Part shown: positions 1 through 64,000 of the stretch, in pieces
How the letters are laid out: every line of letters starts with the position of its first letter
How positions within the stretch are numbered: the first letter of the stretch is position 1
NCBI GenBank assembly: GCA_019347945.1
Contig: JAHWKK010000009.1
Location: 62,001 to 126,000, forward strand
DNA from: Acidobacteriota bacterium
Lineage (GTDB): Bacteria; Acidobacteriota; Thermoanaerobaculia; Gp7-AA8; JAHWKK01
Length of the DNA stretch: 64,000 bases
Direction: 5' to 3'
Made by a program: the position numbers and the translations under genes
The notes under the pieces: generated by a model
Told to the model about the DNA's origin: nothing
Seen by the model: only the letters and a program-made list of their open reading frames with translations
Databases searched by the model: none

Positions 1-1206
1 TGGCGCAGTCTCGAACGCGCTCTTCCGATCGAACGTGGCGACCGTCGACTCCCACAGCTTCATGTTCTGTCTGACGAGCCAGTCCACTGCCTCCTGAATC
101 GTCCGGTCGACCGAGCCCTCCCAGTCGTGGAAGACCTGCCGCTGGAACTCTTCGCGGAAGCGCGATGCATCTCTCAGCATCATCAGATGATTGACCCGGA
201 TGTATCGATCGAGGAAATCGATGCCACGCTTTTCGAGCTCGTGAATGAGATTGTCGATTCTCGTAATGAACCGCGAGAAGTTGTCTGTCAGATCCGCACG
301 GGCTGCTTCGAGGCGTCCGACGATCTCGTCGATCTTCTTCATGTCCTGCTGAAGAATCGTTCCACGCGACTCGATCATCGACACCTGACGCTCGAGAATC
401 GCGAGGACGGTATCCAGCGGCGCCATCAGCTTCAGCCTCAGCTTTTCCTTTTCGGAGAGCACCCGCAGGATGTAGTCCTCGAGCGCCTCGAAGCGGCTCT
501 GTGTCCATGCACGCGGCCCCTCTTCCCCGAGCTTCGCGGCGAGTGCCGGCTTCGCCGCAACCGGGAAGATCACCGGATCGACGTCGAACAGCGACTTGAT
601 GTTCGAGCGGAGATAATCGAGCACTTCATCGACTTCCTGAGGCGTCTTCGAATCGATCTTGTTGACGATGAAGACGATCTTTTTTCGCCATTCGCCGATG
701 TAGGAGAGAAACGCTCTCTCCGACTCGGACAGCGGGCGATCGATCGACGTCACGAAGAGGATCAGATCCGCACGAGGAATGTAGTCCTCGGTGATCTCCT
801 GATGACGCTTGATGATCGAGTTCGTGCCGGGGGTGTCGACGAGGCGGATCGTTTTCAGGAGGTCGACCGGATACGTCTGCTCGATGATCCAGTCGGAGGC
901 CTCCCGGCGCCCCTCCTTTTCGCCCCATCGGAGGATCGAGATCTGATCGTCGACCGGTACCGGGCCTTCCTTTCTCAGCCTTTTTCCGAAGAGCGCGTTG
1001 ATGAGTGAGGATTTTCCGGCGTTGAACTCACCGACGATCACGATTGTGAAGAGCTCCCCCAGGCCGTCGAGCAGGTCGTTGATCCGGCGCTTTTCCGGCT
1101 CCTGCTCGTCCTCGAGAGTCTCGCGGAGCGACACGAGAAGCTCGCGCTCCTCGTCGAGCAGCTTCCGTGTTTCCCCCGAAACGACATTCTCGAGTTGTTC
1201 GGCCAT
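1..1206 (-). CDS. Dynamin-family GTPase, C-terminus beyond the window
   Basis: The frame is open from an ATG at 1206 to the left edge, giving 402 codons with no stop, so the C-terminus lies outside the window. A charged helical leader of about 55 residues is followed by a GTPase domain with the P-loop GEFNAGKSS, a switch/G3 motif DTPG and a G4 motif NKID. The rest is predicted helical and charged, as in bacterial dynamin-like proteins. These GTPases act on membranes in general; the job of this one is unknown. It starts 9 bases after the stop of the secreted metalloprotease and is probably cotranscribed with it. Family assignment is strong, function open. Confidence 0.88.
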   Translation of the reverse strand, partial: MAEQLENVVSGETRKLLDEERELLVSLRETLEDEQEPEKRRINDLLDGLGELFTIVIVGEFNAGKSSLINALFGKRLRKEGPVPVDDQISILRWGEKEGRREASDWIIEQTYPVDLLKTIRLVDTPGTNSIIKRHQEITEDYIPRADLILFVTSIDRPLSESERAFLSYIGEWRKKIVFIVNKIDSKTPQEVDEVLDYLRSNIKSLFDVDPVIFPVAAKPALAAKLGEEGPRAWTQSRFEALEDYILRVLSEKEKLRLKLMAPLDTVLAILERQVSMIESRGTILQQDMKKIDEIVGRLEAARADLTDNFSRFITRIDNLIHELEKRGIDFLDRYIRVNHLMMLRDASRFREEFQRQVFHDWEGSVDRTIQEAVDWLVRQNMKLWESTVATFDRKSAFETAP

Positions 1207-1215
1207 GTTTGGGCG

Positions 1216-2379
1216 TCAGTCGCCGGTCTCCAGGTTCAACCCCCGTACCACGAAAGTATCGATCATTTCTTCGGACGCACCCCATCCGGTCCTCACCGTC
1301 GAACCATCGATCACGATTTCCAGAAAGGGCTCGCTGCCGCTCAGCGCCGCTTCGAGCGCTTCTGCGAATTCTCGCGCTTCGTCCTGATCCTCCCACCGCG
1401 TATCCGCAATCACCGTGAGCTTCAAGCCGTCTTCGATGACCGCGAAACGGTCGCCACGCCATCCCGCCGCCGCGCCGGCCCCGACCAGAAGCGCCCAGTG
1501 AAACTCGCCGAACGTCGACTCCACGAGCGCTCCGTCGACACCAGGCAGATCGACGGCGACCGGCGGTGGCTCGTCGTGATGCAGAAGCTGCGAGGTCGAT
1601 AGCGGCGGTGCCGCGTAAAGGCTGTCGATCGCAGACCAGCCACCGTCCTCGTAGGCCTTCGCCATCACTTCCAGTCCCCGGGCATAAGGAAAAATCATCG
1701 TTTCAATGAAGTAATCGGGAACGTCGTCGAGACCGAGAGCCGCCGCTGCAGGCCCGAGCGTCCCCATCATTTTCAAAAGCTCGTCGTTGGACACGATCTG
1801 ATCGATGTCGGCAACCGATCCGAGCATCACGAGCATCGCCTCCCCCTCCAGCAGAGCGTGATATGCAAGGCTCGAATCCCAGTCGTCCCCACGGGATTCC
1901 AGAATCGTCCCGGCGTCGTAGCGCTGATCCTGAAGCGCGTGGACGAGCTCGTGAACGATCACAACATCTTCCATCCCGGCCAGCTCCACGAGCGGTCCGC
2001 CGGCACCTTCGACCGAGTAGAACCGGCGAATCGCCGGATCGTAGAAGGCGAGCACCTGTCCCTGGTAGAGCTCGAGAAGGGCGTTGATCGGATCATCCGT
2101 TCCTTCCCCGATCAGGTGCAGCGCCGCGAGAACGCGAGCATATTGATCGGAATCAACCGGTAACTGCTCAGCCACCATCGCCCGCAAACGCTCACGCAGC
2201 TCGTTCTCGTCAATCTCGAAGCCGATCACCGGCTCGGTGAACTCGAGTCCGCGAATGCGCTCGACGGTTTCCATCTGTTTCGACACGTCGAGCTTCGGCT
2301 CGATTGCCTCGAGACTCGGAGACAAAAACTGGAGGAGGCCCAGTATCGCTGCGAAAAAGCTCGCCTTCATCATCGCCAT
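1216..2379 (-). CDS. Secreted zinc metalloprotease-like protein (HELVH)
   Basis: The 387-residue product begins with a hydrophobic signal peptide of about 25 residues, so export is likely. The sequence HELVHALQDQ in the first half is an HExxH zinc-protease signature. I do not recognise a named peptidase family, and the third zinc ligand cannot be placed by eye. The rest contains acidic stretches and no clear membrane span. It is divergent from the sugar kinase to its right, with about 100 bases between start codons, and lies 9 bases upstream of the dynamin-like GTPase on the same strand. Substrate unknown; activity is inferred only from the zinc motif. Confidence 0.75.
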   Translation of the reverse strand: MAMMKASFFAAILGLLQFLSPSLEAIEPKLDVSKQMETVERIRGLEFTEPVIGFEIDENELRERLRAMVAEQLPVDSDQYARVLAALHLIGEGTDDPINALLELYQGQVLAFYDPAIRRFYSVEGAGGPLVELAGMEDVVIVHELVHALQDQRYDAGTILESRGDDWDSSLAYHALLEGEAMLVMLGSVADIDQIVSNDELLKMMGTLGPAAAALGLDDVPDYFIETMIFPYARGLEVMAKAYEDGGWSAIDSLYAAPPLSTSQLLHHDEPPPVAVDLPGVDGALVESTFGEFHWALLVGAGAAAGWRGDRFAVIEDGLKLTVIADTRWEDQDEAREFAEALEAALSGSEPFLEIVIDGSTVRTGWGASEEMIDTFVVRGLNLETGD

Positions 2380-2480
2380 CTTATTCGGTTGCGTCTCGAA
2401 GGCGCGGCAAGCCCCTCCTCCGACAGTCGGGGCATTCTCTACTCTTCACTCTTTTCTCTCCTTTTCACTATCCTTCGCGG

Positions 2481-3476
2481 ATGCAGTCGAAACGGCTTCT
2501 CGAGATCATCGCGTCGTTCCCGGGCAAACGAATCCTCGTCTATGGGGATCTCGTCGCCGATCGTTTCGTCTATGGCACTCCGAAACGGATTTCTCGAGAG
2601 GCTCCGGTGCTCATTCTGCGCGAAGACAGGATCGAGACGGTCCCCGGCGGAGGTGCGAACGCGGTCGCGAACATCGCTTCGCTCGGGGGCGTGCCGGTTC
2701 CCGTCTCGATCGTCGGCGCGGACGAAGCGGGAGGAGCCATCGTCGCGAGCCTCGAGGCCGCCGGAGCGGACTGCCGCCATATCGCCCGGTCGAAAAGTTC
2801 TCCGACTCCGACCAAAACGCGGATCCTCGCAGGCATGCCACACTCGGCGAGACAGCAGATCGTCCGGATCGATCGCGAGGAGCGCCTCCATCCCGATGAC
2901 ACCGAACGACGTACGCTCCGGAGATCGCTCGAATCGGAGATCGAACGAGCCGACGCCTGCCTGATCTCCGATTACGGATACGGCGTCATTGCGAGTCAGG
3001 ACGTTTCTCTGCTGACTTCCGGGGGGAGACCGTCGACGCTCGACTCGCGCCACGCCCTCCTCGAATACCGGGGCGTGACCGCCGCGACGCCCAACGAGGA
3101 GGAAGCGATCGCAGCTTCCGGACGGCCAGAGCTCGCAACCGACCCCGAAGTGCTGCGAACCGCCGGCAGCGAGCTCCGCGCGACGCTCGAGGCGGAGGCG
3201 CTTCTGATCACGCGAGGAAGCGCGGGAATGGCGCTCTTCACCGGCGCCGGCGACGATCCGCAGTTGTTTCCCGTCTGGGGCACCGAGGAAATCGTCGATG
3301 TCACCGGAGCGGGTGACACGGTCATCGCGGCATTCACTCTCGCTCTCGCCTCCGGCGCCTCCTTCGCTGAAGCTGCGCAGATCGCCAACTACGCGGGCGG
3401 CATCGTGGTCATGAAGAGGGGTACGGCCGTCGTGACCACCCGCGAGCTCACTGCGGCGATCAGCTCAGACAAGTAG
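2481..3476 (+). CDS. hldA: PfkB-family kinase, heptose-7-phosphate kinase (HldA/RfaE1) type
   Basis: This is a ribokinase-fold sugar kinase of about 331 residues. It has the N-terminal GDLVADRFVYG strand, a PGGGANAV substrate loop and the C-terminal anion-hole/catalytic motif TGAGDTV. The RISREAPV and RQQIVRID stretches resemble the kinase half of HldE/RfaE, which phosphorylates D-glycero-D-manno-heptose 7-phosphate for LPS core synthesis. The frame extends upstream to 2304, but the preferred start is the ATG at 2481, because the upstream codons overlap the divergent gene and a pyrimidine-rich repeat. No adenylyltransferase domain is attached, so a separate partner is expected elsewhere. Exact sugar specificity is inferred. 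Confidence 0.8.
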   Translation: MQSKRLLEIIASFPGKRILVYGDLVADRFVYGTPKRISREAPVLILREDRIETVPGGGANAVANIASLGGVPVPVSIVGADEAGGAIVASLEAAGADCRHIARSKSSPTPTKTRILAGMPHSARQQIVRIDREERLHPDDTERRTLRRSLESEIERADACLISDYGYGVIASQDVSLLTSGGRPSTLDSRHALLEYRGVTAATPNEEEAIAASGRPELATDPEVLRTAGSELRATLEAEALLITRGSAGMALFTGAGDDPQLFPVWGTEEIVDVTGAGDTVIAAFTLALASGASFAEAAQIANYAGGIVVMKRGTAVVTTRELTAAISSDK

Positions 3477-3491
3477 GGATCAGGGATCCCT
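3475..3491. terminator. Short palindrome between convergent genes
   Basis: AGGGATC and GATCCCT form a perfect 7-bp stem with a 3-base loop, overlapping the stop codon of the kinase and ending 2 bases before the stop of the convergent zinc-ribbon gene. There is no U-tract, so function as a bidirectional terminator is only possible. It is also the smallest occurrence of the GATCCCT repeat seen near 8.3 kb. Confidence 0.35.
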
Positions 3492-3492
3492 G

Positions 3493-3918
3493 TCACTTCG
3501 GAAACGGGAGATTCCAGAGGAACTTCTCGAGCCACAACATCGGAGGATCGGGAACTTCGTCCTCGGCTTCCTCGAGGCTGTCGACGCTTTGCCTGATCCG
3601 TGCGAGCTCTCCCTGATCGATCCAGAATCCCCTGCACTTTTCGCAGTAGTCGAGAATGATGTTCGAAAGAATGTTGAACTCGACTTTCACCATCTCGGTC
3701 CCGGGATCGGCGGGACACTCCCGTTTTCCCTGCGTGTCCTGATGCTCCAGCGAGTCGAGATCGACCGTCGAGAACTCCAGATCACCGCTGGACGGCTCAG
3801 CGAGCCTGTTGAGCTCGCCTCGCTCGAGGTACATCCCGTCGTCGGCCGGACAGACGTGGACGTTCACTCCATCGATTTCGCGAATCACCAGCACGGACGA
3901 GTCAATCGGGCATCTCAT
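3493..3918 (-). CDS. zf-TFIIB-type zinc-ribbon protein
   Basis: The product is 141 residues from the ATG at 3918; TTG and GTG starts lie 12 and 9 bases upstream. It holds two related cysteine modules. The N-terminal one starts MRCPID and continues to VCPADDGMYLERGEL. The C-terminal one has a CPAD and then CEKCRGFWIDQGEL. The C-x-x-C plus W-D-x-G-E-L pattern is typical of the zf-TFIIB family of small bacterial proteins, whose role is not established. The second residue after Met being RCP supports the chosen start. It is convergent with the kinase and divergent from thyA. Nucleic-acid or metal binding is plausible, not shown. Confidence 0.75.
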   Translation of the reverse strand: MRCPIDSSVLVIREIDGVNVHVCPADDGMYLERGELNRLAEPSSGDLEFSTVDLDSLEHQDTQGKRECPADPGTEMVKVEFNILSNIILDYCEKCRGFWIDQGELARIRQSVDSLEEAEDEVPDPPMLWLEKFLWNLPFPK

Positions 3919-3996
3919 GTCGCTCACCAATGAATATTACATGCCTGACTGCCGGAACTGTGAACATTGAATGGACCCGTGGGCTAGAATCGGGGC

Positions 3997-4791
3997 GTGC
4001 AGACCTACCTCGATCTGATCGCAACGATTCTGGCCCGGGGAATCGAGAAGTCCGACCGAACGGGCATCGGAACGCGAAGCATCTTCGGCCATCAGATGCG
4101 ATTCGACCTCGCCCGGGGTTACCCGCTTCTGACCACGAAGAAGATGCACACCCGCTCGATCATCCACGAGCTGCTCTGGTTCCTCAGGGGCGAGACCAAC
4201 ATCGCCTACCTCCGGGAACACGGCGTGACCATCTGGGATGAATGGGCAGACGAAAAGGGAGAGCTCGGGCCGGTGTACGGGGCGCAGTGGCGGAACTGGC
4301 GGGGTCACGATGGGGAGCCGATCGATCAGATCGAGCAAGTCATCGAAGGGATTCGCAAAAATCCGGACTCGCGGCGGCTCATCGTCAGCGCCTGGAATGT
4401 CGCGGAAATCGACCGGATGGCGCTCCCCCCCTGCCATACGCTCTTCCAGTTCTATGTGGCCGGCGGAAAGCTCTCCTGCCAGCTCTATCAGCGTAGCGCC
4501 GACGTTTTCCTCGGAGTCCCGTTCAACATCGCCTCATACGCCCTGCTGACGCACATGATCGCGCAGGTCTGCGACCTCGAGCCCGGCGAATTCATTCATT
4601 CCCTCGGAGATGCTCATCTCTACACGAATCACCTCGAGCAGGCGCGCCTCCAGCTCACTCGGGAACCACGTCCGCTTCCTCGTCTCGAGCTGAACCCGGA
4701 CGTTCGCTCGATCTCCGACTTCACCTTCGACGACATCACCATCCACGATTACGACCCGCACCCGGCGATCCGCGCCGCGATTGCAGTCTGA
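3997..4791 (+). CDS. thyA: Thymidylate synthase
   Basis: The 264-residue product has the same length as the classical enzyme. Thymidylate synthase methylates dUMP to dTMP using methylene-tetrahydrofolate and releases dihydrofolate. The active site PPCHTLFQF places the nucleophile at Cys146. The dUMP-binding RRLIVSAW and [13 protein letters not shown] segments and the C-terminal hydrophobic end are all present. Translation starts at a GTG; no nearer ATG gives a full N-terminus. The stop codon overlaps the start of the dihydrofolate reductase gene by one base, so the pair is translationally coupled and recycles folate within one unit. Confidence 0.98.
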
Positions 4792-5363
4792 TGACATCGA
4801 AGCGGCGGATATCGCTGATCGCTGCGGTCTCCGAGAACGGAGTGATCGGACGCGACAACCAGCTTCCATGGCGCCTTTCCGATGATTTCAGACACTTCAA
4901 GCGGACGACTCTGGGGCATTGTCTGATCATGGGCCGCAAGACGTTCGAGTCGATCGGAATGAAGGCTCTGAAGGGTCGCAGGAACGTGATCGTCACGAGC
5001 CGCGATTCGCTCGACGCCGAAGGTGAGATCGTTCTCGCCGGATCGCTCGAGGAAGCAACCGAGAAGTGCCGCGAATGCGAGGAAATCTTCATCGGTGGAG
5101 GGGAAGGCATCTTCACCGAGTCTCTTCCCGTCGCCGATCGTCTCGTTCTCACCCGCGTCCACGCGAACGTGGATGGGGACACGCGGTTTCCGGAGGTCGA
5201 TTTCAGCCAGTGGACGCTCGTATCGAGCGAACGCCACGAACAGGACGATCGGAACGACCACGCGTTCACGATCGAGGTATGGGAGAGAGGGCAGGAGTCA
5301 GGAGCCAGGATTCAGGATTCAGGATTCAGGAACCAGGAACCAGGAGCCAGGAGCCAGGAGTGA
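4791..5363 (+). CDS. folA: Dihydrofolate reductase with repeat-derived C-terminal tail
   Basis: Dihydrofolate reductase regenerates tetrahydrofolate with NADPH. The N-terminal ISLIAAVSENGVIG, LPWRL, the NADPH-binding IMGRKTFES and the IFIGGG segment identify it clearly. The ATG shares a base with the thyA stop. The conserved domain ends near residue 167 (FTIEVWERG). The last roughly 22 codons run through a tandem CAGGAGCCAGGATT-type repeat and encode a Gln/Glu/Gly/Ser/Arg-rich tail. Normal enzymes end at the domain boundary, so the original stop appears to have been lost to the repeat. Whether the tail affects activity cannot be judged here. Confidence 0.96.
   Translation: MTSKRRISLIAAVSENGVIGRDNQLPWRLSDDFRHFKRTTLGHCLIMGRKTFESIGMKALKGRRNVIVTSRDSLDAEGEIVLAGSLEEATEKCRECEEIFIGGGEGIFTESLPVADRLVLTRVHANVDGDTRFPEVDFSQWTLVSSERHEQDDRNDHAFTIEVWERGQESGARIQDSGFRNQEPGARSQE
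5288..5362 (+). repeat. CAGGAGC/CAGGATT tandem repeat inside the end of folA
   Basis: About ten degenerate 7-base units of the forms CAGGAGC, CAGGATT and CAGGAAC follow each other and form the last codons of folA. A related inverted block stands at 5745-5780, and CAGGAGA units occur at 38962-38995 and, inverted, at 39367-39400. Confidence 0.85.
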
Positions 5364-5777
5364 AGCACTCGTCATTCTGAGCCCGGCGGAGCGCGGGCGA
5401 AGAATCTGGGCGGCGGCTCGTGATTCACCGCTGCCGCTCACTCGTCACTTTCTTTCATGAGCCTGCCCCCAGGTCCTCCGTCGCTGCGCTCCTCAGGATG
5501 AACCGGCAGTCCGGTGGGCACTCCGCTTGGGCTGATGTCCCACCCTGCAAGGTCCCTCGCTTGCCCGCCCGACCGCCCGCTCGGGATGACGTCTGTTTGA
5601 GTACGCGAGTGCGGTTGTACTCACGGGTGTCATTTGCGACTCACCGGCGCGTTGCGTCGGTCAATCGCTCAGGATGACGAGCGCTTGGATGTGGCGAGAG
5701 CAAACGACTCTTCACTCTTCTTTCACTCTTCACTCTTCACTCTTCTGGATCCTGGATCCTGAATCCTGTCTCCTGGC
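5364..5777. repeat. Gene-free stretch filled with mosaic repeats
   Basis: No gene was found here. Bases 5370-5500 carry one arm of the inverted-repeat family (GTCATTCTGAGC ... AAGAATCTGGG). Bases 5501-5700 carry a longer segment also found, in the opposite orientation, near 30.4-30.6 and 39.0-39.2 kb, ending in GGATGTGGCGAGAG. Bases 5701-5750 hold ACTCTTC heptamers, and 5745-5780 hold CTGGATC/CTGAATC/CTGTCTC units. The downstream GH57 gene ends just inside this last block. Confidence 0.8.
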
Positions 5778-8192
5778 TCACGACCGGATGGCGAGAATCT
5801 CCCCGAGGGCGGCGAAGGCATCGGTCCAGCGTTTCGATTCGGCATCGCCCTCGTTCGCGGACGCTGAGCGTTCCGCGAACTCTTCCTTGTCGATGTGATC
5901 CCAGGTGGTCTGCGCCGTCCAGAGGTCGACTTCGAACGGAAGAGCCCGCGCGCACTCCACCAGGCGGGAAAGCTCGCGCAGCGACTCGAGCGAGCGATCC
6001 CGGGAGAGGGCGTGACAGGCGTGGACGATCCGCCGCTGAAGAGGGAAGATGAGGACGTCGCGGTCGAGGTGCATCGAACCGCTCGAGGCTTCTCTCACCA
6101 GACTGGCGAGACGATCGGGGTCGGGCTGCTCGGAAAGAATTTCGTCTCGCACCTGCATCGTGAGACCGAGCTCGGCCGCGATCCGCATACTTCGGGGAAA
6201 CGCGATGCCGAGCCGGGCGTGATGCTGAATCAGCGGGACGTAGCGATCATAGAGATCGCTCCAGGTCGACGAGATTTCCGCGAGCTCGTTCTCCTGAATC
6301 TCCGCCAGGATGCGTCTCTGGTCGTCACTGAAGAGGGAACGAATCGAGAGGGGTTTCGTGCTTTCGAGCTCATCGATTCCCCTCAGAACCGACATGAAAT
6401 CGAGCTCGTCGAAGCTCGGAATCAGCCGGGAGAGCGTCTTCTCGAAACCGTTACCTGCGGGAGCAAGAGCCCCGGAAAGGCTCAGATCCCCGAGATAGAG
6501 GACGATCATCTCGAATGCTTCGGTTTCGAGCGTGATCAGCGATGTCACCGTGATCTCGCCATGCATGAGCTCCGCGCGTCCTGCCGTACGCCGCGTGAAA
6601 TTGCGACTCTGAATGCGGTAGCAATAAACCTCCGACTCCTGCTCCACGGCATCGAAAACCGCGCTCACGGCACAATGGGCCGCGACGTCGCGCAGCCCGA
6701 TGACACCGGGCTCGACGTCGGCTTTCCAGATCTCGGATCCATCTCCGCGCGCCGGAAGGTTGCTGCCGGCTTTCGACAGAAGCCCGAGAAACTCGCTCTC
6801 GAGATCCGATCCGGTCAGGCTCTGCGCGAGCTGAATGGCCCTCGCCGCATACCGGAGGATCTGCAGGGTCTCGATCCCCGAGAGGTCGTTGAAGAACCAG
6901 CCGCAGCTCGTGTACATCAGCAGGGAGTGGCGCTGCATCTCGAGCAGTTGCAGCGCGCGAACGGCTTCGCCCCGTTCAGGCGTGCGATTCATTTCCCGTT
7001 CGAGCCAGCCCAGTACGTTCTCTTCGTTCCTGTCGAGGATGACCTCGATGTAGCGATCGCGCGATTCCCACGGGTTCTCGAAGAGTGGTCCGCTCCCCGA
7101 TTCGAAAACTTCGGCAAGCTTGTCCCGGAGCCAGTCGAGCGCGTTCCGAAGACCCGTCCGCCAGAGTTGGTGCCAGCCCGCCTCTCCACCGGTGTGGCAG
7201 CCGCAGTCGGATCTCCAGCGCTCGACACCGTGGGCACAGCTCCACGAACTGTTCTCCCGAATGCGAGCCTCGTGCTCCGGTGGGTGCTCTCGAAGAAACT
7301 GACCGTACACGGTGATGTCGGCCTCGGGGATCTCGTCGAACTTCTCGAGCGTCCAGGCCAGAGCCATGTCACCGTGGCGGTGATGATGACCGTAGGATTC
7401 ACCATCCGTTGCGATGTGGCTCAGGCAGAACTCCTCGGAAGAGGCGAGGCACCGAGCGGAAAGGCTCGTGATGAAATTTTCGCCTCTGTCGAGAAGACGG
7501 TCGAAAGCAACGGAGCGGGAGAGAGGACCGTCATAAAAGAAAACGCCGATCGACCGGCCCGACGGAAGCGGAACCGCATAGCCCCGCGTCGTGTCGACTG
7601 GTGCGGTGCCGAGCTCCTTCCACTCCGACGTCCCGTCCGCGCGAACGGCTTCAGCCTGGGACGGAGCCAGAATCGTGAAACGAATGCCGTGATCGAGAAG
7701 AAGTTCGAGCGTCTCCGTATCCACGGCCGTCTCCGGCAGCCAGATGCCCTCGGGCTCCCGCCCGAAGCGATGCCGGAAGTCGGCAATGCCCCAGCGAATC
7801 TGTGTGATGCGATCGCGCCGGCTCGCGAGCGGCATGATCATGTGGTTGTAGCACTGCGCGATCGCCGGCCCTTCGCCTCCGAAGCGCTCACGCGACGTCG
7901 AGTCGGCCTCGACGATCCGCGCGTAGGTATCCGGGGCGTGCTCTTCGAGCCAGCTGAAAAGCGTCGGACCGAAGTTGAAGCTGATCCGCTCGTAGTTGTT
8001 GACGATCCGGCGGATGGTTCCATCTTCGTCGAGGAGCCGCGCCGCGCCGTTCGGCCGGTAGCATTCCGACGTAATCCGCTCGTTCCAGTCGTGGTATGGC
8101 CAGGCGGATTCTTCGGTTTCGACGGCTTCGAGCCAGGGGTTCTCCCGCGGGGGCTGGTAGAAATGGCCGTGTATCGTGACGTAGCGCTTCAC
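5778..8192 (-). CDS. Glycoside hydrolase family 57 protein with DUF3536-type C-terminal region
   Basis: The product is about 804 residues. The N-terminal half is a GH57 catalytic fold: HGHFYQPPRENPW at the start, a GIWLPETAVD segment and a SYGHHHRHGDMAL segment follow in the expected order. The C-terminal 400 residues are mainly helical and match the DUF3536-type extension of large GH57 proteins. GH57 enzymes act on alpha-glucans, for example as branching enzymes or amylases; the substrate here is unknown. The start is placed at the GTG at 8192, because family members begin immediately before the HGHFYQPP motif. The frame continues to an ATG at 8297, but those codons read through a GATCCCT repeat. 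Confidence 0.88.
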   Translation of the reverse strand: MKRYVTIHGHFYQPPRENPWLEAVETEESAWPYHDWNERITSECYRPNGAARLLDEDGTIRRIVNNYERISFNFGPTLFSWLEEHAPDTYARIVEADSTSRERFGGEGPAIAQCYNHMIMPLASRRDRITQIRWGIADFRHRFGREPEGIWLPETAVDTETLELLLDHGIRFTILAPSQAEAVRADGTSEWKELGTAPVDTTRGYAVPLPSGRSIGVFFYDGPLSRSVAFDRLLDRGENFITSLSARCLASSEEFCLSHIATDGESYGHHHRHGDMALAWTLEKFDEIPEADITVYGQFLREHPPEHEARIRENSSWSCAHGVERWRSDCGCHTGGEAGWHQLWRTGLRNALDWLRDKLAEVFESGSGPLFENPWESRDRYIEVILDRNEENVLGWLEREMNRTPERGEAVRALQLLEMQRHSLLMYTSCGWFFNDLSGIETLQILRYAARAIQLAQSLTGSDLESEFLGLLSKAGSNLPARGDGSEIWKADVEPGVIGLRDVAAHCAVSAVFDAVEQESEVYCYRIQSRNFTRRTAGRAELMHGEITVTSLITLETEAFEMIVLYLGDLSLSGALAPAGNGFEKTLSRLIPSFDELDFMSVLRGIDELESTKPLSIRSLFSDDQRRILAEIQENELAEISSTWSDLYDRYVPLIQHHARLGIAFPRSMRIAAELGLTMQVRDEILSEQPDPDRLASLVREASSGSMHLDRDVLIFPLQRRIVHACHALSRDRSLESLRELSRLVECARALPFEVDLWTAQTTWDHIDKEEFAERSASANEGDAESKRWTDAFAALGEILAIRS

Positions 8193-8242
8193 GCGGGAGA
8201 CGATACCTGAGACCGGCGCGAGAGGCGAGGGGTGGAAAAAGC

Positions 8243-8440
8243 AGGGATCAGGGATCAGGAAAAGCGCGGGCAGGATGGAACGGAGAAACGTAAACATACC
8301 CAGTGAAGCGCTGGCCCCGACGTCCCGCTTTCCTGATCCCTGCTTTTCCCCTGATCCCTGGCCCCTGTTCCCTAAGCCCTGCTTTTTTCCCTGATCCCTG
8401 ATCCCTGATCCCTGATCCCTGCTTCTGATCCCTGATCAGG
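8243..8440. repeat. GATCCCT/CCTGATC heptamer repeats between two minus-strand genes
   Basis: A short GGATCAGG block stands at 8243-8262 and a longer one at 8333-8440, where CCTGATC units are repeated with degenerate members such as CCTGGCC and CCTAAGC and runs of T between them. The orientation inverts between the two blocks, so they could pair. The same unit recurs at 33886-33915 and 3475-3491. The block ends directly at the stop of the amidase gene. Confidence 0.85.
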
Positions 8441-8441
8441 G

Positions 8442-10061
8442 TCACATCTCGACCTCGGTGAGAAACTTCGGCGCCTGCCTCGCTCTGGTCGCCTGCTCGA
8501 ACGCGTACGCGATCCCCAGCAGCTTCGGCTCGCTCCACGCCTCTCCGAAAAAAGAAACGCCCACCGGAAGCCCGTGAACAAACCCGAGCGGAACCGTGAT
8601 ATGCGGATAACCGGAAACGGCCGAAGGCTGCGAATAGCCTCCGATGTAATGATCCCCGTTGACGAGGTCGGTCGGCCAGGCAGGTGCGAGCGTCGGCGCG
8701 ATGATCGCGTCCAGATTGTCGGTCGCAATCGTCTCGTCGATTCCCTCGCGACGGGAAAGATCGTGATTCTTTTTCAAAGCCGACGTGTAGGCCGCATCGG
8801 TCAGAGGCCCTTTCGCATTCGCGAGCTCGAAGATCTCTTGTCCGAAGTACGGCATCATCCGATCCTCGTTCGCCTCGTTGAACTCGATCAGGTCGGCGAG
8901 CGTTCTCGATTTCACTCGCTCCGGCATCTCCGCGAGATAAGTCTCCAGACCCGCCTTGAACTCGTAGAGGAGGACCGTGTACTCCGACTCTCCGTACTCG
9001 CCGCTCGTATCGAGCTCGACCGGATCGACGATCTCGGCCCCGAGCTTCTTCATCACTTCGATGGCTTCGTCCATGAGTGCATCCACATCAGGATCGAAAC
9101 CGAATTCCTCCCGAACCACACCGATCCTCTTTCCTTTCATCGAATCCGGATCGAGAAACGACGTGTAATCGCTCTTCGAATGCCCAGCACCCTCGGTCGT
9201 CTCTTCGTCACGCGCATCGCGTCCCGTGAGCGCTCCCAGAAGAATCGCAGCGTCCTCGACGGTCCGCGCCATCGGACCTGCCGTATCCTGGCTGTGAGCG
9301 ATCGGGATGATGCCGGAACGCGACCAGAGCCCGAGGGTCGGCTTGACGCCGACGATCCCATTCGCGCTCGAGGGGCAGACGACCGAGCCATCGGTCTCGG
9401 TGCCGATCGCGATCGTGACGAGATTCGCCGACACCGCCGCGGCGCTTCCGGAGCTCGAGCCGCACGGATTGCGAGAAAGCACGTACGGATTGCGTGTCTG
9501 CCCTCCGCGACTCGACCACCCCGACGTCGAGCGCGTCGAACGGAAGTTCGCCCATTCCGAAAGGTTGGCCTTGCCCAGGAGGACGGCTCCCGCCTCGCGC
9601 AGCTTTCCGACGATGAACGCGTCCTGTTTCGCGTAGTTGCCTTCCAGCGCCAGCGATCCTGCCGTCGTCATCATCCGGTCCGCCGTATCGATGTTGTCCT
9701 TGATGACGATCGGAATGCCATGCAGAGGGCCGCGAACCCTCCCCGCCTTCCGCTCGGCGTCCCGCTCACGAGCGATCTTCAGCGCGTCGGGGTTGAGCTC
9801 GATGATCGAGTTGAGACTCGGACCCCGCCGTGCCAGCTGTTCCCGGAAGGAGGGGTTGCCGGGTCCATCGATCGACTCGATCCTGACCAGGTAGATCTTG
9901 ACCAGCTCCTCGGAGGTCAGTCGTCCCGATTCCATCGCCTCCTGGAGACTCGCGATCGTCGCCTCCTCGATCGGAAAAGACCCTTGGTCCTGCGCGATCA
10001 CCGGCGCAACGAGAAGAGCTCCGAGCACCACGGTTACGGCTATGTTCATCGTTCGCTGCAT
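8442..10061 (-). CDS. Exported amidase (amidase-signature family)
   Basis: The product is 539 residues. The ATG at 10061 has a strong GGAGGT ribosome site about 7 bases upstream, which decides the start over an in-frame ATG at 10145. Residues 1-24 form a signal peptide ending AQ, so the enzyme is exported. The amidase-signature catalytic set is visible: Lys in VIKDNID, Ser in the GSSSGSA loop and Ser in the TDGSV segment. These enzymes hydrolyse amide bonds; related exported proteins are often annotated as Glu-tRNA amidotransferase-like or peptide amidases, but substrate cannot be read from sequence. It is divergent from the ATP-grasp gene. Confidence 0.92.
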   Translation of the reverse strand: MQRTMNIAVTVVLGALLVAPVIAQDQGSFPIEEATIASLQEAMESGRLTSEELVKIYLVRIESIDGPGNPSFREQLARRGPSLNSIIELNPDALKIARERDAERKAGRVRGPLHGIPIVIKDNIDTADRMMTTAGSLALEGNYAKQDAFIVGKLREAGAVLLGKANLSEWANFRSTRSTSGWSSRGGQTRNPYVLSRNPCGSSSGSAAAVSANLVTIAIGTETDGSVVCPSSANGIVGVKPTLGLWSRSGIIPIAHSQDTAGPMARTVEDAAILLGALTGRDARDEETTEGAGHSKSDYTSFLDPDSMKGKRIGVVREEFGFDPDVDALMDEAIEVMKKLGAEIVDPVELDTSGEYGESEYTVLLYEFKAGLETYLAEMPERVKSRTLADLIEFNEANEDRMMPYFGQEIFELANAKGPLTDAAYTSALKKNHDLSRREGIDETIATDNLDAIIAPTLAPAWPTDLVNGDHYIGGYSQPSAVSGYPHITVPLGFVHGLPVGVSFFGEAWSEPKLLGIAYAFEQATRARQAPKFLTEVEM

Positions 10062-10228
10062 TTCAACCTCCAGAATGGGACTGTAACGACGCCACCGCGC
10101 CCGCTTCCTGCGGGAAAGCATACAGTCGAACAGGTGAGGCTCCACGGCACGCGCTCGACAATGTAGTTCAACCTCTCACGGAACCGAGTCGCTCGCTTCC
10201 TCGCGCGATTCCTCCGATAATCGGGCAG

Positions 10229-11230
10229 ATGAAAATTCTCGTCGTCACCGGAGACCACTTCGCGCCCGATCCCGAAAAGAGGGGAAACCAGTTCAACGAA
10301 GAAGACATGGTGACCCACCAGGCGATGGTCGATGCCCTGAAAAGCTTTTCCGACCTCGAGGTGGAAGTCCTCAACGATCACAGTGGCTTCCTCGATCGCC
10401 TTCGCGAGCACCCGCCCGACCTGATGGTCAATTTCTGCGATACCGGCTACAAGAACGACATCCGGCTCGAGCTTCACGTTCCCGCCTACGCCGAGCTTCT
10501 CGGTGTTCCGTACACCGGATCGCCCCCTGCGGCGATCGTCACCTGCTACGACAAGGCAGTCGTCCGAATGATGGCCGATTCGCTCGGGATTGCCGTCCCG
10601 CGCGAAAGCTTCCATCGCGCGGGTGAAGAAATCGACGTCGACTCGATCATCTATCCGTCGCTGATCAAGCCCAACAAAGCCGATGGAAGTCTCGGGATCA
10701 CGAAAGATGCCGTCGTGAGATCCGCCACGGAAGCGCGCCAGTATCTCGAGTGGCTGACCGCGGCTCTGCCGGACCGCGACATTCTGATTCAGGAGTATCT
10801 TCCGGGCCCCGAATACGGCCTCGGTGTGATCGGAAACGCCACCGACATCCGCTTCCTGCCGGTACTCGAGGTCGACTTCTCCCGGCTCCCGGAAGGGCTG
10901 AACCCGATTCTCTCGTACGAATCGAAAGCTCATCCCGATTCGCCCTACTGGACCGACATCGGATTCAAACCGGCGTCCTTGCCGGAGGATGAAACGCGGG
11001 AGATCGTCGAGTCAGCCCGCAAACTTTTCGGGCGGCTCAGCCTGCGGGACTACGCCCGGTTCGACTGGCGACGGTCGGCCGATGGCCGGATCCGCCTCAT
11101 GGAGGTCAATCCGAATCCCGCTTGGGCGAACGACGGCAAGCTCGCCTACATGGCGGGAATGGCGAACATCGAGTACCGCGACATGCTTCGAATGATCATC
11201 GACGCGGCGGTGAAAAGGTCCACGTCGTAG
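10229..11230 (+). CDS. ATP-grasp ligase, D-Ala-D-Ala ligase-like
   Basis: This 333-residue protein has the three-part ATP-grasp layout. An N-terminal substrate domain ends with VPYTGSPPAA. The central ATP-binding region contains PSLIKPNKADGSLGI, and a QEYLPGPEYGLGV loop follows. The metal-binding end is LMEVNPNP, preceded by YARFDWR. This is the plan of D-alanine-D-alanine ligases, but the N-terminal region differs from housekeeping Ddl and the gene is not beside murein genes. It may join another carboxylate and amine. A small helical protein gene follows after 9 bases. Ligase fold is certain; substrates are inferred at best. Confidence 0.85.
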   Translation: MKILVVTGDHFAPDPEKRGNQFNEEDMVTHQAMVDALKSFSDLEVEVLNDHSGFLDRLREHPPDLMVNFCDTGYKNDIRLELHVPAYAELLGVPYTGSPPAAIVTCYDKAVVRMMADSLGIAVPRESFHRAGEEIDVDSIIYPSLIKPNKADGSLGITKDAVVRSATEARQYLEWLTAALPDRDILIQEYLPGPEYGLGVIGNATDIRFLPVLEVDFSRLPEGLNPILSYESKAHPDSPYWTDIGFKPASLPEDETREIVESARKLFGRLSLRDYARFDWRRSADGRIRLMEVNPNPAWANDGKLAYMAGMANIEYRDMLRMIIDAAVKRSTS

Positions 11231-11239
11231 AATTGAGTC

Positions 11240-11428
11240 GTGGCAGAAGAACCCGAAGAGAACAGCATCGACCGGATCATCGCGCTCTACAAGAGGGACG
11301 TCGACCTTTCTCTCCTCAGGGAGTACCTGAAGAAGACCCCTACGGAAAGGCTCCTCGCCCTCCAGGAGCTTCAGCGTTTCGCCGAGGAGCTTCGGAGAGC
11401 CGGCGAAGCGGCGCGGGACAAAAAGTGA
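11240..11428 (+). CDS. Small helical protein paired with a nucleotidyltransferase remnant
   Basis: The 62-residue product starts at a GTG. It is charged and predicted to be wholly alpha-helical, with a DRIIALYKRDVD start and an LQELQRFAEELRRAG end. Small proteins of this appearance often precede genes for minimal nucleotidyltransferases in Acidobacteriota and other phyla (recalled from experience, not checked). Its stop overlaps the GTG of the next frame by four bases, so the original partner was translationally coupled. That partner is now reduced to about 25 codons. The role is unknown; a toxin-antitoxin-like pair is one possibility. Confidence 0.6.
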   Translation: MAEEPEENSIDRIIALYKRDVDLSLLREYLKKTPTERLLALQELQRFAEELRRAGEAARDKK

Positions 11429-11504
11429 ACGAGTTCGCGTCGCTGATGCACGTCTTCGAGAGCTGCGACGAGCGCCTCGAGGTTCTTCACATGAGGTTCG
11501 CAAG
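11425..11504 (+). pseudogene. Truncated start of a possible nucleotidyltransferase gene
   Basis: A GTG overlapping the preceding stop opens a frame starting VNEFASLMHVFES. This resembles the N-terminal helix of nucleotidyltransferases normally encoded after such small helical genes. After about 25 codons the frame continues only as the antisense of the convergent hydrolase gene and stops at 11595. The GG...DxD catalytic region is absent. It is best read as the 5' remnant of a gene whose rest was deleted. The similarity is short, so this is tentative. Confidence 0.35.
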
Positions 11505-13532
11505 CTACAGAAAATGCCGTGGAATCGCGACGACGTGCGATCTCTCCTTCACGAGCATGTCGTTCTCGAACGCCTCGAGGTCACACGAGAACTGAAAATT
11601 CTCCGCCGTCACCGAGAGTCGCGACCGGCTCACGATCCGAATCTTCCATCCGTCCCGTTCGAACTGCGTGCGCTGAAAGATCTCGGTCTGCGCCGACAAA
11701 GGATCGTTCTCGATGATCCGGTAACGTTTCATCATCTGGTGCCCGACGGTCATGTCTATGTCGTCGATTCGCGCGAGCGCGGCGCCGTCGAGCTCGCCCC
11801 CGTCGCTCTTGAGCGTGTAGATCACCTCGTTGGTCGAGAGATCGACCTCGATCGTCCGTCTCATCGGAAGGTGAACGAGCTTTCGTGCCGCGTTTCCCGG
11901 AGCCGAGGCCGGCGGTTCGAAGTGCGGAAGCTTCTCGTCGTCCGGATCCGGCGGGCGCGACGGAAGGCTGAGGGAGCTCCCGGCGGTACGGACGGTGAGG
12001 ATGACCGGGCTCGGGGGCGGCCAGATGATCGGCCAGTACGAGGTCGACAGTGCGAGTCGGATTCGATGACCTTCGGGAAACGAATGCGCCGTGTCGTTGA
12101 GCTTGAGCCGCACCCTCTCCCATTTGCCAGGCTCCAGCAGCTCCGGCTGGTCGTGCCCCTCGCGGTGAGTGAGATTGAGAATGCCATAGCTGACCCGGAG
12201 CGAGCTTCCGTCCGGAGCGACGTCACACAGGCGGGCAACGAGAAACGCGACCGGTTGATCGACGGAAACCTCGAGCACGACCTCGGGAGCCCCGAGAATC
12301 TCGATCTCATTCTCGAGCACATCGGAGTCGAACAGCAGAGACCCGCCGTCGTCCGGACGCTGATCTCTCGCCATCTCGCCGTCGGCGCCGAACGCACACC
12401 ATTCCCCGGATCGGAGTCCGGTCGTCGCCGGGGATGAAAATGAAAGCTCGCAGGACTGCTGCTCCTCGCGATCGAGAAATCCGACTCCGAGGTGGTAGAC
12501 GAGCGGTTCGATGCGCGGGCTCGGCCACTCCTTCTCCGCGACCCATCTTCCCGGCCAGATGGCGTATTGCGGCATCGGTACGACGCTCTCCTGCATCCAC
12601 ACGCGGAACATCGGTTCGTCCATGATTCCGTTGCTGACTCCACGAAGCCAGCGGTCCCACCATCGAAGCGCTTCCTGGAGGAAGCCGATCGCAGGACCGG
12701 GTACTCCATCGTGCGGAAAAGCATGTGCCCACGGACCGATCAATCCTTTCCGCGGGACTTTCAAACCCTCGAGCAAGCGGGGAATCGCATTGCTGTATCC
12801 ATCGGCCCAGCCACCGACCGCGTAGACCGGAACCCGGATCGCGTCGAAAACTTCGCACACCGAGCCGTGCCGCCAGAACTCGTCGCGAAGCGGATGTCGC
12901 ATCCAGCGGGCTGCGAAGAACTCCAGGTGCTCGAGCCTCTCGTGCCACATCGCGCGCCACTGATCCTCGCCGACGATCTCCGGGTCCGGAGGGTAGGCGC
13001 CGTACATCGTCAGGATCGAGCCCCACTGCATGTTCTCGTTGAGAAGGCATCCTCCCATGTAGTGAGCGTCGTCCGCATAGCGGTCGTCGGTCGAACAGAG
13101 CGTGATGATCGCTTTGAGTGGTTCCGGGTCGAGCGCCGCCACCTGAAGCGAGTTGAACCCACCCCAGGAGATCCCCATCATGCCGACGTTTCCATCGCAC
13201 CACGGCTGCTTCGCAATCCAGTGAATGACCTCGACGCCGTCGTCCAGCTCCGCCTGCGAGTACTCGTCACGAAGAATCCCGCCGGAATCGCCCGACCCTC
13301 GAACGTCGACCCGCACACTCCCGTAGCCGTTGAGCGCGAAGTAACGATGAATCGGCTCGTCGCGGAATCGCATGAGATCGCGTTTTCGATACGGGATGTA
13401 CTCGAGGATGCACGGAGCCGGCTCCTTTCGCGCCGTCCTGGGGAGAAAGATTCGCGCGGCGAGCTTGACGCCATCGCGCATGGGAATGAAGACGTTCTCG
13501 ATCTCTTCGATCGTGTCGAGATCGTAGCTCAA
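11505..13532 (-). CDS. CocE/NonD family (S15) alpha/beta hydrolase
   Basis: The 675-residue product has the N-terminal alpha/beta-hydrolase domain of the X-Pro dipeptidyl-peptidase/CocE group: MRDGVKLAARIFLP, VRVDVRGSGDSGG and the nucleophile elbow GISWGG. A C-terminal jelly-roll domain with RIRLALSTSYWP follows. Family members cleave acyl-peptide, cocaine-like ester or lactam bonds. No signal peptide is visible. The start is a TTG that overlaps the stop of the upstream ATP-grasp-like gene by four bases. No later in-frame ATG preserves the domain, so the two proteins are translationally coupled and likely act on linked substrates. Confidence 0.92.
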   Translation of the reverse strand: MSYDLDTIEEIENVFIPMRDGVKLAARIFLPRTARKEPAPCILEYIPYRKRDLMRFRDEPIHRYFALNGYGSVRVDVRGSGDSGGILRDEYSQAELDDGVEVIHWIAKQPWCDGNVGMMGISWGGFNSLQVAALDPEPLKAIITLCSTDDRYADDAHYMGGCLLNENMQWGSILTMYGAYPPDPEIVGEDQWRAMWHERLEHLEFFAARWMRHPLRDEFWRHGSVCEVFDAIRVPVYAVGGWADGYSNAIPRLLEGLKVPRKGLIGPWAHAFPHDGVPGPAIGFLQEALRWWDRWLRGVSNGIMDEPMFRVWMQESVVPMPQYAIWPGRWVAEKEWPSPRIEPLVYHLGVGFLDREEQQSCELSFSSPATTGLRSGEWCAFGADGEMARDQRPDDGGSLLFDSDVLENEIEILGAPEVVLEVSVDQPVAFLVARLCDVAPDGSSLRVSYGILNLTHREGHDQPELLEPGKWERVRLKLNDTAHSFPEGHRIRLALSTSYWPIIWPPPSPVILTVRTAGSSLSLPSRPPDPDDEKLPHFEPPASAPGNAARKLVHLPMRRTIEVDLSTNEVIYTLKSDGGELDGAALARIDDIDMTVGHQMMKRYRIIENDPLSAQTEIFQRTQFERDGWKIRIVSRSRLSVTAENFQFSCDLEAFENDMLVKERSHVVAIPRHFL

Positions 13533-14491
13533 GCAGGCTCACCCGCCTGCAGATTCTTTTTCTTCCTTCGCCGGCCCGGCGTCAGCTGCTGGGTCGACCA
13601 AAAGCTGAGGGCCAGCTTGTCTCGAGCCTCCTTCAGCACATCGAGATCCCAGCCGTTCACGATCGCGAGCCGGAAGCCGCCGGGCGGCATCGAGTGGAGC
13701 ACCGGATCCTTATCTTCGTGAAAGGTGACCTGGACACTCGTCACTTCGCTCATTCCCTTCACTTCCGAAACGATCTTGGGATCGGGATGCCGGTACTGAA
13801 TGCCATGCGCTCCGAAGAGCACCACGCTGTAGCCGGTCCTGCGGTCGGTTCGGTAGTTCCAGGTTCCGTCGGTGTAAAGCCCGATGACGGCCTCGACCCA
13901 GCCCGGCCCGTAGAGATCCGGCCATTGATCCGCGAAGCGGAGATGGCATTCGATGATTCCGTCCCCGATCGTCTCGAGATTGATCATCCCCGTGTAGCCG
14001 GCGAGGTTGTTTCTGATCCACTCCGTGAAGTAGGCGACCAGAGATTCGCGGTCACCCTTCTCGACGACCCAGTAATCGAACATGCCGCCGCCGATCGGGA
14101 TCCCGGTCGTATGCCGCCACCATTTCGGCTCGCCATCGACGACGGCCACGTCGGTCGAGACGTGATCTCCTTCGAGCAGTTCCGACCACATGTGTCCCGG
14201 CCTCAGGGCTCGTCTGTACTCCGCCTCCGAGCGGAGGACCCTTGAGCCAGCTCCCATCCCCCGCATGTTGTAGATCGGCTTGGAAAACACAGGATAATGA
14301 TCCGGATCGATACCATGAGGAGCGCAGCGCAAACCCTGCGACTCGGCGATCGAGAGCTTGTTGTACACCCACTTGAACTCGGGGTACCAGATGTACGCAT
14401 CACCGTCCTCGGTGGGCACATTGACGTCCTCGGGACAGGGTACGCCCTCGAAGTACTGCATTCTCCATGGATCAGCTTCGCATACAGGCAT
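13529..14491 (-). CDS. ATP-grasp-like protein coupled to an S15 hydrolase
   Basis: The product is about 320 residues. The ATG at 14491 follows a GAGGAGG ribosome site by about 9 bases, preferred to an upstream in-frame ATG. FSKPIYNMRGMGAGS near residues 69-83, SELLEGDHVSTDV near 103-114 and GMINLETIGDGIIECH near 168-183 have the order and spacing of ATP-grasp elements: the ATP lysine loop, the acidic hinge and the metal-binding Glu region. Overall similarity to named ligases is low, so I call it ATP-grasp-like only. The C-terminus is basic (GRRRKKK). Its stop overlaps the TTG start of the S15 hydrolase, which suggests paired synthesis and hydrolysis of an amide. Confidence 0.6.
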   Translation of the reverse strand: MPVCEADPWRMQYFEGVPCPEDVNVPTEDGDAYIWYPEFKWVYNKLSIAESQGLRCAPHGIDPDHYPVFSKPIYNMRGMGAGSRVLRSEAEYRRALRPGHMWSELLEGDHVSTDVAVVDGEPKWWRHTTGIPIGGGMFDYWVVEKGDRESLVAYFTEWIRNNLAGYTGMINLETIGDGIIECHLRFADQWPDLYGPGWVEAVIGLYTDGTWNYRTDRRTGYSVVLFGAHGIQYRHPDPKIVSEVKGMSEVTSVQVTFHEDKDPVLHSMPPGGFRLAIVNGWDLDVLKEARDKLALSFWSTQQLTPGRRRKKKNLQAGEPA

Positions 14492-14624
14492 TCGACAAAT
14501 CCTCCTCGCTTCATCCCCTGCGCCGAATGTACCAGACCGCGGGGAGGCCTCCGTCGCTGATCCCGCGTTCCCCCATCCCCGACCCTGCTCCTGCCCGCTT
14601 ACTCCCATGTATCATTCGTCAGAC

Positions 14625-15392
14625 ATGAAGCCTCGCATCCTCGTCACCAACGACGACGGAATCTACAGCGACGGTCTCCGCCGGCTCGCCGAAGCCCACC
14701 GCGAGGTCGGAGACGTCGTCGTGGTCGCGCCGGACCGCGAACAGAGCGCGGCCTCGCATGCGCTCACACTCAACCGGCCCCTGCGGATCCTCGAAATCGA
14801 TGACAATCAGTGGATCGTGGACGGCACCCCGACCGACTGCGTGAACCTCGCGGTGCTGCAGATTCTTCGGAGCGCACCCCCCGATCTCGTCGTCTCCGGA
14901 ATCAATTTCGGCCCGAACCTCGGAGACGACGTCACGTACTCCGGAACCATCTCCGCGGCATTCGAGGCCTCCCTGCTGGGGATTCCCTCGATCGCATTCT
15001 CCGCGCTCGTTGGCGAGCATTTCTCGTTCGAAAATCACGCCGGCTTCGCAGCCCGGCTCAGCCGCGTCGTTCTCGAGCGAAAGATCGATCGGTCGATCAT
15101 TCTGAACGTGAACTTTCCGGTCGAGCGGGCACACGGAGTACGGCTCACGAGACTCGGAAAACGGAGCTACGCGGAAGGTGTGATCGAGCGGCTCGATCCC
15201 CGCGGTCGGAAGTACTACTGGATTGGCGGCGACCAGCCCACCTGGGAGGACGACCCTGAAAGCGACTACGCCGCAGTCGCCGCCGGTTACGTCTCGATCA
15301 CTCCCCTCCACCTCGATCTCACGCACCATCAGGCCATCCGGGACCTTCAGTATCTTCCGGAGGAGCTTGCCGGCGAGGCGCTTCGTGCCTGA
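14625..15392 (+). CDS. surE: 5'/3'-nucleotidase SurE
   Basis: SurE is a metal-dependent survival phosphatase acting on nucleoside monophosphates. This product is 255 residues from the ATG at 14625, matching the usual 250-265. The N-terminal ILVTNDDGI supplies the metal-binding Asp pair, and SGINFGPNLGDDVTYSGT the second active-site segment. An alternative ATG 18 bases upstream is in frame. The gene is followed by pcm with an eight-base overlap, the surE-pcm pairing also known from enterobacteria, where both act in stationary-phase maintenance. Confidence 0.96.
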   Translation: MKPRILVTNDDGIYSDGLRRLAEAHREVGDVVVVAPDREQSAASHALTLNRPLRILEIDDNQWIVDGTPTDCVNLAVLQILRSAPPDLVVSGINFGPNLGDDVTYSGTISAAFEASLLGIPSIAFSALVGEHFSFENHAGFAARLSRVVLERKIDRSIILNVNFPVERAHGVRLTRLGKRSYAEGVIERLDPRGRKYYWIGGDQPTWEDDPESDYAAVAAGYVSITPLHLDLTHHQAIRDLQYLPEELAGEALRA

Positions 15393-16047
15393 TCCAACCC
15401 TGACGCGTAACTATCGCAGGCTGAGAGAAACGATGGTCCGGCGTCATGTCGAGGATCGTGGAGTTCGCGATCGACGTGTGCTCGAGGCGATGCTGAAGAT
15501 ACCGAGGCACGAGTTCGTGCCGGAATCGATGGTTCAGAAGGCCTACGGCGGCTCGGCGCTTCCGATCGGCCACGGTCAGACGATCTCCCAGCCTTACATC
15601 GTCGGGCGGATGATCGAGCTCCTCAATCTCGATGGAAGCGAAAAAGTACTGGAGATCGGGACGGGAACCGGCTACCAGGCGGCGGTGCTGTCCCAGGTAG
15701 CCGCCCGCGTCTTCTCCATCGAGAAGATCAACGCGCTCGCGCTCACTGCCGTCGAGGTCATCGGCAATCTCGGGATTCAGAACGTCAGCATCAAGACATT
15801 CGACGGTACTTACGGCTGGTCGGATCAGGCTCCGTTCGATCGAATCATCGTGGCGGCGGCGGCGCCGGAAGTGCCAAAACCACTGGTGGGTCAGCTCTCG
15901 CGAGCCGGCTGTCTCCTCATCCCGATCGGACCTCACGGATCACAACGGCTCGCTCGCGTCACCCGGACCGGAACGACGATCCAGATCGAGGACGTGGAAA
16001 CCGCCGAGTTCGTACCGCTGGTCGGTCGATTCGGCTGGAAAGGTTGA
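15385..16047 (+). CDS. pcm: Protein-L-isoaspartate O-methyltransferase
   Basis: Pcm uses S-adenosylmethionine to methylate isoaspartyl residues and so starts repair of damaged proteins. The 220-residue product has the family's PRHEFVPE segment, SALPIGHGQTISQPYIV and the SAM-binding VLEIGTGTGYQAAVL. The preferred start is the GTG at 15385 within the end of surE; an ATG at 15433 is possible but would remove the first helix. Overlap with surE indicates cotranscription and coupling. Confidence 0.96.
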   Translation: MPDPTLTRNYRRLRETMVRRHVEDRGVRDRRVLEAMLKIPRHEFVPESMVQKAYGGSALPIGHGQTISQPYIVGRMIELLNLDGSEKVLEIGTGTGYQAAVLSQVAARVFSIEKINALALTAVEVIGNLGIQNVSIKTFDGTYGWSDQAPFDRIIVAAAAPEVPKPLVGQLSRAGCLLIPIGPHGSQRLARVTRTGTTIQIEDVETAEFVPLVGRFGWKG

Positions 16048-16089
16048 GCGGTCTGTGGTTTGCTTGAGGCGGTACGAAAGGCGACCTTA

Positions 16090-16365
16090 ATGAAAGAGCT
16101 CAGATTGATCAGAGTGCACGGTAAAGTCCAGGGAGTCGGTTTCCGGTTCTTTGCGACACGCGTCGCCCGAAGGCTCGAGTTGAAAGGCTGGATCAAGAAC
16201 CAGCGGGACGGAACCGTCGATGCCGTCGTCGAGGGAGAGAGCGCGCGAATCGACGAATGGCTCGAGGAGATTCGCGAAGGCCCCCGCTTTGCCGAGGTCA
16301 CCAGGATCGAGCAGAAAAAAGAGAAGTACCGGGGAACCTTCGGTGAGTTCGACGTCAAATTCTGA
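16090..16365 (+). CDS. acyP: Acylphosphatase
   Basis: The product is 91 residues from the ATG at 16090, the standard acylphosphatase length; an in-frame TTG at 16060 would add ten residues. Acylphosphatases hydrolyse acyl phosphates such as carbamoyl or acetyl phosphate. The catalytic Arg in HGKVQGVGFRFF and the catalytic Asn in WIKNQRDGTV are both present. It lies 42 bases after pcm, and its end overlaps the start of apt by about 23 bases, so it sits inside the surE-pcm-apt unit. Confidence 0.95.
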   Translation: MKELRLIRVHGKVQGVGFRFFATRVARRLELKGWIKNQRDGTVDAVVEGESARIDEWLEEIREGPRFAEVTRIEQKKEKYRGTFGEFDVKF

Positions 16366-16879
16366 CCATCTTCGACGGCTGATCCGGGATGTCCCCGATT
16401 TCCCCTCGCCCGGAATCCTTTTCAGGGACATCACCCCTCTTCTCGCGTCTCCAGAAGCGTTCGCCTCGGCGCTCGACGCGATGACCCTGCCCTGGAAGTC
16501 TCACTCGATCGATCTCGTCGCAGCCATCGAGTCCCGCGGATTCATTTTCGGCGCCGGGATCGCCGAACGGATGGGGTGCGCGTTCGTACCGGTGCGCAAA
16601 CCGGGCAAGCTCCCGTTTTCGACGATCTCCTACGAGTACGACCTGGAGTACGGCACCGACACGCTTCAGATCCACGCCGACGCGGTGAGTGCAGGGGCGC
16701 GGGCTCTGATCGTCGATGACCTCGTGGCCACGGGGGGTACCGCCCACGCGGCAATGAACCTGTTGAAAGAGGTCGGCGCTGATGTCGTCGGACTCTCGGT
16801 TCTGATCGAGCTCGAGAGTCTCGGCGCCCGAAGACGGCTCGAGGGTCTGGAACTTCGCTCCGTGATCCGCTACAGTTGA
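16343..16879 (+). CDS. apt: Adenine phosphoribosyltransferase
   Basis: Apt salvages adenine to AMP with PRPP. The 178-residue product contains FPSPGILFRDITPLL near the N-terminus, the adenine-binding ESRGFIFG, PVRKPGKLP and the PRPP-binding loop ALIVDDLVATGGTA. The likely start is the GTG at 16343, inside the acylphosphatase gene, which gives the usual Apt length; the frame is open further upstream without family similarity. The overlap points to coupled translation. Confidence 0.96.
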   Translation: MSSTSNSDHLRRLIRDVPDFPSPGILFRDITPLLASPEAFASALDAMTLPWKSHSIDLVAAIESRGFIFGAGIAERMGCAFVPVRKPGKLPFSTISYEYDLEYGTDTLQIHADAVSAGARALIVDDLVATGGTAHAAMNLLKEVGADVVGLSVLIELESLGARRRLEGLELRSVIRYS

Positions 16880-16906
16880 CGCACAGACTCTCGCAGGAGT
16901 CCAGTC

Positions 16907-17350
16907 ATGAGCGGAAAAGTCCGCACCCTCATCGAGAAACAGACAGTCATCACGGTCGAGCCCGACGCCTCGGTTCGGGAGGCTGTGCGCCTGATGACGG
17001 AAAACGATATCGGCGCGGTGGCCGTGAGCTCCGGAGACAGCCTCGCTGGAATCTTCACCGAACGGGATCTCATGGTTCGCGTGATCGATGCCGAGCTCGA
17101 TCCTGAAACCACCCCCGTCGGCAAGGTGATGACGACCAACATCGTCGCCATCGGGCCTGATGACAACTTCGAAGACTGCGTCATCACGATGAAGCTCAAG
17201 GGGTTTCGTCACATGCCCGTGCTCGACGGAGATCGGTTGATCGGCATGCTCTCGTTCCGGGATCTTCTCCAGGCCGATCTCGAACGGATCCGGGATCGCG
17301 CCGATGTTCTCGCCCGCCTGGTCCGGCTCGATCCGATCTACGACGCTTAG
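16907..17350 (+). CDS. Two-CBS-domain protein
   Basis: The 147-residue product consists almost wholly of two tandem CBS domains, at about 8-65 and 72-130. Each has the strand-helix pattern ending in GIFTERDLM and GMLSFRDLL. CBS pairs bind adenine nucleotides and usually regulate an attached or partner protein; here there is no catalytic domain. An AGGAG site lies 7 bases before the ATG. It is the last gene of the surE-to-apt run, 27 bases after apt, and is followed by a repeat-rich gap. Confidence 0.93.
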   Translation: MSGKVRTLIEKQTVITVEPDASVREAVRLMTENDIGAVAVSSGDSLAGIFTERDLMVRVIDAELDPETTPVGKVMTTNIVAIGPDDNFEDCVITMKLKGFRHMPVLDGDRLIGMLSFRDLLQADLERIRDRADVLARLVRLDPIYDA

Positions 17351-17914
17351 AGGCAGTTGTCGGTGGCCGGTTGCCAGTTGCCGGTTGCCGGATTGATCTC
17401 GCCACCATCCAAACACTCGTCATCCTGAGCCGCCGAAGGACGGCGAAGGATCTTCGCGGAGGATCCGAGCCTTCGGCATTCTGCCGCCCGCTGAAGCGGG
17501 CTCCACACGATTTTGGGGAGAGCTTCTATCCCCCGGCTGGAAGCCGGGGGCTAAAACCTTTCGCCCGCTTGCGCGGGCTGACCGATGACGATGTTCTCGT
17601 CGACATCAACACTCCAGGACGGTCAGCGTTCTTTCGCCCGCTGAAGCGGGCTGATCGGAAATGCACGTTTTCGAGCCCGCGGAGCGGGCGACAGAACGAT
17701 ACGCGAGGGGCAGATCGTCTCCAACTCGCTGAATAGACGAAGCCAGCCAAGCCGCCGAAAGGCGGCGGCAGATCTTAGCCTCCGGCTTCAGCCGGGGGCT
17801 AGAGGCGACCCCTCTCAACGTCGAGCCCGCTTCAGCGGGCGACAGAATCGATCCCGACTTCGAGCACCATCCAACCGGCAACGGGCCGGCAACTGGCAAC
17901 CGACAACCGTTTTT
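17351..17914. repeat. Cluster of short GC palindromes between CBS gene and rho
   Basis: No gene was found in these 564 bases between convergent genes. At the edges (17355-17395 and 17878-17910) are inverted copies of a GTTGCC-rich repeat. Bases 17401-17460 carry one arm of the inverted-repeat family. Between 17485 and 17846 at least seven short palindromes occur, mostly GCCCGC-loop-GCGGGC and CCCCGGC-loop-GCCGGGG types with 3-5 base loops, several followed by CT(A/G) and a short linker such as GACAGAA. Confidence 0.85.
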
Positions 17915-19342
17915 TCAGCTGCTCATCGAGTTCAGGAACTCCGCGTTGCTCGCCGTCTTGTCGAGCTTGTCGACGAGCAGCTCCATCGACTCGACGGTCG
18001 ACAGCGGACTGAAGACTTTGCGCAATACCCAGATACGGTTGAGCTCTCCCTTTTCGAGAAGCAGCTCTTCCTTTCGCGTTCCCGACTTGTTGATGTCGAT
18101 GGCAGGAAAAACACGCTTCTCGACCAGCTTCCGGTCGAGATGAACTTCCATGTTGCCGGTTCCCTTGAACTCCTCGAAGATGACGTCGTCCATTCTCGAA
18201 CCCGTGTCGATCAGAGCGGTCGCGATGATCGTGAGCGAGCCCCCTTCTTCGACATTCCTGGCCGCACCGAAGAAGCGTTTCGGCCTTTGAAGCGCATTCG
18301 AATCGACACCGCCCGAGAGCACCTTCCCGGAAGGTGGGACGACGGTGTTGTAAGCCCGTGCGAGACGGGTGATCGAGTCGAGCAGAATGACGACATCGCG
18401 CTTGTGCTCGACCAGGCGTTTTGCCTTTTCGATGACCATCTCGGCAACCTGGACGTGTCTGGCTGCCGGCTCGTCGAACGTCGATGAGATCACTTCCCCT
18501 TTGACCGATCGCTGCATGTCGGTGACTTCCTCGGGACGCTCGTCGATCAGCAGAACGATCAGCGAGATCTCGGGATGATTCGTCGTGATCGAGTTGGCGA
18601 TCGACTGCAGCAGCATCGTTTTGCCGGTTCTCGGGGGCGCAACGATCAGACCGCGCTGCCCTTTTCCGATCGGTGCGACGAGATCCAGTACCCGCGAAGA
18701 GATGTTGCCTTCGACCTCGAGCCGGACCCTTCCCTCCGGATACAGAGGGGTGAGGTTGTCGAACAGCGTCTTTTCCCGAGCGGCCTCAGGCTGCTCGAAA
18801 TTGACCGCCTCCACCTTGATCAGCGCGAAGTAGCGCTCGCCGTCCTTCGGCGGCCGCACCTGGCCCGAAACCGTATCACCCGTCCGCAGATCGAATCGCC
18901 GGATCTGCGAGGGGGACACGTAGATGTCGTCAGGGCCCGGAAGATAGTTGTATTCCGGAGCCCGAAGGAACCCGAAGCCGTCCGGCAAAGCCTCCAGTAC
19001 CCCCTCGGAGAAGATCAGCCCGCTCTGTTCGGTCTGACGCTGGAGGATCGAGAAAATCAGCTCCTGCTTTCGAAGCCCGGAAGCGTTCTCGACACCGTAC
19101 TCCTTCGCCAGCTTTGCCAGCTCGGGCAACTTCATCTCCTTCATTGCACGAAGATCGAGGGTGGCGACCTCCTCCGAAGTCTCCGGCGCTGGGCTCGGCG
19201 CATCGCCCTCGGAATCCGGCTTCTTCGCGCGCTTCCCCTTCTTCGCCGGCTTCTTTTCCTCGGTCTTCTCGGCCGGGCTTTCCTCGGCAACGTCCTCGAC
19301 CGCGGCGGTTTCCTCGACTTCGACGCTGTTTTCCTGCTCCAT
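17915..19342 (-). CDS. rho: Transcription termination factor Rho with charged N-terminal extension
   Basis: Rho is the hexameric RNA-dependent ATPase that ends transcription. The 475-residue product has a Glu/Lys/Pro-rich extension at about 1-60, an N-terminal helical domain at 65-105, the RNA-binding OB region at about 110-180, and a RecA-like ATPase with Walker A PPRTGKT at about 236-242, followed by [10 protein letters not shown] and the RNA-contacting region PSGKVLSGG. The extension is absent from E. coli Rho but common in other phyla; its composition suggests disorder. The gene precedes no operon partner on its 3' side, where a palindrome cluster lies. Confidence 0.97.
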
Positions 19343-19360
19343 CTTTCCGTCCTCCCCGTC

Positions 19361-19969
19361 TCAGCTCGAAACGGCCTGTACTCGACTCTCTTTGACAGCT
19401 CGTGCGATCGCTCCGCGAACCTCGTCGGTCCCTCGTTTGTCGACCGATGAAAATGCAATCACATGATCCTTCGGGACTCCCAGACTCTTCGACAGCCTGC
19501 TGAGTCGCGAGATCCTCTGATTGTTCGAAAGCTTATCGGTCTTCGTCGCAATGATCCGCCACTCCTGCGACCGGGCTACGAGCCAGTCCCTCATCTCCAG
19601 ATCTTCTTCCGTGGGATCACGCCGGACGTCGATGAGAAACATGAACAGCTCGATCGGCGAATCCCCCTCGAGATAGGCCCGGACCAGACCGCCCCAGCTC
19701 TCACGTTCCGTTTTCGACACCTTTGCATATCCATAACCCGGCAGGTCGACCAGATAGAAGCAGTCATCGACCAGATAGAACTGAATCGCCCTCGTCTTGC
19801 CGGGAGTCTGGCTCACCCTGGCGACACCCTTGCGATTGACGATCCTGTTGATGAGCGTCGACTTTCCGACGTTCGAACGACCCGCCATCGCGATCTGTGG
19901 AAAACGATCGTCCGGAAGATCCTCGGGGCGATAAACAGCCGTCTTGAATTGAACGGATTGGAAGTTCAC
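19361..19969 (-). CDS. engB: Ribosome-biogenesis GTPase EngB/YsxC
   Basis: EngB is a small GTPase needed for 50S subunit assembly. From the GTG at 19969 the product is 202 residues, the usual size, and begins VNFQSVQFKTA as expected. GTPase motifs are GRSNVGKSTLIN (G1), TPGKT (G2), DLPGYGYA (G3) and TKTDKL (G4). The frame extends to an ATG at 20047, but the extra 26 residues are hydrophobic and basic with no family similarity. It lies between lon and rho on the same strand, 18 bases upstream of rho. Confidence 0.95.
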   Translation of the reverse strand: MNFQSVQFKTAVYRPEDLPDDRFPQIAMAGRSNVGKSTLINRIVNRKGVARVSQTPGKTRAIQFYLVDDCFYLVDLPGYGYAKVSKTERESWGGLVRAYLEGDSPIELFMFLIDVRRDPTEEDLEMRDWLVARSQEWRIIATKTDKLSNNQRISRLSRLSKSLGVPKDHVIAFSSVDKRGTDEVRGAIARAVKESRVQAVSS

Positions 19970-20084
19970 TTGCGTTACCGGATGATGTTGCTGGAAGAAA
20001 AAGAAGACCCGGCGGCCCACGCCGGATTTGAACGGTACGACAATCATACGTGATCCGGGGGATCACGCAACTATTGAAACGACC

Positions 20085-22487
<2,403 letters not shown>

Positions 22488-22537
22488 TCTTTTTTAGAAG
22501 AACCTCGTACGACGACGCCTGCTCGATACCGCCCGGA

Positions 22538-23785
<1,248 letters not shown>

Positions 23786-23884
23786 GGAGTACCTCGCCTC
23801 CTTTGCGTCGGTTCCATTCTCGAATCCCGTCTGTTGGATGTCAAGGATGGCACTCGTCCCGTTGAACGCGTCATTTCCGGAGGA

Positions 23885-24343
23885 TCATTCCGAGCTCGCC
23901 CGGACCGTGAACGTTCTTCCCTCCGGCATCTGGAGATCCACCAGCTCGATTCCCACCTTCCCGGCAACCTCTCTGGACCGGTCATCCCGGTAAAACTCGC
24001 CGTAGAAGATTTTCGAGATTCCAGCATTTGCAATCAGTTTGAAACAGTTCCAACACGGAGAAGCCGTCGTGTACAGCTCGGCCCCATCGATCCGCGCGCC
24101 GTTCCGCGCCGCCTGCAGGATGGCGTTCGCCTCGGCGTGCACCGTCGAGATGCAATGACCATTCTCCATCTCACACCCATCATCCTCGCAATGAGGCATC
24201 CCTCGCAGCGATCCGTTGTAACCGGTCGAAAGGACCGTCCGGTCCCGGACGATGACTGCTCCGACGTGTTTTCGCGTACACGTCGACCGTGTCGCAGCCT
24301 GATGGGCAATTCCCATGAAGTACTCGTTCCAGTCAGCTCTCAC
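23885..24343 (-). CDS. dCMP deaminase/ComEB-type cytidine deaminase
   Basis: The likely start is the GTG at 24343, which has an AGAGGAG site about 5 bases upstream and gives 152 residues; an ATG at 24415 lies within the divergent receiver gene. The deaminase zinc site is complete: HAEAN supplies His and the catalytic Glu, and SPCWNC the two cysteines. The TRKHVGAVIV and TGYNGSLRGMPHC segments fit dCMP deaminases and ComEB proteins, which convert dCMP to dUMP. That product would feed thymidylate synthase. Extra Cys/His around PHCEDDGCEM may bind a second zinc. Confidence 0.88.
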   Translation of the reverse strand: MRADWNEYFMGIAHQAATRSTCTRKHVGAVIVRDRTVLSTGYNGSLRGMPHCEDDGCEMENGHCISTVHAEANAILQAARNGARIDGAELYTTASPCWNCFKLIANAGISKIFYGEFYRDDRSREVAGKVGIELVDLQMPEGRTFTVRASSE

Positions 24344-24402
24344 TGCATCTCCTCTTTCAAAACAACTACCGGGTTCGCTGGATTCGAGCGAGCTCGCCGT
24401 GC

Positions 24403-24795
24403 ATGCTTCCTGCACGCGCCCGGCCCGTGGGAAGGTGCGTCCTCATCGTCGAAGACAATCACGACCTTCGACGTCTTTACGCCGTCGGGCTCAGCCAGAG
24501 AGGATTCGAAGTTCGCCTCGCTTCGAATGGCGCTGAGGCAATCGAAAGAGCTCGGGCACATACTCCCGACATCATACTTCTCGACATGATCCTGCCGATC
24601 ATGGACGGCTGGGAGGTCATGGATGCCCTCGATATGCCCGAAAACCCGCTCCGGATTCCCGTGATCGCAATCAGCGGACAATCGCCGCCCGAGAATCTCG
24701 CTCTACGCAAACCCCTGGTCGACTGGCTCGAAAAGCCGGTTTCACTCGACGAGCTCGAAGCCAGCCTGAATCGTCACCTCCGCGCTCAGAACTGA
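24403..24795 (+). CDS. Single-domain response regulator receiver
   Basis: The 130-residue product is almost only a CheY-like receiver. The acidic pair is in LIVEDNHD, the phospho-acceptor Asp in ILLDMILP, a Ser in AISGQ stands for the switch Thr/Ser, and the conserved Lys is in LEKPVS. No output domain is attached, so it probably signals through protein contacts. Starts at ATG 24403 or GTG 24427 are both possible; neither has a convincing ribosome site. It is divergent from the deaminase gene and overlaps the convergent small gene by ten bases. No histidine kinase lies nearby. Confidence 0.88.
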   Translation: MLPARARPVGRCVLIVEDNHDLRRLYAVGLSQRGFEVRLASNGAEAIERARAHTPDIILLDMILPIMDGWEVMDALDMPENPLRIPVIAISGQSPPENLALRKPLVDWLEKPVSLDELEASLNRHLRAQN

Positions 24796-25064
24796 TCCGG
24801 CTCATCCGGGAGCGGCTCCGCGAAGGGATTCGGACCTTCCAGCGCCACCCGGAGCCGCCTGCGAACGCGTGCCCTGAAGATATCGGCCGGGAGATCCGGT
24901 TCCGGAGCTGCGATCTCCACCTGCTCTCTCTCTCCCTGCAGTGTCACCACGCAACGATCCCCTTCATCAGTCACCGCATCTACGACCTCGCCGTACTCCC
25001 ATCCGAGGCCGAGCAGCTCCTCGCGCAGAATGTCGTCGATTCTTTTCTCGAGCTCGCTTTCCAT
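24786..25064 (-). CDS. Conserved-looking hypothetical protein, 92 residues
   Basis: I do not recognise this protein. It starts with a charged helical segment (SELEKRIDDILREELLGLG), has a central strand-rich part (DRCVVTLQGEREQVEI) and an acidic proline-rich end. It has no signal peptide or membrane span. Codon use resembles that of neighbouring genes. It overlaps the 3' end of the receiver gene by ten bases in convergent orientation and is divergent from the Ser/Thr kinase, with 63 bases between starts. No function is proposed. Confidence 0.55.
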   Translation of the reverse strand: MESELEKRIDDILREELLGLGWEYGEVVDAVTDEGDRCVVTLQGEREQVEIAAPEPDLPADIFRARVRRRLRVALEGPNPFAEPLPDEPDQF

Positions 25065-25127
25065 CTCTTACCGTCAATCTCGCAGCGTTGGGTTTAGAAT
25101 TGATGAGTATACGCCTGAGATCAACCG

Positions 25128-27728
25128 ATGGAGTTAAAGCCGGGAAGCAGATTGGGGCCCTACAAAATCGTCTCCCCACTGGGTGGCGGAGGCATGGGCC
25201 GCGTCTGGCTGGCCGAGGATGCGACACTCGGCCGGAAGATCGCCATCAAGACGCTGACCGACGCCCTCCAGTCGAGCCAGGCCGCCCTTCAACGCTTCGA
25301 GCGGGAAGCCCGATCCGCCTCGGCCCTCAACCACCCCAACGTGATCACCATTTATGAGCTCTCGCTCTCCGGAGACCCCGTATGGATCGCGATGGAGCTG
25401 GTCGATGGTGACAGTCTGCGCCAGGTGATCGCGGCCGAGGCTCCGCTCTCCCTCCGCCGAACCCTACAGATCGTTTCCCAGATCGCGGACGGACTCGCTG
25501 CCGCTCACGAGAAGGGAATCGTCCATCGCGATCTGAAGCCCGAGAACATCATGATCTCGAAGGACGGCTTCGTGAAAGTCCTCGACTTCGGTCTGGCGAA
25601 GCCGCTTCCACTGCCCGATTCGGACGATTCAACCGTCTCCCCGGGCCACTCCACGCACCCAGGGACAATTGTCGGCACGGTCGCTTACATGTCGCCGGAA
25701 CAGGCACGAGGTGGAGTCGCCGACTTCCGATCCGACCAGTTCGCCCTCGGAATCATCCTCTACGAGATGTTGACGGGACGCCGCCCCTTCCACCGCGCAT
25801 CCGCCGCCGAGACCCTCACGGCGATCATCCGCGAGGATCCGGAACCTCTGGCATCTCTCGCTCCGGACTCTCCGGCGCCATTGCGCTGGGTCGTCGACCG
25901 CTGCCTGCAGAAGGACCCCCGGGGACGGTACGCGAGCACTCGCGATCTCGAGCGCGATCTTCAAAATCTCCGAACTCATCTTTCTGACGCATCGAACCCC
26001 GACGTTTCGCTTCCGGCATCGAACAAGGGAGCACTGCCACGGTCGAAAGTCCTCGCCGCAACAGCGATCGTCCTCGTGCTCGTAATTGCCATGGGTTGGT
26101 TCCTCACCGGGGAGACGGAGCCACCGATTCTCACTCCTGCACCCATGAGCGCGGATTCCAATACCCGTTATCTATCGGTGCTTCCCTTCGCCGACACTTC
26201 CGATCAGAGCGAGACGGCGCTCATTGCACAGGGGCTGTCGGCCATGCTGCGAGCCGACCTCTCGCGGGTTTCCGGCCTCCAGGTCGTGAGTATCGATTCC
26301 ACACCCTCCGGCGCTACTGCACTCTCCAGAGCGCGCACCGTGGGTGCGACGCTCGCTCTCGACGGAACCCTGCAGCAGCTCGACGACCAGATTCGAGTCA
26401 GCTGGTCGATTCTGTCGGTGCCAGACGGCCGGGTCGTTTCGGGCGATACCGTGACCGGATCCTCCAAGGACCTCTTCGCGATCGAAGATCAGATATCGAA
26501 CCGCATCACACGCTTTCTCGACGTCCAGGGCCGGCCCTCTGCCCCTGACCCGGTCGAGATCGAGAGCCCGGATCATCAGCTCGAATATCTCAAGGCGGTC
26601 GGATACCTTCAGCGTTACGACAACGAAGCATCGATTGACGGAGCCATTCGGATCCTCGAGACACTCTCCGAAGACTCCGCGATCGTGCAGGCTGCGCTCG
26701 GACGGGCATATCTGCACAAGTTTCAGCTGACCCGGGATCCCGCCTGGGCGGACCTTGCGGTCAGGGCCTGCGAGCGGGCGGCGACGATCGATCCTCAGAA
26801 CCCCGAGGTTCGCGTCACGCTGGGAGAGGTGAGGCTGCTGAACGGACGGCTCGAAGAGGCAGCGGATCAGTTCAGACGAGCGGTCGCACAGCAGCCGAAC
26901 CTGACCTCCGCCCACCTGGGACTGGCGGCTGCGGTCCGCAGGCTCGGCAACCTCGAGGAGGCCGAACGCCATTACCGTCGGGCTCTCGCACTCGAGCCTG
27001 GTTCCTGGGTGGTGCACAACCATTTCGGAGCTTTCAACTTTGGCATCGGCAATCTGGAATTGGCGGAGAGTGAATTCACCCGGGTCGTCGAGCTCAGTCC
27101 GGACAACTCACGCGGCTACTCCAACCTCGGTGCGGTACGGCTCGAGCTGGGGCGGCACGATGACGCCGTCGCCGCATTCCGCAAATCGATCGACATTCAG
27201 CCGACCAGCTCAGCGCTGTCAAACCTCGGAACCGCGTTCTTTCGTCTTCGCAGATATGAGGAAGCCGCGGATGCGTACCGCCGCGCCATCTCCCTCACCC
27301 CCGACGACTACCGCTTCTGGATCCACCTCGGCGATGCGATCCGATGGGGTGCCGGAAATGCTGGCGCGGAAGAGGCCTACGATCGAGCCATCGAGCTCGC
27401 CGAAAGGGAGCTGGCTCTCGACCCCCGATCAGCACGCACGCACGCACAGCTCGGTGTCGCGCTTGCGAAGCGCGGACGAATCTCCGAGGCCCGCGCGCAC
27501 TCCGCAAAAGCGGTCAGCCTCGATCCCGAGGACCCCGATGTCCGCTACGATCAGGCTGTGGTCGCCAACCTCGGCGGCGACTACTCCCAGGCGACCAGCC
27601 TGCTGCGCTCTCTCATCGACGAAGGGTGGGGTCTGGACCAGATCAAAACCGACCCCGAGCTCGCAAATCTGAAGATTTTCGCGTCTAAGGACGCCAGTTC
27701 ACCCAACCGAAGAAAGGAAAATTCATGA
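25128..27728 (+). CDS. Membrane Ser/Thr protein kinase with TolB/FlgO-like and TPR region
   Basis: The 866-residue product has a cytosolic Hanks-type kinase domain (about 10-285) with Gly-rich loop LGGGGMGRVW, Lys41, HRDLKPEN (133-140) and DFG (153-155). A single membrane span lies at about 307-327. Outside it are a TolB-N/FlgO-like domain (about 346-460, LSVLPFADTS) and roughly ten TPR units up to about 840. All catalytic residues are present, so the kinase should be active. The TPR sensor is probably periplasmic. Its stop overlaps the start of a lipoprotein-like gene, which overlaps a VanX-like gene, so the kinase heads a coupled envelope unit. Confidence 0.95.
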   Translation: MELKPGSRLGPYKIVSPLGGGGMGRVWLAEDATLGRKIAIKTLTDALQSSQAALQRFEREARSASALNHPNVITIYELSLSGDPVWIAMELVDGDSLRQVIAAEAPLSLRRTLQIVSQIADGLAAAHEKGIVHRDLKPENIMISKDGFVKVLDFGLAKPLPLPDSDDSTVSPGHSTHPGTIVGTVAYMSPEQARGGVADFRSDQFALGIILYEMLTGRRPFHRASAAETLTAIIREDPEPLASLAPDSPAPLRWVVDRCLQKDPRGRYASTRDLERDLQNLRTHLSDASNPDVSLPASNKGALPRSKVLAATAIVLVLVIAMGWFLTGETEPPILTPAPMSADSNTRYLSVLPFADTSDQSETALIAQGLSAMLRADLSRVSGLQVVSIDSTPSGATALSRARTVGATLALDGTLQQLDDQIRVSWSILSVPDGRVVSGDTVTGSSKDLFAIEDQISNRITRFLDVQGRPSAPDPVEIESPDHQLEYLKAVGYLQRYDNEASIDGAIRILETLSEDSAIVQAALGRAYLHKFQLTRDPAWADLAVRACERAATIDPQNPEVRVTLGEVRLLNGRLEEAADQFRRAVAQQPNLTSAHLGLAAAVRRLGNLEEAERHYRRALALEPGSWVVHNHFGAFNFGIGNLELAESEFTRVVELSPDNSRGYSNLGAVRLELGRHDDAVAAFRKSIDIQPTSSALSNLGTAFFRLRRYEEAADAYRRAISLTPDDYRFWIHLGDAIRWGAGNAGAEEAYDRAIELAERELALDPRSARTHAQLGVALAKRGRISEARAHSAKAVSLDPEDPDVRYDQAVVANLGGDYSQATSLLRSLIDEGWGLDQIKTDPELANLKIFASKDASSPNRRKENS

Positions 27729-28270
27729 CCCTCACCCGTTCCCTCCTCATCGTCCCATCGCTGCTGCTGCTTCTGGTCTGCGGACCTGATCCGGCTCCGG
27801 AACCGACGCCGGACGTCACCGACACATCCCACACCGATGACGACTCCAGACCGCCCTCCGAACCTTCGCCCGAAGCGGACGACGACACCGCGTACGAATA
27901 CGACGGCGAGCTCCCAATCGCCGACACTCCCGCGATCGGCGACTGCACGCTCCCTGAGCCTGCAGCTCGGAAATACAAGAAGATCAACGTCTTCGTCATT
28001 TCGGGAGCCGTCGCCATCCATAGTGGCAGCAGCCGGAAGCATCTGAAGCAGAAGACCGAGGGATTGGTGTGGAAGTACTCGGACAGGGGTCTGGAGGTGG
28101 TATTCGACGACACCGCCGTCATCGTCGATTGCCAGGACCTTCCGGGTGGCAACAGCGAGTGCAAGGTCGAGCCTTTCTGTTTTAGGGACAAGGAGCCCAA
28201 TGAATACAAGTACACGATTGAAGTCACCGACGCCATACCGCTCGATCCGAAGGTGATCGTCGACCCGTGA
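27725..28270 (+). CDS. Secreted or lipoprotein-like protein linked to the kinase
   Basis: The 181-residue product has a very hydrophobic N-terminus ending LLLLLVCGPDP, lipobox-like although the residue before Cys is Val rather than Gly/Ala/Ser. A Pro/Glu/Asp/Thr-rich linker covers about 20-65, followed by a globular part with paired cysteines (IVDCQDLP, SECKVEPFC). I recognise no family. The ATG overlaps the kinase stop (ATGA) and its own stop overlaps the VanX-like start, so all three are translationally coupled. It may be an envelope ligand or adaptor for the kinase; that is inference from position only. Confidence 0.7.
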   Translation: MTLTRSLLIVPSLLLLLVCGPDPAPEPTPDVTDTSHTDDDSRPPSEPSPEADDDTAYEYDGELPIADTPAIGDCTLPEPAARKYKKINVFVISGAVAIHSGSSRKHLKQKTEGLVWKYSDRGLEVVFDDTAVIVDCQDLPGGNSECKVEPFCFRDKEPNEYKYTIEVTDAIPLDPKVIVDP

Positions 28271-28986
28271 AGATTTCTTCCGGACGAATTGGAGCCGGCG
28301 CCTTCCGGGGCGCCGCTCTCCTCTTCGCGCTCGCTTTCGCCTGCGCTTCACTCGAGATCCCGCGCAACGAGTACGGACTTGCCGTCGTGGAGTCGATCGA
28401 GCTTCACGACAGGATCGTCGAACAGAAGCCCGACCACGAGCTCGTCGATCTTCGAAACGTTCTTTCATCCGCCCGTTTCGAGATTCGCTATGCGACGGAC
28501 AACAACTTCATGAAGCGCCGCCTCTATCCTTCAGCCGAGGCGTGGCTCAGAAGGCCCGCCGCCGAGGCGCTTCAACGAGTGGAGGCCGAGCTCGCGCGAC
28601 AGGGTCTTGCCCTGAAGATCTACGATGCCTATCGGCCGTACGAAGTGACCCGTCAGATGTGGGAGCCGTACAAGGATCCCGATTACGTGGCCGACCCCGC
28701 CCGCGGCTCCCGGCACAACCGCGGCGCCGCCGTCGACCTCACTCTGGTTCAGATGGCGACCGGCGAGCCTCTCGACATGGGCACCGATTACGATGACTTC
28801 ACTCCCGCGGCGTCTCACTCGTATCGCGATCTCGAGGATCAGGTCCTTCGAAATCGGATTCTGCTCCGTTCGGTGATGGAGCGTCACGGCTTTCTTCCCC
28901 TCGCTTCGGAATGGTGGCACTACGACTTTTCCGGCTGGGAGGATTTCGCGCTGCTCGATCTTTCCTTTGACGAGCTGAGGAACTGA
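28267..28986 (+). CDS. VanX/DdpX-type D-alanyl-D-alanine dipeptidase, exported
   Basis: The 239-residue product belongs to peptidase family M15D. Zinc ligands and catalytic residues are visible: YDAYRP with the catalytic Arg near 123, SRHNRGAAVD with His150 and Asp157, and SEWWH with Glu215 and His218. A hydrophobic leader (about 12-27, ending AFACA) suggests export, possibly as a lipoprotein; classical VanX is cytosolic. Such enzymes hydrolyse D-Ala-D-Ala released from murein. The GTG start overlaps the preceding stop by four bases, linking the enzyme to the kinase and lipoprotein-like gene. No VanH/VanA pair lies here, so recycling or wall remodelling is likelier than glycopeptide resistance. 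Confidence 0.9.
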   Translation: MKISSGRIGAGAFRGAALLFALAFACASLEIPRNEYGLAVVESIELHDRIVEQKPDHELVDLRNVLSSARFEIRYATDNNFMKRRLYPSAEAWLRRPAAEALQRVEAELARQGLALKIYDAYRPYEVTRQMWEPYKDPDYVADPARGSRHNRGAAVDLTLVQMATGEPLDMGTDYDDFTPAASHSYRDLEDQVLRNRILLRSVMERHGFLPLASEWWHYDFSGWEDFALLDLSFDELRN

Positions 28987-29068
28987 CGGCGCGTCGCGCG
29001 AACAATTCAAACTCTGCTATTGTTCGGATCGACAGGGTGGGCTTTGGCGAGCCCATCGGGAGACATGG

Positions 29069-30229
29069 GTGTCACAGACTGCTGCGGTTCCCGACTACGG
29101 GACTAACCCCGCCGAATCGGGGGGCGCGCATTCAGATCTCGAGGAGAACGTTCTCAACTTCCTCGAGCGGGAGAGGGAAGTCGGCAGTTTTCCCGGAGCT
29201 GTCTGGGCCGCGGGGCATGCCAGCGGAATCGAGGCCGAAGGAATGGTCGGGCACAGTGTGCTCAAGCCCGCCAGGATGCGCATCGGGATCGACACGATTT
29301 TCGACGTCGCTTCGCTGACCAAGCCGCTCATCACGGGTACCCTGATCCTGAGAGCCTGGGCAGACGGGTTGCTCGATCCCGGCGATCGTGCGTCGAAGTT
29401 TCTCCCCGAGCTCAGGAACACCGAGAAGGAGACGATCACCGTGCTCGACCTTCTCACGCATCGGGGCGGTTTCCAGGCGTGGTACCCCCTCTACACTCAG
29501 GGTCTCGGTAAGACGGCCTACCTCGACGCCATCAAACGTCGTCCGCTTCGATATCGCCCCGGCACCAGGCAGATCTACACCTGCCTCGGTTTCATCCTGC
29601 TGATCCAGATCGCGGAACGGGTCTTCGAGGAATCGATCGAGGATCTCACCGAACGTCTGATCTTTCAGCCGCTGGGTTTGAGAAATTCGATGTTCAACCC
29701 CTCCCCCTCGCTCCTTCACCGGATCGCCGCGACCGAGTGGGGCAACGCTAACGAGCGCCACATGGTGAAGCGTCGCCAGCTCAGTTTCGATGACTGGCGC
29801 GAGACGATGATCTGGGGAGAGGTCAACGACGGCAACGCCTTTTACATGGGTGGAATCGGTGGCAACGCCGGCCTCTTCTCCACCGCTCGGGAAGTCTTCG
29901 AGTTCGGACGCGCCTGGATCGACGGCTCCGAGAGACTCCTCCCCTCCGACATCACCGACCGCGCCCTTCGCAACTACACCATCGGACTGGAAGAGAATCG
30001 CGGTCTCGCATGGCAGCTTCACACACCGAAACCCGACCACCCCACCGTAAGACTCTCACCTCGCTCGTTTGGTCACACCGGCTTTACCGGGACCTCGATT
30101 TACGTCGATCCCGATCGCGAGCTCATCATGGTGCTGCTCACCAACAGGCTTCATCCGTCCTGCAAGCCCATCAACACGAATTACATCCGGCAAAAGTTTC
30201 ACGGGTTCATCATCAACGCCTGGGACTGA
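29069..30229 (+). CDS. Beta-lactamase-fold serine hydrolase (class C/EstB-like)
   Basis: The 386-residue product has the penicillin-binding-protein/beta-lactamase fold. SLTK at 82-85 supplies the nucleophilic Ser and Lys. The second motif, normally Y-x-N, reads YTC at 170-172, and the third is HTG in GHTGFTG near 345. No signal peptide is visible, so it is probably cytosolic. The proteins closest in layout are esterases and cell-wall-related serine hydrolases, not true lactamases. The start is a GTG at 29069. It lies 82 bases after the VanX-like gene, with a small hairpin (GGGCT/AGCCC) in the spacer, and may share its transcript. Confidence 0.88.
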   Translation: MSQTAAVPDYGTNPAESGGAHSDLEENVLNFLEREREVGSFPGAVWAAGHASGIEAEGMVGHSVLKPARMRIGIDTIFDVASLTKPLITGTLILRAWADGLLDPGDRASKFLPELRNTEKETITVLDLLTHRGGFQAWYPLYTQGLGKTAYLDAIKRRPLRYRPGTRQIYTCLGFILLIQIAERVFEESIEDLTERLIFQPLGLRNSMFNPSPSLLHRIAATEWGNANERHMVKRRQLSFDDWRETMIWGEVNDGNAFYMGGIGGNAGLFSTAREVFEFGRAWIDGSERLLPSDITDRALRNYTIGLEENRGLAWQLHTPKPDHPTVRLSPRSFGHTGFTGTSIYVDPDRELIMVLLTNRLHPSCKPINTNYIRQKFHGFIINAWD

Positions 30230-30852
30230 CGGTTGCCGGTGGCCGATGGCCAGTTGCCGGCGGCCGGGGTCGGTCGTGAAGCCACGTGACCCGCCCCTGA
30301 AACGCTCACTCACGATCCCCCACCCAGATTCTTCGCCCGCGCTCCGCCGGGCTCAGAATGACGTGGGTTAGATTGTTTCGCTCGCCACATCCAAACACTC
30401 GTCATCCTGAGCAATTGACCGGCGCGTTGCGCCGGTGAAGCGGGAATGAAAACCGGAGCCTGCAAAACTCCGCATCCCATACTCAAACCGACGTCGTCCC
30501 GAGCGGGCGGTCGGGCGGGCAAGCGAGGGACCTTGCAGGGTGGGACATCAGGCCAAGCGGAGCGCTGCAGAAGGTCGAAGTCCACGCAATTTCGTGGTCG
30601 TTTCATTAGGAGCCGCCAACGGACGGCGAAGGATCTGGGGCAGGTCATGAGGCGAAGTGACGAGCCCCTGCAAAGCCTGATTCCCGACCCCCGCCCGGAT
30701 CGTCCGGAAACCTCCAAAACGCGGCATCCTGAAAATAGTCGAAATTTTTTCGAAATACCTCTTGCAAATTCACGATTAATGCTCCATCTTTTCGTTATCG
30801 CGACCGCGTCCGGAATGGACCGGACCCGGGCTTCGCAGAGGAGGGCATAAAA
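30230..30852. repeat. Gene-free stretch with mosaic repeats, then an AT-rich promoter-like zone
   Basis: Bases 30232-30270 hold the GTTGCC-type repeat. Bases 30295-30365 are one arm of the inverted-repeat family. Bases 30385-30670 carry the longer composite segment shared with 39010-39260 and, inverted, 5501-5700. Bases 30727-30830 are strikingly AT-rich against the background, with a TCGAAA/TTTCGA palindrome and a possible minus-35 TTGCAA at 30762, and probably serve as promoter of the small basic peptide gene that follows. Confidence 0.75.
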
Positions 30853-30924
30853 ATGCCAGCCAAGAAGAAAGCGGCTAAGCCGGCCAAAGCAACGAAACCC
30901 GCCGCCAAGCCCAAAAAGAAGTAA
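30853..30924 (+). CDS. 23-residue Lys/Ala/Pro-rich basic peptide
   Basis: An ATG, 22 further codons and a TAA encode a peptide composed only of Met, Pro, Ala, Lys and Thr, with K-K-K at both ends and A-K-P repeats between. GAGGAGGG stands 8-15 bases upstream as a ribosome site. An AT-rich promoter-like zone precedes it, and a perfect 9-bp GC hairpin follows 14 bases after the stop. The peptide resembles the tails of histone H1-like and AlgP-type bacterial proteins, so nucleic-acid binding is plausible. Its own promoter-like region, ribosome site and hairpin make chance unlikely, but expression is not shown. Confidence 0.6.
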   Translation: MPAKKKAAKPAKATKPAAKPKKK

Positions 30925-30938
30925 GCCGATACAGAACC

Positions 30939-30962
30939 GGGGGCGCCGAATACGGCGCCCCC
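30939..30962 (+). terminator. Perfect 9-bp GC hairpin after the basic peptide gene
   Basis: GGGGGCGCC and GGCGCCCCC form a perfect stem with a 6-base loop, 14 bases after the peptide stop. There is no U-tract, so it may act as an RNA 3' end stabiliser or Rho-linked terminator. Confidence 0.6.
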
Positions 30963-31070
30963 GCTGCTCTCCCGCCTTTCCCCCCTCGACATCCTCGCTT
31001 CAGCGCCGATCCCTACGATGAGGTAACTTCCCGGCCAGTTCTGCGTACGTGCATACAGGAGGGCTCTGAA

Positions 31071-31823
31071 ATGAAAAGCATGATCATCGCCGCGGCGGTG
31101 CTCGCCGCATCCGCCAGTGTCGCACACGCCGACTGTCGGTACGAAGCGCCGCGGGCAATCAGTGCGGTCGACACTTCGGGAATCAGCGCAGTCCGAGTGA
31201 TCACCGGAGCTGGTTCGCTCGAGGTGACGGGCCGTTCCGGAGGTCCGATCGAAGCAACGGGAACGGCCTGCGCCTCGAACCAGGATGATCTCGAGGACAT
31301 CCGGCTCGTCGCGCGAAAACGCGGCCAGACTCTCGAGATCGAGGCCGAAATTCCCGATCAGAACAGGTCCTGGGGACGTAGTGCCAGGATGGATGTCCGG
31401 ATCTCACTGCCTGACTCGATCGAGCTCGAGATCGAAGACGGCAGCGGATCGATCGCGATTCGCAACACGGGTGACACGCGCATCGACGACGGCTCCGGCT
31501 CGATCAACGTGCAGGGTGCACGGTCGCTCTGGATCGACGACGGCTCCGGCGACATCGACATCGAGAACGTCGCCGGTCTGGTCGAGATCGAGGACGGGTC
31601 CGGCGACATCGACATCCGCGACGTCCGAAACACCGTTCGCATACTCGATGACGGCTCCGGCGGTATCGACATCGAGCGCGTCACCGGGAGTGTCATCATC
31701 GACGACGACGGCTCCGGAGGAATCTATGTAACGGAGGTCGAAGGCGATCTGATCGTCGGTGATCACGGGAGCGGCGGCCTCTCATTCGACCGAATCACCG
31801 GAAAGGTCTCGGTACGGGACTGA
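31071..31823 (+). CDS. Secreted DGSG-repeat beta-helix-like protein (DUF4097-like)
   Basis: The 250-residue product has a signal peptide ending AHA at about residue 20. After an N-terminal strand-rich part, residues about 120-250 hold seven units of about 15-22 residues built around (D/E)DGSG(S/D/G)I, with a hydrophobic strand after each. This regular spacing is typical of right-handed beta-helix or DUF4097-type proteins. The units change in order: two GSGS, two GSGD, then three GSGG. A similar protein with GVGD units is encoded at 35230-35868. A perfect hairpin follows the stop. Cell-surface or periplasmic location is likely; function unknown. Confidence 0.8.
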   Translation: MKSMIIAAAVLAASASVAHADCRYEAPRAISAVDTSGISAVRVITGAGSLEVTGRSGGPIEATGTACASNQDDLEDIRLVARKRGQTLEIEAEIPDQNRSWGRSARMDVRISLPDSIELEIEDGSGSIAIRNTGDTRIDDGSGSINVQGARSLWIDDGSGDIDIENVAGLVEIEDGSGDIDIRDVRNTVRILDDGSGGIDIERVTGSVIIDDDGSGGIYVTEVEGDLIVGDHGSGGLSFDRITGKVSVRD

Positions 31824-31831
31824 CGAACCGG

Positions 31832-31853
31832 AGGGGGGTTCGTGAACCCCCCT
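31832..31853 (+). terminator. Perfect 10-bp hairpin after the DGSG-repeat gene
   Basis: AGGGGGGTTC pairs fully with GAACCCCCCT across a GT loop, 9 bases after the stop. Followed by a short CATTT only, so termination may be Rho-dependent or weak. Confidence 0.65.
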
Positions 31854-31894
31854 GACATTTCCCGGGCCTCATCCGGCGTTAGAGACTGGGTCCC

Positions 31895-32317
31895 ATGGCC
31901 CAGTCTCACTTCATGCTGTTCTCATCCTCATTCATCATCGCCAGCGGCGTCAGCCTCATCGCCGGCTACTACTTCATCAGGTTCCGAAAAGACATGATTC
32001 TTCACCGGAACTTCATGATCTCCGCGAGCGTGCTGGCGATCCTGTTCCTCATCACATACGTGACGCGATGGACCCTCTATGGCGTCACACCCTTCGAGGG
32101 TTCGAATGCCCTCCGGGTGGTTTATTTTTCGATCCTCGTGCCCCATGTGATTCTCGCGAGCCTCGTCGTTCCGTCGGCCGCCTGGCTCATTCATCTCGCC
32201 CTCAGACGCAAGGATTACGTAAAACACAAGCGGCTAGCCCGATGGGTGTTTCCGGTATGGGTCTTCGTTGCGGCGAGCGGCTGGATCATCTATTACATGC
32301 TCCACGGCAGGGGATGA
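31895..32317 (+). CDS. DUF420 family membrane protein
   Basis: The 140-residue product has four hydrophobic segments, at about 9-27, 40-60, 76-98 and 112-134, with conserved-looking His residues in LHRNFM and VPHVILA, and HKRLARW before the last span. This is the layout of DUF420/YozB-like inner-membrane proteins, often found near cytochrome oxidase assembly genes; no oxidase gene is in view. The ATG at 31895 gives the complete first span. The diguanylate cyclase begins 61 bases downstream on the same strand. Confidence 0.85.
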   Translation: MAQSHFMLFSSSFIIASGVSLIAGYYFIRFRKDMILHRNFMISASVLAILFLITYVTRWTLYGVTPFEGSNALRVVYFSILVPHVILASLVVPSAAWLIHLALRRKDYVKHKRLARWVFPVWVFVAASGWIIYYMLHGRG

Positions 32318-32378
32318 GCAGGTCTCGAAGCCCCGCACCAATTCCGGGCTCGATGATCCAAACCTGCTAAAATCAGGC

Positions 32379-33677
32379 GTGCAACACACCCCTCGACATC
32401 TGAGAACCCGTGTATTCACGATCACGGCCGCCGGAGTTCTCCTTCTGATCGGGATCACCGCAACGCTGACGTGGCGCACTCGCGCTGTCGAGCGTCGGTT
32501 CTCGACCATGGTGATGATCGATCTCGAGACGGAGCGCGCCCTGTCGGACCTGGCTCGTCGGACCCGAATCATCGAAACCCGGGTGCGAGTTGCCGGACCA
32601 GAGAGCTCGTTTGGGACGATCCTTGCCGATTGGAAACTTCTCACTGAGGAGGTCCGGGAAGCGCTCGGCGACAACGAAGAGTTTGCGATTCGCGCACGCG
32701 TCGATGCACTCGACTCTTCGATGCAGAAGGTCAACCAGAGCTGGAACGGTCTCGACCGAGGTGCCCGGCAGAACGTCCTCGAAACGCTCCGGATCGAATT
32801 GACCCGACTCGCCGACCGCGCTACAGCCCAAGCGGAGGCCCGCTCGGATTCCGCTCGCGCGCAGCTCGATGAGCTCTCCCGGAGCGCTTCGAACACGATC
32901 TGGGTCGCTCTCGGGCTCAGCTGGATCGTCGCGATCGCCGCATTTGCAATCGCCCGCCAGCTCGTTGAGAAAGTCGTCCGTCCCGTGGAGGACCTCGCCG
33001 CGGCGGCACATGCTCTCGCGTCCGGGCGACTCGACGCTCGCGCACCCGTGCGCGGCGACGCGGAGATCGCACACCTCGGAGCCAGCTTCAACCATATGGC
33101 CCGAGCACTCGAGGCCTCTCACAACGCTTTGAGCGAACGCGCCCACACCGACGAGCTCACCGGCCTTCCGAATTTCCGTACCTTCAATCAGGCCCTCGCC
33201 GCCGAGATCGATCGGGCCCAGCGCTTCGAATACGGATTCGGTCTGCTCGTCCTCGACGTCGACCATTTCAAACAGTACAACGACGACTTCGGTCATCAGG
33301 CAGGCAATGACGCGCTCCGACTCGTGAGCCGGGTCCTTCTCGATACGATTCGCTCGATCGACGTTCCGGCGCGGTATGGCGGCGAGGAGTTTGCCGTGAT
33401 CGTGCCGCGAGCCGACTCCGAGGGACTGGCAAGAACCGCGGAGCGCATCCGACGCGCCATCGAACAGAGTCCGGGAATCCTCCGACGCCGTCCGATCACG
33501 GTCAGCGTCGGAGGAGCACTCTACCCTGATGACGGGGAACAGCCGGAAGCCTTATTCGAAAAGGCTGACGAACGACTCTACGAGGCCAAGAAAGCCGGTC
33601 GAAATCGCTCGGCGCTCCCCGAACACGCCCCGCTCGTTCCTCACAGGCGAAAGGGCATCTCCCGACGCCGCGCCTGA
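32379..33677 (+). CDS. Membrane diguanylate cyclase (HAMP-GGDEF)
   Basis: From the GTG at 32379 the product is 432 residues. Two membrane spans (about 12-31 and 172-192) flank a helical periplasmic sensor of about 140 residues. A HAMP linker (193-245) and a GGDEF domain (about 255-415) follow. The active-site motif is GGEEF at 334-338, and an RSID at 325-328, five residues before it, forms the inhibitory I-site. It should therefore make cyclic di-GMP with product feedback. A longer frame to 32268 would overlap DUF420 and lacks similarity. No EAL domain protein is nearby. Confidence 0.94.
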   Translation: MQHTPRHLRTRVFTITAAGVLLLIGITATLTWRTRAVERRFSTMVMIDLETERALSDLARRTRIIETRVRVAGPESSFGTILADWKLLTEEVREALGDNEEFAIRARVDALDSSMQKVNQSWNGLDRGARQNVLETLRIELTRLADRATAQAEARSDSARAQLDELSRSASNTIWVALGLSWIVAIAAFAIARQLVEKVVRPVEDLAAAAHALASGRLDARAPVRGDAEIAHLGASFNHMARALEASHNALSERAHTDELTGLPNFRTFNQALAAEIDRAQRFEYGFGLLVLDVDHFKQYNDDFGHQAGNDALRLVSRVLLDTIRSIDVPARYGGEEFAVIVPRADSEGLARTAERIRRAIEQSPGILRRRPITVSVGGALYPDDGEQPEALFEKADERLYEAKKAGRNRSALPEHAPLVPHRRKGISRRRA

Positions 33678-33707
33678 AGAAAGATGGTTGGAGGATCGAA
33701 GTTCGCT

Positions 33708-33870
33708 CTCGCCACATCCAAACACTCGTCATCCTGAGCCGCCGAAGGACGGCGAAGGATCTGGGGGACGGTCGTGAGGCAACCCGACCAGAACCTCAAA
33801 CGTTCATTCACGAACCCCCGCCCAGATTCTTCGCCCGCGCTCCGCCGGGCTCAGAATGACGTGGGTTAAA
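33708..33870. repeat. Inverted-repeat element, arms a then b
   Basis: The left arm (33728-33777) reads GTCATCCTGAGC with an inner GCCG/CGGC palindrome and AAGGATCTGG; the right arm (33809-33862) is its imperfect complement with the inner palindrome CCCGCG...CGGG. A 30-base centre separates them. Nearby at 33886-33915 is a block of CTAATCC/CTGATCC units. Confidence 0.85.
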
Positions 33871-33904
33871 TCGAGTAACTGCGCTAATCCCTGATCCCTA
33901 ACCC

Positions 33905-34393
33905 CTAATCCCTGAGCCAGTGGCACGTGTAGCCGCCGGGGTTCTTCTGGAGGTAGTCCTGGTGGTAGGACTCCGCGATCCAAAAGGGACCGGCCTCTTC
34001 GATCGTCGTTGCAATCGGGGCGGACCACCGACCCGAAGCCTCCAGATCCTCAATCGCCTTTTCGGCCGCCTTTCGCTGCTCGTCGTCGTGAACGAAGATC
34101 GTCGACCGGTACTGGCTTCCGACGTCGTTCATCTGACGGTTGACCTGAGTGGGGTCATGGAGCCGGAAGAAGTAGTCGAGAATCTCCTCATACGAGATTC
34201 TGGAAGGATCGAACTCGATCCGAATCGACTCAGCATGTCCGGTGCGACCCGTTTTCACCAGTTCGTAGGTGGCATCCGGTATGTCCCCACCCGTATAGCC
34301 GACATCGGTGTCGACGACACCTTCCAGGTCACGGAAGAGCTCTTCGACTCCCCAGAAACATCCCCCCGCCAGCGTCGCGGTCCGGGTCGTCAT
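33905..34393 (-). CDS. msrA: Peptide methionine sulfoxide reductase MsrA
   Basis: MsrA reduces methionine-S-sulfoxide. The 162-residue product has the catalytic motif GCFWG near the N-terminus, VGYTGG, GHAESI and the SYHQDYLQKNP segment. The preferred ATG is at 34393. Another in-frame ATG 12 bases upstream belongs to the end of the repeat element (GTGGCGAGAG), so it is unlikely to be the original start. The C-terminus has only one further Cys (YTCHW), which may resolve the sulfenic acid. A repeat element separates it from the lipoprotein msrB on the same strand. Confidence 0.96.
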   Translation of the reverse strand: MTTRTATLAGGCFWGVEELFRDLEGVVDTDVGYTGGDIPDATYELVKTGRTGHAESIRIEFDPSRISYEEILDYFFRLHDPTQVNRQMNDVGSQYRSTIFVHDDEQRKAAEKAIEDLEASGRWSAPIATTIEEAGPFWIAESYHQDYLQKNPGGYTCHWLRD

Positions 34394-34394
34394 G

Positions 34395-34556
34395 ACTCTC
34401 GCCACATTCCTTCACTCGTCATCCTGAGCCGCCGAAGGACGGCGAAGGATCTGGAGGACGGTCGTGAGTCAACGTAACGAGAATCTGAAGTGCTCACTCG
34501 TGAGCCCCCGCCCAGATCCTTCGCCCGCGCTTTGCCGGGCTCAGGATGACGTGGGC
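34395..34556. repeat. Inverted-repeat element between msrA and msrB, arms a then b
   Basis: This has the same structure and orientation as the copy at 33708-33870: GTCATCCTGAGC...AAGGATCTGG at left and CCAGATCC...CTCAGGATGAC at right with a 30-base centre. Its left end provides the bases just upstream of the msrA start codon. Bases 34557-34610 add a CCGAACCTCCAACC-type repeat. Confidence 0.85.
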
Positions 34557-34614
34557 TGGAATCGCGCGAGATCATTGCGCCGAGCCCCGAACCTCCAACC
34601 TCGCTTTGCATCCG

Positions 34615-35190
34615 TCACTCTTCGGAGCTTCCCTCGAAGAGCTCGAGGTACTCCCCATAGCCCTCCGCTTCGAGTCGATCGACAGGGACGAATCGGAGAG
34701 CTGCGGAGTTCATGCAATAGCGGAGTCCGGTCGGCAACGGGCCGTCCTTGAAAACGTGGCCGAGATGAGAGTCGGCTTTCGCGGATCTCACCTCCGTACG
34801 AGGGAGAAAGAGCTTGTAATCCTTCTTCTCGACGACGTTCGACGGTTCGAGCGGACGCGTGAAACTCGGCCATCCCGTACCGGAATCGTACTTGTCGAGT
34901 GAGCTGAACAGAGGCTCTCCCGAAACGACGTCGACGTAGATACCAGGCTCCTTGTTGTCCCAGTACTCGTTGCGGAACGGCGGTTCGGTGTCGTCCTTCT
35001 GGGTCACCTGGTACTGGATCGGGGTGAGTCGCGCGCGAAGCTCTGCATCCGACTCGTCCACACCGCGGTTCGTGCCGGTTGTTTCGGTCATCCTGGTCGT
35101 ACCCTCCGCCTCGGCCTGCGTGGCTACGGGCTGAGCACAACCCAGAATTGCCACCACGATCGTCAACAGCCATCCGTTTCTCGCCATCAC
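34615..35190 (-). CDS. msrB: Lipoprotein methionine sulfoxide reductase MsrB, zinc-less
   Basis: The 191-residue product starts with a lipoprotein signal (lipobox ILGC, Cys at about 18), so it is probably anchored in the periplasm. The MsrB domain at about 50-185 has GTGWPSF, HLGHVF and the catalytic Cys in [11 protein letters not shown]. The two CxxC zinc pairs of many MsrBs are missing, and the usual resolving Cys in SGCGWPSF is Thr here. It reduces methionine-R-sulfoxide; without a resolving Cys, a direct thiol reductant is expected. It faces msrA across one repeat element and forms a likely Msr pair with a cytosolic and an envelope member. Confidence 0.94.
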
Positions 35191-35229
35191 CTTCCGAGTA
35201 ACAGATCGACGGTTCCGATCGTTCCCGCT

Positions 35230-35868
35230 CTACTTCAGGTTGACATCGGCGTCGCCGACCCCCACCTCGATCTCGATCCGCGAATCGCCGGTACCTTCAT
35301 TCCATTCGACCTGATTCGCCAGAAACAGAAACCCATCCCTCTCCCCCGCATGCGAACGACCCAGGCGGAAGTCGGCGTCTCCCACTCCAACCTCGGCGCT
35401 CACGCTCCGAAAGGCTCCGGCGGGAGACTCGACCAGAACGTCACCTACGCCCAGCTCCACCTCGATGTCACCGAGAAGGCCGATGATCTCCGAATCGCCG
35501 ACACCATGTTCCAGAGTGAGCGCGAACATCCTCGGCATTTCGAGATTGAGGTCAACAGAAAGCGATCGTACGGATTCGGGAAAGTTCTCGACACGAATCA
35601 TCAACGTCTCACCGATCCGATCGACTCGCAGCGCGATCCGATCCGCGCGTTCGCAGTTGCGTCGCCACCCGCAGTTGACTCTCATTTCGATCCTCGCCTG
35701 CGGACCATTCGTGGCCCGAACCGTCAGTGCTCCCACCGGGAGCTCCACGTCAACGCGACTCAGACCGGCCGTATCGGCGATCTCCACGGCTTCTTCGCGA
35801 GGCTCACGCGCCAGCAGCGGCACCGCGGCGAGGCTCGCAACCAGGACACAAAAGACTGCTCTCATCAA
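35230..35868 (-). CDS. Secreted GVGD-repeat protein, DUF4097-like
   Basis: The 212-residue product has a signal peptide ending LLA at about 20. The second half contains four strand-turn units of the form (H/L/V)GVGD(S/V/A), spaced about 15-45 residues apart. The layout parallels the DGSG-repeat protein at 31071-31823, suggesting two members of a DUF4097-like group with different turn sequences. A CGWRRNC pair could be a disulfide. It is transcribed toward msrB, 39 bases away. No catalytic motif is visible and no function is proposed. Confidence 0.72.
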   Translation of the reverse strand: MMRAVFCVLVASLAAVPLLAREPREEAVEIADTAGLSRVDVELPVGALTVRATNGPQARIEMRVNCGWRRNCERADRIALRVDRIGETLMIRVENFPESVRSLSVDLNLEMPRMFALTLEHGVGDSEIIGLLGDIEVELGVGDVLVESPAGAFRSVSAEVGVGDADFRLGRSHAGERDGFLFLANQVEWNEGTGDSRIEIEVGVGDADVNLK

Positions 35869-35925
35869 TTTACCTCCGTTGAATTGAAGGTACGGAGAGG
35901 GGATCGGTTTGTTGCAGCTTCGACG

Positions 35926-37065
35926 CTAGCGCCTGACCAGCACCGTCTCTGACGGAGTTGCAGAGCTCTCGTTGCCGGACGCATCGACGGCTGTCACCGA
36001 ATAGACATACTCAACGCCTGGAGATGGCGATTCGTCGCGATACTCTCGGACGCCCGCATCCACCTCTCCGAGAAGGATCGAGTCGCCCCCCGCTGGCCGG
36101 CGGTAGACGCGGTAGCCGGCGAGATCCGGTGCTTCCACGCCAGCCCAGAGGAGACGCACGATCGTCGGCTCCACGAGCGGAGTGACATTCGCGGGCGCCG
36201 GAGGGGGTGCCAGGTCGCGTAACTCGGCAACCCGCACCAGCGACAGATCACTCTCCTGCACGGAATCCCCCTCCCACCCGAGAGCCGTCACCGCGTATCG
36301 CCACTCTCCGGGTGGAGCAGGATCGACGGCACTCAGCTCTCCGCTGCCAACCGTGACGGTCGGCTCGGCCGTCGCGAACGCCGCCCCCGCGCTTCGGAAT
36401 CGATAGATTCGATAGCCGGCAGGATCCGGTTCGGACGATCCGAGCACCGTCCGCTCCGGAGCCGACCACGAAAGCATCGCGCCCTCTGCGACGGCTTCGA
36501 CCACGAGGTCCTTCGGCGCAGCGGGGACGTCGATGGGAACGATCGACATCAGATTGGAAAGCTCGCTCTCCCGGTCACCGGTAATTGTCGTCACCCCATA
36601 GGTGTACCGAATGGGAAGACCATCTTCGGTCCTTAGGGGCGGTCTGTCCTGAACCACGACTCTCGCGCCGGTCGTGTACGACGGGATCTCGTCGCCGTCG
36701 AGCTCACCGATCTTCCGCCCCAGTTTTTCGAACTGGGCCGCGGGAATCACCGGCACCGCTCCGAAGAGCGCGATCTCACCCGGCTCCTCGGAGCTCGATT
36801 CGATCTCTCCCCTCAGAAACCGCGCACCGAGTGCTTCCGGGACCGTCTCGTTGTAGCGGTAAACGACGATCCGATCGACGCTCGTGAGAGATTCTCCGGC
36901 CGTCGTCAGCGCGGGATACTCCCACGACAGGATGATGATTGGCCCCCTCTGTGCTACTTTCAGATCCGTCGTCGCCTTTGCTATCAGCGGTACGGGGGGT
37001 CGCGGCGGTCCCTGCTTCCCGCAGGCCACGACCACCAGCAGCGACATCAAAAATATCCGTTTCAT
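35926..37065 (-). CDS. Lipoprotein with fibronectin type III domains
   Basis: The 379-residue product has a lipobox VVAC at about 12-15 followed by GKQGPPRPP, similar to the start of small LptM-type lipoproteins. At least two FN3 domains follow, at about 185-275 (SWSAPE ... YRIYRF ... YAVTAL) and 285-375 (LLWAG ... YRVYRRP ... YSVTAVD), with a less regular one before them. FN3 lipoproteins usually scaffold or bind surface partners. It is divergent from glmS with 57 bases between start codons, so the two promoters must overlap. Surface role is inference. Confidence 0.85.
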   Translation of the reverse strand: MKRIFLMSLLVVVACGKQGPPRPPVPLIAKATTDLKVAQRGPIIILSWEYPALTTAGESLTSVDRIVVYRYNETVPEALGARFLRGEIESSSEEPGEIALFGAVPVIPAAQFEKLGRKIGELDGDEIPSYTTGARVVVQDRPPLRTEDGLPIRYTYGVTTITGDRESELSNLMSIVPIDVPAAPKDLVVEAVAEGAMLSWSAPERTVLGSSEPDPAGYRIYRFRSAGAAFATAEPTVTVGSGELSAVDPAPPGEWRYAVTALGWEGDSVQESDLSLVRVAELRDLAPPPAPANVTPLVEPTIVRLLWAGVEAPDLAGYRVYRRPAGGDSILLGEVDAGVREYRDESPSPGVEYVYSVTAVDASGNESSATPSETVLVRR

Positions 37066-37122
37066 TCAGGCGATCCGCGCGCATTCTAGCAGCGCGCAGG
37101 ATTTCGCCGGGAAGGTTCGAAG

Positions 37123-38961
37123 ATGTGCGGAATTGTCGGATACGTCGGTCAGCAGGAAGTCGTCCCCATTCTCGTCGAAGGCCTCCGCAAGCTCGAATAT
37201 CGCGGTTACGACAGTGCGGGAATCGCCATTCTCGGCGACGACGGTGTCGAGATCGTCAGGGCCGAAGGAAAGCTTGCGAACCTGGAAGCGAAACTCGCGG
37301 AACGTGACGAGCCGCTCAGCGGCCACTTCGGCCTGGGGCACACCCGCTGGGCCACACATGGAAAACCGACCGAGAACAACGCCCATCCGCATCGCGACTG
37401 CGAGGGGAAGGTCGTCGTCATCCACAACGGCATCATCGAGAACTTTCTCCCTCTTCGCGCACGTCTCGAAAAGAAAGGCCACGAGATCCGGACACAGACC
37501 GACACCGAGATCGTCGCCCACCTGATCGAAGATCACCGAAAAGGGGGGAAGTCGTTCCTCGACGCGGTCCGCGCTGCGCTGGCAGAGCTCGAGGGACACT
37601 ACGCTCTGGTCATCGTCACCGTCGATGAGCCCGGAACGATCATCGCTGCGCGCCAGGGTCCCCCGCTCGTCGTCGGAATCGGCGAGGGGGAGAACATCGT
37701 CGCCTCGGACGTCACCCCGCTTCTCGCATACACGCGAAAGATCCTCTACCTCGAGGATGGCGAGCACGTCGTCGTCCGGGAAGACGGCGTCGAGATCTTC
37801 GACTCCGAGCTCAACCCCGTCGAGCGCGAGCCTAAGCGAATCACCTGGGATGCCGTGGCTGCCGAAAAGGAAGGCTACAAACATTACATGCTCAAAGAGA
37901 TTCACGAGCAGCCCCGCGCCGTAAAAGACACGTTCACGGGACGAATGTTCGAAGCCAGCGGTGAGATCAACCTGCACGACCTCGAGATCGACGAGAAGCT
38001 GTTCAACAAGTTCCAAAAAATCCACATCATCGCCTGCGGCACCTCGTGGCATTCGGGACTCGTCGGCAAATTTCTTCTGGAAACCGCAACACGTCTTCCC
38101 GTCGAGGTCGATTACGGCTCCGAGTACCGCTACAGAGACCCGATTGTCGACGAGACGACTCTCGTCATCGGCGTCACCCAGTCGGGCGAGACCGCCGACA
38201 CCATTGCCGGTATGCAGTCGGCGAAGGAGAAAGGCGCAACGCTCGTCTCGATCTGCAACGTCGTCGGATCCGCGGCAACCCGGATCTCCGACGGGATCAT
38301 CTACACACATGCCGGCCCCGAGATCGGCGTCGCGTCGACCAAGGCATTCACCACCCAGCTCACCGCCCTCTATCTCATGACGCTCTTCTTCCGAGACCTT
38401 CGCGGAGAGGATCGGAAGGATCTCCAGTACGCGATGCACGAACTGGCGGTCATCCCGCACAAGATCGAGGAGATTCTCCGGAAGGAATCGCACATCGAGG
38501 AGATCGCAAATAAGTATTCGAAGGCCCGCGACTTTCTCTTTCTCGGACGAGGGGTGCATTATCCGATCGCGCTCGAAGGGGCTCTCAAGCTGAAGGAAAT
38601 CTCCTACATTCACGCCGAGGGGTACCCGGCCGGTGAGATGAAGCATGGCCCGATCGCGCTGATCGACGAAAACCTTCCGATCGTCGGGATCGCGACCCAC
38701 ACCCCTGTCTACGACAAGGCGATCTCCAACCTTCAGGAGGCAAAATCACGCGACGGCAGGCTGATTCTGATCTGCGACGAAGGGGACGACGAAGTGAAAG
38801 CGATGGCCGACGACACGATCGAGATCCCCTGGACGATCGAACCTCTCCAGCCGATCCTGACCGTCATTCCAATGCAGCTTCTCGCCTATTACATCGCGCT
38901 TCGCCTCGGAAAGGACGTCGACCAGCCACGCAATCTCGCGAAGAGCGTCACGGTCGAGTAG
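37123..38961 (+). CDS. glmS: Glucosamine-6-phosphate synthase
   Basis: GlmS makes glucosamine 6-phosphate from fructose 6-phosphate and glutamine, the first step to murein and LPS amino sugars. The 612-residue product has the glutaminase domain with nucleophile Cys2 (MCGIVGY), HTRWATHG and HNGIIEN, then two SIS isomerase domains (IIACGTSWHS, TQSGETADT, GRGVHYPIALEGALKLKE) and the C-terminal AKSVTVE. Length is typical. No ribozyme-like leader was seen in the short upstream gap. A CAGGAGA repeat starts directly at the stop codon. Confidence 0.98.
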   Translation: MCGIVGYVGQQEVVPILVEGLRKLEYRGYDSAGIAILGDDGVEIVRAEGKLANLEAKLAERDEPLSGHFGLGHTRWATHGKPTENNAHPHRDCEGKVVVIHNGIIENFLPLRARLEKKGHEIRTQTDTEIVAHLIEDHRKGGKSFLDAVRAALAELEGHYALVIVTVDEPGTIIAARQGPPLVVGIGEGENIVASDVTPLLAYTRKILYLEDGEHVVVREDGVEIFDSELNPVEREPKRITWDAVAAEKEGYKHYMLKEIHEQPRAVKDTFTGRMFEASGEINLHDLEIDEKLFNKFQKIHIIACGTSWHSGLVGKFLLETATRLPVEVDYGSEYRYRDPIVDETTLVIGVTQSGETADTIAGMQSAKEKGATLVSICNVVGSAATRISDGIIYTHAGPEIGVASTKAFTTQLTALYLMTLFFRDLRGEDRKDLQYAMHELAVIPHKIEEILRKESHIEEIANKYSKARDFLFLGRGVHYPIALEGALKLKEISYIHAEGYPAGEMKHGPIALIDENLPIVGIATHTPVYDKAISNLQEAKSRDGRLILICDEGDDEVKAMADDTIEIPWTIEPLQPILTVIPMQLLAYYIALRLGKDVDQPRNLAKSVTVE

Positions 38962-39401
38962 ACAGGAGACAGGAGACAGGAGACAGGATCCAGGGTTGAA
39001 GAGGCCACCGCCTCGTCATCCTGAGCAAGTGACCGGCGCCTTGCGACGGTGAATCGGAAATGACACCCGTGAGTGCAGAAACAACCGCACTCGCGTACTC
39101 AAACCAACGTCATCCTGAGCGGGCGGTTGGGCGGGCAGGCGAAGGACCTCGCAGGTTGGGACATCAGCCCAAGCGAAGCGCTGCAGGAGGGTCGAAGTCC
39201 AACAATTTCGTGGTCGTTTCATTAGGAGCCGCCGAAGGACGGCGAAGGATCTGGGGGCGGCTCGTGAGTCGACGGAGCGAGTTGATGCAAGGGCGACTCA
39301 CGATCCCCCGGCCAGATTCTTCGCCCGCGCTCCGCCGGGCTCAGAATGACGAGTGCTTCGCTCTTCAACCTGAATCCTGTCTCCTGACTCCTGTCTTCCC
39401 C
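38962..39401. repeat. Gene-free stretch between glmS and fabH-like gene, mosaic repeats
   Basis: Tandem CAGGAGA heptamers (38962-38995) begin right after the glmS stop; inverted CTGTCTC/CTGACTC units (39367-39400) end at the stop of the next gene. Between them is a composite segment (39010-39235) also seen at 30.4-30.6 kb, and an inverted-repeat element (about 39225-39360, arms a then b). No gene was recognised. Confidence 0.85.
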
Positions 39402-40481
39402 TCACGGTACCCGATAGACGAAGGCATTGATGTTCATCCCTGCGCCAACGGACGCGAAAACGACGTTGTCGCCACTCGAGATCGTGTGACCATCGAGCTC
39501 TCCGCGCAGGATCAGGTCGAGCATCGTCGGCAGCGTCGCGACCGAGCTGTTCCCCAGCCAGCCGATCGTCATCGGCATGACGTCCTCCGGTACGGGCATC
39601 TCGTAGAGGTCGTACAACGCCGTCACGATCGCCTCGTCCATTTTGTGATTCGCCTGATGGAGGAGAATCTTCGAAACATCGGCGAGCGGGACATCGGCGC
39701 GATCCAGACACTCGCGGATCGACCCCGCGACGGTTCGCAGCGCGTAGCGATAGAGCTTTCGCCCCTCCATCTTCAGGTAAATCTCGTCACCGAGGAGCTC
39801 CGGATTGAAGGACTGCGCCATGAAGAGCATTTCGAGCTCCTCACCGGTATCGGAGCGCACACCGTGCGCGAGGATTCCGACGCGCTCGTCGGCTTCCCGC
39901 GCTTCCAGAATCGTCGCGCCCGCGCCGTCCGAGTAGATCAGACTGTCCCGGTCATGTGGATCGGACACGCGAGAGAGCGCCTCCGCTCCGATCACCATCA
40001 CGCGCTTCGCATCTCCCGCGCGGATCATCGTGTCTCCGACGATCATCCCCTGAAGCCAACCCGGACATCCGAAGACGAGATCCCACGCCGCGGCGCCCGG
40101 ATTCTCGATTCCAAGGTGATGCTTGACCCGTGAGGCGAGCGCAGGAACGAGATCGGACCGGCGGGATCCGGCCCGAACGTCGCCAAAGTTGTGCGCGACG
40201 ATGATAGCGTCGAGTGTCTCGCCATCGATACCCGACGAGCTCAACGCATTTCTCGCCGCCTCGGTTGCGAGATCCGAGGTCACCAGATCATCCGAGGCGT
40301 ACCGGCGCTCACGAATCCCCGTGATCGACTCGAACTGTTCGAGGATCTGCTGGTTCGTCTTGTCGAACCGCGTACCGTCACCCAGTCGGAAGTCGTTCTC
40401 GACGAACTGTTCGTTCCTGACCCGAATCGGCGGAACGAAGCTTCCGGTCGCGGTGATCACCGATCGAGCTCGGCTCATCAC
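39402..40481 (-). CDS. Beta-ketoacyl-ACP synthase III-family enzyme
   Basis: The 359-residue thiolase-fold protein has the FabH catalytic triad: Cys in FGCPGWLQG, His in LLHQANHKM and Asn in WLGNSSVAT. It starts MMS; the second Met at 40478 may be used. FabH starts fatty-acid chains from acetyl-CoA and malonyl-ACP, but the housekeeping gene normally lies beside fabD/fabG/acpP, which are absent here. It could be a specialised condensing enzyme, for example for branched starters or a secondary product. Both flanks are repeats. Confidence 0.88.
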   Translation of the reverse strand: MMSRARSVITATGSFVPPIRVRNEQFVENDFRLGDGTRFDKTNQQILEQFESITGIRERRYASDDLVTSDLATEAARNALSSSGIDGETLDAIIVAHNFGDVRAGSRRSDLVPALASRVKHHLGIENPGAAAWDLVFGCPGWLQGMIVGDTMIRAGDAKRVMVIGAEALSRVSDPHDRDSLIYSDGAGATILEAREADERVGILAHGVRSDTGEELEMLFMAQSFNPELLGDEIYLKMEGRKLYRYALRTVAGSIRECLDRADVPLADVSKILLHQANHKMDEAIVTALYDLYEMPVPEDVMPMTIGWLGNSSVATLPTMLDLILRGELDGHTISSGDNVVFASVGAGMNINAFVYRVP

Positions 40482-41017
40482 ATGGACATGCTACAACAGG
40501 GTTCGAGGTTTGAGGCTCGAGGTTGGAGGTTCGAGGTTGGCCGTTCGAGGATGCAAGCAAAAAAACGGGACACTCAGTCATCGAAACCGCCGCCCCAGGT
40601 AGCGCCGCTTTGTAAGCGGCCGTTTCGCCGGTTTTCAACCGGCCACTCAACCCATCCGAACGCCCAGGACAGCCTGGCTCTCTCTCGCCCGCCTCCGCCA
40701 CACCTACCGTCCGTACCGTTTGGGTGTCAAAGTGTCGTTAGATGGAATACAATGTACTTTTTATGGTACTAACCGTCGGCTGGGACGCACGCTCGCGCAG
40801 CAGGGAGTCGCGAAGATCGCGGACGCGGGGGCGGTCCAGACTGCGGCCACGATCTCCTGCTTGATGGCCAGCAGCCCGTCCCGGTCATCCCGAGCGTGCG
40901 GTCGGGCGGGGAGCGAGGGACCCTCACTCAGTTCCTCCCCGGCCCGAGTCGGGAGGCATCGCTTCCTGCTATATTGACTCCCTCAATTCGAAAAAACTGA
41001 CTCAAGGAGATCTGACG
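40482..41017. other. Gene-free stretch with repeats and the ankyrin-gene leader
   Basis: Bases 40495-40555 hold degenerate GGTTCGAGG units. Bases 40600-40645 are a two-hairpin element listed separately. Bases 40728-40765 are AT-rich. Bases 40881-40925 are a fragment of the composite repeat (GGTCATCCCGAGCG...). A TATATT at 40970 may be a minus-10 box for the ankyrin gene, without a clear minus-35. AAGGAGA at 41004-41010 is its ribosome site. Confidence 0.6.
40600..40645 (+). repeat. Two-hairpin element, plus orientation
   Basis: Two perfect 7-bp stems with 3-base loops stand 6 bases apart: GCCGCTT/AAGCGGC at 40604-40620 and GCCGGTT/AACCGGC at 40627-40643. The same pair, with the same GTAGC flank, is found inverted at 51299-51345. 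Confidence 0.8.
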
Positions 41018-42394
41018 ATGATCATGCGCATGGCCCTGAGTATGCTCGTTACGATTCCACTATTCGCGAACAACTCGGACGCGTTGCACGAGGCCGCCCT
41101 GCGCGGCGACCTCGCAACAGTCTCCCGCCTCCTCGATGAGGGAGTCGACCTTCGATTCAGCAGTGGGGGCCACACGGTGCTCGAAGTCTTGGAACGAGGA
41201 CACGAAGAGGTCGGAAAGCTCCTGATGAAACGGTCCGATTCGACGATCTTTGCCGATGGGCTCCTTCAGTATCTGCTCGAGAATCATGATCCGGAGAGCG
41301 AGATCGTTGGGATCTTCTGGGAACGGCTCGACGAGATCTCGAGTCGGGAGACCGAACAGGAAGCTGCTTCGGCGATTCTGGCGGGTGAGGCGGCCGATGG
41401 GAACCTGCTCGCGATCCGAGCGCTGCTGGAGCGAGGAGTCCCCGTGGACGCTGGATTCGAGTCTCCGCTCATCGCCGCTGCGCGATCGGGACAGGCGGAT
41501 GCCGCGAGGCTACTGATTGAGCATGGAGCCGACATTTCGAAAGAGGGCGTGGCCGGCGGGAACGCGATCATGATTGCGCTCCTCGAAGGCTTCCCGGAGG
41601 TTCTGGATGTCCTCCTCGAAGCGGAAGCGGACCTCAACGCCATCAGCAGTGAAGGAGATACGCCTCTCGGGCTCGCAGCGCGGTTCGGGGGGCCCGGGAT
41701 GGTCGGCCGCCTTCTCGCGGTCGACGGCATCGAGATCGACATTCGGGACGGCGAAGGGAGGACCCCTCTGATGCACGCCGCGGAAATGGGCTGTGACCGG
41801 TGCGTCGCGCTCCTTCTGGATGCAGGTGCCGATCCGGCGCTCGAGGATCTTTCCGGCAGCACCGCGATTGAACTCGCCAGGGAACGGCAGTTCTCCAATA
41901 TCGTTTCGCTTCTCACGGGAGACAAAACCCGTTTGAGCGAGGCGCTCGACCCAGCCGAGATCGTGCCGGTCGGAGTGAGAGAGAGCGAAGCGGTATGGCT
42001 CGATTCCCTGATGGAGGCATGGCTGGTGAGGCGTCAGTTCGACCACGTCGATTCTCGATTATCGAAGGATTTCTTCTCGACGACCGCGCGGAACATCTCG
42101 GGCGAGGCGGGAGGGGGCCTGCGAAGCCTTCTCGAGTTTCCGTTCGATCCGGAAGTGCGTTGCATCACGTTCTGTGGGAGCCTCGAGGAGTGTCTCGCCG
42201 AGGAGATCGAGGTGGAACCGCTCCTGGTCGACTCGGATGCGACGCTCGGGTTTCCGGCGCTGAGGAATCATGTGGGCAAGAGCGTTCTCGTGGCCGTCGC
42301 CAGTCTTGGTGACTGCGATATGTCGATCATGCTCGTGGCGACGCGCGGTGACGAGCCCGAGCTGCTCACCATCGAGCTCGCACCATCGTACTGA
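41018..42394 (+). CDS. Exported ankyrin-repeat protein
   Basis: The 458-residue product begins with a short hydrophobic segment (about 1-17) that could be a signal peptide ending FAN. Ankyrin repeats occupy about 20-310, with clear units such as DALHEAALRGDLATVSRLLDEG, SPLIAAARSGQADAARLLIEHG and TPLMHAAEMGCDRCVALLLDAG. The C-terminal 150 residues are not ankyrin and contain four Cys (RCITFCGSLEEC, DCDM). Ankyrin repeats bind proteins; the partner is unknown. AAGGAGA lies 7 bases before the ATG. It is convergent with the kynB operon, 145 bases away. Confidence 0.88.
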   Translation: MIMRMALSMLVTIPLFANNSDALHEAALRGDLATVSRLLDEGVDLRFSSGGHTVLEVLERGHEEVGKLLMKRSDSTIFADGLLQYLLENHDPESEIVGIFWERLDEISSRETEQEAASAILAGEAADGNLLAIRALLERGVPVDAGFESPLIAAARSGQADAARLLIEHGADISKEGVAGGNAIMIALLEGFPEVLDVLLEAEADLNAISSEGDTPLGLAARFGGPGMVGRLLAVDGIEIDIRDGEGRTPLMHAAEMGCDRCVALLLDAGADPALEDLSGSTAIELARERQFSNIVSLLTGDKTRLSEALDPAEIVPVGVRESEAVWLDSLMEAWLVRRQFDHVDSRLSKDFFSTTARNISGEAGGGLRSLLEFPFDPEVRCITFCGSLEECLAEEIEVEPLLVDSDATLGFPALRNHVGKSVLVAVASLGDCDMSIMLVATRGDEPELLTIELAPSY

Positions 42395-42539
42395 CCCCGA
42401 GGTTCGGCGGCGGGAGGTTCAGCGTCAGGCGCGCGGCCGTCACCCGGTTGCAAATTGCCATCGCGCGTGCTCGCCAGGTCAGCGCCGGGCACCCGTCGCG
42501 CCATTTCCGGAGTCCGAGTACCCGGGTTGCGCTATGGAG

Positions 42540-43169
42540 CTACCGACGCAACACCGCCCTGACGGGGCCGGCGTCGGCGCCTTCGATTTTGAGAGGGGGT
42601 GCGATCAGCTCCCACGCCCCGGGCTCCACCCCCGCGAGCACGAGGCCTTCGAGAATCGCCATGTCGTTGCGCGCAACCATCGCATGCGCGGCGAGCGTTT
42701 TCGACGTGGCAGGATCGATCGATGGCGTGTCGATCCCCACCAGCCGGACCCCGCGACCTCCCAGCCAGGCGATCAGTTCAGGAGAGAGGCTCGTAAAATC
42801 GTCAGTCCACTGCTCCGGGTCCGGAAACGATCCCGTCCGGAAAAGGACCCGCTCCGGCCATGGCCCCGTCCGCGAGGGAAGATCGGATACGATCGCCGGG
42901 CGCGGGCCGACTCCTTCGATCGCAACGACCTCGCACGGTCCGATGTAGAGCTCGAGCGGCCGGGATGCGATGTCCTCTCCACCGCGCAGATAGTGGTTGG
43001 GAGCATCCGCGTGAGCCCCGATGTGACACGTCGCATGGATCGAGGAGAGCGTGAGGTGATCGCCCGAATCGAGATCCAGGCTGACGCTGCGGCTGAACGG
43101 AATGTCTCCCGGAAAAACCGCGTATCGCGACGAGACGAGAGGCGAAATGTCGACGAGTCTTTCGCTCAC
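42540..43169 (-). CDS. kynB: Kynurenine formamidase
   Basis: KynB hydrolyses N-formylkynurenine to kynurenine and formate in tryptophan breakdown. From the GTG at 43169 the product is 209 residues, the usual length. It starts with VDISPLVS ... VFPGDIPF, has the metal-binding HIGAHADAPNHY and the closing GIDTPSIDPATSKTL, NDMAILEG and GPVRAVLR, all close to proteobacterial KynB. Its GTG overlaps the stop of the dioxygenase alpha-RidA gene by four bases, so it is the third gene of that operon. Genes for tryptophan dioxygenase and kynureninase are not in the window. Confidence 0.92.
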   Translation of the reverse strand: MSERLVDISPLVSSRYAVFPGDIPFSRSVSLDLDSGDHLTLSSIHATCHIGAHADAPNHYLRGGEDIASRPLELYIGPCEVVAIEGVGPRPAIVSDLPSRTGPWPERVLFRTGSFPDPEQWTDDFTSLSPELIAWLGGRGVRLVGIDTPSIDPATSKTLAAHAMVARNDMAILEGLVLAGVEPGAWELIAPPLKIEGADAGPVRAVLRR

Positions 43170-44563
43170 GCTTCGGCAATCGCCTTGAATTCGATCGCGA
43201 TCGGCGTCGGGAGCGAATCGACACCGACGGTCGTCCGTGCCGGCGGGTCCGAACCGAATCTCTCCGCCCACACATCGTTGAACGTTTGAAAGTCCCTCTC
43301 CATGTCGGTCAGAAAGACAGTGACATCAACCAGCTTTTCCACCGAGCTTCCGGCTTCCTCGAGAACGCGCTCGAGATTCGCGATGACCGCGCGCGCCTGC
43401 TGCTCGAGATCGTACGAGACGAGCTTTCCGTTGTCGTCCAGGACGTTGCCCGGTACTTCGTTCGTGACTGGATCGCGTGGACCGATGCCGGACAGAAAAA
43501 GCATCGACCCGATCCGCCGGGCATGAGGATAAGCGCCAACCGGCTTCGGTGCCCGGGTCGAGAGCACTCTGTTCGACGATTGCCGCGCCGCGGGGGGATC
43601 CGGCACCGCGGCCGGCCCGGGGCGGAATGCCGTGACGTTGTGAGTCGAAAGTCCCGTCGACTGGGGAGCTTCCGTCTCAGCAGCAGCGAGCTCATCGAGG
43701 CTCAGCTCGTCGTACTCCTTCTCGAACTCCCGCGGCTCGTCGGTCGGCGTCAGCTCGATCAGCGCCGCTCCCGTCCCCCACACCGGGGCATATCCATGCA
43801 CCTTCCCCCGGAATCGATTCGTCTCGCCCGCCACCGCGCCGAGCCACCACAGCCCCTTGAACCCCATGTCCGCATTCGCTTCGTCCGCGAATTGCCGGAC
43901 GACTTCGGTCGCTTCCTGTAATCGCCCGTCTCCGAGGATCTCGAGCATCTTCTCGTTCCATTCATGATCCTTCTGGGACGAGATCCGGTCTTCGGCGGGA
44001 TCGATCTCGGTGACGTGATAGCGGTTCGAAAGGTTCGAAACGAGAACGACCGCGATCTTCCGGCCATGCTTCCGGATCGCTTCCCGCCCGAGCGCACCGA
44101 GGCGACGCGTCTCCTCACGCTCCGCGTAGATGTTGCACGAAACGATCGAGATCGGCTTCGCGTTGCCCGGGTTGAGAAGCTTCATCGCGACGACCGTACC
44201 GGTATCCACCGGAAATCCCCGATAGTTGACCGTGGAGGCCTGCATCCCCTTCTCCCTGGCCAGCTCACAGTAAAGCTCGCCGAACGCCGGATCGACCCTC
44301 AGCTCGTAAGGGATCTCGCCGTACTCGTACCAGTTCTGATCGACCAGCGTCCACGCCGGCTTCGGATCGACCTGGAAAAGATGGCCGATCACTGAAAACC
44401 ACTGCGTCGAGTAGACCAGGATGAGCTCGGCATCGGACTTCGCGATCTCTTCTCCCGCCCGGACATACGCTTCGCGCAGCTCGGCCCATCGAGGATTCTT
44501 TTCGGGAGCGAGATAGAAATGCGGCTGTCCTGCCGCAATGTAGACGTTCGTGATCAGATCCAT
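43166..44563 (-). CDS. LigB-type dioxygenase alpha subunit fused to a RidA-family domain
   Basis: The product is 465 residues from the ATG at 44563, 5 bases after the beta-gene stop. Residues 1-300 have the LigB extradiol-dioxygenase fold and resemble the non-catalytic alpha subunit of 2-aminophenol 1,6-dioxygenase: AGQPHF and YSTQW stand where the beta subunit has metal His residues. A Pro/Ala-rich linker of about 45 residues follows. Residues about 345-465 form a RidA/YjgF domain (KPVGAYPHARR, LFLSGIGPRD, catalytic-type Arg in PARTTVGV), closest in style to 2-aminomuconate deaminases. The fusion would join ring cleavage and deamination; that coupling is inference. Confidence 0.82.
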   Translation of the reverse strand: MDLITNVYIAAGQPHFYLAPEKNPRWAELREAYVRAGEEIAKSDAELILVYSTQWFSVIGHLFQVDPKPAWTLVDQNWYEYGEIPYELRVDPAFGELYCELAREKGMQASTVNYRGFPVDTGTVVAMKLLNPGNAKPISIVSCNIYAEREETRRLGALGREAIRKHGRKIAVVLVSNLSNRYHVTEIDPAEDRISSQKDHEWNEKMLEILGDGRLQEATEVVRQFADEANADMGFKGLWWLGAVAGETNRFRGKVHGYAPVWGTGAALIELTPTDEPREFEKEYDELSLDELAAAETEAPQSTGLSTHNVTAFRPGPAAVPDPPAARQSSNRVLSTRAPKPVGAYPHARRIGSMLFLSGIGPRDPVTNEVPGNVLDDNGKLVSYDLEQQARAVIANLERVLEEAGSSVEKLVDVTVFLTDMERDFQTFNDVWAERFGSDPPARTTVGVDSLPTPIAIEFKAIAEA

Positions 44564-44568
44564 GCCGT

Positions 44569-45804
<1,236 letters not shown>

Positions 45805-46977
45805 TCACTCTTCTCTCTTCTCTCTTCTCTCTTCACTCTTCACCTTTTCACTCTTCTCCAGCGCCTTTCCGAGACGGCGAACGCCTTCCCTGATCTTCTC
45901 CGGCGAGCTCGCGTAGGAGATCCGAAGAAAGCCTTCTCCGGAATCGCCGAATGCGACGCCCGGAATCATCAGCACCTTCGCCTCGGTGGCGAGACTCCTC
46001 GCGAATTCGAGCGTCCGGCACGTCGGTACCGGCTGAAAGATGTAGAAGGCTCCCTCGCTCGCACTCTCCACCGGGCCGACGTGCTCTTCGAGTCCTTCGA
46101 TCGCGACGCTTCGCTGCATGGCGAACTGCTCTCGCGCCCGCCGCAGCCAGTCCTCGTTCCACGCCTTTTCGCGCAGGACCAGCTCGGCCAGTTTCTGTGA
46201 ATACGTCGATGCGCAGATCGTCATGTAGTGGTGGGCCTTTCGAAGCGTCGCCATCAGATCCAGAGAGGCGCCCATCCACCCGAGCCTCAGCCCCGTCAAC
46301 CCGTGGCTTTTCGACAGACTCGACATGACGACGACATGCGAGCTCCGCTCCGCTGCAGTCGCCGGCCGCGAGCCGGTATGGAAGATCTCCCGGTAGACCT
46401 CGTCGCTGACGACGATGAAGCCGTGTTTTTCCGCCAGCCGGACGACCGCGTCGACCTGGTCTTCCGGGAGCACGCCGCCCGTCGGATTCGAGGGAGAGTT
46501 GATCAATATTGCTTTGGTCGCCGGGGTCACCAGCGCCTCGAGCTGCTCGACATCGATTCCCCATTTTCCGGGAACGAGTTGATACGGAACGGGCTCTCCG
46601 CCCGCGAGACTGATCATCGATGCATAGACCGCGAAGCCAGGATCAGGAGTCAGCACTTCGTCACCCGGTCCGACAAACGCCTGCATGAACGCGTACAGCG
46701 CCTCTTCCGAGCCGGTGGTCACGCAGATCTCGTCCGGAGTCAGCCCGTAACTCCTGCCGATGAGCTCCCGAAGCTCGACGGAGCCCGGAACTGCGGAGTA
46801 GCCGGTCTCGCACTCCCGCGCCGCACGCTCCATCAGCGAGCGCAACATGGCGTCCGGTTCGAGATTCGGCTCGCCGAGCCCCAGATTCACACAATCCGGT
46901 GTACCGAGATCGTTGATCTGCCGGATCAGCGACAGACCGATCGAATCGAATCGGGCTGCCGGTCGAATCGAGCTCAA
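45805..46977 (-). CDS. dapC: Class I aminotransferase, probably N-succinyl-diaminopimelate aminotransferase
   Basis: The 390-residue PLP enzyme has GLGEPN, a TTGSEEAL loop, [17 protein letters not shown], the Schiff-base Lys in [16 protein letters not shown], and the final FLRISYAS. Its ATG overlaps the dapD stop by four bases, so it most likely performs the DapC step between succinyl-ketopimelate and succinyl-DAP. Kynurenine or aromatic aminotransferase activity is an alternative, given the next operon. The last 14 residues ([14 protein letters not shown]) are encoded by the inverted heptamer array and are very charged, so the original end was probably near residue 376. Confidence 0.85.
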
Positions 46978-47825
46978 CGGAGCGCTTCCTCGAGCGCCGT
47001 CGCAGCGTCGGTCTTCTCATCCCGGTACTTCACGATCACCGGTGTCGTCACCGACAGGCCATGCTCCTTCGCGAACTCCCCTCTCATCGGACGGGCACCG
47101 GGGATGACGACCGCGCCAAACGGAATCTCGAGAGCGCGCTCTTTCGTCTTTCGATAGATCTGATCCCGCACGGCGTCGTAAACCGGCGTCGACGCCGTGA
47201 TCACGACCCCGGCACCGATGACGGCCTTCGACCGGACGATCGTTCCTTCGTAGAGACCGGCATTTCCCCCGACGATGACGTCGTCCTCGACCACGACGGG
47301 AACGTTGCCGATCGGCTCGAGCACGCCTCCGATCTGTGCAGCGGCGCTGAGATGACACCGCTGGCCGATCTGCGCGCACGAGCCGACGAGTGCATGAGAG
47401 TCGATCATCGTGTTCTCGCCGACCCAGGCGCCGATGTTCACGTAGGCAGGCGGCATCATCACGACGCCTTTCGCGACGTACGCCCCTCTTCTGATCGAAG
47501 ACCCGCCCGGAACGATTCGAACCTCGTCGTTTTTCGTGAATTTGCGCGAGGGAATGGTGTCCTTGTCGACGAACGACAGCGCTCCGGAAGCAAAGTCGGC
47601 CAGAACTCCGTGTCTGAACGCGAGAAGGATTCCCTCCTTGACCCAGGTATTCGCGGTCCACGTTCCCATGTCGTCTCGTTCTGCCGAGCGAATCTCCCCC
47701 TTTTCGAGCGCCGTAAGAAAGAGTCCGATCACACGAAGCGCTTCGGCTCGGGGCGTCTTCGGGTTGTCCTTCAGCTCCTCGATCCGGCTTCGGATGGCTT
47801 CGACATCGAGTCCTCCATAGGTCAT
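46974..47825 (-). CDS. dapD: Tetrahydrodipicolinate N-succinyltransferase
   Basis: DapD transfers succinyl from succinyl-CoA to tetrahydrodipicolinate. The 283-residue product has an N-terminal helical domain and a left-handed beta-helix with hexapeptide turns ([46 protein letters not shown]). The ATG at 47825 overlaps the dapA stop (ATGA), preferred to an ATG at 47852 inside dapA. The next gene, the aminotransferase, overlaps its stop. The succinylase branch is therefore encoded in order. Confidence 0.96.
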
Positions 47826-48745
47826 GGCTTCTCCTCCCCGGGAAGTCCGCATTCCTCGATGATCTCGCGAAGGCGCCGGCGAGACTCGTCGGAGATCGGC
47901 GCGAGCGGACTGCGGACCGCTTCGCTCGGCAGCTCTCCCAGCATCGAAAGGACGGCCTTGGCGGGAGCGGGATTCGATTCAATGAAATTGCCGGTCATCA
48001 GAGGAAGGATTCTGAAGTGAATTTCTCGGGCTCTTTTCCAGTCGCCCTCGAGTGCGGAACGTACCATGGATGACATCAGCCGAGGAATCTCATTGGCGGC
48101 CACGGAGATCACGCCATCGGCTCCGAGCGCGATGATGGGGAGCGTCCACGCGTCGTCGCCGCTGATGACGAGAAATCCATCGTCCCGCAACCGTAGAATC
48201 TCCTGGATCTGATCGAGGTTCGCCGACGCTTCCTTCACACCGATGACATTGGGGAGATCGCGGCTCAGCCCGAGCACCGTCGCAGCAGCGAGGTTGCAAC
48301 CTGTCCTTCCCGGAACGTTGTAGACGATCAGCGGGACGCCGCTCTTCTTCTTCTCGACGGCCTCGGCTTGGGCGCCGAAGTGGCGGCGCAACCCGTCCTG
48401 CGAGGGCTTGTTGTAGTAGGGAGTGATCGTCAGCAATCCGTCGGCGCCGAGGTCGATCGCCTCGAGCGAGAACTCGATCGCCTTGCCGGTCGCGTTCGAG
48501 CCCGCGCCCGCAAGCACCGGCACCCGTCCGTTGCTGACCTCGATCGTCAGTTCGATGACGCGGAGGTGCTCTTCGAAGCTGAGCGTCGGATTCTCGCCGG
48601 TCGTGCCACACGGGACGAGGTAGTCGACGCCCCCGTCGATCTGGCGCTCCACCAGTTTTCGGAAAGTCGGCTCGTCGAGCGCTCCGCTTTTCGTGAAGGG
48701 AGTGACGAGCGCGACTCCGGTTCCTCTGAAACGTTCGGAATTCAT
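47822..48745 (-). CDS. dapA: 4-Hydroxy-tetrahydrodipicolinate synthase
   Basis: DapA condenses pyruvate with aspartate semialdehyde. The 307-residue TIM-barrel protein has [10 protein letters not shown], the catalytic Tyr in YNVPGRTG and the Schiff-base Lys in VIGVKEAS. Length is normal. It heads the dapA-dapD-aminotransferase operon with four-base overlaps throughout. Upstream is a repeat element, so the promoter must lie in or next to that element at about 48750-48800. Confidence 0.97.
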
Positions 48746-48801
48746 GTCCGATGACCGGTGGCAAAAGGGAGGCCATGGTTGAAGGTTGGAAGTTCGGAAC
48801 C

Positions 48802-48957
48802 CACGTCATCCTGAGCCCGGCGAAGCGCGTGCGAAGGATCTGGCGGACGGTCGTGACTCGATGTGACCAGCGCCTGCAGAGGCGACTCACGAGCCCCCGC
48901 CCAGATTCTTCGCCGTCCTTCGGCGGCTCAGAATGACGTGGCTTTGGATATGGCGAA
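48802..48957. repeat. Inverted-repeat element upstream of dapA, arms b then a
   Basis: The left arm has CGTCATCCTGAGCCC with the CCCGG...CGCG inner palindrome; the right arm has GATTCTTCGCC with the GCCGTCC...GGCGGC inner palindrome, the reverse order of the copies at 33.7 and 34.4 kb. GGTTGGAAG/CTTCCAACC repeats flank it at 48780-48798 and 48968-48998. Confidence 0.85.
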
Positions 48958-49024
48958 AGTGGATCGAACCCCGAACCTCCAACTTCCAACCCCCGCCCGG
49001 TTAGCGATAGATTTCCGGCGACCG

Positions 49025-49627
49025 ATGATCCATCCCAGTCCCATCGTCCTCGAAAACGATGCGATCCGTCTCGAACCGCTGATCCCGGAGCATGCGCCGG
49101 ATCTCGTCCGGGCGGTTCAGGATGACGAGTTGTGGAAGCTCTGGTACACGGCCGTGCCCGAGCCATCCGATGTGTACGGATACATCGAACGCGCGCTCGC
49201 TGGCCAGAACGAAGGTTCCATGCTTCCATGGGCTGTTCGCGAGAAGAACTCCGGCGCGATCATCGGGTCGTCGCGGTATCACGACATCGTCGCCGCGATC
49301 GATCGGGTCGAGATCGGGTACACCTGGTACTCGAAGCAATGGCAGAGAAGACACGTGAACACGAACTGCAAGCTCCTGCTGCTCGGGCACGCATTCGAGC
49401 GGCTGGGGTGCGCGGTCGTCGGCTTTCGTACGGACAACTTCAATCGCGCTTCGCAACGCGCGATCGAAGCTCTCGGTGCCAAACGGGACGGGATTCTGCG
49501 CCATCACCAGGAGCGACGTGACGGTACGGCTCGAGACAGCTACATGTACAGCATCCTCGCCTCTGAATGGCCCGATGTGAAGCGCCATCTCCAGCTCCGT
49601 CTCGACCGGAATGCTGCGTCAGGGTGA
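49025..49627 (+). CDS. GNAT-family N-acetyltransferase, RimJ/RimL-like
   Basis: The 200-residue product from the ATG at 49025 has the GNAT fold of the RimJ/RimL subgroup: IRLEPLIPEHAPDLVRAV at the start, GSSRYHDIV, IGYTWYSKQWQRRHVNTN and RTDNFNRASQRAIEALGAK with the acetyl-CoA-contacting end. Members acetylate protein N-termini or small amines. The frame is open further upstream into a repeat element and lacks similarity there. It stands alone on its strand between the dap block and a methyltransferase. Confidence 0.88.
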   Translation: MIHPSPIVLENDAIRLEPLIPEHAPDLVRAVQDDELWKLWYTAVPEPSDVYGYIERALAGQNEGSMLPWAVREKNSGAIIGSSRYHDIVAAIDRVEIGYTWYSKQWQRRHVNTNCKLLLLGHAFERLGCAVVGFRTDNFNRASQRAIEALGAKRDGILRHHQERRDGTARDSYMYSILASEWPDVKRHLQLRLDRNAASG

Positions 49628-49658
49628 CGAGAGTTTTCGAGGCTCGAAACCTCCAGCC

Positions 49659-50465
49659 TCAACTCGCGACGGCGAGGGTCATCGGCTGCTGTCCGCCCAT
49701 GCCGTTTTCCCCTCCGAAGGGCTGCCAGCCCTCGACCACCTCCCGGCGGACCGCGGCGCGAGCCGGCTCTTCAGCGCTCGCCCACACTGCCGAGAGCGGG
49801 GTGCTCGCCAGGTACTGGTCGAGGAACTCAGCGGGTGGAGGCATGGTCAGGGGGATTTTCTCCTCCCGGATGTCCATCGTGTCGAACCCTCCGTCGCGAA
49901 GCAGCTTCTCGATCTCGTTCCTCTCGTGGAGCGAGAAAACCTGGCGCACGAAACCCGCCGCGGGAGGCTCGAGGTGCCGACCCAGGGCCTGCTCGAGCAC
50001 GCCGAACAACGGTGTCATCGGGCCCGGCAGGCTCAGCAGCACTCGGCCTTCCGGCGTCAGTACCCGCCGCATCTCGCGGATTGCCTGAACGCGGTCCTGG
50101 AAGAACTGCAGGGACATCTGGCAGAGAACGACGTCGAACGCGTCGTCGCCGAGAGGAATCGACTCGGCCGGCGCCTGATGCCATTCCACCGGGGCCTCCT
50201 CCGGCACGACCGTGGATGCGACCGCGAGCATTGCCGGGTTCACGTCGATGCCCACGACCGAACCTTCGGGGCCTACCTTCTCGATGGCCATCCGCGCGAC
50301 GATTCCCGTGCCGCATCCGACGTCGAGCGCCCGTTCACCCGGCTCCAGACGCGCGGCCTCGGTCAGATGCTCGGCAACCGGTCTGCCGATCGCCGGGACG
50401 AAGAAACGCTCGTAATTCTCCGCCGCGATGATCCCGTGAGATTTTTCGAAATCCGCTGGTGCCAT
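49659..50465 (-). CDS. Class I SAM-dependent methyltransferase
   Basis: The 268-residue product has the Rossmann methyltransferase core with motif I LDVGCGTGIVAR, an acidic SAM-ribose residue in VVGIDVNP, and motif IV DVVLCQMSLQFF, in the order of the UbiE/Coq5-like Methyltransf_11 group. The C-terminus GGENGMGGQQPM is glycine-rich. Substrate is not evident. It follows dapB by 54 bases on the same strand and may be read through from it, but no lysine-pathway role is known for such enzymes. Confidence 0.88.
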   Translation of the reverse strand: MAPADFEKSHGIIAAENYERFFVPAIGRPVAEHLTEAARLEPGERALDVGCGTGIVARMAIEKVGPEGSVVGIDVNPAMLAVASTVVPEEAPVEWHQAPAESIPLGDDAFDVVLCQMSLQFFQDRVQAIREMRRVLTPEGRVLLSLPGPMTPLFGVLEQALGRHLEPPAAGFVRQVFSLHERNEIEKLLRDGGFDTMDIREEKIPLTMPPPAEFLDQYLASTPLSAVWASAEEPARAAVRREVVEGWQPFGGENGMGGQQPMTLAVAS

Positions 50466-50519
50466 GGCTCAAAACCGTAGAGGATCACCGCCGATGATGC
50501 AAGTTCAGAACAGGATCCT

Positions 50520-51191
50520 CTATAACTCCATCAGTTCCGCAAAGCTCATGAATCCCGTACTGCCTCCGATCCGCTCCGCCGCCAGGACCGCCCCGGTGGC
50601 GAACCCGTCGCGGCTTCGCGCACGGTGGGAGAGCTCGACCAGATCCTCGGGCGAATCGAGAAAGAGCGTGTGAAGGCCGAACTCCGCGCCGACGCGCGAG
50701 GAGACGATCGGCGGCTGCTCTCCGAAGCCTTCGGCGAAGACCTTTCCCAACCGGATCGCCGTGCCGCTCGGCGCATCCTTCTTCTGCGAATGGTGCCGCT
50801 CCTCGATCCCCGCCTCGAATCCGCCGAACTTACTCGCGAGCTCACCCGCGACTACCCCGAGCCGGAAGAGGATGTTCGCGCCGGGCGAGAAGTTGGCCGC
50901 ATGGACCATCCCGATTTCGGCCTTCTCAACTCGTTTCCGGATTTCATCCTCGCGGTCGTTCCAGCCCGTCGTTCCCGTGACGAGCGCTTTTCCGGCCTCG
51001 CAGGCCGCTTGGACGACCCGGTCGATCGCGTCGGCGTGCGAAAAGTCGATGATGACATTTGCATCGCCGATCGCGGCCGGGGAGATCGGATTGGAGGAAT
51101 CGAATCGACCGGCGATCTCGTGGCCGCGCGATTCGCAGACGCGCTCGACCGCCCGGCCCATCCGTCCGGTTCCGTGAATGGCGAGTTTCAT
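50520..51191 (-). CDS. dapB: 4-Hydroxy-tetrahydrodipicolinate reductase, short form
   Basis: DapB reduces the DapA product with NAD(P)H. The 223-residue protein has the nucleotide-binding GTGRMGRAV, VTGTTGW, the NFSPGAN loop and the signature ERHHSQKKDAPSGTA. Usual DapBs have about 240-270 residues; here the region between the first strand and VIIDFSH is shortened. Catalytic His and Lys are kept. Its ATG overlaps the stop of a 20-codon reading frame. It lies apart from lysC by 171 bases that include the two-hairpin element. Confidence 0.94.
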   Translation of the reverse strand: MKLAIHGTGRMGRAVERVCESRGHEIAGRFDSSNPISPAAIGDANVIIDFSHADAIDRVVQAACEAGKALVTGTTGWNDREDEIRKRVEKAEIGMVHAANFSPGANILFRLGVVAGELASKFGGFEAGIEERHHSQKKDAPSGTAIRLGKVFAEGFGEQPPIVSSRVGAEFGLHTLFLDSPEDLVELSHRARSRDGFATGAVLAAERIGGSTGFMSFAELMEL

Positions 51192-51250
51192 GGAATCCGG
51201 CTTTCCGAGTACGCCGGCTCGTATTTGATCTCGACGAAGAGCTCGTTCAT
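51188..51250 (-). CDS. Possible 20-codon leader overlapping dapB
   Basis: An ATG at 51250 opens 20 codons (starting MNELFVEIKYEP) ending in a TGA that overlaps the dapB ATG by four bases. The overlap pattern equals that of the real coupled genes in this window. The ribosome site is weak and the frame is also open upstream without a start. It could be a coupling leader peptide or chance. It holds no lysine codon run expected of an attenuator. Confidence 0.3.
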   Translation of the reverse strand: MNELFVEIKYEPAYSESRIP

Positions 51251-51298
51251 GGATGAATCATACCCGCGGCCAGGGCAGACGCTCGTGGAATGATACGC

Positions 51299-51345
51299 GC
51301 CGGTTGGAAACCGGCGATACGGCCGCTTGAAAAGCGGCGCTACAT
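51299..51345 (-). repeat. Two-hairpin element, minus orientation
   Basis: GCCGGTT/AACCGGC (51299-51315) and GCCGCTT/AAGCGGC (51322-51338), each with a 3-base loop, are followed by GCTAC. This is the reverse complement of the element at 40600-40645, with only loop and linker changes. It lies between lysC and dapB. Confidence 0.8.
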
Positions 51346-51362
51346 TGGCCTTTGGAACGCGC

Positions 51363-52721
51363 CTAGCTTTCGAAGGCGGCGTGGTGAATCTTGCGCACCG
51401 CGTCCTCCGCGTCCTCTTCGCTCACGACGACGGTGAGGTTGAGCCCGGACCTCGCGAGCGACATCATCGCGATCGGAACGTCCTTCAGCGATGCGAAGAT
51501 CCTCGAGGCGGTCGGCGGATCTCCGAGGATCTCGCGACCGACGATCGCGATCGCCGCGTAGCCGGACTCGACATCGACTCGCCCGAACTCCGCCAGCCCC
51601 TTCTCGATCTCGTCGAGCCGTGCGTGAGCGTCGACGGTCAGCGAGATCGAGACCTCCGAGGTCGCGATGACGTCCACTGAAGCTTCCACCCGTGCGAAAA
51701 CGTCCAGGACGCTGGCGAGAATGCCGTGCGTCCCGAGCATCCTGGGCGAGCTCACCGTCACGATCGCCATCCCCGAACTGATTGCGACCGCCCGCGGGCG
51801 GCATCGCGTCCCGTCTCCGTCCCGAGAGATCAGCGTTCCCGGGCTCGATGGGTTGCCTGTGTTCCTGATGCGCACCGGGATGTCGCGCTCGACGGCCGGT
51901 TCGATCGTTCGCGGATGGAGCACCTTCGCCCCGAAATAAGCGAGCTCGGCCGCTTCGGCATACGTGAGCTGCTCGATGAGCCTCGCTCCCGGGATCATTC
52001 GCGGATCGGAGGTCATCATCCCGTCGACGTCGGTCCAGATCTGGATCTCCTCGGCGCCGATCGCCGCCCCGACGATCGCGGCGCTGTAATCCGATCCGCC
52101 TCGACCGAGGGTCGTGATCGCCCCGGACATCGCCCGGCCGTAGTACCCCCCCATCACAGGGATCCGCCCCTTCTCGACCTCGGGGATGATCTTCTCGGCC
52201 GCGGCGCGCGCTGTCGCCTCCATGATGGGCTCGGCGTTGCCGAACGCTTCGTTGGTCCGGATCACCTCACCGGAGTCGACGTGAACGGCGCGAAGTCTTC
52301 GGGTGCGGACCGTATACGCGAAGAGCACCGACGACAGGGTCTCGCCGAGCGAGACGATCTTGTCGCGGGCGCGCGGACTGACCTCACCGACCAGGCTGAG
52401 GCCGCGGAGCACGGCGAGGATCTCGTCGAGCTGCCTTCCGAGCTGCGAGTTGAACGATTCGAAAAAATCGGATTTCTGGATGACGAGCTCGTTGGCGACT
52501 TCCTCATGGCGCGTCCTCACCTTCGCGACGGTTCTCTGCGCCGCTTCCCAGTCACCGGCGGCTGCATCGGCTGCGGCCTGGACGAGATCGTTTGTGACGC
52601 CCGAGAGCGCGGATACGACGACGACCGCCCCCCGGTCGGCGACCTCCGAGACGATTCCGATCGCTCGGGAAAGGGCCTCGACGCTTCCGACGGAGGTTCC
52701 TCCGAACTTGAGAACGATCAT
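51363..52721 (-). CDS. lysC: Aspartate kinase
   Basis: LysC phosphorylates aspartate, the first step to lysine, threonine and methionine. The 452-residue product begins VLKFGGTSV, has the SLGET, TLGRGGSDYSA and WTDVDGMMTSDPR motifs of the kinase domain, and two ACT regulatory domains from about 310 (VTVSSPRML and IAIVGREI). It is an ordinary monofunctional enzyme and probably feedback regulated through the ACT domains. Its ATG overlaps the asd stop by four bases, so it is coupled to asd. Confidence 0.97.
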   Translation of the reverse strand: MIVLKFGGTSVGSVEALSRAIGIVSEVADRGAVVVVSALSGVTNDLVQAAADAAAGDWEAAQRTVAKVRTRHEEVANELVIQKSDFFESFNSQLGRQLDEILAVLRGLSLVGEVSPRARDKIVSLGETLSSVLFAYTVRTRRLRAVHVDSGEVIRTNEAFGNAEPIMEATARAAAEKIIPEVEKGRIPVMGGYYGRAMSGAITTLGRGGSDYSAAIVGAAIGAEEIQIWTDVDGMMTSDPRMIPGARLIEQLTYAEAAELAYFGAKVLHPRTIEPAVERDIPVRIRNTGNPSSPGTLISRDGDGTRCRPRAVAISSGMAIVTVSSPRMLGTHGILASVLDVFARVEASVDVIATSEVSISLTVDAHARLDEIEKGLAEFGRVDVESGYAAIAIVGREILGDPPTASRIFASLKDVPIAMMSLARSGLNLTVVVSEEDAEDAVRKIHHAAFES

Positions 52722-53854
52722 CCTGCTGGTACGAGCCCCTTCGCGTGAATCAATTCGGCGTTCAGGAGCGCCGCCCCGGCGGCTCCACGGATCGTGTTGT
52801 GAACGAGCGCAACCATCCGGACGTCGAGAACCGGACAGGAGCGAAGACGTCCGACCGTGACGACCATCCCTCTTCCACTGTCGCGATCCAGGCGCGGCTG
52901 CGGCCGGTCGTCTTCCTCGGCAAGCACCACCGGTTTCGGCGGCGCCGAAGGAAGCCTGAGTCGCTGCGGCTCCCCCTCGAAGTTCCGGATTGCTTCACGG
53001 GCATCCTCGATCAGCACGTCGATCGGAAAGCTCTGTCGAAGATTTTCACTGTACCGATACCGGAAAGAGATGCAGACCATGTGTCCGTCGGTGACCGGCA
53101 CCCGGTTGGCGTGGGCTGAGATCGTGATCGGAGCCTCGCGGAAACCATCGCTTTCCCACAGCCCGAGAATTCTCTGCGGCTCGGACTCGATCTTCTCTTC
53201 CTCTCCGCCAATGTGAGGAACCACGTTATCGCTGATGTCCCAGGCAGTTACCCCGGCGTACCCTGCTCCTGAAATCGCCTGCATCGTCGCCACGTGCATC
53301 GTTTCGATGCCGTGCTGTCGTTCGATCGGAGCGATGGCGAGAGTCAGACCGATCGTGGAGCAGTTCGGGTTCGTGACGATGAAGCCTTCCCCTCCGCGTC
53401 GCGCCTTCTGCCGCTCGATGGCGTCGAGGTGACCGGCATTGATCTCAGGAATCAGCAGGGGAACGTCCGGGTCCATTCGATGGTTCTTCGCATTCGAGAT
53501 GACCGCGTGCCCCCTGTCCGCGTACGTCTCCTCCGCGGATCCGGCAACTGACGAATCGAGAGCCGAGAAAACGATCCGGCTCGACAGCTCGGAGCCGAGC
53601 TCTTTGACCACCATTCCAGCGGCTTCCTCCGGCAATCGCGTCGAAAGCCGCCACGGAGCTGCGTCGGCGTAATTCCTCCCGGCACTCCGCTCCGATGCAA
53701 CCAGCTCCGAAACACGGAACCACGGGTGCTCTTCGAGAAGCTGGACGAAGCGCTGCCCGACGGAGCCCGTGGCTCCGAGGACCGCAACCGGAAGGCGCCC
53801 TCCATCGAGCACCTCCTGCGGCAACTGTTCAGATTCGGTCTCGGCGACTGTCAT
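52718..53854 (-). CDS. asd: Aspartate-semialdehyde dehydrogenase, archaeal/fungal-type subgroup
   Basis: Asd reduces aspartyl phosphate to the semialdehyde. The 378-residue protein has VLGATGSVGQRFVQLL, SNAKNHRMDPDVPLLIPEIN, the nucleophile Cys in TNPNCSTIG and the His in SAHANRVPV. The HRMDPDVPL and PEIN stretches place it with the subgroup found in archaea and fungi and some bacteria, not E. coli Asd. About 18 extra residues precede the domain. It lies 12 bases after rph and overlaps lysC, so the unit is rph-asd-lysC. Confidence 0.95.
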   Translation of the reverse strand: MTVAETESEQLPQEVLDGGRLPVAVLGATGSVGQRFVQLLEEHPWFRVSELVASERSAGRNYADAAPWRLSTRLPEEAAGMVVKELGSELSSRIVFSALDSSVAGSAEETYADRGHAVISNAKNHRMDPDVPLLIPEINAGHLDAIERQKARRGGEGFIVTNPNCSTIGLTLAIAPIERQHGIETMHVATMQAISGAGYAGVTAWDISDNVVPHIGGEEEKIESEPQRILGLWESDGFREAPITISAHANRVPVTDGHMVCISFRYRYSENLRQSFPIDVLIEDAREAIRNFEGEPQRLRLPSAPPKPVVLAEEDDRPQPRLDRDSGRGMVVTVGRLRSCPVLDVRMVALVHNTIRGAAGAALLNAELIHAKGLVPAG

Positions 53855-53866
53855 CGGTGTGGCCGC

Positions 53867-54655
53867 TCAGCGAAATCGCTTGTTCAACCGGCTCATCGAA
53901 AGCTTGTTCACCTTCTCGATGATCGGGTCGAGAACCTCGTGCTGCGCCGCCGACAGCGCTGCAATCCCGGTGCGCGCGAGCTTCAACATCGCTTCGGACT
54001 CTTCCTGTGAGAAGGTCCGGCCCTCGGCTGAGCCCTGGATCTCGACGAACTGATCGTTGTCCGTCGCCACAATGTTCATGTCGACGTCGGCCTTCGAATC
54101 CTCCCGGTAGATCAGATCGAGCATCGGGACACCGCCCACGATTCCGACCGAGACCGCGGCAATCCATCGCGAGAGCGGCCAGGCGAGAATCCGTTCTTCC
54201 AGATAATGGTTCCCCAGCGCCATGACGAGAGCCACGAAACCGCCGGTAATGGAAGCTGTGCGCGTCCCGCCATCCGCCTGAATGACGTCGCAATCGATCC
54301 AGACCGTCCTCTCCCCGAGCGCTTCGAAGTCGACCGCCGCGCGCAGTGACCGCCCGATCAGCCGCTGGATCTCCAGAGTCCGGCCCCCCTGCTTCCCCCG
54401 AGACGCCTCGCGCTGGGTGCGCTCATTGGTGGCGCGTGGCAGCATGCCGTACTCGGCTGTGATCCATCCCTTGCCGGTTCGATGGAGAAAGGAGGGAACT
54501 CTCTCTTCGATCGACGCGGTGCAGATCACTTTCGTGTCGCCCGCCTCGATCAGACACGATCCTTCCGCATTCTTGATGAAACCGGGGTTCAGAATGACCG
54601 GCCGAAGCTCATCGAAGGCCCGTCCGTCGATCCGCTCGACGCGCTCATCGTTCAT
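53867..54655 (-). CDS. rph: Ribonuclease PH
   Basis: RNase PH trims the 3' ends of tRNA precursors using phosphate. The 262-residue product has the PH fold with [25 protein letters not shown], the phosphate-binding RLIGRSLRA and the catalytic-type region [16 protein letters not shown]. The C-terminal helix [11 protein letters not shown] is somewhat longer than usual. It is followed by asd after 12 bases and preceded by the fumarase beta gene at 52 bases, all on the minus strand, so transcription may be shared. Confidence 0.95.
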
Positions 54656-54707
54656 TGAGCCAGCATATCAGGGCTGTCCGATCATGGATCAGCGCAACGG
54701 CGCAGTC

Positions 54708-55280
54708 TCAGGCCTTCAGACCCGCCATGCGGCTCTGCGACTCAGCCAGTACGTCTCTGTGGAGACTGTTGCCATGAGAGTCCATCGTAACGATCGCGGT
54801 GAAACCCTCGACCCAGAGGTGCCAGATTGCCTCCGGGCTTCCGAGATCGAGCCAGTCGACCCCATCCACGCGCGTGATTGACTCTGCACAAACCTGAGCT
54901 GCACCACCGATCGCATGCATGTAGACCGCACCGTATTTCGCGCAACCCTCCAGAGTTTTTGACCCCATCCCGCCCTTGCCGATCACTCCGCGAATTCCAT
55001 GGTCGCGCATCACCTCCCACTGGTACGGTTCCTCGCGCGAGGAGGTCGTCGGGCCCGCTGCCTTGCACACCCACTTCCCCTCTTCCTCGATCATGACCGG
55101 GCCGCAGTGATAGATGATGTGGCCTCGCAAATCCACCGGGGGCGCGACTCCCTCGTGAATCCTGTGATGAACGGCGTCCCGTCCCGTGAAGAGCCGCCCG
55201 GTGATCGCGACCGAGTCACCCACTCGGAGCTCCCGGATCGTCTCCTCACTGACTGGCGTGGTCAACGCGACTCGGGCCAT
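54708..55280 (-). CDS. Class I fumarase beta subunit
   Basis: The 190-residue product corresponds to the C-terminal domain of iron-sulfur fumarase/tartrate dehydratase: LRVGDSVAITGRLFTGRDAVHHR, IYHCGPVM, GPTTSSR and GVIGKGGMG. In this class the domain holds substrate-binding residues and works with the iron-sulfur alpha subunit. It begins 42 bases after the alpha gene, as two-subunit enzymes of this class do. Fumarate hydratase is likelier than tartrate dehydratase because the pair is single and near central metabolism. Confidence 0.92.
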   Translation of the reverse strand: MARVALTTPVSEETIRELRVGDSVAITGRLFTGRDAVHHRIHEGVAPPVDLRGHIIYHCGPVMIEEEGKWVCKAAGPTTSSREEPYQWEVMRDHGIRGVIGKGGMGSKTLEGCAKYGAVYMHAIGGAAQVCAESITRVDGVDWLDLGSPEAIWHLWVEGFTAIVTMDSHGNSLHRDVLAESQSRMAGLKA

Positions 55281-55322
55281 GCCATCCTCGCCTCGCTCGA
55301 CTTCTCGAGCGCTTCCACCGTG

Positions 55323-56237
55323 CTATTCATACAGCCACTTCCTGACCGTTCCGTCGGCAGCCATTTCGACGCCTCGGCGCCGGTAAGCCCAGCACATGTA
55401 GGCCACGCTGACGTAGAAACTCGCTGGAAGCCGGTTCAGCTTGCCGATTTTGCAGGCCAGCAGCGTGGTTTTTCCGCCGAAGCCCATCGGGCCGATACCG
55501 AGTCTGTTGGCCTTCTCCACCACGCGCGACTCCATCTCGCCGAGCACCGGGTCGTCGTTCCGATCCGCCATCGTCCGCAGAAGCTGCTCCTTCGCATGCG
55601 AGTAGCCGGTAGCGCGGTCTCCTCCGATGCAGACCCCGAGGATCCCGGGACCGCAACCCTGTCCCTGCGCGCGGACGACGGAATCGAGAATCGCGTTTTC
55701 GACGCCCGCGAGGTCGCGCCCTCCGAGCTCGGGGTCCGGCAGGCTGTACTGCGCGTTCATGTTCTCGCATCCACCGCCTTTCAGAACGAGCCGTACGTCG
55801 AGGTAGTCCTCCCGCCATTGATGAAAATGAAAGACCGGCGAACCGGGGCCGGTATTGTCGCCGGTGTTTTTTCCGGTGACCGAATCGACGCTGTTCTGAC
55901 GGAGATAACCCATCCGTGTCGCAAGTCGGACCACATCGGTGATCGTTTCCTCGAGCTCGATCTGGTCGTACCCGACGGGCGTCCTGATGAAGAAGATAAT
56001 CGTGCCGGTGTCCTGACAGAGCGGGAGCGATTTTGATTTCGCCAGGTTGATATTGCAGCCGATGACATCGAGGGCGACCTCGGCGTTGGACCCTTCCTCT
56101 TCGTCGCCTCTCGCCTCGGAGATTGCCCAGGCGACGTCGTCGGGAAGGATCGTGCTGGTCTTCCGGATGAGCTCGAGAATCGTCCGTCCGGACTCGGGCA
56201 GACGAGCGGTTTCATCCTGAATCGGTTCGGCAGTCAT
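55323..56237 (-). CDS. Class I fumarase alpha subunit, 4Fe-4S
   Basis: The 304-residue product is the N-terminal domain of class I fumarase. Three Cys expected to hold the 4Fe-4S cluster are in LPLCQDTGT, GGGCENM and GQGCGPGI. The GGDRATGYSHAKEQL and GIGPMGFGGKTTLL segments are also typical. It converts fumarate to malate with the beta subunit encoded next. An oxygen-sensitive cluster suggests the enzyme is best used at low oxygen or with repair. It is the first gene of the run through rph, asd and lysC. Confidence 0.93.
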   Translation of the reverse strand: MTAEPIQDETARLPESGRTILELIRKTSTILPDDVAWAISEARGDEEEGSNAEVALDVIGCNINLAKSKSLPLCQDTGTIIFFIRTPVGYDQIELEETITDVVRLATRMGYLRQNSVDSVTGKNTGDNTGPGSPVFHFHQWREDYLDVRLVLKGGGCENMNAQYSLPDPELGGRDLAGVENAILDSVVRAQGQGCGPGILGVCIGGDRATGYSHAKEQLLRTMADRNDDPVLGEMESRVVEKANRLGIGPMGFGGKTTLLACKIGKLNRLPASFYVSVAYMCWAYRRRGVEMAADGTVRKWLYE

Positions 56238-56352
56238 TTCTCCTCCGCATTACTCATCCGCCGCGCATCACCGGGCGTTTCAACTCCCGTCAGCCCCCCG
56301 CTCTTCCACTTGCGCGGCGGCGGTTACATTACTGCAGGGACGAAATGATCTG

Positions 56353-56360
56353 TATAGAAT
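56353..56360 (+). promoter_or_regulatory. Possible minus-10 box for the M16 protease genes
   Basis: TATAGAAT stands 69 bases before the first protease ATG, in a locally AT-richer stretch of the divergent gap with fumarase. No good minus-35 is visible at 16-18 bases. The protease ATG is preceded by AGGAGG at 56419. Confidence 0.35.
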
Positions 56361-56428
56361 GAGGCCTCGGCGACCGCCCCGACAGCGGCGGACCTGAGTA
56401 CATCCATCAACACCAATCAGGAGGAATC

Positions 56429-57946
56429 ATGATTTCCAACCAATCGCGCTCGCTCGTGATGGCACTGGCAATCCTCGCGCTTGTCCTGCCCCTTGCGGCA
56501 CAGGACATTTCGGCCTGGGAGGACCGCACGACTGTCACTACTCTCGACAACGGGCTCACCGTCGTCGTCGTCGAGCGCCACGAGGCGCCGGTGTTCTCGT
56601 TCTTCACCCATGTCCGCGCCGGAGGAGCCCAGGAAGTCCCCGGGATTACCGGTCTCGCTCACATGTTCGAGCACATGGCTTTCAAAGGAACCTACGACAT
56701 CGGAACCGAGGATTACGCGGCGGAGAGGGCAGCTCTCGAAGAAGTCGAGCGCGCCTACGTCGCCTACGATCGAGCCCGCCGCATGGAGACGGGCGCCGAC
56801 CAGGCGGAGATCGAGCGGCTGGAACAGGGCTGGCGTGATGCGATGGAGCGTGCCGACAGCTTCGTGAAGAGTAACGAGTTCGGCGAGATCATCGACCGGG
56901 TCGGCGGAGTCGGACTCAACGCGTTCACCAGCTCCGATGAGACCGGCTATTTCTATTCGATGCCCGCCAATCGACTCGAGCTCTGGGCATATCTCGAGTC
57001 GGAGCGATTCATCGAGCCGGTGATGCGGGAGTTCTACAAAGAGCGCAACGTCGTGACCGAAGAACGCCGGATGAGAACCGAGAGCAACCCCATCGGGCGT
57101 CTCATCGAGCAATTTCTCGCAACGGCCTTCACCGCCCATCCCTACGGCCAGCCAGTCGTCGGGTGGCCTTCCGATCTCAGCACTTTCTCCGCCACCGACG
57201 CGATGGAGTTCTACAGAAAGTACTACGTTCCTTCGAACATGGTCGTGACGCTCGTCGGTGACGTCACTTCGGAGACGGCGCTTCCAATCATCAGAAAGTA
57301 CTTCGGCAGGATTCCAGCCGGCGACCCGCCTCCGATCCTTCGGACGAGCGAACCGCCTCAATTCGCAGAGCGGGAAGTCATTCTGGTCGACGAATCGCAG
57401 CCCTTCTACATCGAGGGTTACCACAAGCCCGCGGCGAATCATCCCGACAACGCGATTTACAACGCGATCTCCGACATCCTGTCTAATGGCCGCACCTCGA
57501 GGCTTTACCGCGCACTGGTCAGAGATCAGCAGATCGCGGCAGTCGCCGCCGGATTCAACAACTTCCCCGGCGACCGGTACTCGAACCTGTTCGCCTTCTA
57601 CGGGGTACCGACTCCCGGTCACACCCCGGAGGAGATCCGCGACTCGATCCACGCCGAGATCGACCGGCTCAAGACCGAAGCGGTCTCCGAGGACGAACTC
57701 CAGATGGTGAAGACCCGCGCCAAAGCTTCGCTGCTTCGCCAGCTCAGAAGCAATCAGGGAATCGCCATTCAGTTCGGTACCTACCAGTCGACCCAGGGGG
57801 ACTGGCGAGAGCTGTTCCGGGATGTCGAGGAGATCGACGCCGTAACGGCTGACGACATCCTTCGGATTGCAAACGAAACGTTCACGGACGCCAATCGGAC
57901 ATCGGCAATGATCCGATCGACGAACATGGCAGGAGGTGCCCAGTGA
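56429..57946 (+). CDS. Zinc M16 peptidase, catalytic member of a pair
   Basis: The 505-residue product has a signal peptide ending AAQ at about 25. The inverted zinc motif HMFEH is at 78-82, in the LAHMFEHMAFKGT context of insulinase-type proteases, with the third ligand expected in VVTEERRM. A charged helical insert of about 50 residues (about 95-150) follows the motif; ordinary members lack it. A second M16 domain completes the clam shell. The stop overlaps the GTG of the next M16 gene, so the two form a periplasmic pair in which this one supplies zinc catalysis. Confidence 0.94.
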   Translation: MISNQSRSLVMALAILALVLPLAAQDISAWEDRTTVTTLDNGLTVVVVERHEAPVFSFFTHVRAGGAQEVPGITGLAHMFEHMAFKGTYDIGTEDYAAERAALEEVERAYVAYDRARRMETGADQAEIERLEQGWRDAMERADSFVKSNEFGEIIDRVGGVGLNAFTSSDETGYFYSMPANRLELWAYLESERFIEPVMREFYKERNVVTEERRMRTESNPIGRLIEQFLATAFTAHPYGQPVVGWPSDLSTFSATDAMEFYRKYYVPSNMVVTLVGDVTSETALPIIRKYFGRIPAGDPPPILRTSEPPQFAEREVILVDESQPFYIEGYHKPAANHPDNAIYNAISDILSNGRTSRLYRALVRDQQIAAVAAGFNNFPGDRYSNLFAFYGVPTPGHTPEEIRDSIHAEIDRLKTEAVSEDELQMVKTRAKASLLRQLRSNQGIAIQFGTYQSTQGDWRELFRDVEEIDAVTADDILRIANETFTDANRTSAMIRSTNMAGGAQ

Positions 57947-60102
57947 AAACCAGACTCAGCCTTCTGTTGATCACACTGGCAGTAACAATCGCAGGATGTG
58001 CGACGTCCGACTCGGCAACGACGTCGAGCCGCGCCGCCGGCATTCCTGATACCTGGACCGCAATCTCGACGCCGGAGCTCCGCTCATTCGACATCGCCGA
58101 ACCGAAACGGATCGAGCTCTCCAACGGGCTGGTGATCTTTCTTCAGGAAGACCACGAGGTGCCGCTGATCAAGGGCATCGTCACCATTCGCGGCGGTGAG
58201 CGCAACGTGCCGGGATCGAAGGCCGGCCTGACCGACGTCTACGGCCAGGCGTGGCGCACCGGCGGAACGACGTCGATGACCGGCGACGAAATCGACGAGA
58301 TGCTCGAAGCCCGCGCCGCAATCGTCGAAACGTATGCCGACGTCGACTCGAGCGGAATGACGTGGGATTCGCTCACGGAAGACTTCGAAACCACTTTCGG
58401 TGTGGCGATGGATCTCCTTCAGAACCCCGAGTTCCGCGAGGAGAAGATCGGACTCGCGAAGAATCAGGTTCGTACGGGCATTGCTCGTCGAAATGACAAC
58501 CCGGCCGCGATCGCGTCCCGCGAAGCGAGGAAACTCGTCTATGGGACCGGCTCGCCATACGCCCGGAACGTCGAGTACGACACGCTCGCGGCGGTCGATC
58601 GAGACGATCTGATCGCCTTCCACGAGCGCACCGTCCACCCGAACAACATGATCATCGGCATCGTCGGCGACTTCGATCCGATCCAGATGGAATCGCGCCT
58701 CCGACGCGCCTTCGGCGACTGGGACCGCGGCCCTGAGATCGAGGCGCCGGTCATCGCGCTGGAAACAGCCGATCCTGGCGTGTACTTCATCCCGAAGAAC
58801 GACGTCACGCAAAGCAACATCAGGATCGTGGCTCCCGGCGCGCTCCGCGACGACCCCAACTACTACGCCCTTCGCGTGATGAACGAGATTTTCGGCGGCG
58901 GCTTTTCTGCCCGGCTCTTCTCCCGCATCCGCTCGGATCGCGGGCTCGCATACTCGGTCGGTGGCGGAGTCGGTACTGCTTACGATCACCCCGGTCTGTT
59001 CCAGATCAGCATGGGAACCAAGAGCGGCACGACCCTCGAAGCGATCAAGGCGCTTTATGGTGAGATCGAGTCGTTCCAGGCAGGCCCGATCGAGGAAGCT
59101 GAGCTCACCCGTGCTCGTGAATCGCTACTCAACTCGTTCATCTTCAGCATCGACTCGAAAGAGGAGGTTTTGCGGGAGAAGATGACGCTCGAGTTCTACG
59201 GCTATCCGCTCGATATGATCGACCGATTCCAGTCGGAAATCAGCAGCGTCACTCTCGACGACGTACAGCGCGTCGCACGGGATTACATCGACCGCGAGAA
59301 CCTCGCGGTTGTGGTCGTCGGAAAGGCGGACGACTTCGACGCCGATCTCTCGACCCTCGGTCCCGTGACCGAGATCGACATCGCGATTCCGGAACCCGGC
59401 TCGACATCAATGGTCGAGCTCGAGACGGATGCCGCCGGCCAGAGCACCCTCGACAAAGTCGTCCGGGGCCTCGGCGGCGCTGCCGCGGTCGACCGGGTCC
59501 GCTCGATCCGACGAGTCGCCGACATCAACATCACGCTTCCGCAGGGCCAGGGCGCGATGAGCGCCAAACTCGACTCGGTCGAGAAGTACCCGGGCTCGTT
59601 CCGCCAGACGATCGCTCTGCCGATGGGACAGATGACGACCATCGTCGGCGATGACGTCGCCGTGATGATGACACCCGGCGGCAACCAGGCTCTTCCGGCG
59701 GCGCAGCGGCAGGAAACACTCAAACAGCTCACCAAGTCGCCAATCAATATCGTCCAGCATCGCAACGATGCCGCCTACCGCTTCTCCTCGGGCGGCACCC
59801 AAACGATTGATGGCAGGACCGTCGAGGTGCTCGACGTCGATGCAGCCGGCGTTCGAATTCGCTGGTTCGTCGATCCGCGAAGCGGCTACATTGTCCGCAG
59901 CGAAGGAGGAAGCCTCAGCATGATGGGCACTCCGGTGAACGAAAGAGTCGACTACTCCGATTTTCGCAACGTCGAGGGAATCGTTCAGCCTTACAGGATG
60001 ACGGTTTACGAAGACGGCAATCAGGCGGCTTCGATCAATATCACCGAGATCGATGTTAACCCGACCGTCGCTCCCGACTTCTGGATGGTGCCGTCGAACT
60101 AG
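57943..60102 (+). CDS. M16-family partner lipoprotein with extra C-terminal domain
   Basis: The 719-residue product has a lipobox IAGC with Cys19. Two M16 domains (about 45-240 and 260-480) follow. The HxxEH zinc motif is missing; the region reads GLTDVYGQAWRTGGT. The substrate-binding RY-type segment RSDRGLAYSVGG is kept. This is the split of paired M16B proteases: one catalytic, one binding subunit. Residues about 500-719 form an additional strand-rich domain not usual in the family, which I do not recognise; it resembles periplasmic lipid- or lipoprotein-handling beta folds only in general pattern. An intrinsic terminator follows. Confidence 0.9.
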   Translation: MKTRLSLLLITLAVTIAGCATSDSATTSSRAAGIPDTWTAISTPELRSFDIAEPKRIELSNGLVIFLQEDHEVPLIKGIVTIRGGERNVPGSKAGLTDVYGQAWRTGGTTSMTGDEIDEMLEARAAIVETYADVDSSGMTWDSLTEDFETTFGVAMDLLQNPEFREEKIGLAKNQVRTGIARRNDNPAAIASREARKLVYGTGSPYARNVEYDTLAAVDRDDLIAFHERTVHPNNMIIGIVGDFDPIQMESRLRRAFGDWDRGPEIEAPVIALETADPGVYFIPKNDVTQSNIRIVAPGALRDDPNYYALRVMNEIFGGGFSARLFSRIRSDRGLAYSVGGGVGTAYDHPGLFQISMGTKSGTTLEAIKALYGEIESFQAGPIEEAELTRARESLLNSFIFSIDSKEEVLREKMTLEFYGYPLDMIDRFQSEISSVTLDDVQRVARDYIDRENLAVVVVGKADDFDADLSTLGPVTEIDIAIPEPGSTSMVELETDAAGQSTLDKVVRGLGGAAAVDRVRSIRRVADINITLPQGQGAMSAKLDSVEKYPGSFRQTIALPMGQMTTIVGDDVAVMMTPGGNQALPAAQRQETLKQLTKSPINIVQHRNDAAYRFSSGGTQTIDGRTVEVLDVDAAGVRIRWFVDPRSGYIVRSEGGSLSMMGTPVNERVDYSDFRNVEGIVQPYRMTVYEDGNQAASINITEIDVNPTVAPDFWMVPSN

Positions 60103-60129
60103 CGGATATCCACGAACCGCGATGAAAAG

Positions 60130-60157
60130 GGGGCCGGGATTTCCGGCTCCTTTTTTT
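60130..60157 (+). terminator. Intrinsic terminator after the M16 pair
   Basis: An 8-bp stem GGGGCCGG/CCGGCTCC with one G-U pair and a 5-base loop is followed by seven T. This is the clearest Rho-independent terminator in the window. Confidence 0.9.
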
Positions 60158-60300
60158 GTCATTCTGAGCCGGCGAAGCACGGCGAAGAATCTGGGGGCCG
60201 GCTCGTGAATCGACCTTGCCGCTCAGAGTCATGCTTCAATCACGACCACCAGCCAGATTCTTCGCCGCGCTTCGCCGGCTCAGAATGACGAGGGTGTGGC
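60158..60300. repeat. Inverted-repeat element between the M16 genes and marC
   Basis: CATTCTGAGCCGGCGAAG at left and CTTCGCCGGCTCAGAATG at right are nearly perfect inverted complements, separated by about 85 bases that include AAGAATCTGG/CCAGATTCTT inner arms. It starts directly after the terminator T-run. Confidence 0.88.
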
Positions 60301-60321
60301 GATGTCGAGAGCCTCAACCTC

Positions 60322-60975
60322 CTACCCGGCCAGCGATCGAATCCCGTTGATGATGAACTGAACACCGATCGCGCCGAGCAGCAACGCCATGACTTTGGCG
60401 AACACCGCCTGACCCCGCTCTCCGATGAGCCGCGAGACCGGAACTGCAATCAGCATCACCAGCCAGGCCGCGATCCCCACGGCGAAAATCGCCCCGATCA
60501 CCGCGAGGCGCTGTTCGAAGTCCCGGTAGAGATTCACGAACACCATGACGGAGCTGATCGCACCCGGCCCTGCGAGCATCGGGATGGCGATCGGCACAAT
60601 CGCAACCGACATCGGATCACCCGACCGCTCCGGCTCGGCAGTGTCCACGGCTTCGTCCCAACTCGGCTGGTTCGGCTCGTAGCGATTCTCGTCCTGAATC
60701 AGATTCCGAAGAGCACGCGTCAGAAAGAGAATGCCTCCCATGATCTGGAACGCCTCGATCGTAATTCCAAAAAAGCGGAAGAGATACTCACCGGCGAAGA
60801 GAAAGATCGTCAGCACGAGGATGCACGCGACGCTCGCGTAAAGCGCGACCCGCTTACGCGACCCACGAAGTGACCCCTCCGTCATCGCGAGATACGAGGG
60901 AACGATCGCGAGCGGGTTGACCAGCGTCAGCAGCGCGATGAAGGAGAGTGTCGCAATCCTGAAATATTCGGTCAT
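60322..60975 (-). CDS. MarC-family membrane protein
   Basis: The 217-residue product has six predicted membrane spans and the family pattern FIALLTLVNPLAIVPSYLAMT at the start, IMGGILFLTRAL in the middle and VPIAIPMLAGPGAISSVMV before the last helices. MarC proteins are inner-membrane proteins of unknown role; the earlier link to multiple antibiotic resistance was withdrawn. A 30-residue acidic loop separates span three and four. It is divergent from the next membrane-protein gene. Confidence 0.93.
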   Translation of the reverse strand: MTEYFRIATLSFIALLTLVNPLAIVPSYLAMTEGSLRGSRKRVALYASVACILVLTIFLFAGEYLFRFFGITIEAFQIMGGILFLTRALRNLIQDENRYEPNQPSWDEAVDTAEPERSGDPMSVAIVPIAIPMLAGPGAISSVMVFVNLYRDFEQRLAVIGAIFAVGIAAWLVMLIAVPVSRLIGERGQAVFAKVMALLLGAIGVQFIINGIRSLAG

Positions 60976-61072
60976 AAATGCCTGGGACGGAACGAGGTTG
61001 CTTCGCCGGCGGACGAACTCCTAACCCCGGCCTGCTCGTCGCTAATCCCGGTCTCAAATATGATGGAGCTCG

Positions 61073-61531
61073 ATGGCTTACCTCACGCTGTTGTCGCTCC
61101 ACTCGTGGAACCGCTGGATCGTGCTTTTCCTGGTCATAGCTCTGCTCGTAGCGGCCGTCAAAGGCTGGAATCGGGCCACGGACGCGAGGGCGCTCGAAAA
61201 ACTCAGCCTTTTCACGATCGTTTCCATCGACGTTCAGCTTCTGCTGGGAATCATCCTCCTCTTTCTCTCACCGTACGTCGCGGGATTCGTCGCCGACCCC
61301 GGGCCCGCAATGTCCAACTCGGTGGTTCGATTCTGGGGGGTCGAGCACACGACCGCTATGCTCGTCGCGGTCGTTCTCGCGCATGTCGGGCGGATCAGGA
61401 TCAAGCGCGCCGAATCGGCGATCAAGGCGCACCGCCGGGGTGCCATCTTCTTCGGCCTCTCGCTGCTCCTGATGCTTCTCGCGATCCCCTGGCCTTTCAT
61501 GGCGTACGGCCGGGACCTGTTCCGGGTGTGA
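61073..61531 (+). CDS. Four-span membrane protein, unknown family
   Basis: The 152-residue product has four hydrophobic segments (about 13-30, 45-66, 89-105 and 124-142). His residues lie in LHSWNRWIV and VEHTTAM, near membrane faces, suggestive of metal or haem contact, as in small cytochrome-b-like proteins. I do not recognise a named family with certainty. The ATG at 61073 precedes the first span directly. It is convergent with the phosphatase gene, 7 bases away. Confidence 0.75.
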   Translation: MAYLTLLSLHSWNRWIVLFLVIALLVAAVKGWNRATDARALEKLSLFTIVSIDVQLLLGIILLFLSPYVAGFVADPGPAMSNSVVRFWGVEHTTAMLVAVVLAHVGRIRIKRAESAIKAHRRGAIFFGLSLLLMLLAIPWPFMAYGRDLFRV

Positions 61532-61538
61532 TTCGGAT

Positions 61539-61973
61539 TCACTTTTCACCGAGTACTCTGGTCCGAAGCTCATCGATCGCACCGTCCAGCACTCCGGCCA
61601 CTCTACGATAGCTCTCGATCCCGAAACCGAAAGGGTCCTCGACCTCCAGTACGAGGAGCCGATCTTCGGCGACGCCGAAATCCGAGCGGAGCCGTTCGGC
61701 AATCCCTTCGGTCAGCGCCACGACATGGTCGTAGCGATCGAGATCGAGACCGCTCACGTGCCTCGCCCGGTGTTGTGACAGATCGAGGGAGCGTTCCCGC
61801 GCGACCTCCATCGCTTCGTGTGTCGAGGGGTTCCCCTCCCAGGCGGCGACGCCCGCGCTCTCCACTTCGACTTCATCACCCCAGACGTCCCGCGCCATCA
61901 CCTCCGCCAGAGGGCTTCTGCAGATATTTCCGAGGCATACAAAAAGGACCAGAGGGCGGGATCGCTCTTCCAC
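61539..61973 (-). CDS. Low-molecular-weight protein tyrosine phosphatase
   Basis: The 144-residue product has the phosphatase P-loop CLGNICRS near residues 13-20 and the general acid Asp in EDPFGFG near the C-terminus, with RAR and DRYDHVVALTE between. Both active-site parts are intact. In bacteria such enzymes dephosphorylate tyrosine kinases of exopolysaccharide export, or act as arsenate reductases; the P-loop with RSP and the DP motif favour phosphatase. No tyrosine kinase is beside it. It is convergent with the membrane protein. Confidence 0.93.
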   Translation of the reverse strand: MEERSRPLVLFVCLGNICRSPLAEVMARDVWGDEVEVESAGVAAWEGNPSTHEAMEVARERSLDLSQHRARHVSGLDLDRYDHVVALTEGIAERLRSDFGVAEDRLLVLEVEDPFGFGIESYRRVAGVLDGAIDELRTRVLGEK

Positions 61974-62073
61974 GGCGCAAGCCTGTCACGAGGCGTGCAG
62001 CCCGGCAAGAGGATGACTCCGGAGCTCGTTGTTCGATCCGTGAACCGTGGGGCCCTCCTCTATACTGGCTCTG

Positions 62074-62298
62074 ATGATCGGTTGCGACGAAAAGGAAGCA
62101 CGCAATCTCCGGCTGGCGCTCGAGCTTTTCGAGGCCGGTGAAGAGCTGAAGCGTCAGGCGCTCAGGCGGGCCCATCCCGAGGTCACCGAGACCGAGATCG
62201 AATCGATGATCATCGCCTGGTTGAGAGAGCGTCCTGGAGCACCGCACGGAGACTCTCCCGGCCGGCGCATCTCGCTGGATGAGCTCCTCAGTCGATGA
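62074..62298 (+). CDS. Small helical protein preceding a nucleotidyltransferase
   Basis: The 74-residue product from the ATG at 62074 is charged and helical (LRLALELFEAGEELKRQALRR, TEIESMIIAWLRERPG). Small proteins of this look, with HPE..E.E...WLR.RPGA, are commonly encoded just before minimal nucleotidyltransferases (recalled from experience, not checked). The next gene's ATG overlaps its stop by four bases, and that gene has a nucleotidyltransferase start, so the known pairing is seen directly. A toxin-antitoxin or phage-defence role is possible but unproven. An in-frame GTG at 62047 is an alternative start. Confidence 0.65.
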   Translation: MIGCDEKEARNLRLALELFEAGEELKRQALRRAHPEVTETEIESMIIAWLRERPGAPHGDSPGRRISLDELLSR

Positions 62299-62612
62299 AC
62301 CGGCTTCAGCGAATTCTCGAAAGGGTGAAAACCGATCTCGATTCGCTCGGAGTCCCCTGGTGTCTGGCCGGAGGGCTCGCGGTTTCCGTCTGGGGCGAAC
62401 CAAGGTTGACGCGCGACATCGACGTCATCGTCGCTGTGAGCTCAGACCAACAGACTGAAGAACTGATTCGGCAGCTTCAGGATGACAGCCGTTTGGATGT
62501 GACGAGGGCTAAACGGGGTTCGAGGTTCGGCGAAATGATCTCGCGCGATTCCCTCCGACGTCATTCTGAGCCCGGCGAAGCGCGGGCGAAGAATCTGGGC
62601 GGGGGATCGTGA
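62295..62612 (+). pseudogene. Nucleotidyltransferase gene truncated by an inverted-repeat element
   Basis: The first 61 codons encode the start of a minimal nucleotidyltransferase: GVPWCLAGGLAVSVWG, then RLTRDIDVIV, giving the G-G and D-x-D catalytic signature of the polymerase-beta superfamily. From about 62478 the codons are those of the repeat family (CAGGATGAC...), ending at 62612 in a repeat-encoded tail. Full-length relatives are about 150-200 residues, and no further part is found beyond the repeat. The protein lacks the third acidic residue and the C-terminal helices and is almost surely inactive. Confidence 0.8.
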
Positions 62613-62695
62613 GTGAGCGGTGCAGGCGATGGTCACGTTGAGCCACGACCGTCCCCCAGATCCTTCGCCGTCCTTCGGCGGCTCAGGATGACGTG
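62478..62695. repeat. Inverted-repeat element inside a nucleotidyltransferase gene, arms b then a
   Basis: It begins CAGGATGAC...GGATGTGACGAG, like the end of the composite repeat at 5670-5700, and then has a complete inverted pair: GTCATTCTGAGCCCGG at 62560 and GGCGGCTCAGGATGAC ending 62692. Bases 62700-62740 hold the ACCGGCCACCGG/GGCAACC repeat. The junction at 62478 is within codons of the truncated gene. Confidence 0.85.
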
Positions 62696-62759
62696 GACCG
62701 CGTTGCACCACCGGCCACCGGCTACTGGCAACCGCCTTACTCGGATCCGGTGCGAAGCC

Positions 62760-64000
62760 TCACATATTTGTGGAGCCTCGAAGGGCCCGCTCTCGCCAGC
62801 GCTGCGCGGTCTGCGCGTCTCCGAGCGTTTCGTACGTCGTCGCGGCCGCTTCCCGTGCTCTCGGAGTAGGATTCGCCTCGACCATCCGTTCGATGATCGC
62901 ATCGACCCGTTCGGGCCGGTTCGCGAACACCATGACGACGGCGAGACTCGTATAAGGCCGCAGGTTCCGGGGATTCGCGGCAATCTCCCTTTCGAAAGCC
63001 CGCGCGGCGAGATCCCATTCGGACTGTCGTGCATGCAGGTCACCCTGAACCGATTCGAGATCCACGACGCTCTGCCCTGTCTTTGCGGCGATCGCTCGGG
63101 CGCGGCCGAGCTCCGCTTCGGCCTCAGCGAGCCGGTTTTCGTCGAGGTAGCTGTCTGCGATGACGACCGCAGCAGCCAGTGGCCGATACTCTTTCGCCAG
63201 AGCCGCTTCTCTTCTCGCTTCCTCTCCGTTTCCTTTCCGCCTGGCAATCCTCGCCAGCAGAAGATGGGCGCCGCCCGGATTCCCGCCCAACGCCAACCGC
63301 GCGTGCTCCGCGGCGTCCTCGAGCTCCCCTTCCGCAAGCATCGCGGCGCCGGCAGAGAGTGCGAGCTCGTCGAGCAGCTCCGGAGAGGCCTCCATCGCCG
63401 ACTTCCAGGCATCGATCGACGCGCGCCCTTCTCCCGCCTCGTCGAGCAGATCAGCCAGAAGAATCCAACCCTCCGTGAAGGCGGGACTCGCGCCGACGAG
63501 GGACTGCAGCTTCCCGATCGCCGGCAGAACCTCCCCCGACGAAGCTATCGCCGAAGCCTCCCGGAGCAGATCGAGATCCCCGATCCGGTCCTTCGGATCA
63601 GGCAGACTTCCTTCCGGATTTCGCACCGATCCGACGTACCCGAGCGCCGAAAGCCGGGCCGCCTCCTCGGGATCGACTGCCGTCGGGGCGACGATCTCCC
63701 TGTCGATGGCAGCCAGATGCTCCCTCAGACGGGCCAGAGCTCTCCGCTCCGTGCTCGCGATGTTGCGCTGCTCCCGAGGATCGTCGACATAGTCGTAGAG
63801 CTCGACGGCCGGAGCCTCGATCATCTGAAACCGCTCGTCGGCGACCGAGTAAAGCTCGCTCCATCCGAGATGAAACCGCGGGTAGAGCGTCTCCGCGTAG
63901 ATGGTCGCGTGATGGGGTGCGGAAAGAAGTGACCGGCCATCTGGTGCATCGAATGGAACACTCGCGACCGCGGCGATCGTCGGCGCGATGTCGGTGAGAT
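62760..64000 (-). CDS. Sulfatase-TPR protein, N-terminus beyond the window
   Basis: The frame is open from the right edge to a stop at 62760, so at least 413 codons are present and the start is outside. The first part, LTDIAPTIAAVAS then IYAETLYPRFHLGW and ELYDYVDDPREQRNIA, is the C-terminal end of an alkaline-phosphatase-fold sulfatase, and the catalytic Cys/Ser region lies outside the window. From about 120 residues on, at least seven TPR-like helical pairs follow (WILLADLLDEAGE, AEHARLALGGNPGGAHLLLARI, ARAFEREIAANPRN). Such sulfatase-TPR proteins are frequent in Acidobacteriota (recalled). The substrate is unknown. Confidence 0.87.
   Translation of the reverse strand, partial: LTDIAPTIAAVASVPFDAPDGRSLLSAPHHATIYAETLYPRFHLGWSELYSVADERFQMIEAPAVELYDYVDDPREQRNIASTERRALARLREHLAAIDREIVAPTAVDPEEAARLSALGYVGSVRNPEGSLPDPKDRIGDLDLLREASAIASSGEVLPAIGKLQSLVGASPAFTEGWILLADLLDEAGEGRASIDAWKSAMEASPELLDELALSAGAAMLAEGELEDAAEHARLALGGNPGGAHLLLARIARRKGNGEEARREAALAKEYRPLAAAVVIADSYLDENRLAEAEAELGRARAIAAKTGQSVVDLESVQGDLHARQSEWDLAARAFEREIAANPRNLRPYTSLAVVMVFANRPERVDAIIERMVEANPTPRAREAAATTYETLGDAQTAQRWRERALRGSTNM

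Follow-up and report, generated by a model that had tools for sequence, protein, structure and literature searches.

The window, by which we mean the whole 64,000-nucleotide stretch analysed here, carries on its forward strand a 72-nt frame from ATG to TAA that encodes a peptide of 23 residues, all of them Met, Pro, Ala, Lys or Thr, as had been stated in a preliminary description of this DNA. The frame is preceded by an AT-rich zone and a Shine-Dalgarno sequence, is followed by a GC hairpin and then by a gene for a DUF4097 (toastrack) protein (Table 1), and is too short for the usual gene finders. Internal repeats of 27 nt in the DUF4097 gene encode a DDGSG-type motif. An intergenic repeat of 160 nt occurs in three copies; identity to the copy taken as reference is 64% and 86% for the other two, and one copy ends approximately 490 nt before the micro-ORF.

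Table 1 Features at the locus and related features elsewhere in the window.
Feature	Position	Strand	Remarks
AT-rich zone, putative promoter	30733..30800	+	32% GC, compared with 61% for the window
Shine-Dalgarno sequence, GAGGAGGG	30838..30845	+	AGGAGG at 30839-30844; spacer of 8 nt to the ATG
Micro-gene, 23 codons, MPAKKKAAKPAKATKPAAKPKKK	30853..30924	+	ATG at 30853, TAA at 30922-30924; net charge +10
Perfect 11-bp GC hairpin, loop AATA, terminator-like	30938..30963	+	After the micro-ORF stop
DUF4097 (toastrack) protein gene	31071..31823	+	Downstream; Pfam match above gathering; 218 nt from the micro-gene
Relative of dCMP-deaminase-like gene	23915..24343	-	70% identity; 6.5 kb from the micro-ORF
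Intergenic repeat of 160 nt	30208..30367, 33706..33865, 34396..34555		Carries CATCCTGAGC blocks

Signals around the micro-ORF

The ribosome site, previously given as GAGGAGG, is present, with AGGAGG 8 nt before the ATG. The hairpin does have a perfect stem, although this is 11 bp long and not 9 bp as first described; it lacks a U-tract on the plus strand, with three T in the next 10 bases. Perfect stems of at least 9 bp with a loop of 3 to 8 occur at five sites in the window, this hairpin being one of them. The AT-richness of the upstream zone was also borne out, being matched by approximately 0.01% of the 68-nt stretches in the window, whereas its promoter-like character was supported only in part. 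The best sigma-70-like pair near the ORF, TTGCAA-17-CATCTT at -91, gave p = 0.5 compared with shuffles, and a promoter scan of the window yielded no promoter for the micro-ORF. A sigma-70 promoter for this copy is at best weak, its score not being above that of the shuffles.

We defined the set of A/K micro-proteins by criteria of our own: 14 to 40 codons, at least 85% K, A, P, T, S, G, V, M, R, C, H or W, and at least 32% K; further marks considered were a Shine-Dalgarno match of at least 6 nt, an intrinsic terminator (stem plus U-tract) and a sigma-70 promoter of the gene's own. The window ORF lies within these limits of length and composition and has at least six matching Shine-Dalgarno nucleotides before its ATG. 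It is the only ORF of such composition in the window, and none was found in 180 Markov-simulated windows (orders 1, 3 and 5; 60 each). A hydrophobic transmembrane stretch, the sign of a type I toxin or membrane micro-protein, was absent on reading of the window and family sequences.

Comparable genes in the phylum

Pattern searches of 497 genomes of the same phylum (G000 to G496) yielded 46 comparable ORFs of 14 to 34 codons in 38 genomes and none in the remaining 459; these counts are lower bounds, given that not all genomes were searched with all patterns. The phylum is probably Acidobacteriota: ClpX encoded in the window has 75-81% identity to that of five genomes of the same class, 70-71% to three others of the phylum, 72% to a named Thermoanaerobaculia genome, 57-60% to three genomes with the labels Acidobacteriota, Acidobacteria and Aminicenantes, and 58-63% to four gammaproteobacteria. 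The preliminary description had proposed a search of relatives for the A-K-P peptide together with the hairpin, and stand-alone micro-ORFs were indeed found there, in most cases accompanied by both a ribosome site and a hairpin. At the DNA level, a homologue of the window gene was found in none of 60 genomes (its own included), where the only matches besides itself were of 20 to 42 nt, and the window's genome is the sole representative of its own family, f1, among the genomes searched.

A codon-degenerate pattern for M-P-A-K-K-K-A matched 6 of the 148 genomes of the class, with 1 for the reversed control. The six comprise the window's genome, one with a longer unrelated protein (L029) and four that make up genus g15. 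All four of the latter encode a 20-residue peptide, MPAKKKAAKKSTKK[A/G]KKGKK, and each has AGGAGGTGA as well as a stem with a T-run after it; the first nine residues in the window, MPAKKKAAK, are the same in the g15 peptides. Within the window's order, A/K micro-ORFs are present in 8 of 18 other genomes. They derive from a looser pattern that hit 10 of 19 genomes, at 13 places in all, and in count did not exceed its reversed control, which likewise gave 13 places. The eight were selected among these places by their composition; they are A/K ORFs of 18 to 21 residues, one per genome, with a common leader.

The window ORF might be a chance ORF, or a non-gene that resembles the family by composition only, as the lack of a clear promoter, the U-poor hairpin, the lack of a DNA homologue and the different leader of the same-order relatives would allow. 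We consider this very improbable in view of the simulated windows, the nine residues shared with g15, the joint presence of ribosome site and hairpin, and the occurrence of the same kind of ORF in those eight genomes of the order. The window gene thus probably belongs to the set and is not a chance look-alike.

Two patterns were applied to 396 genomes of the phylum. The combination of Shine-Dalgarno sequence, ORF and KK-stop was found in 18 genomes, compared with 7 for the reversed control; removal of three chance matches (L035, L036 and L042) left 17 genes in 15 genomes. The pattern M[AP][AT]KKKxxKK, with no Shine-Dalgarno sequence required, was found at 30 places in 22 genomes and nowhere for its reversed control. 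Micro-ORFs account for 25 of these places (18 genomes). The other five belong to longer frames, three with 126, 50 and 50 residues and two that are open over 518 and 107 codons. The longer A/K-rich ORFs with the same type of start, in L258 (50 residues), L266 (126) and L267 (50), suggest a continuum from short to longer A/K-rich ORFs. The G256 class gave matches in 6 of 41 genomes and 0 for the control; five of the six have two copies, and the second copy of the sixth, G403, was found with the pattern ending in KK-stop.

Some other searches were less sensitive. The gap in the looser same-order pattern, and in another that matched 7 of 148 genomes, was too short for the window gene, and both patterns therefore undercount 23-residue members; one of the seven matches, G078, proved to be a 300-residue frame. 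The second of these patterns matched none of 19 named genomes from the downstream-gene search loci. Alignment A1, used as a profile, lacked sensitivity: at E<=1 it reached 10 of 396 genomes and missed the window gene. A composition scan of 706,895 bases (the window and the fetched regions) gave 50 ORFs: the 46 at the targeted places and four others, namely an unrelated one (L071), one beside the L263 member, and upstream ORFs in L264 and L265. A second short A/K-rich ORF thus adjoins the micro-gene at L263 (8156), L264 (7964) and L265 (7939).

Longer phage proteins, too, often carry the NH2-terminal motif M[AP][AT]KKKA. A phage origin was rejected: 105 viral stretches carry the motif, and in the 80 examined only five frames were of 20 residues or fewer, the rest being longer. 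One of these five is cut by the contig end, and three, on the viral contigs L093, L118 and L146, encode an identical 19-residue peptide, MATKKKATKKAKKKKLMQP. A plasmid search gave no match. The A/K micro-ORFs of different lineages may have arisen by convergence and not by common descent, given that low-complexity peptides can converge.

Members of the set have lysine-rich ends and mostly start with M-[AP]-[AT]-K-K, and the 30 ORFs that we tabulated have net charges of +8 to +14. A perfect Shine-Dalgarno match of at least 6 nt precedes 26 of these 30 (several have 9 to 10), a perfect stem of at least 5 lies within 110 nt past the stop of 28, and the stem is accompanied by at least four T in the next 10 bases in 26. 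In the composition scan, a stem of at least 6 plus at least four T followed 32 of the 50 ORFs. Sigma-70 promoters close to consensus could be recognized in the G256 class, in which all 12 rows have TTGACA or TTGACG and, at a distance of 16 to 17 nt, a TATATT-like hexamer, 87 to 120 nt before the start and each at p<=0.01 compared with shuffles; for the remaining 18 rows, no promoter reached p 0.05. All eight same-order relatives have TTGACA 199 to 224 nt upstream, followed 17 nt later by CATATT in six, as a putative promoter, and their ribosome site is of the GAAAGG type and not GGAGG. Lysine codons across the set are AAG in 351 cases and AAA in 60.

Coding evidence, leaders and neighbouring genes

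With one pair per ortholog or paralog group, 16 of 23 changed codons were synonymous, compared with an expected fraction of 0.23 (P=3e-6). The pairs were of our choosing, and other same-order pairs gave 16/25 (P=1.4e-5) or 13/20 (P=7e-5). Two groups ran against the trend: f13, with one synonymous and three nonsynonymous changes, is counted in the 16/23, and f66B, with two and five, was omitted on account of differing lengths and an uncertain register; its addition gave 18/30 (P=1.5e-5). Two further groups of unequal length were also excluded. The two copies in G279 encode identical 23-residue peptides and have four synonymous differences. This bias indicates selection at least partly on the peptide, and a coding micro-gene, the stand-alone gene of the preliminary description, is the best reading of changes that are mostly synonymous between relatives. 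That the A/K family is coding has good support.

The main alternative is a small regulatory or dual-function RNA, the function of which would reside in the conserved leaders and terminators, with the ORF secondary. Leaders can indeed exceed the ORF in conservation: in the eight same-order relatives (L249 to L256, 86 nt before the micro-ORF), the leader is invariant at 52 of 89 columns, and a shared fold of 17 pairs is predicted, with GNGA as one hairpin loop. None of the 17 pairs, however, shows a compensatory change, and a model of this leader gave no match at E<1 either in the window or in any other lineage searched, with scores of 4.1 bits or less in a 401-base region of the window with filters off. 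The leader thus differs between lineages, yet the type of peptide stays. The mostly synonymous changes in the ORF and the perfect Shine-Dalgarno matches in 26 of 30 rows also speak against an RNA of this kind, which we regard as unlikely. It would moreover be undescribed, given that no Rfam family reached the gathering score in 28 loci; there was likewise none in the window, and the best match over a micro-gene below threshold was sX6 in L206, with 26.9 of the 40 bits needed. No tRNA or tmRNA was detected in 16 loci. The same-order leader is possibly an autoregulatory or riboswitch-like element; alternatively, a short overlapping frame may account for part of it.

The idea that leaders generally form a hairpin was rejected: the folding z is within -1 to 1 for 25 of 30 rows and below -2 for two, and the same-order model failed to find anything in the window. 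Some individual leaders do contain complementary blocks. Those of L206 and L207 (and partly L192 and L205) carry GATCTGG/CCAGATC and GAGCC/GGCTC 20 to 90 nt before the ORF, and in these leaders of the second-copy type a CCCCGG/CCGGGG-like pair could, on reading, form a pseudoknot beside the ribosome site. In the f36 loci L196 and L257, TGTGCGCC before the micro-ORF is complementary to GGCGCACA after it, as if the transcript ends paired.

The genes adjoining the micro-gene are shared within clades. In f4, f8 and f10 (seven loci; Pfam run on one of each), it has a divergent menaquinone-synthesis gene on one side and a PadR-type regulator on the other, and in both f13 loci it follows a class II ribonucleotide reductase. 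It is flanked by polyphosphate kinase and exopolyphosphatase in G256, and in G279 by the phosphatase alone nearby; no other of the 49 sources has either gene near the micro-gene. For all six second copies of the G256 class, from f61, f66, f75 and f85, the convergent neighbour is a dCMP-deaminase-like gene (Pfam on two). The same deaminase neighbour in four families speaks for vertical inheritance within this class. A relative of that deaminase gene is also present in the window, on the minus strand.

In the window's order, six of the eight relatives encode a related protein of approximately 220 residues, 174 to 331 nt downstream on the same strand. One of five such proteins scanned has a DUF4097 match below threshold and four have none, and alignment with the DUF4097 protein of the window was unconvincing; a single locus shared by the window and these relatives is doubtful on both grounds. 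Comparison of the window ORFs with the eight same-order loci gave nothing at 1e-10, and the reverse search gave three weak matches, all to one other gene at 35.2-35.9 kb of the window, which has no Pfam match.

These neighbours bear on the possibility that the ORF encodes a leader, attenuator or arrest peptide that controls a downstream gene by translation. A short Lys/Pro-rich ORF followed by a hairpin has the appropriate layout, as does the position of the DUF4097 gene on the same strand, and within the order the related downstream proteins in 6 of 8 relatives leave room for such control. Across lineages, however, no conserved downstream gene of the kind expected for an attenuator was found. 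The neighbours differ between lineages, and the 3' neighbour is in some cases convergent (exopolyphosphatase in two, the deaminase-like gene in 6/6), which argues against an attenuator and makes it, in our judgement, improbable.

A lineage-specific ribosomal protein or ribosome-bound peptide has also to be considered. bTHX (S31) of Thermus and eukaryotic eL41 are very basic proteins of approximately 25 residues, each encoded by a single small gene; they occupy defined ribosomal sites and are Arg-rich. The micro-protein resembles them in size, basicity and its small gene, and its strong translation signals fit, but it consists mostly of A, K, T and P and is not Arg-rich. Its presence is patchy, several genomes have two copies of differing length, and none of the few neighbours identified is ribosomal. 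A ribosomal peptide is accordingly a quite improbable reading.

Candidate function and comparison with known systems

ORFs, ribosome sites, most terminators, the promoters of one class, the synonymous bias and the clade-wise gene order are read directly from the DNA. The explanation that we favour, with a probability of roughly 0.58, is a stand-alone micro-gene for a peptide similar to a histone H1 tail, whose product compacts nucleoid, RNA or polyphosphate, or serves them as counter-ion, by virtue of its charge. The micro-gene would be transcribed and translated, probably at a high level, into a polycation of 14 to 34 residues that is probably disordered and amounts to a free-standing H1-like tail. 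Disorder and polyanion binding are to be expected of a peptide with such charge and with no visible hydrophobic run or signal peptide. The peptide would act by multivalent charge on polyanions, be these nucleoid DNA, RNA or ribosomes, or polyphosphate, and thus as a compacting, counter-ion or condensate-tuning agent and not as a sequence-specific regulator. Its composition also suggests binding to nucleic acids.

More tentatively, the genes may form a widely scattered, unrecorded family of polycations of 14 to 34 residues, with strong transcription units of their own, that serve as free-standing H1 tails or protamine-like peptides and set the condensation of nucleoid, RNA or polyphosphate. If so, bacteria encode polycationic tails of the H1 type in separate genes that fall below annotation limits, each with a promoter and a terminator of its own. 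The micro-gene is also a concrete and searchable example of what gene finders miss, and its peptide lends itself to direct tests of effects on the condensation of nucleoid, RNA or polyphosphate.

Pfam and NCBIfam returned no family for any of four peptides up to E=10, queries of approximately 20 residues being a weak test, and the PDB contained no match for the family profile; these negatives carry little weight because the queries are short and of low complexity. Family peptide strings had no full-text match in openly licensed papers (CC0, CC BY, CC BY-SA), and in the openly licensed literature on H1-like micro-proteins and on small proteins of Acidobacteria, the family is not named among the matches listed.

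The chlamydial histone-like proteins Hc1 and Hc2 are Lys/Ala-rich basic chromatin proteins and are several times longer than the micro-protein. They are a further system with which it can be compared (cf. PMC8343073). According to PMC9239181, DNA is bound by KPAA peptides, and AlgP is located at polyphosphate granules, the spacing of which requires its KPAA domain; homolysine peptides of as few as 9 residues coacervate with RNA, as described in PMC8979813. These precedents favour a compaction or counter-ion role. Like the KPAA-rich, H1-like tails of Pseudomonas AlgP and PhaF, the micro-protein is Lys/Ala/Pro-rich, strongly basic and expected to be disordered. Those tails are domains of approximately 150 residues on larger proteins, whereas the entire micro-protein has 14 to 34 residues, and in contrast to the polyphosphate link of AlgP, a polyphosphate gene lies nearby in only two loci, both f66. 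Peptide-coding bacterial small RNAs are similar in that a short transcript encodes a micro-protein, and the opening of the abstract of PMC5521070 names no lysine-alanine family. Lys/Ala tails of the H1 type and bacterial micro-proteins are thus known kinds, and what looks new is the free-standing version of 14 to 34 residues as a recurrent gene in a phylum.
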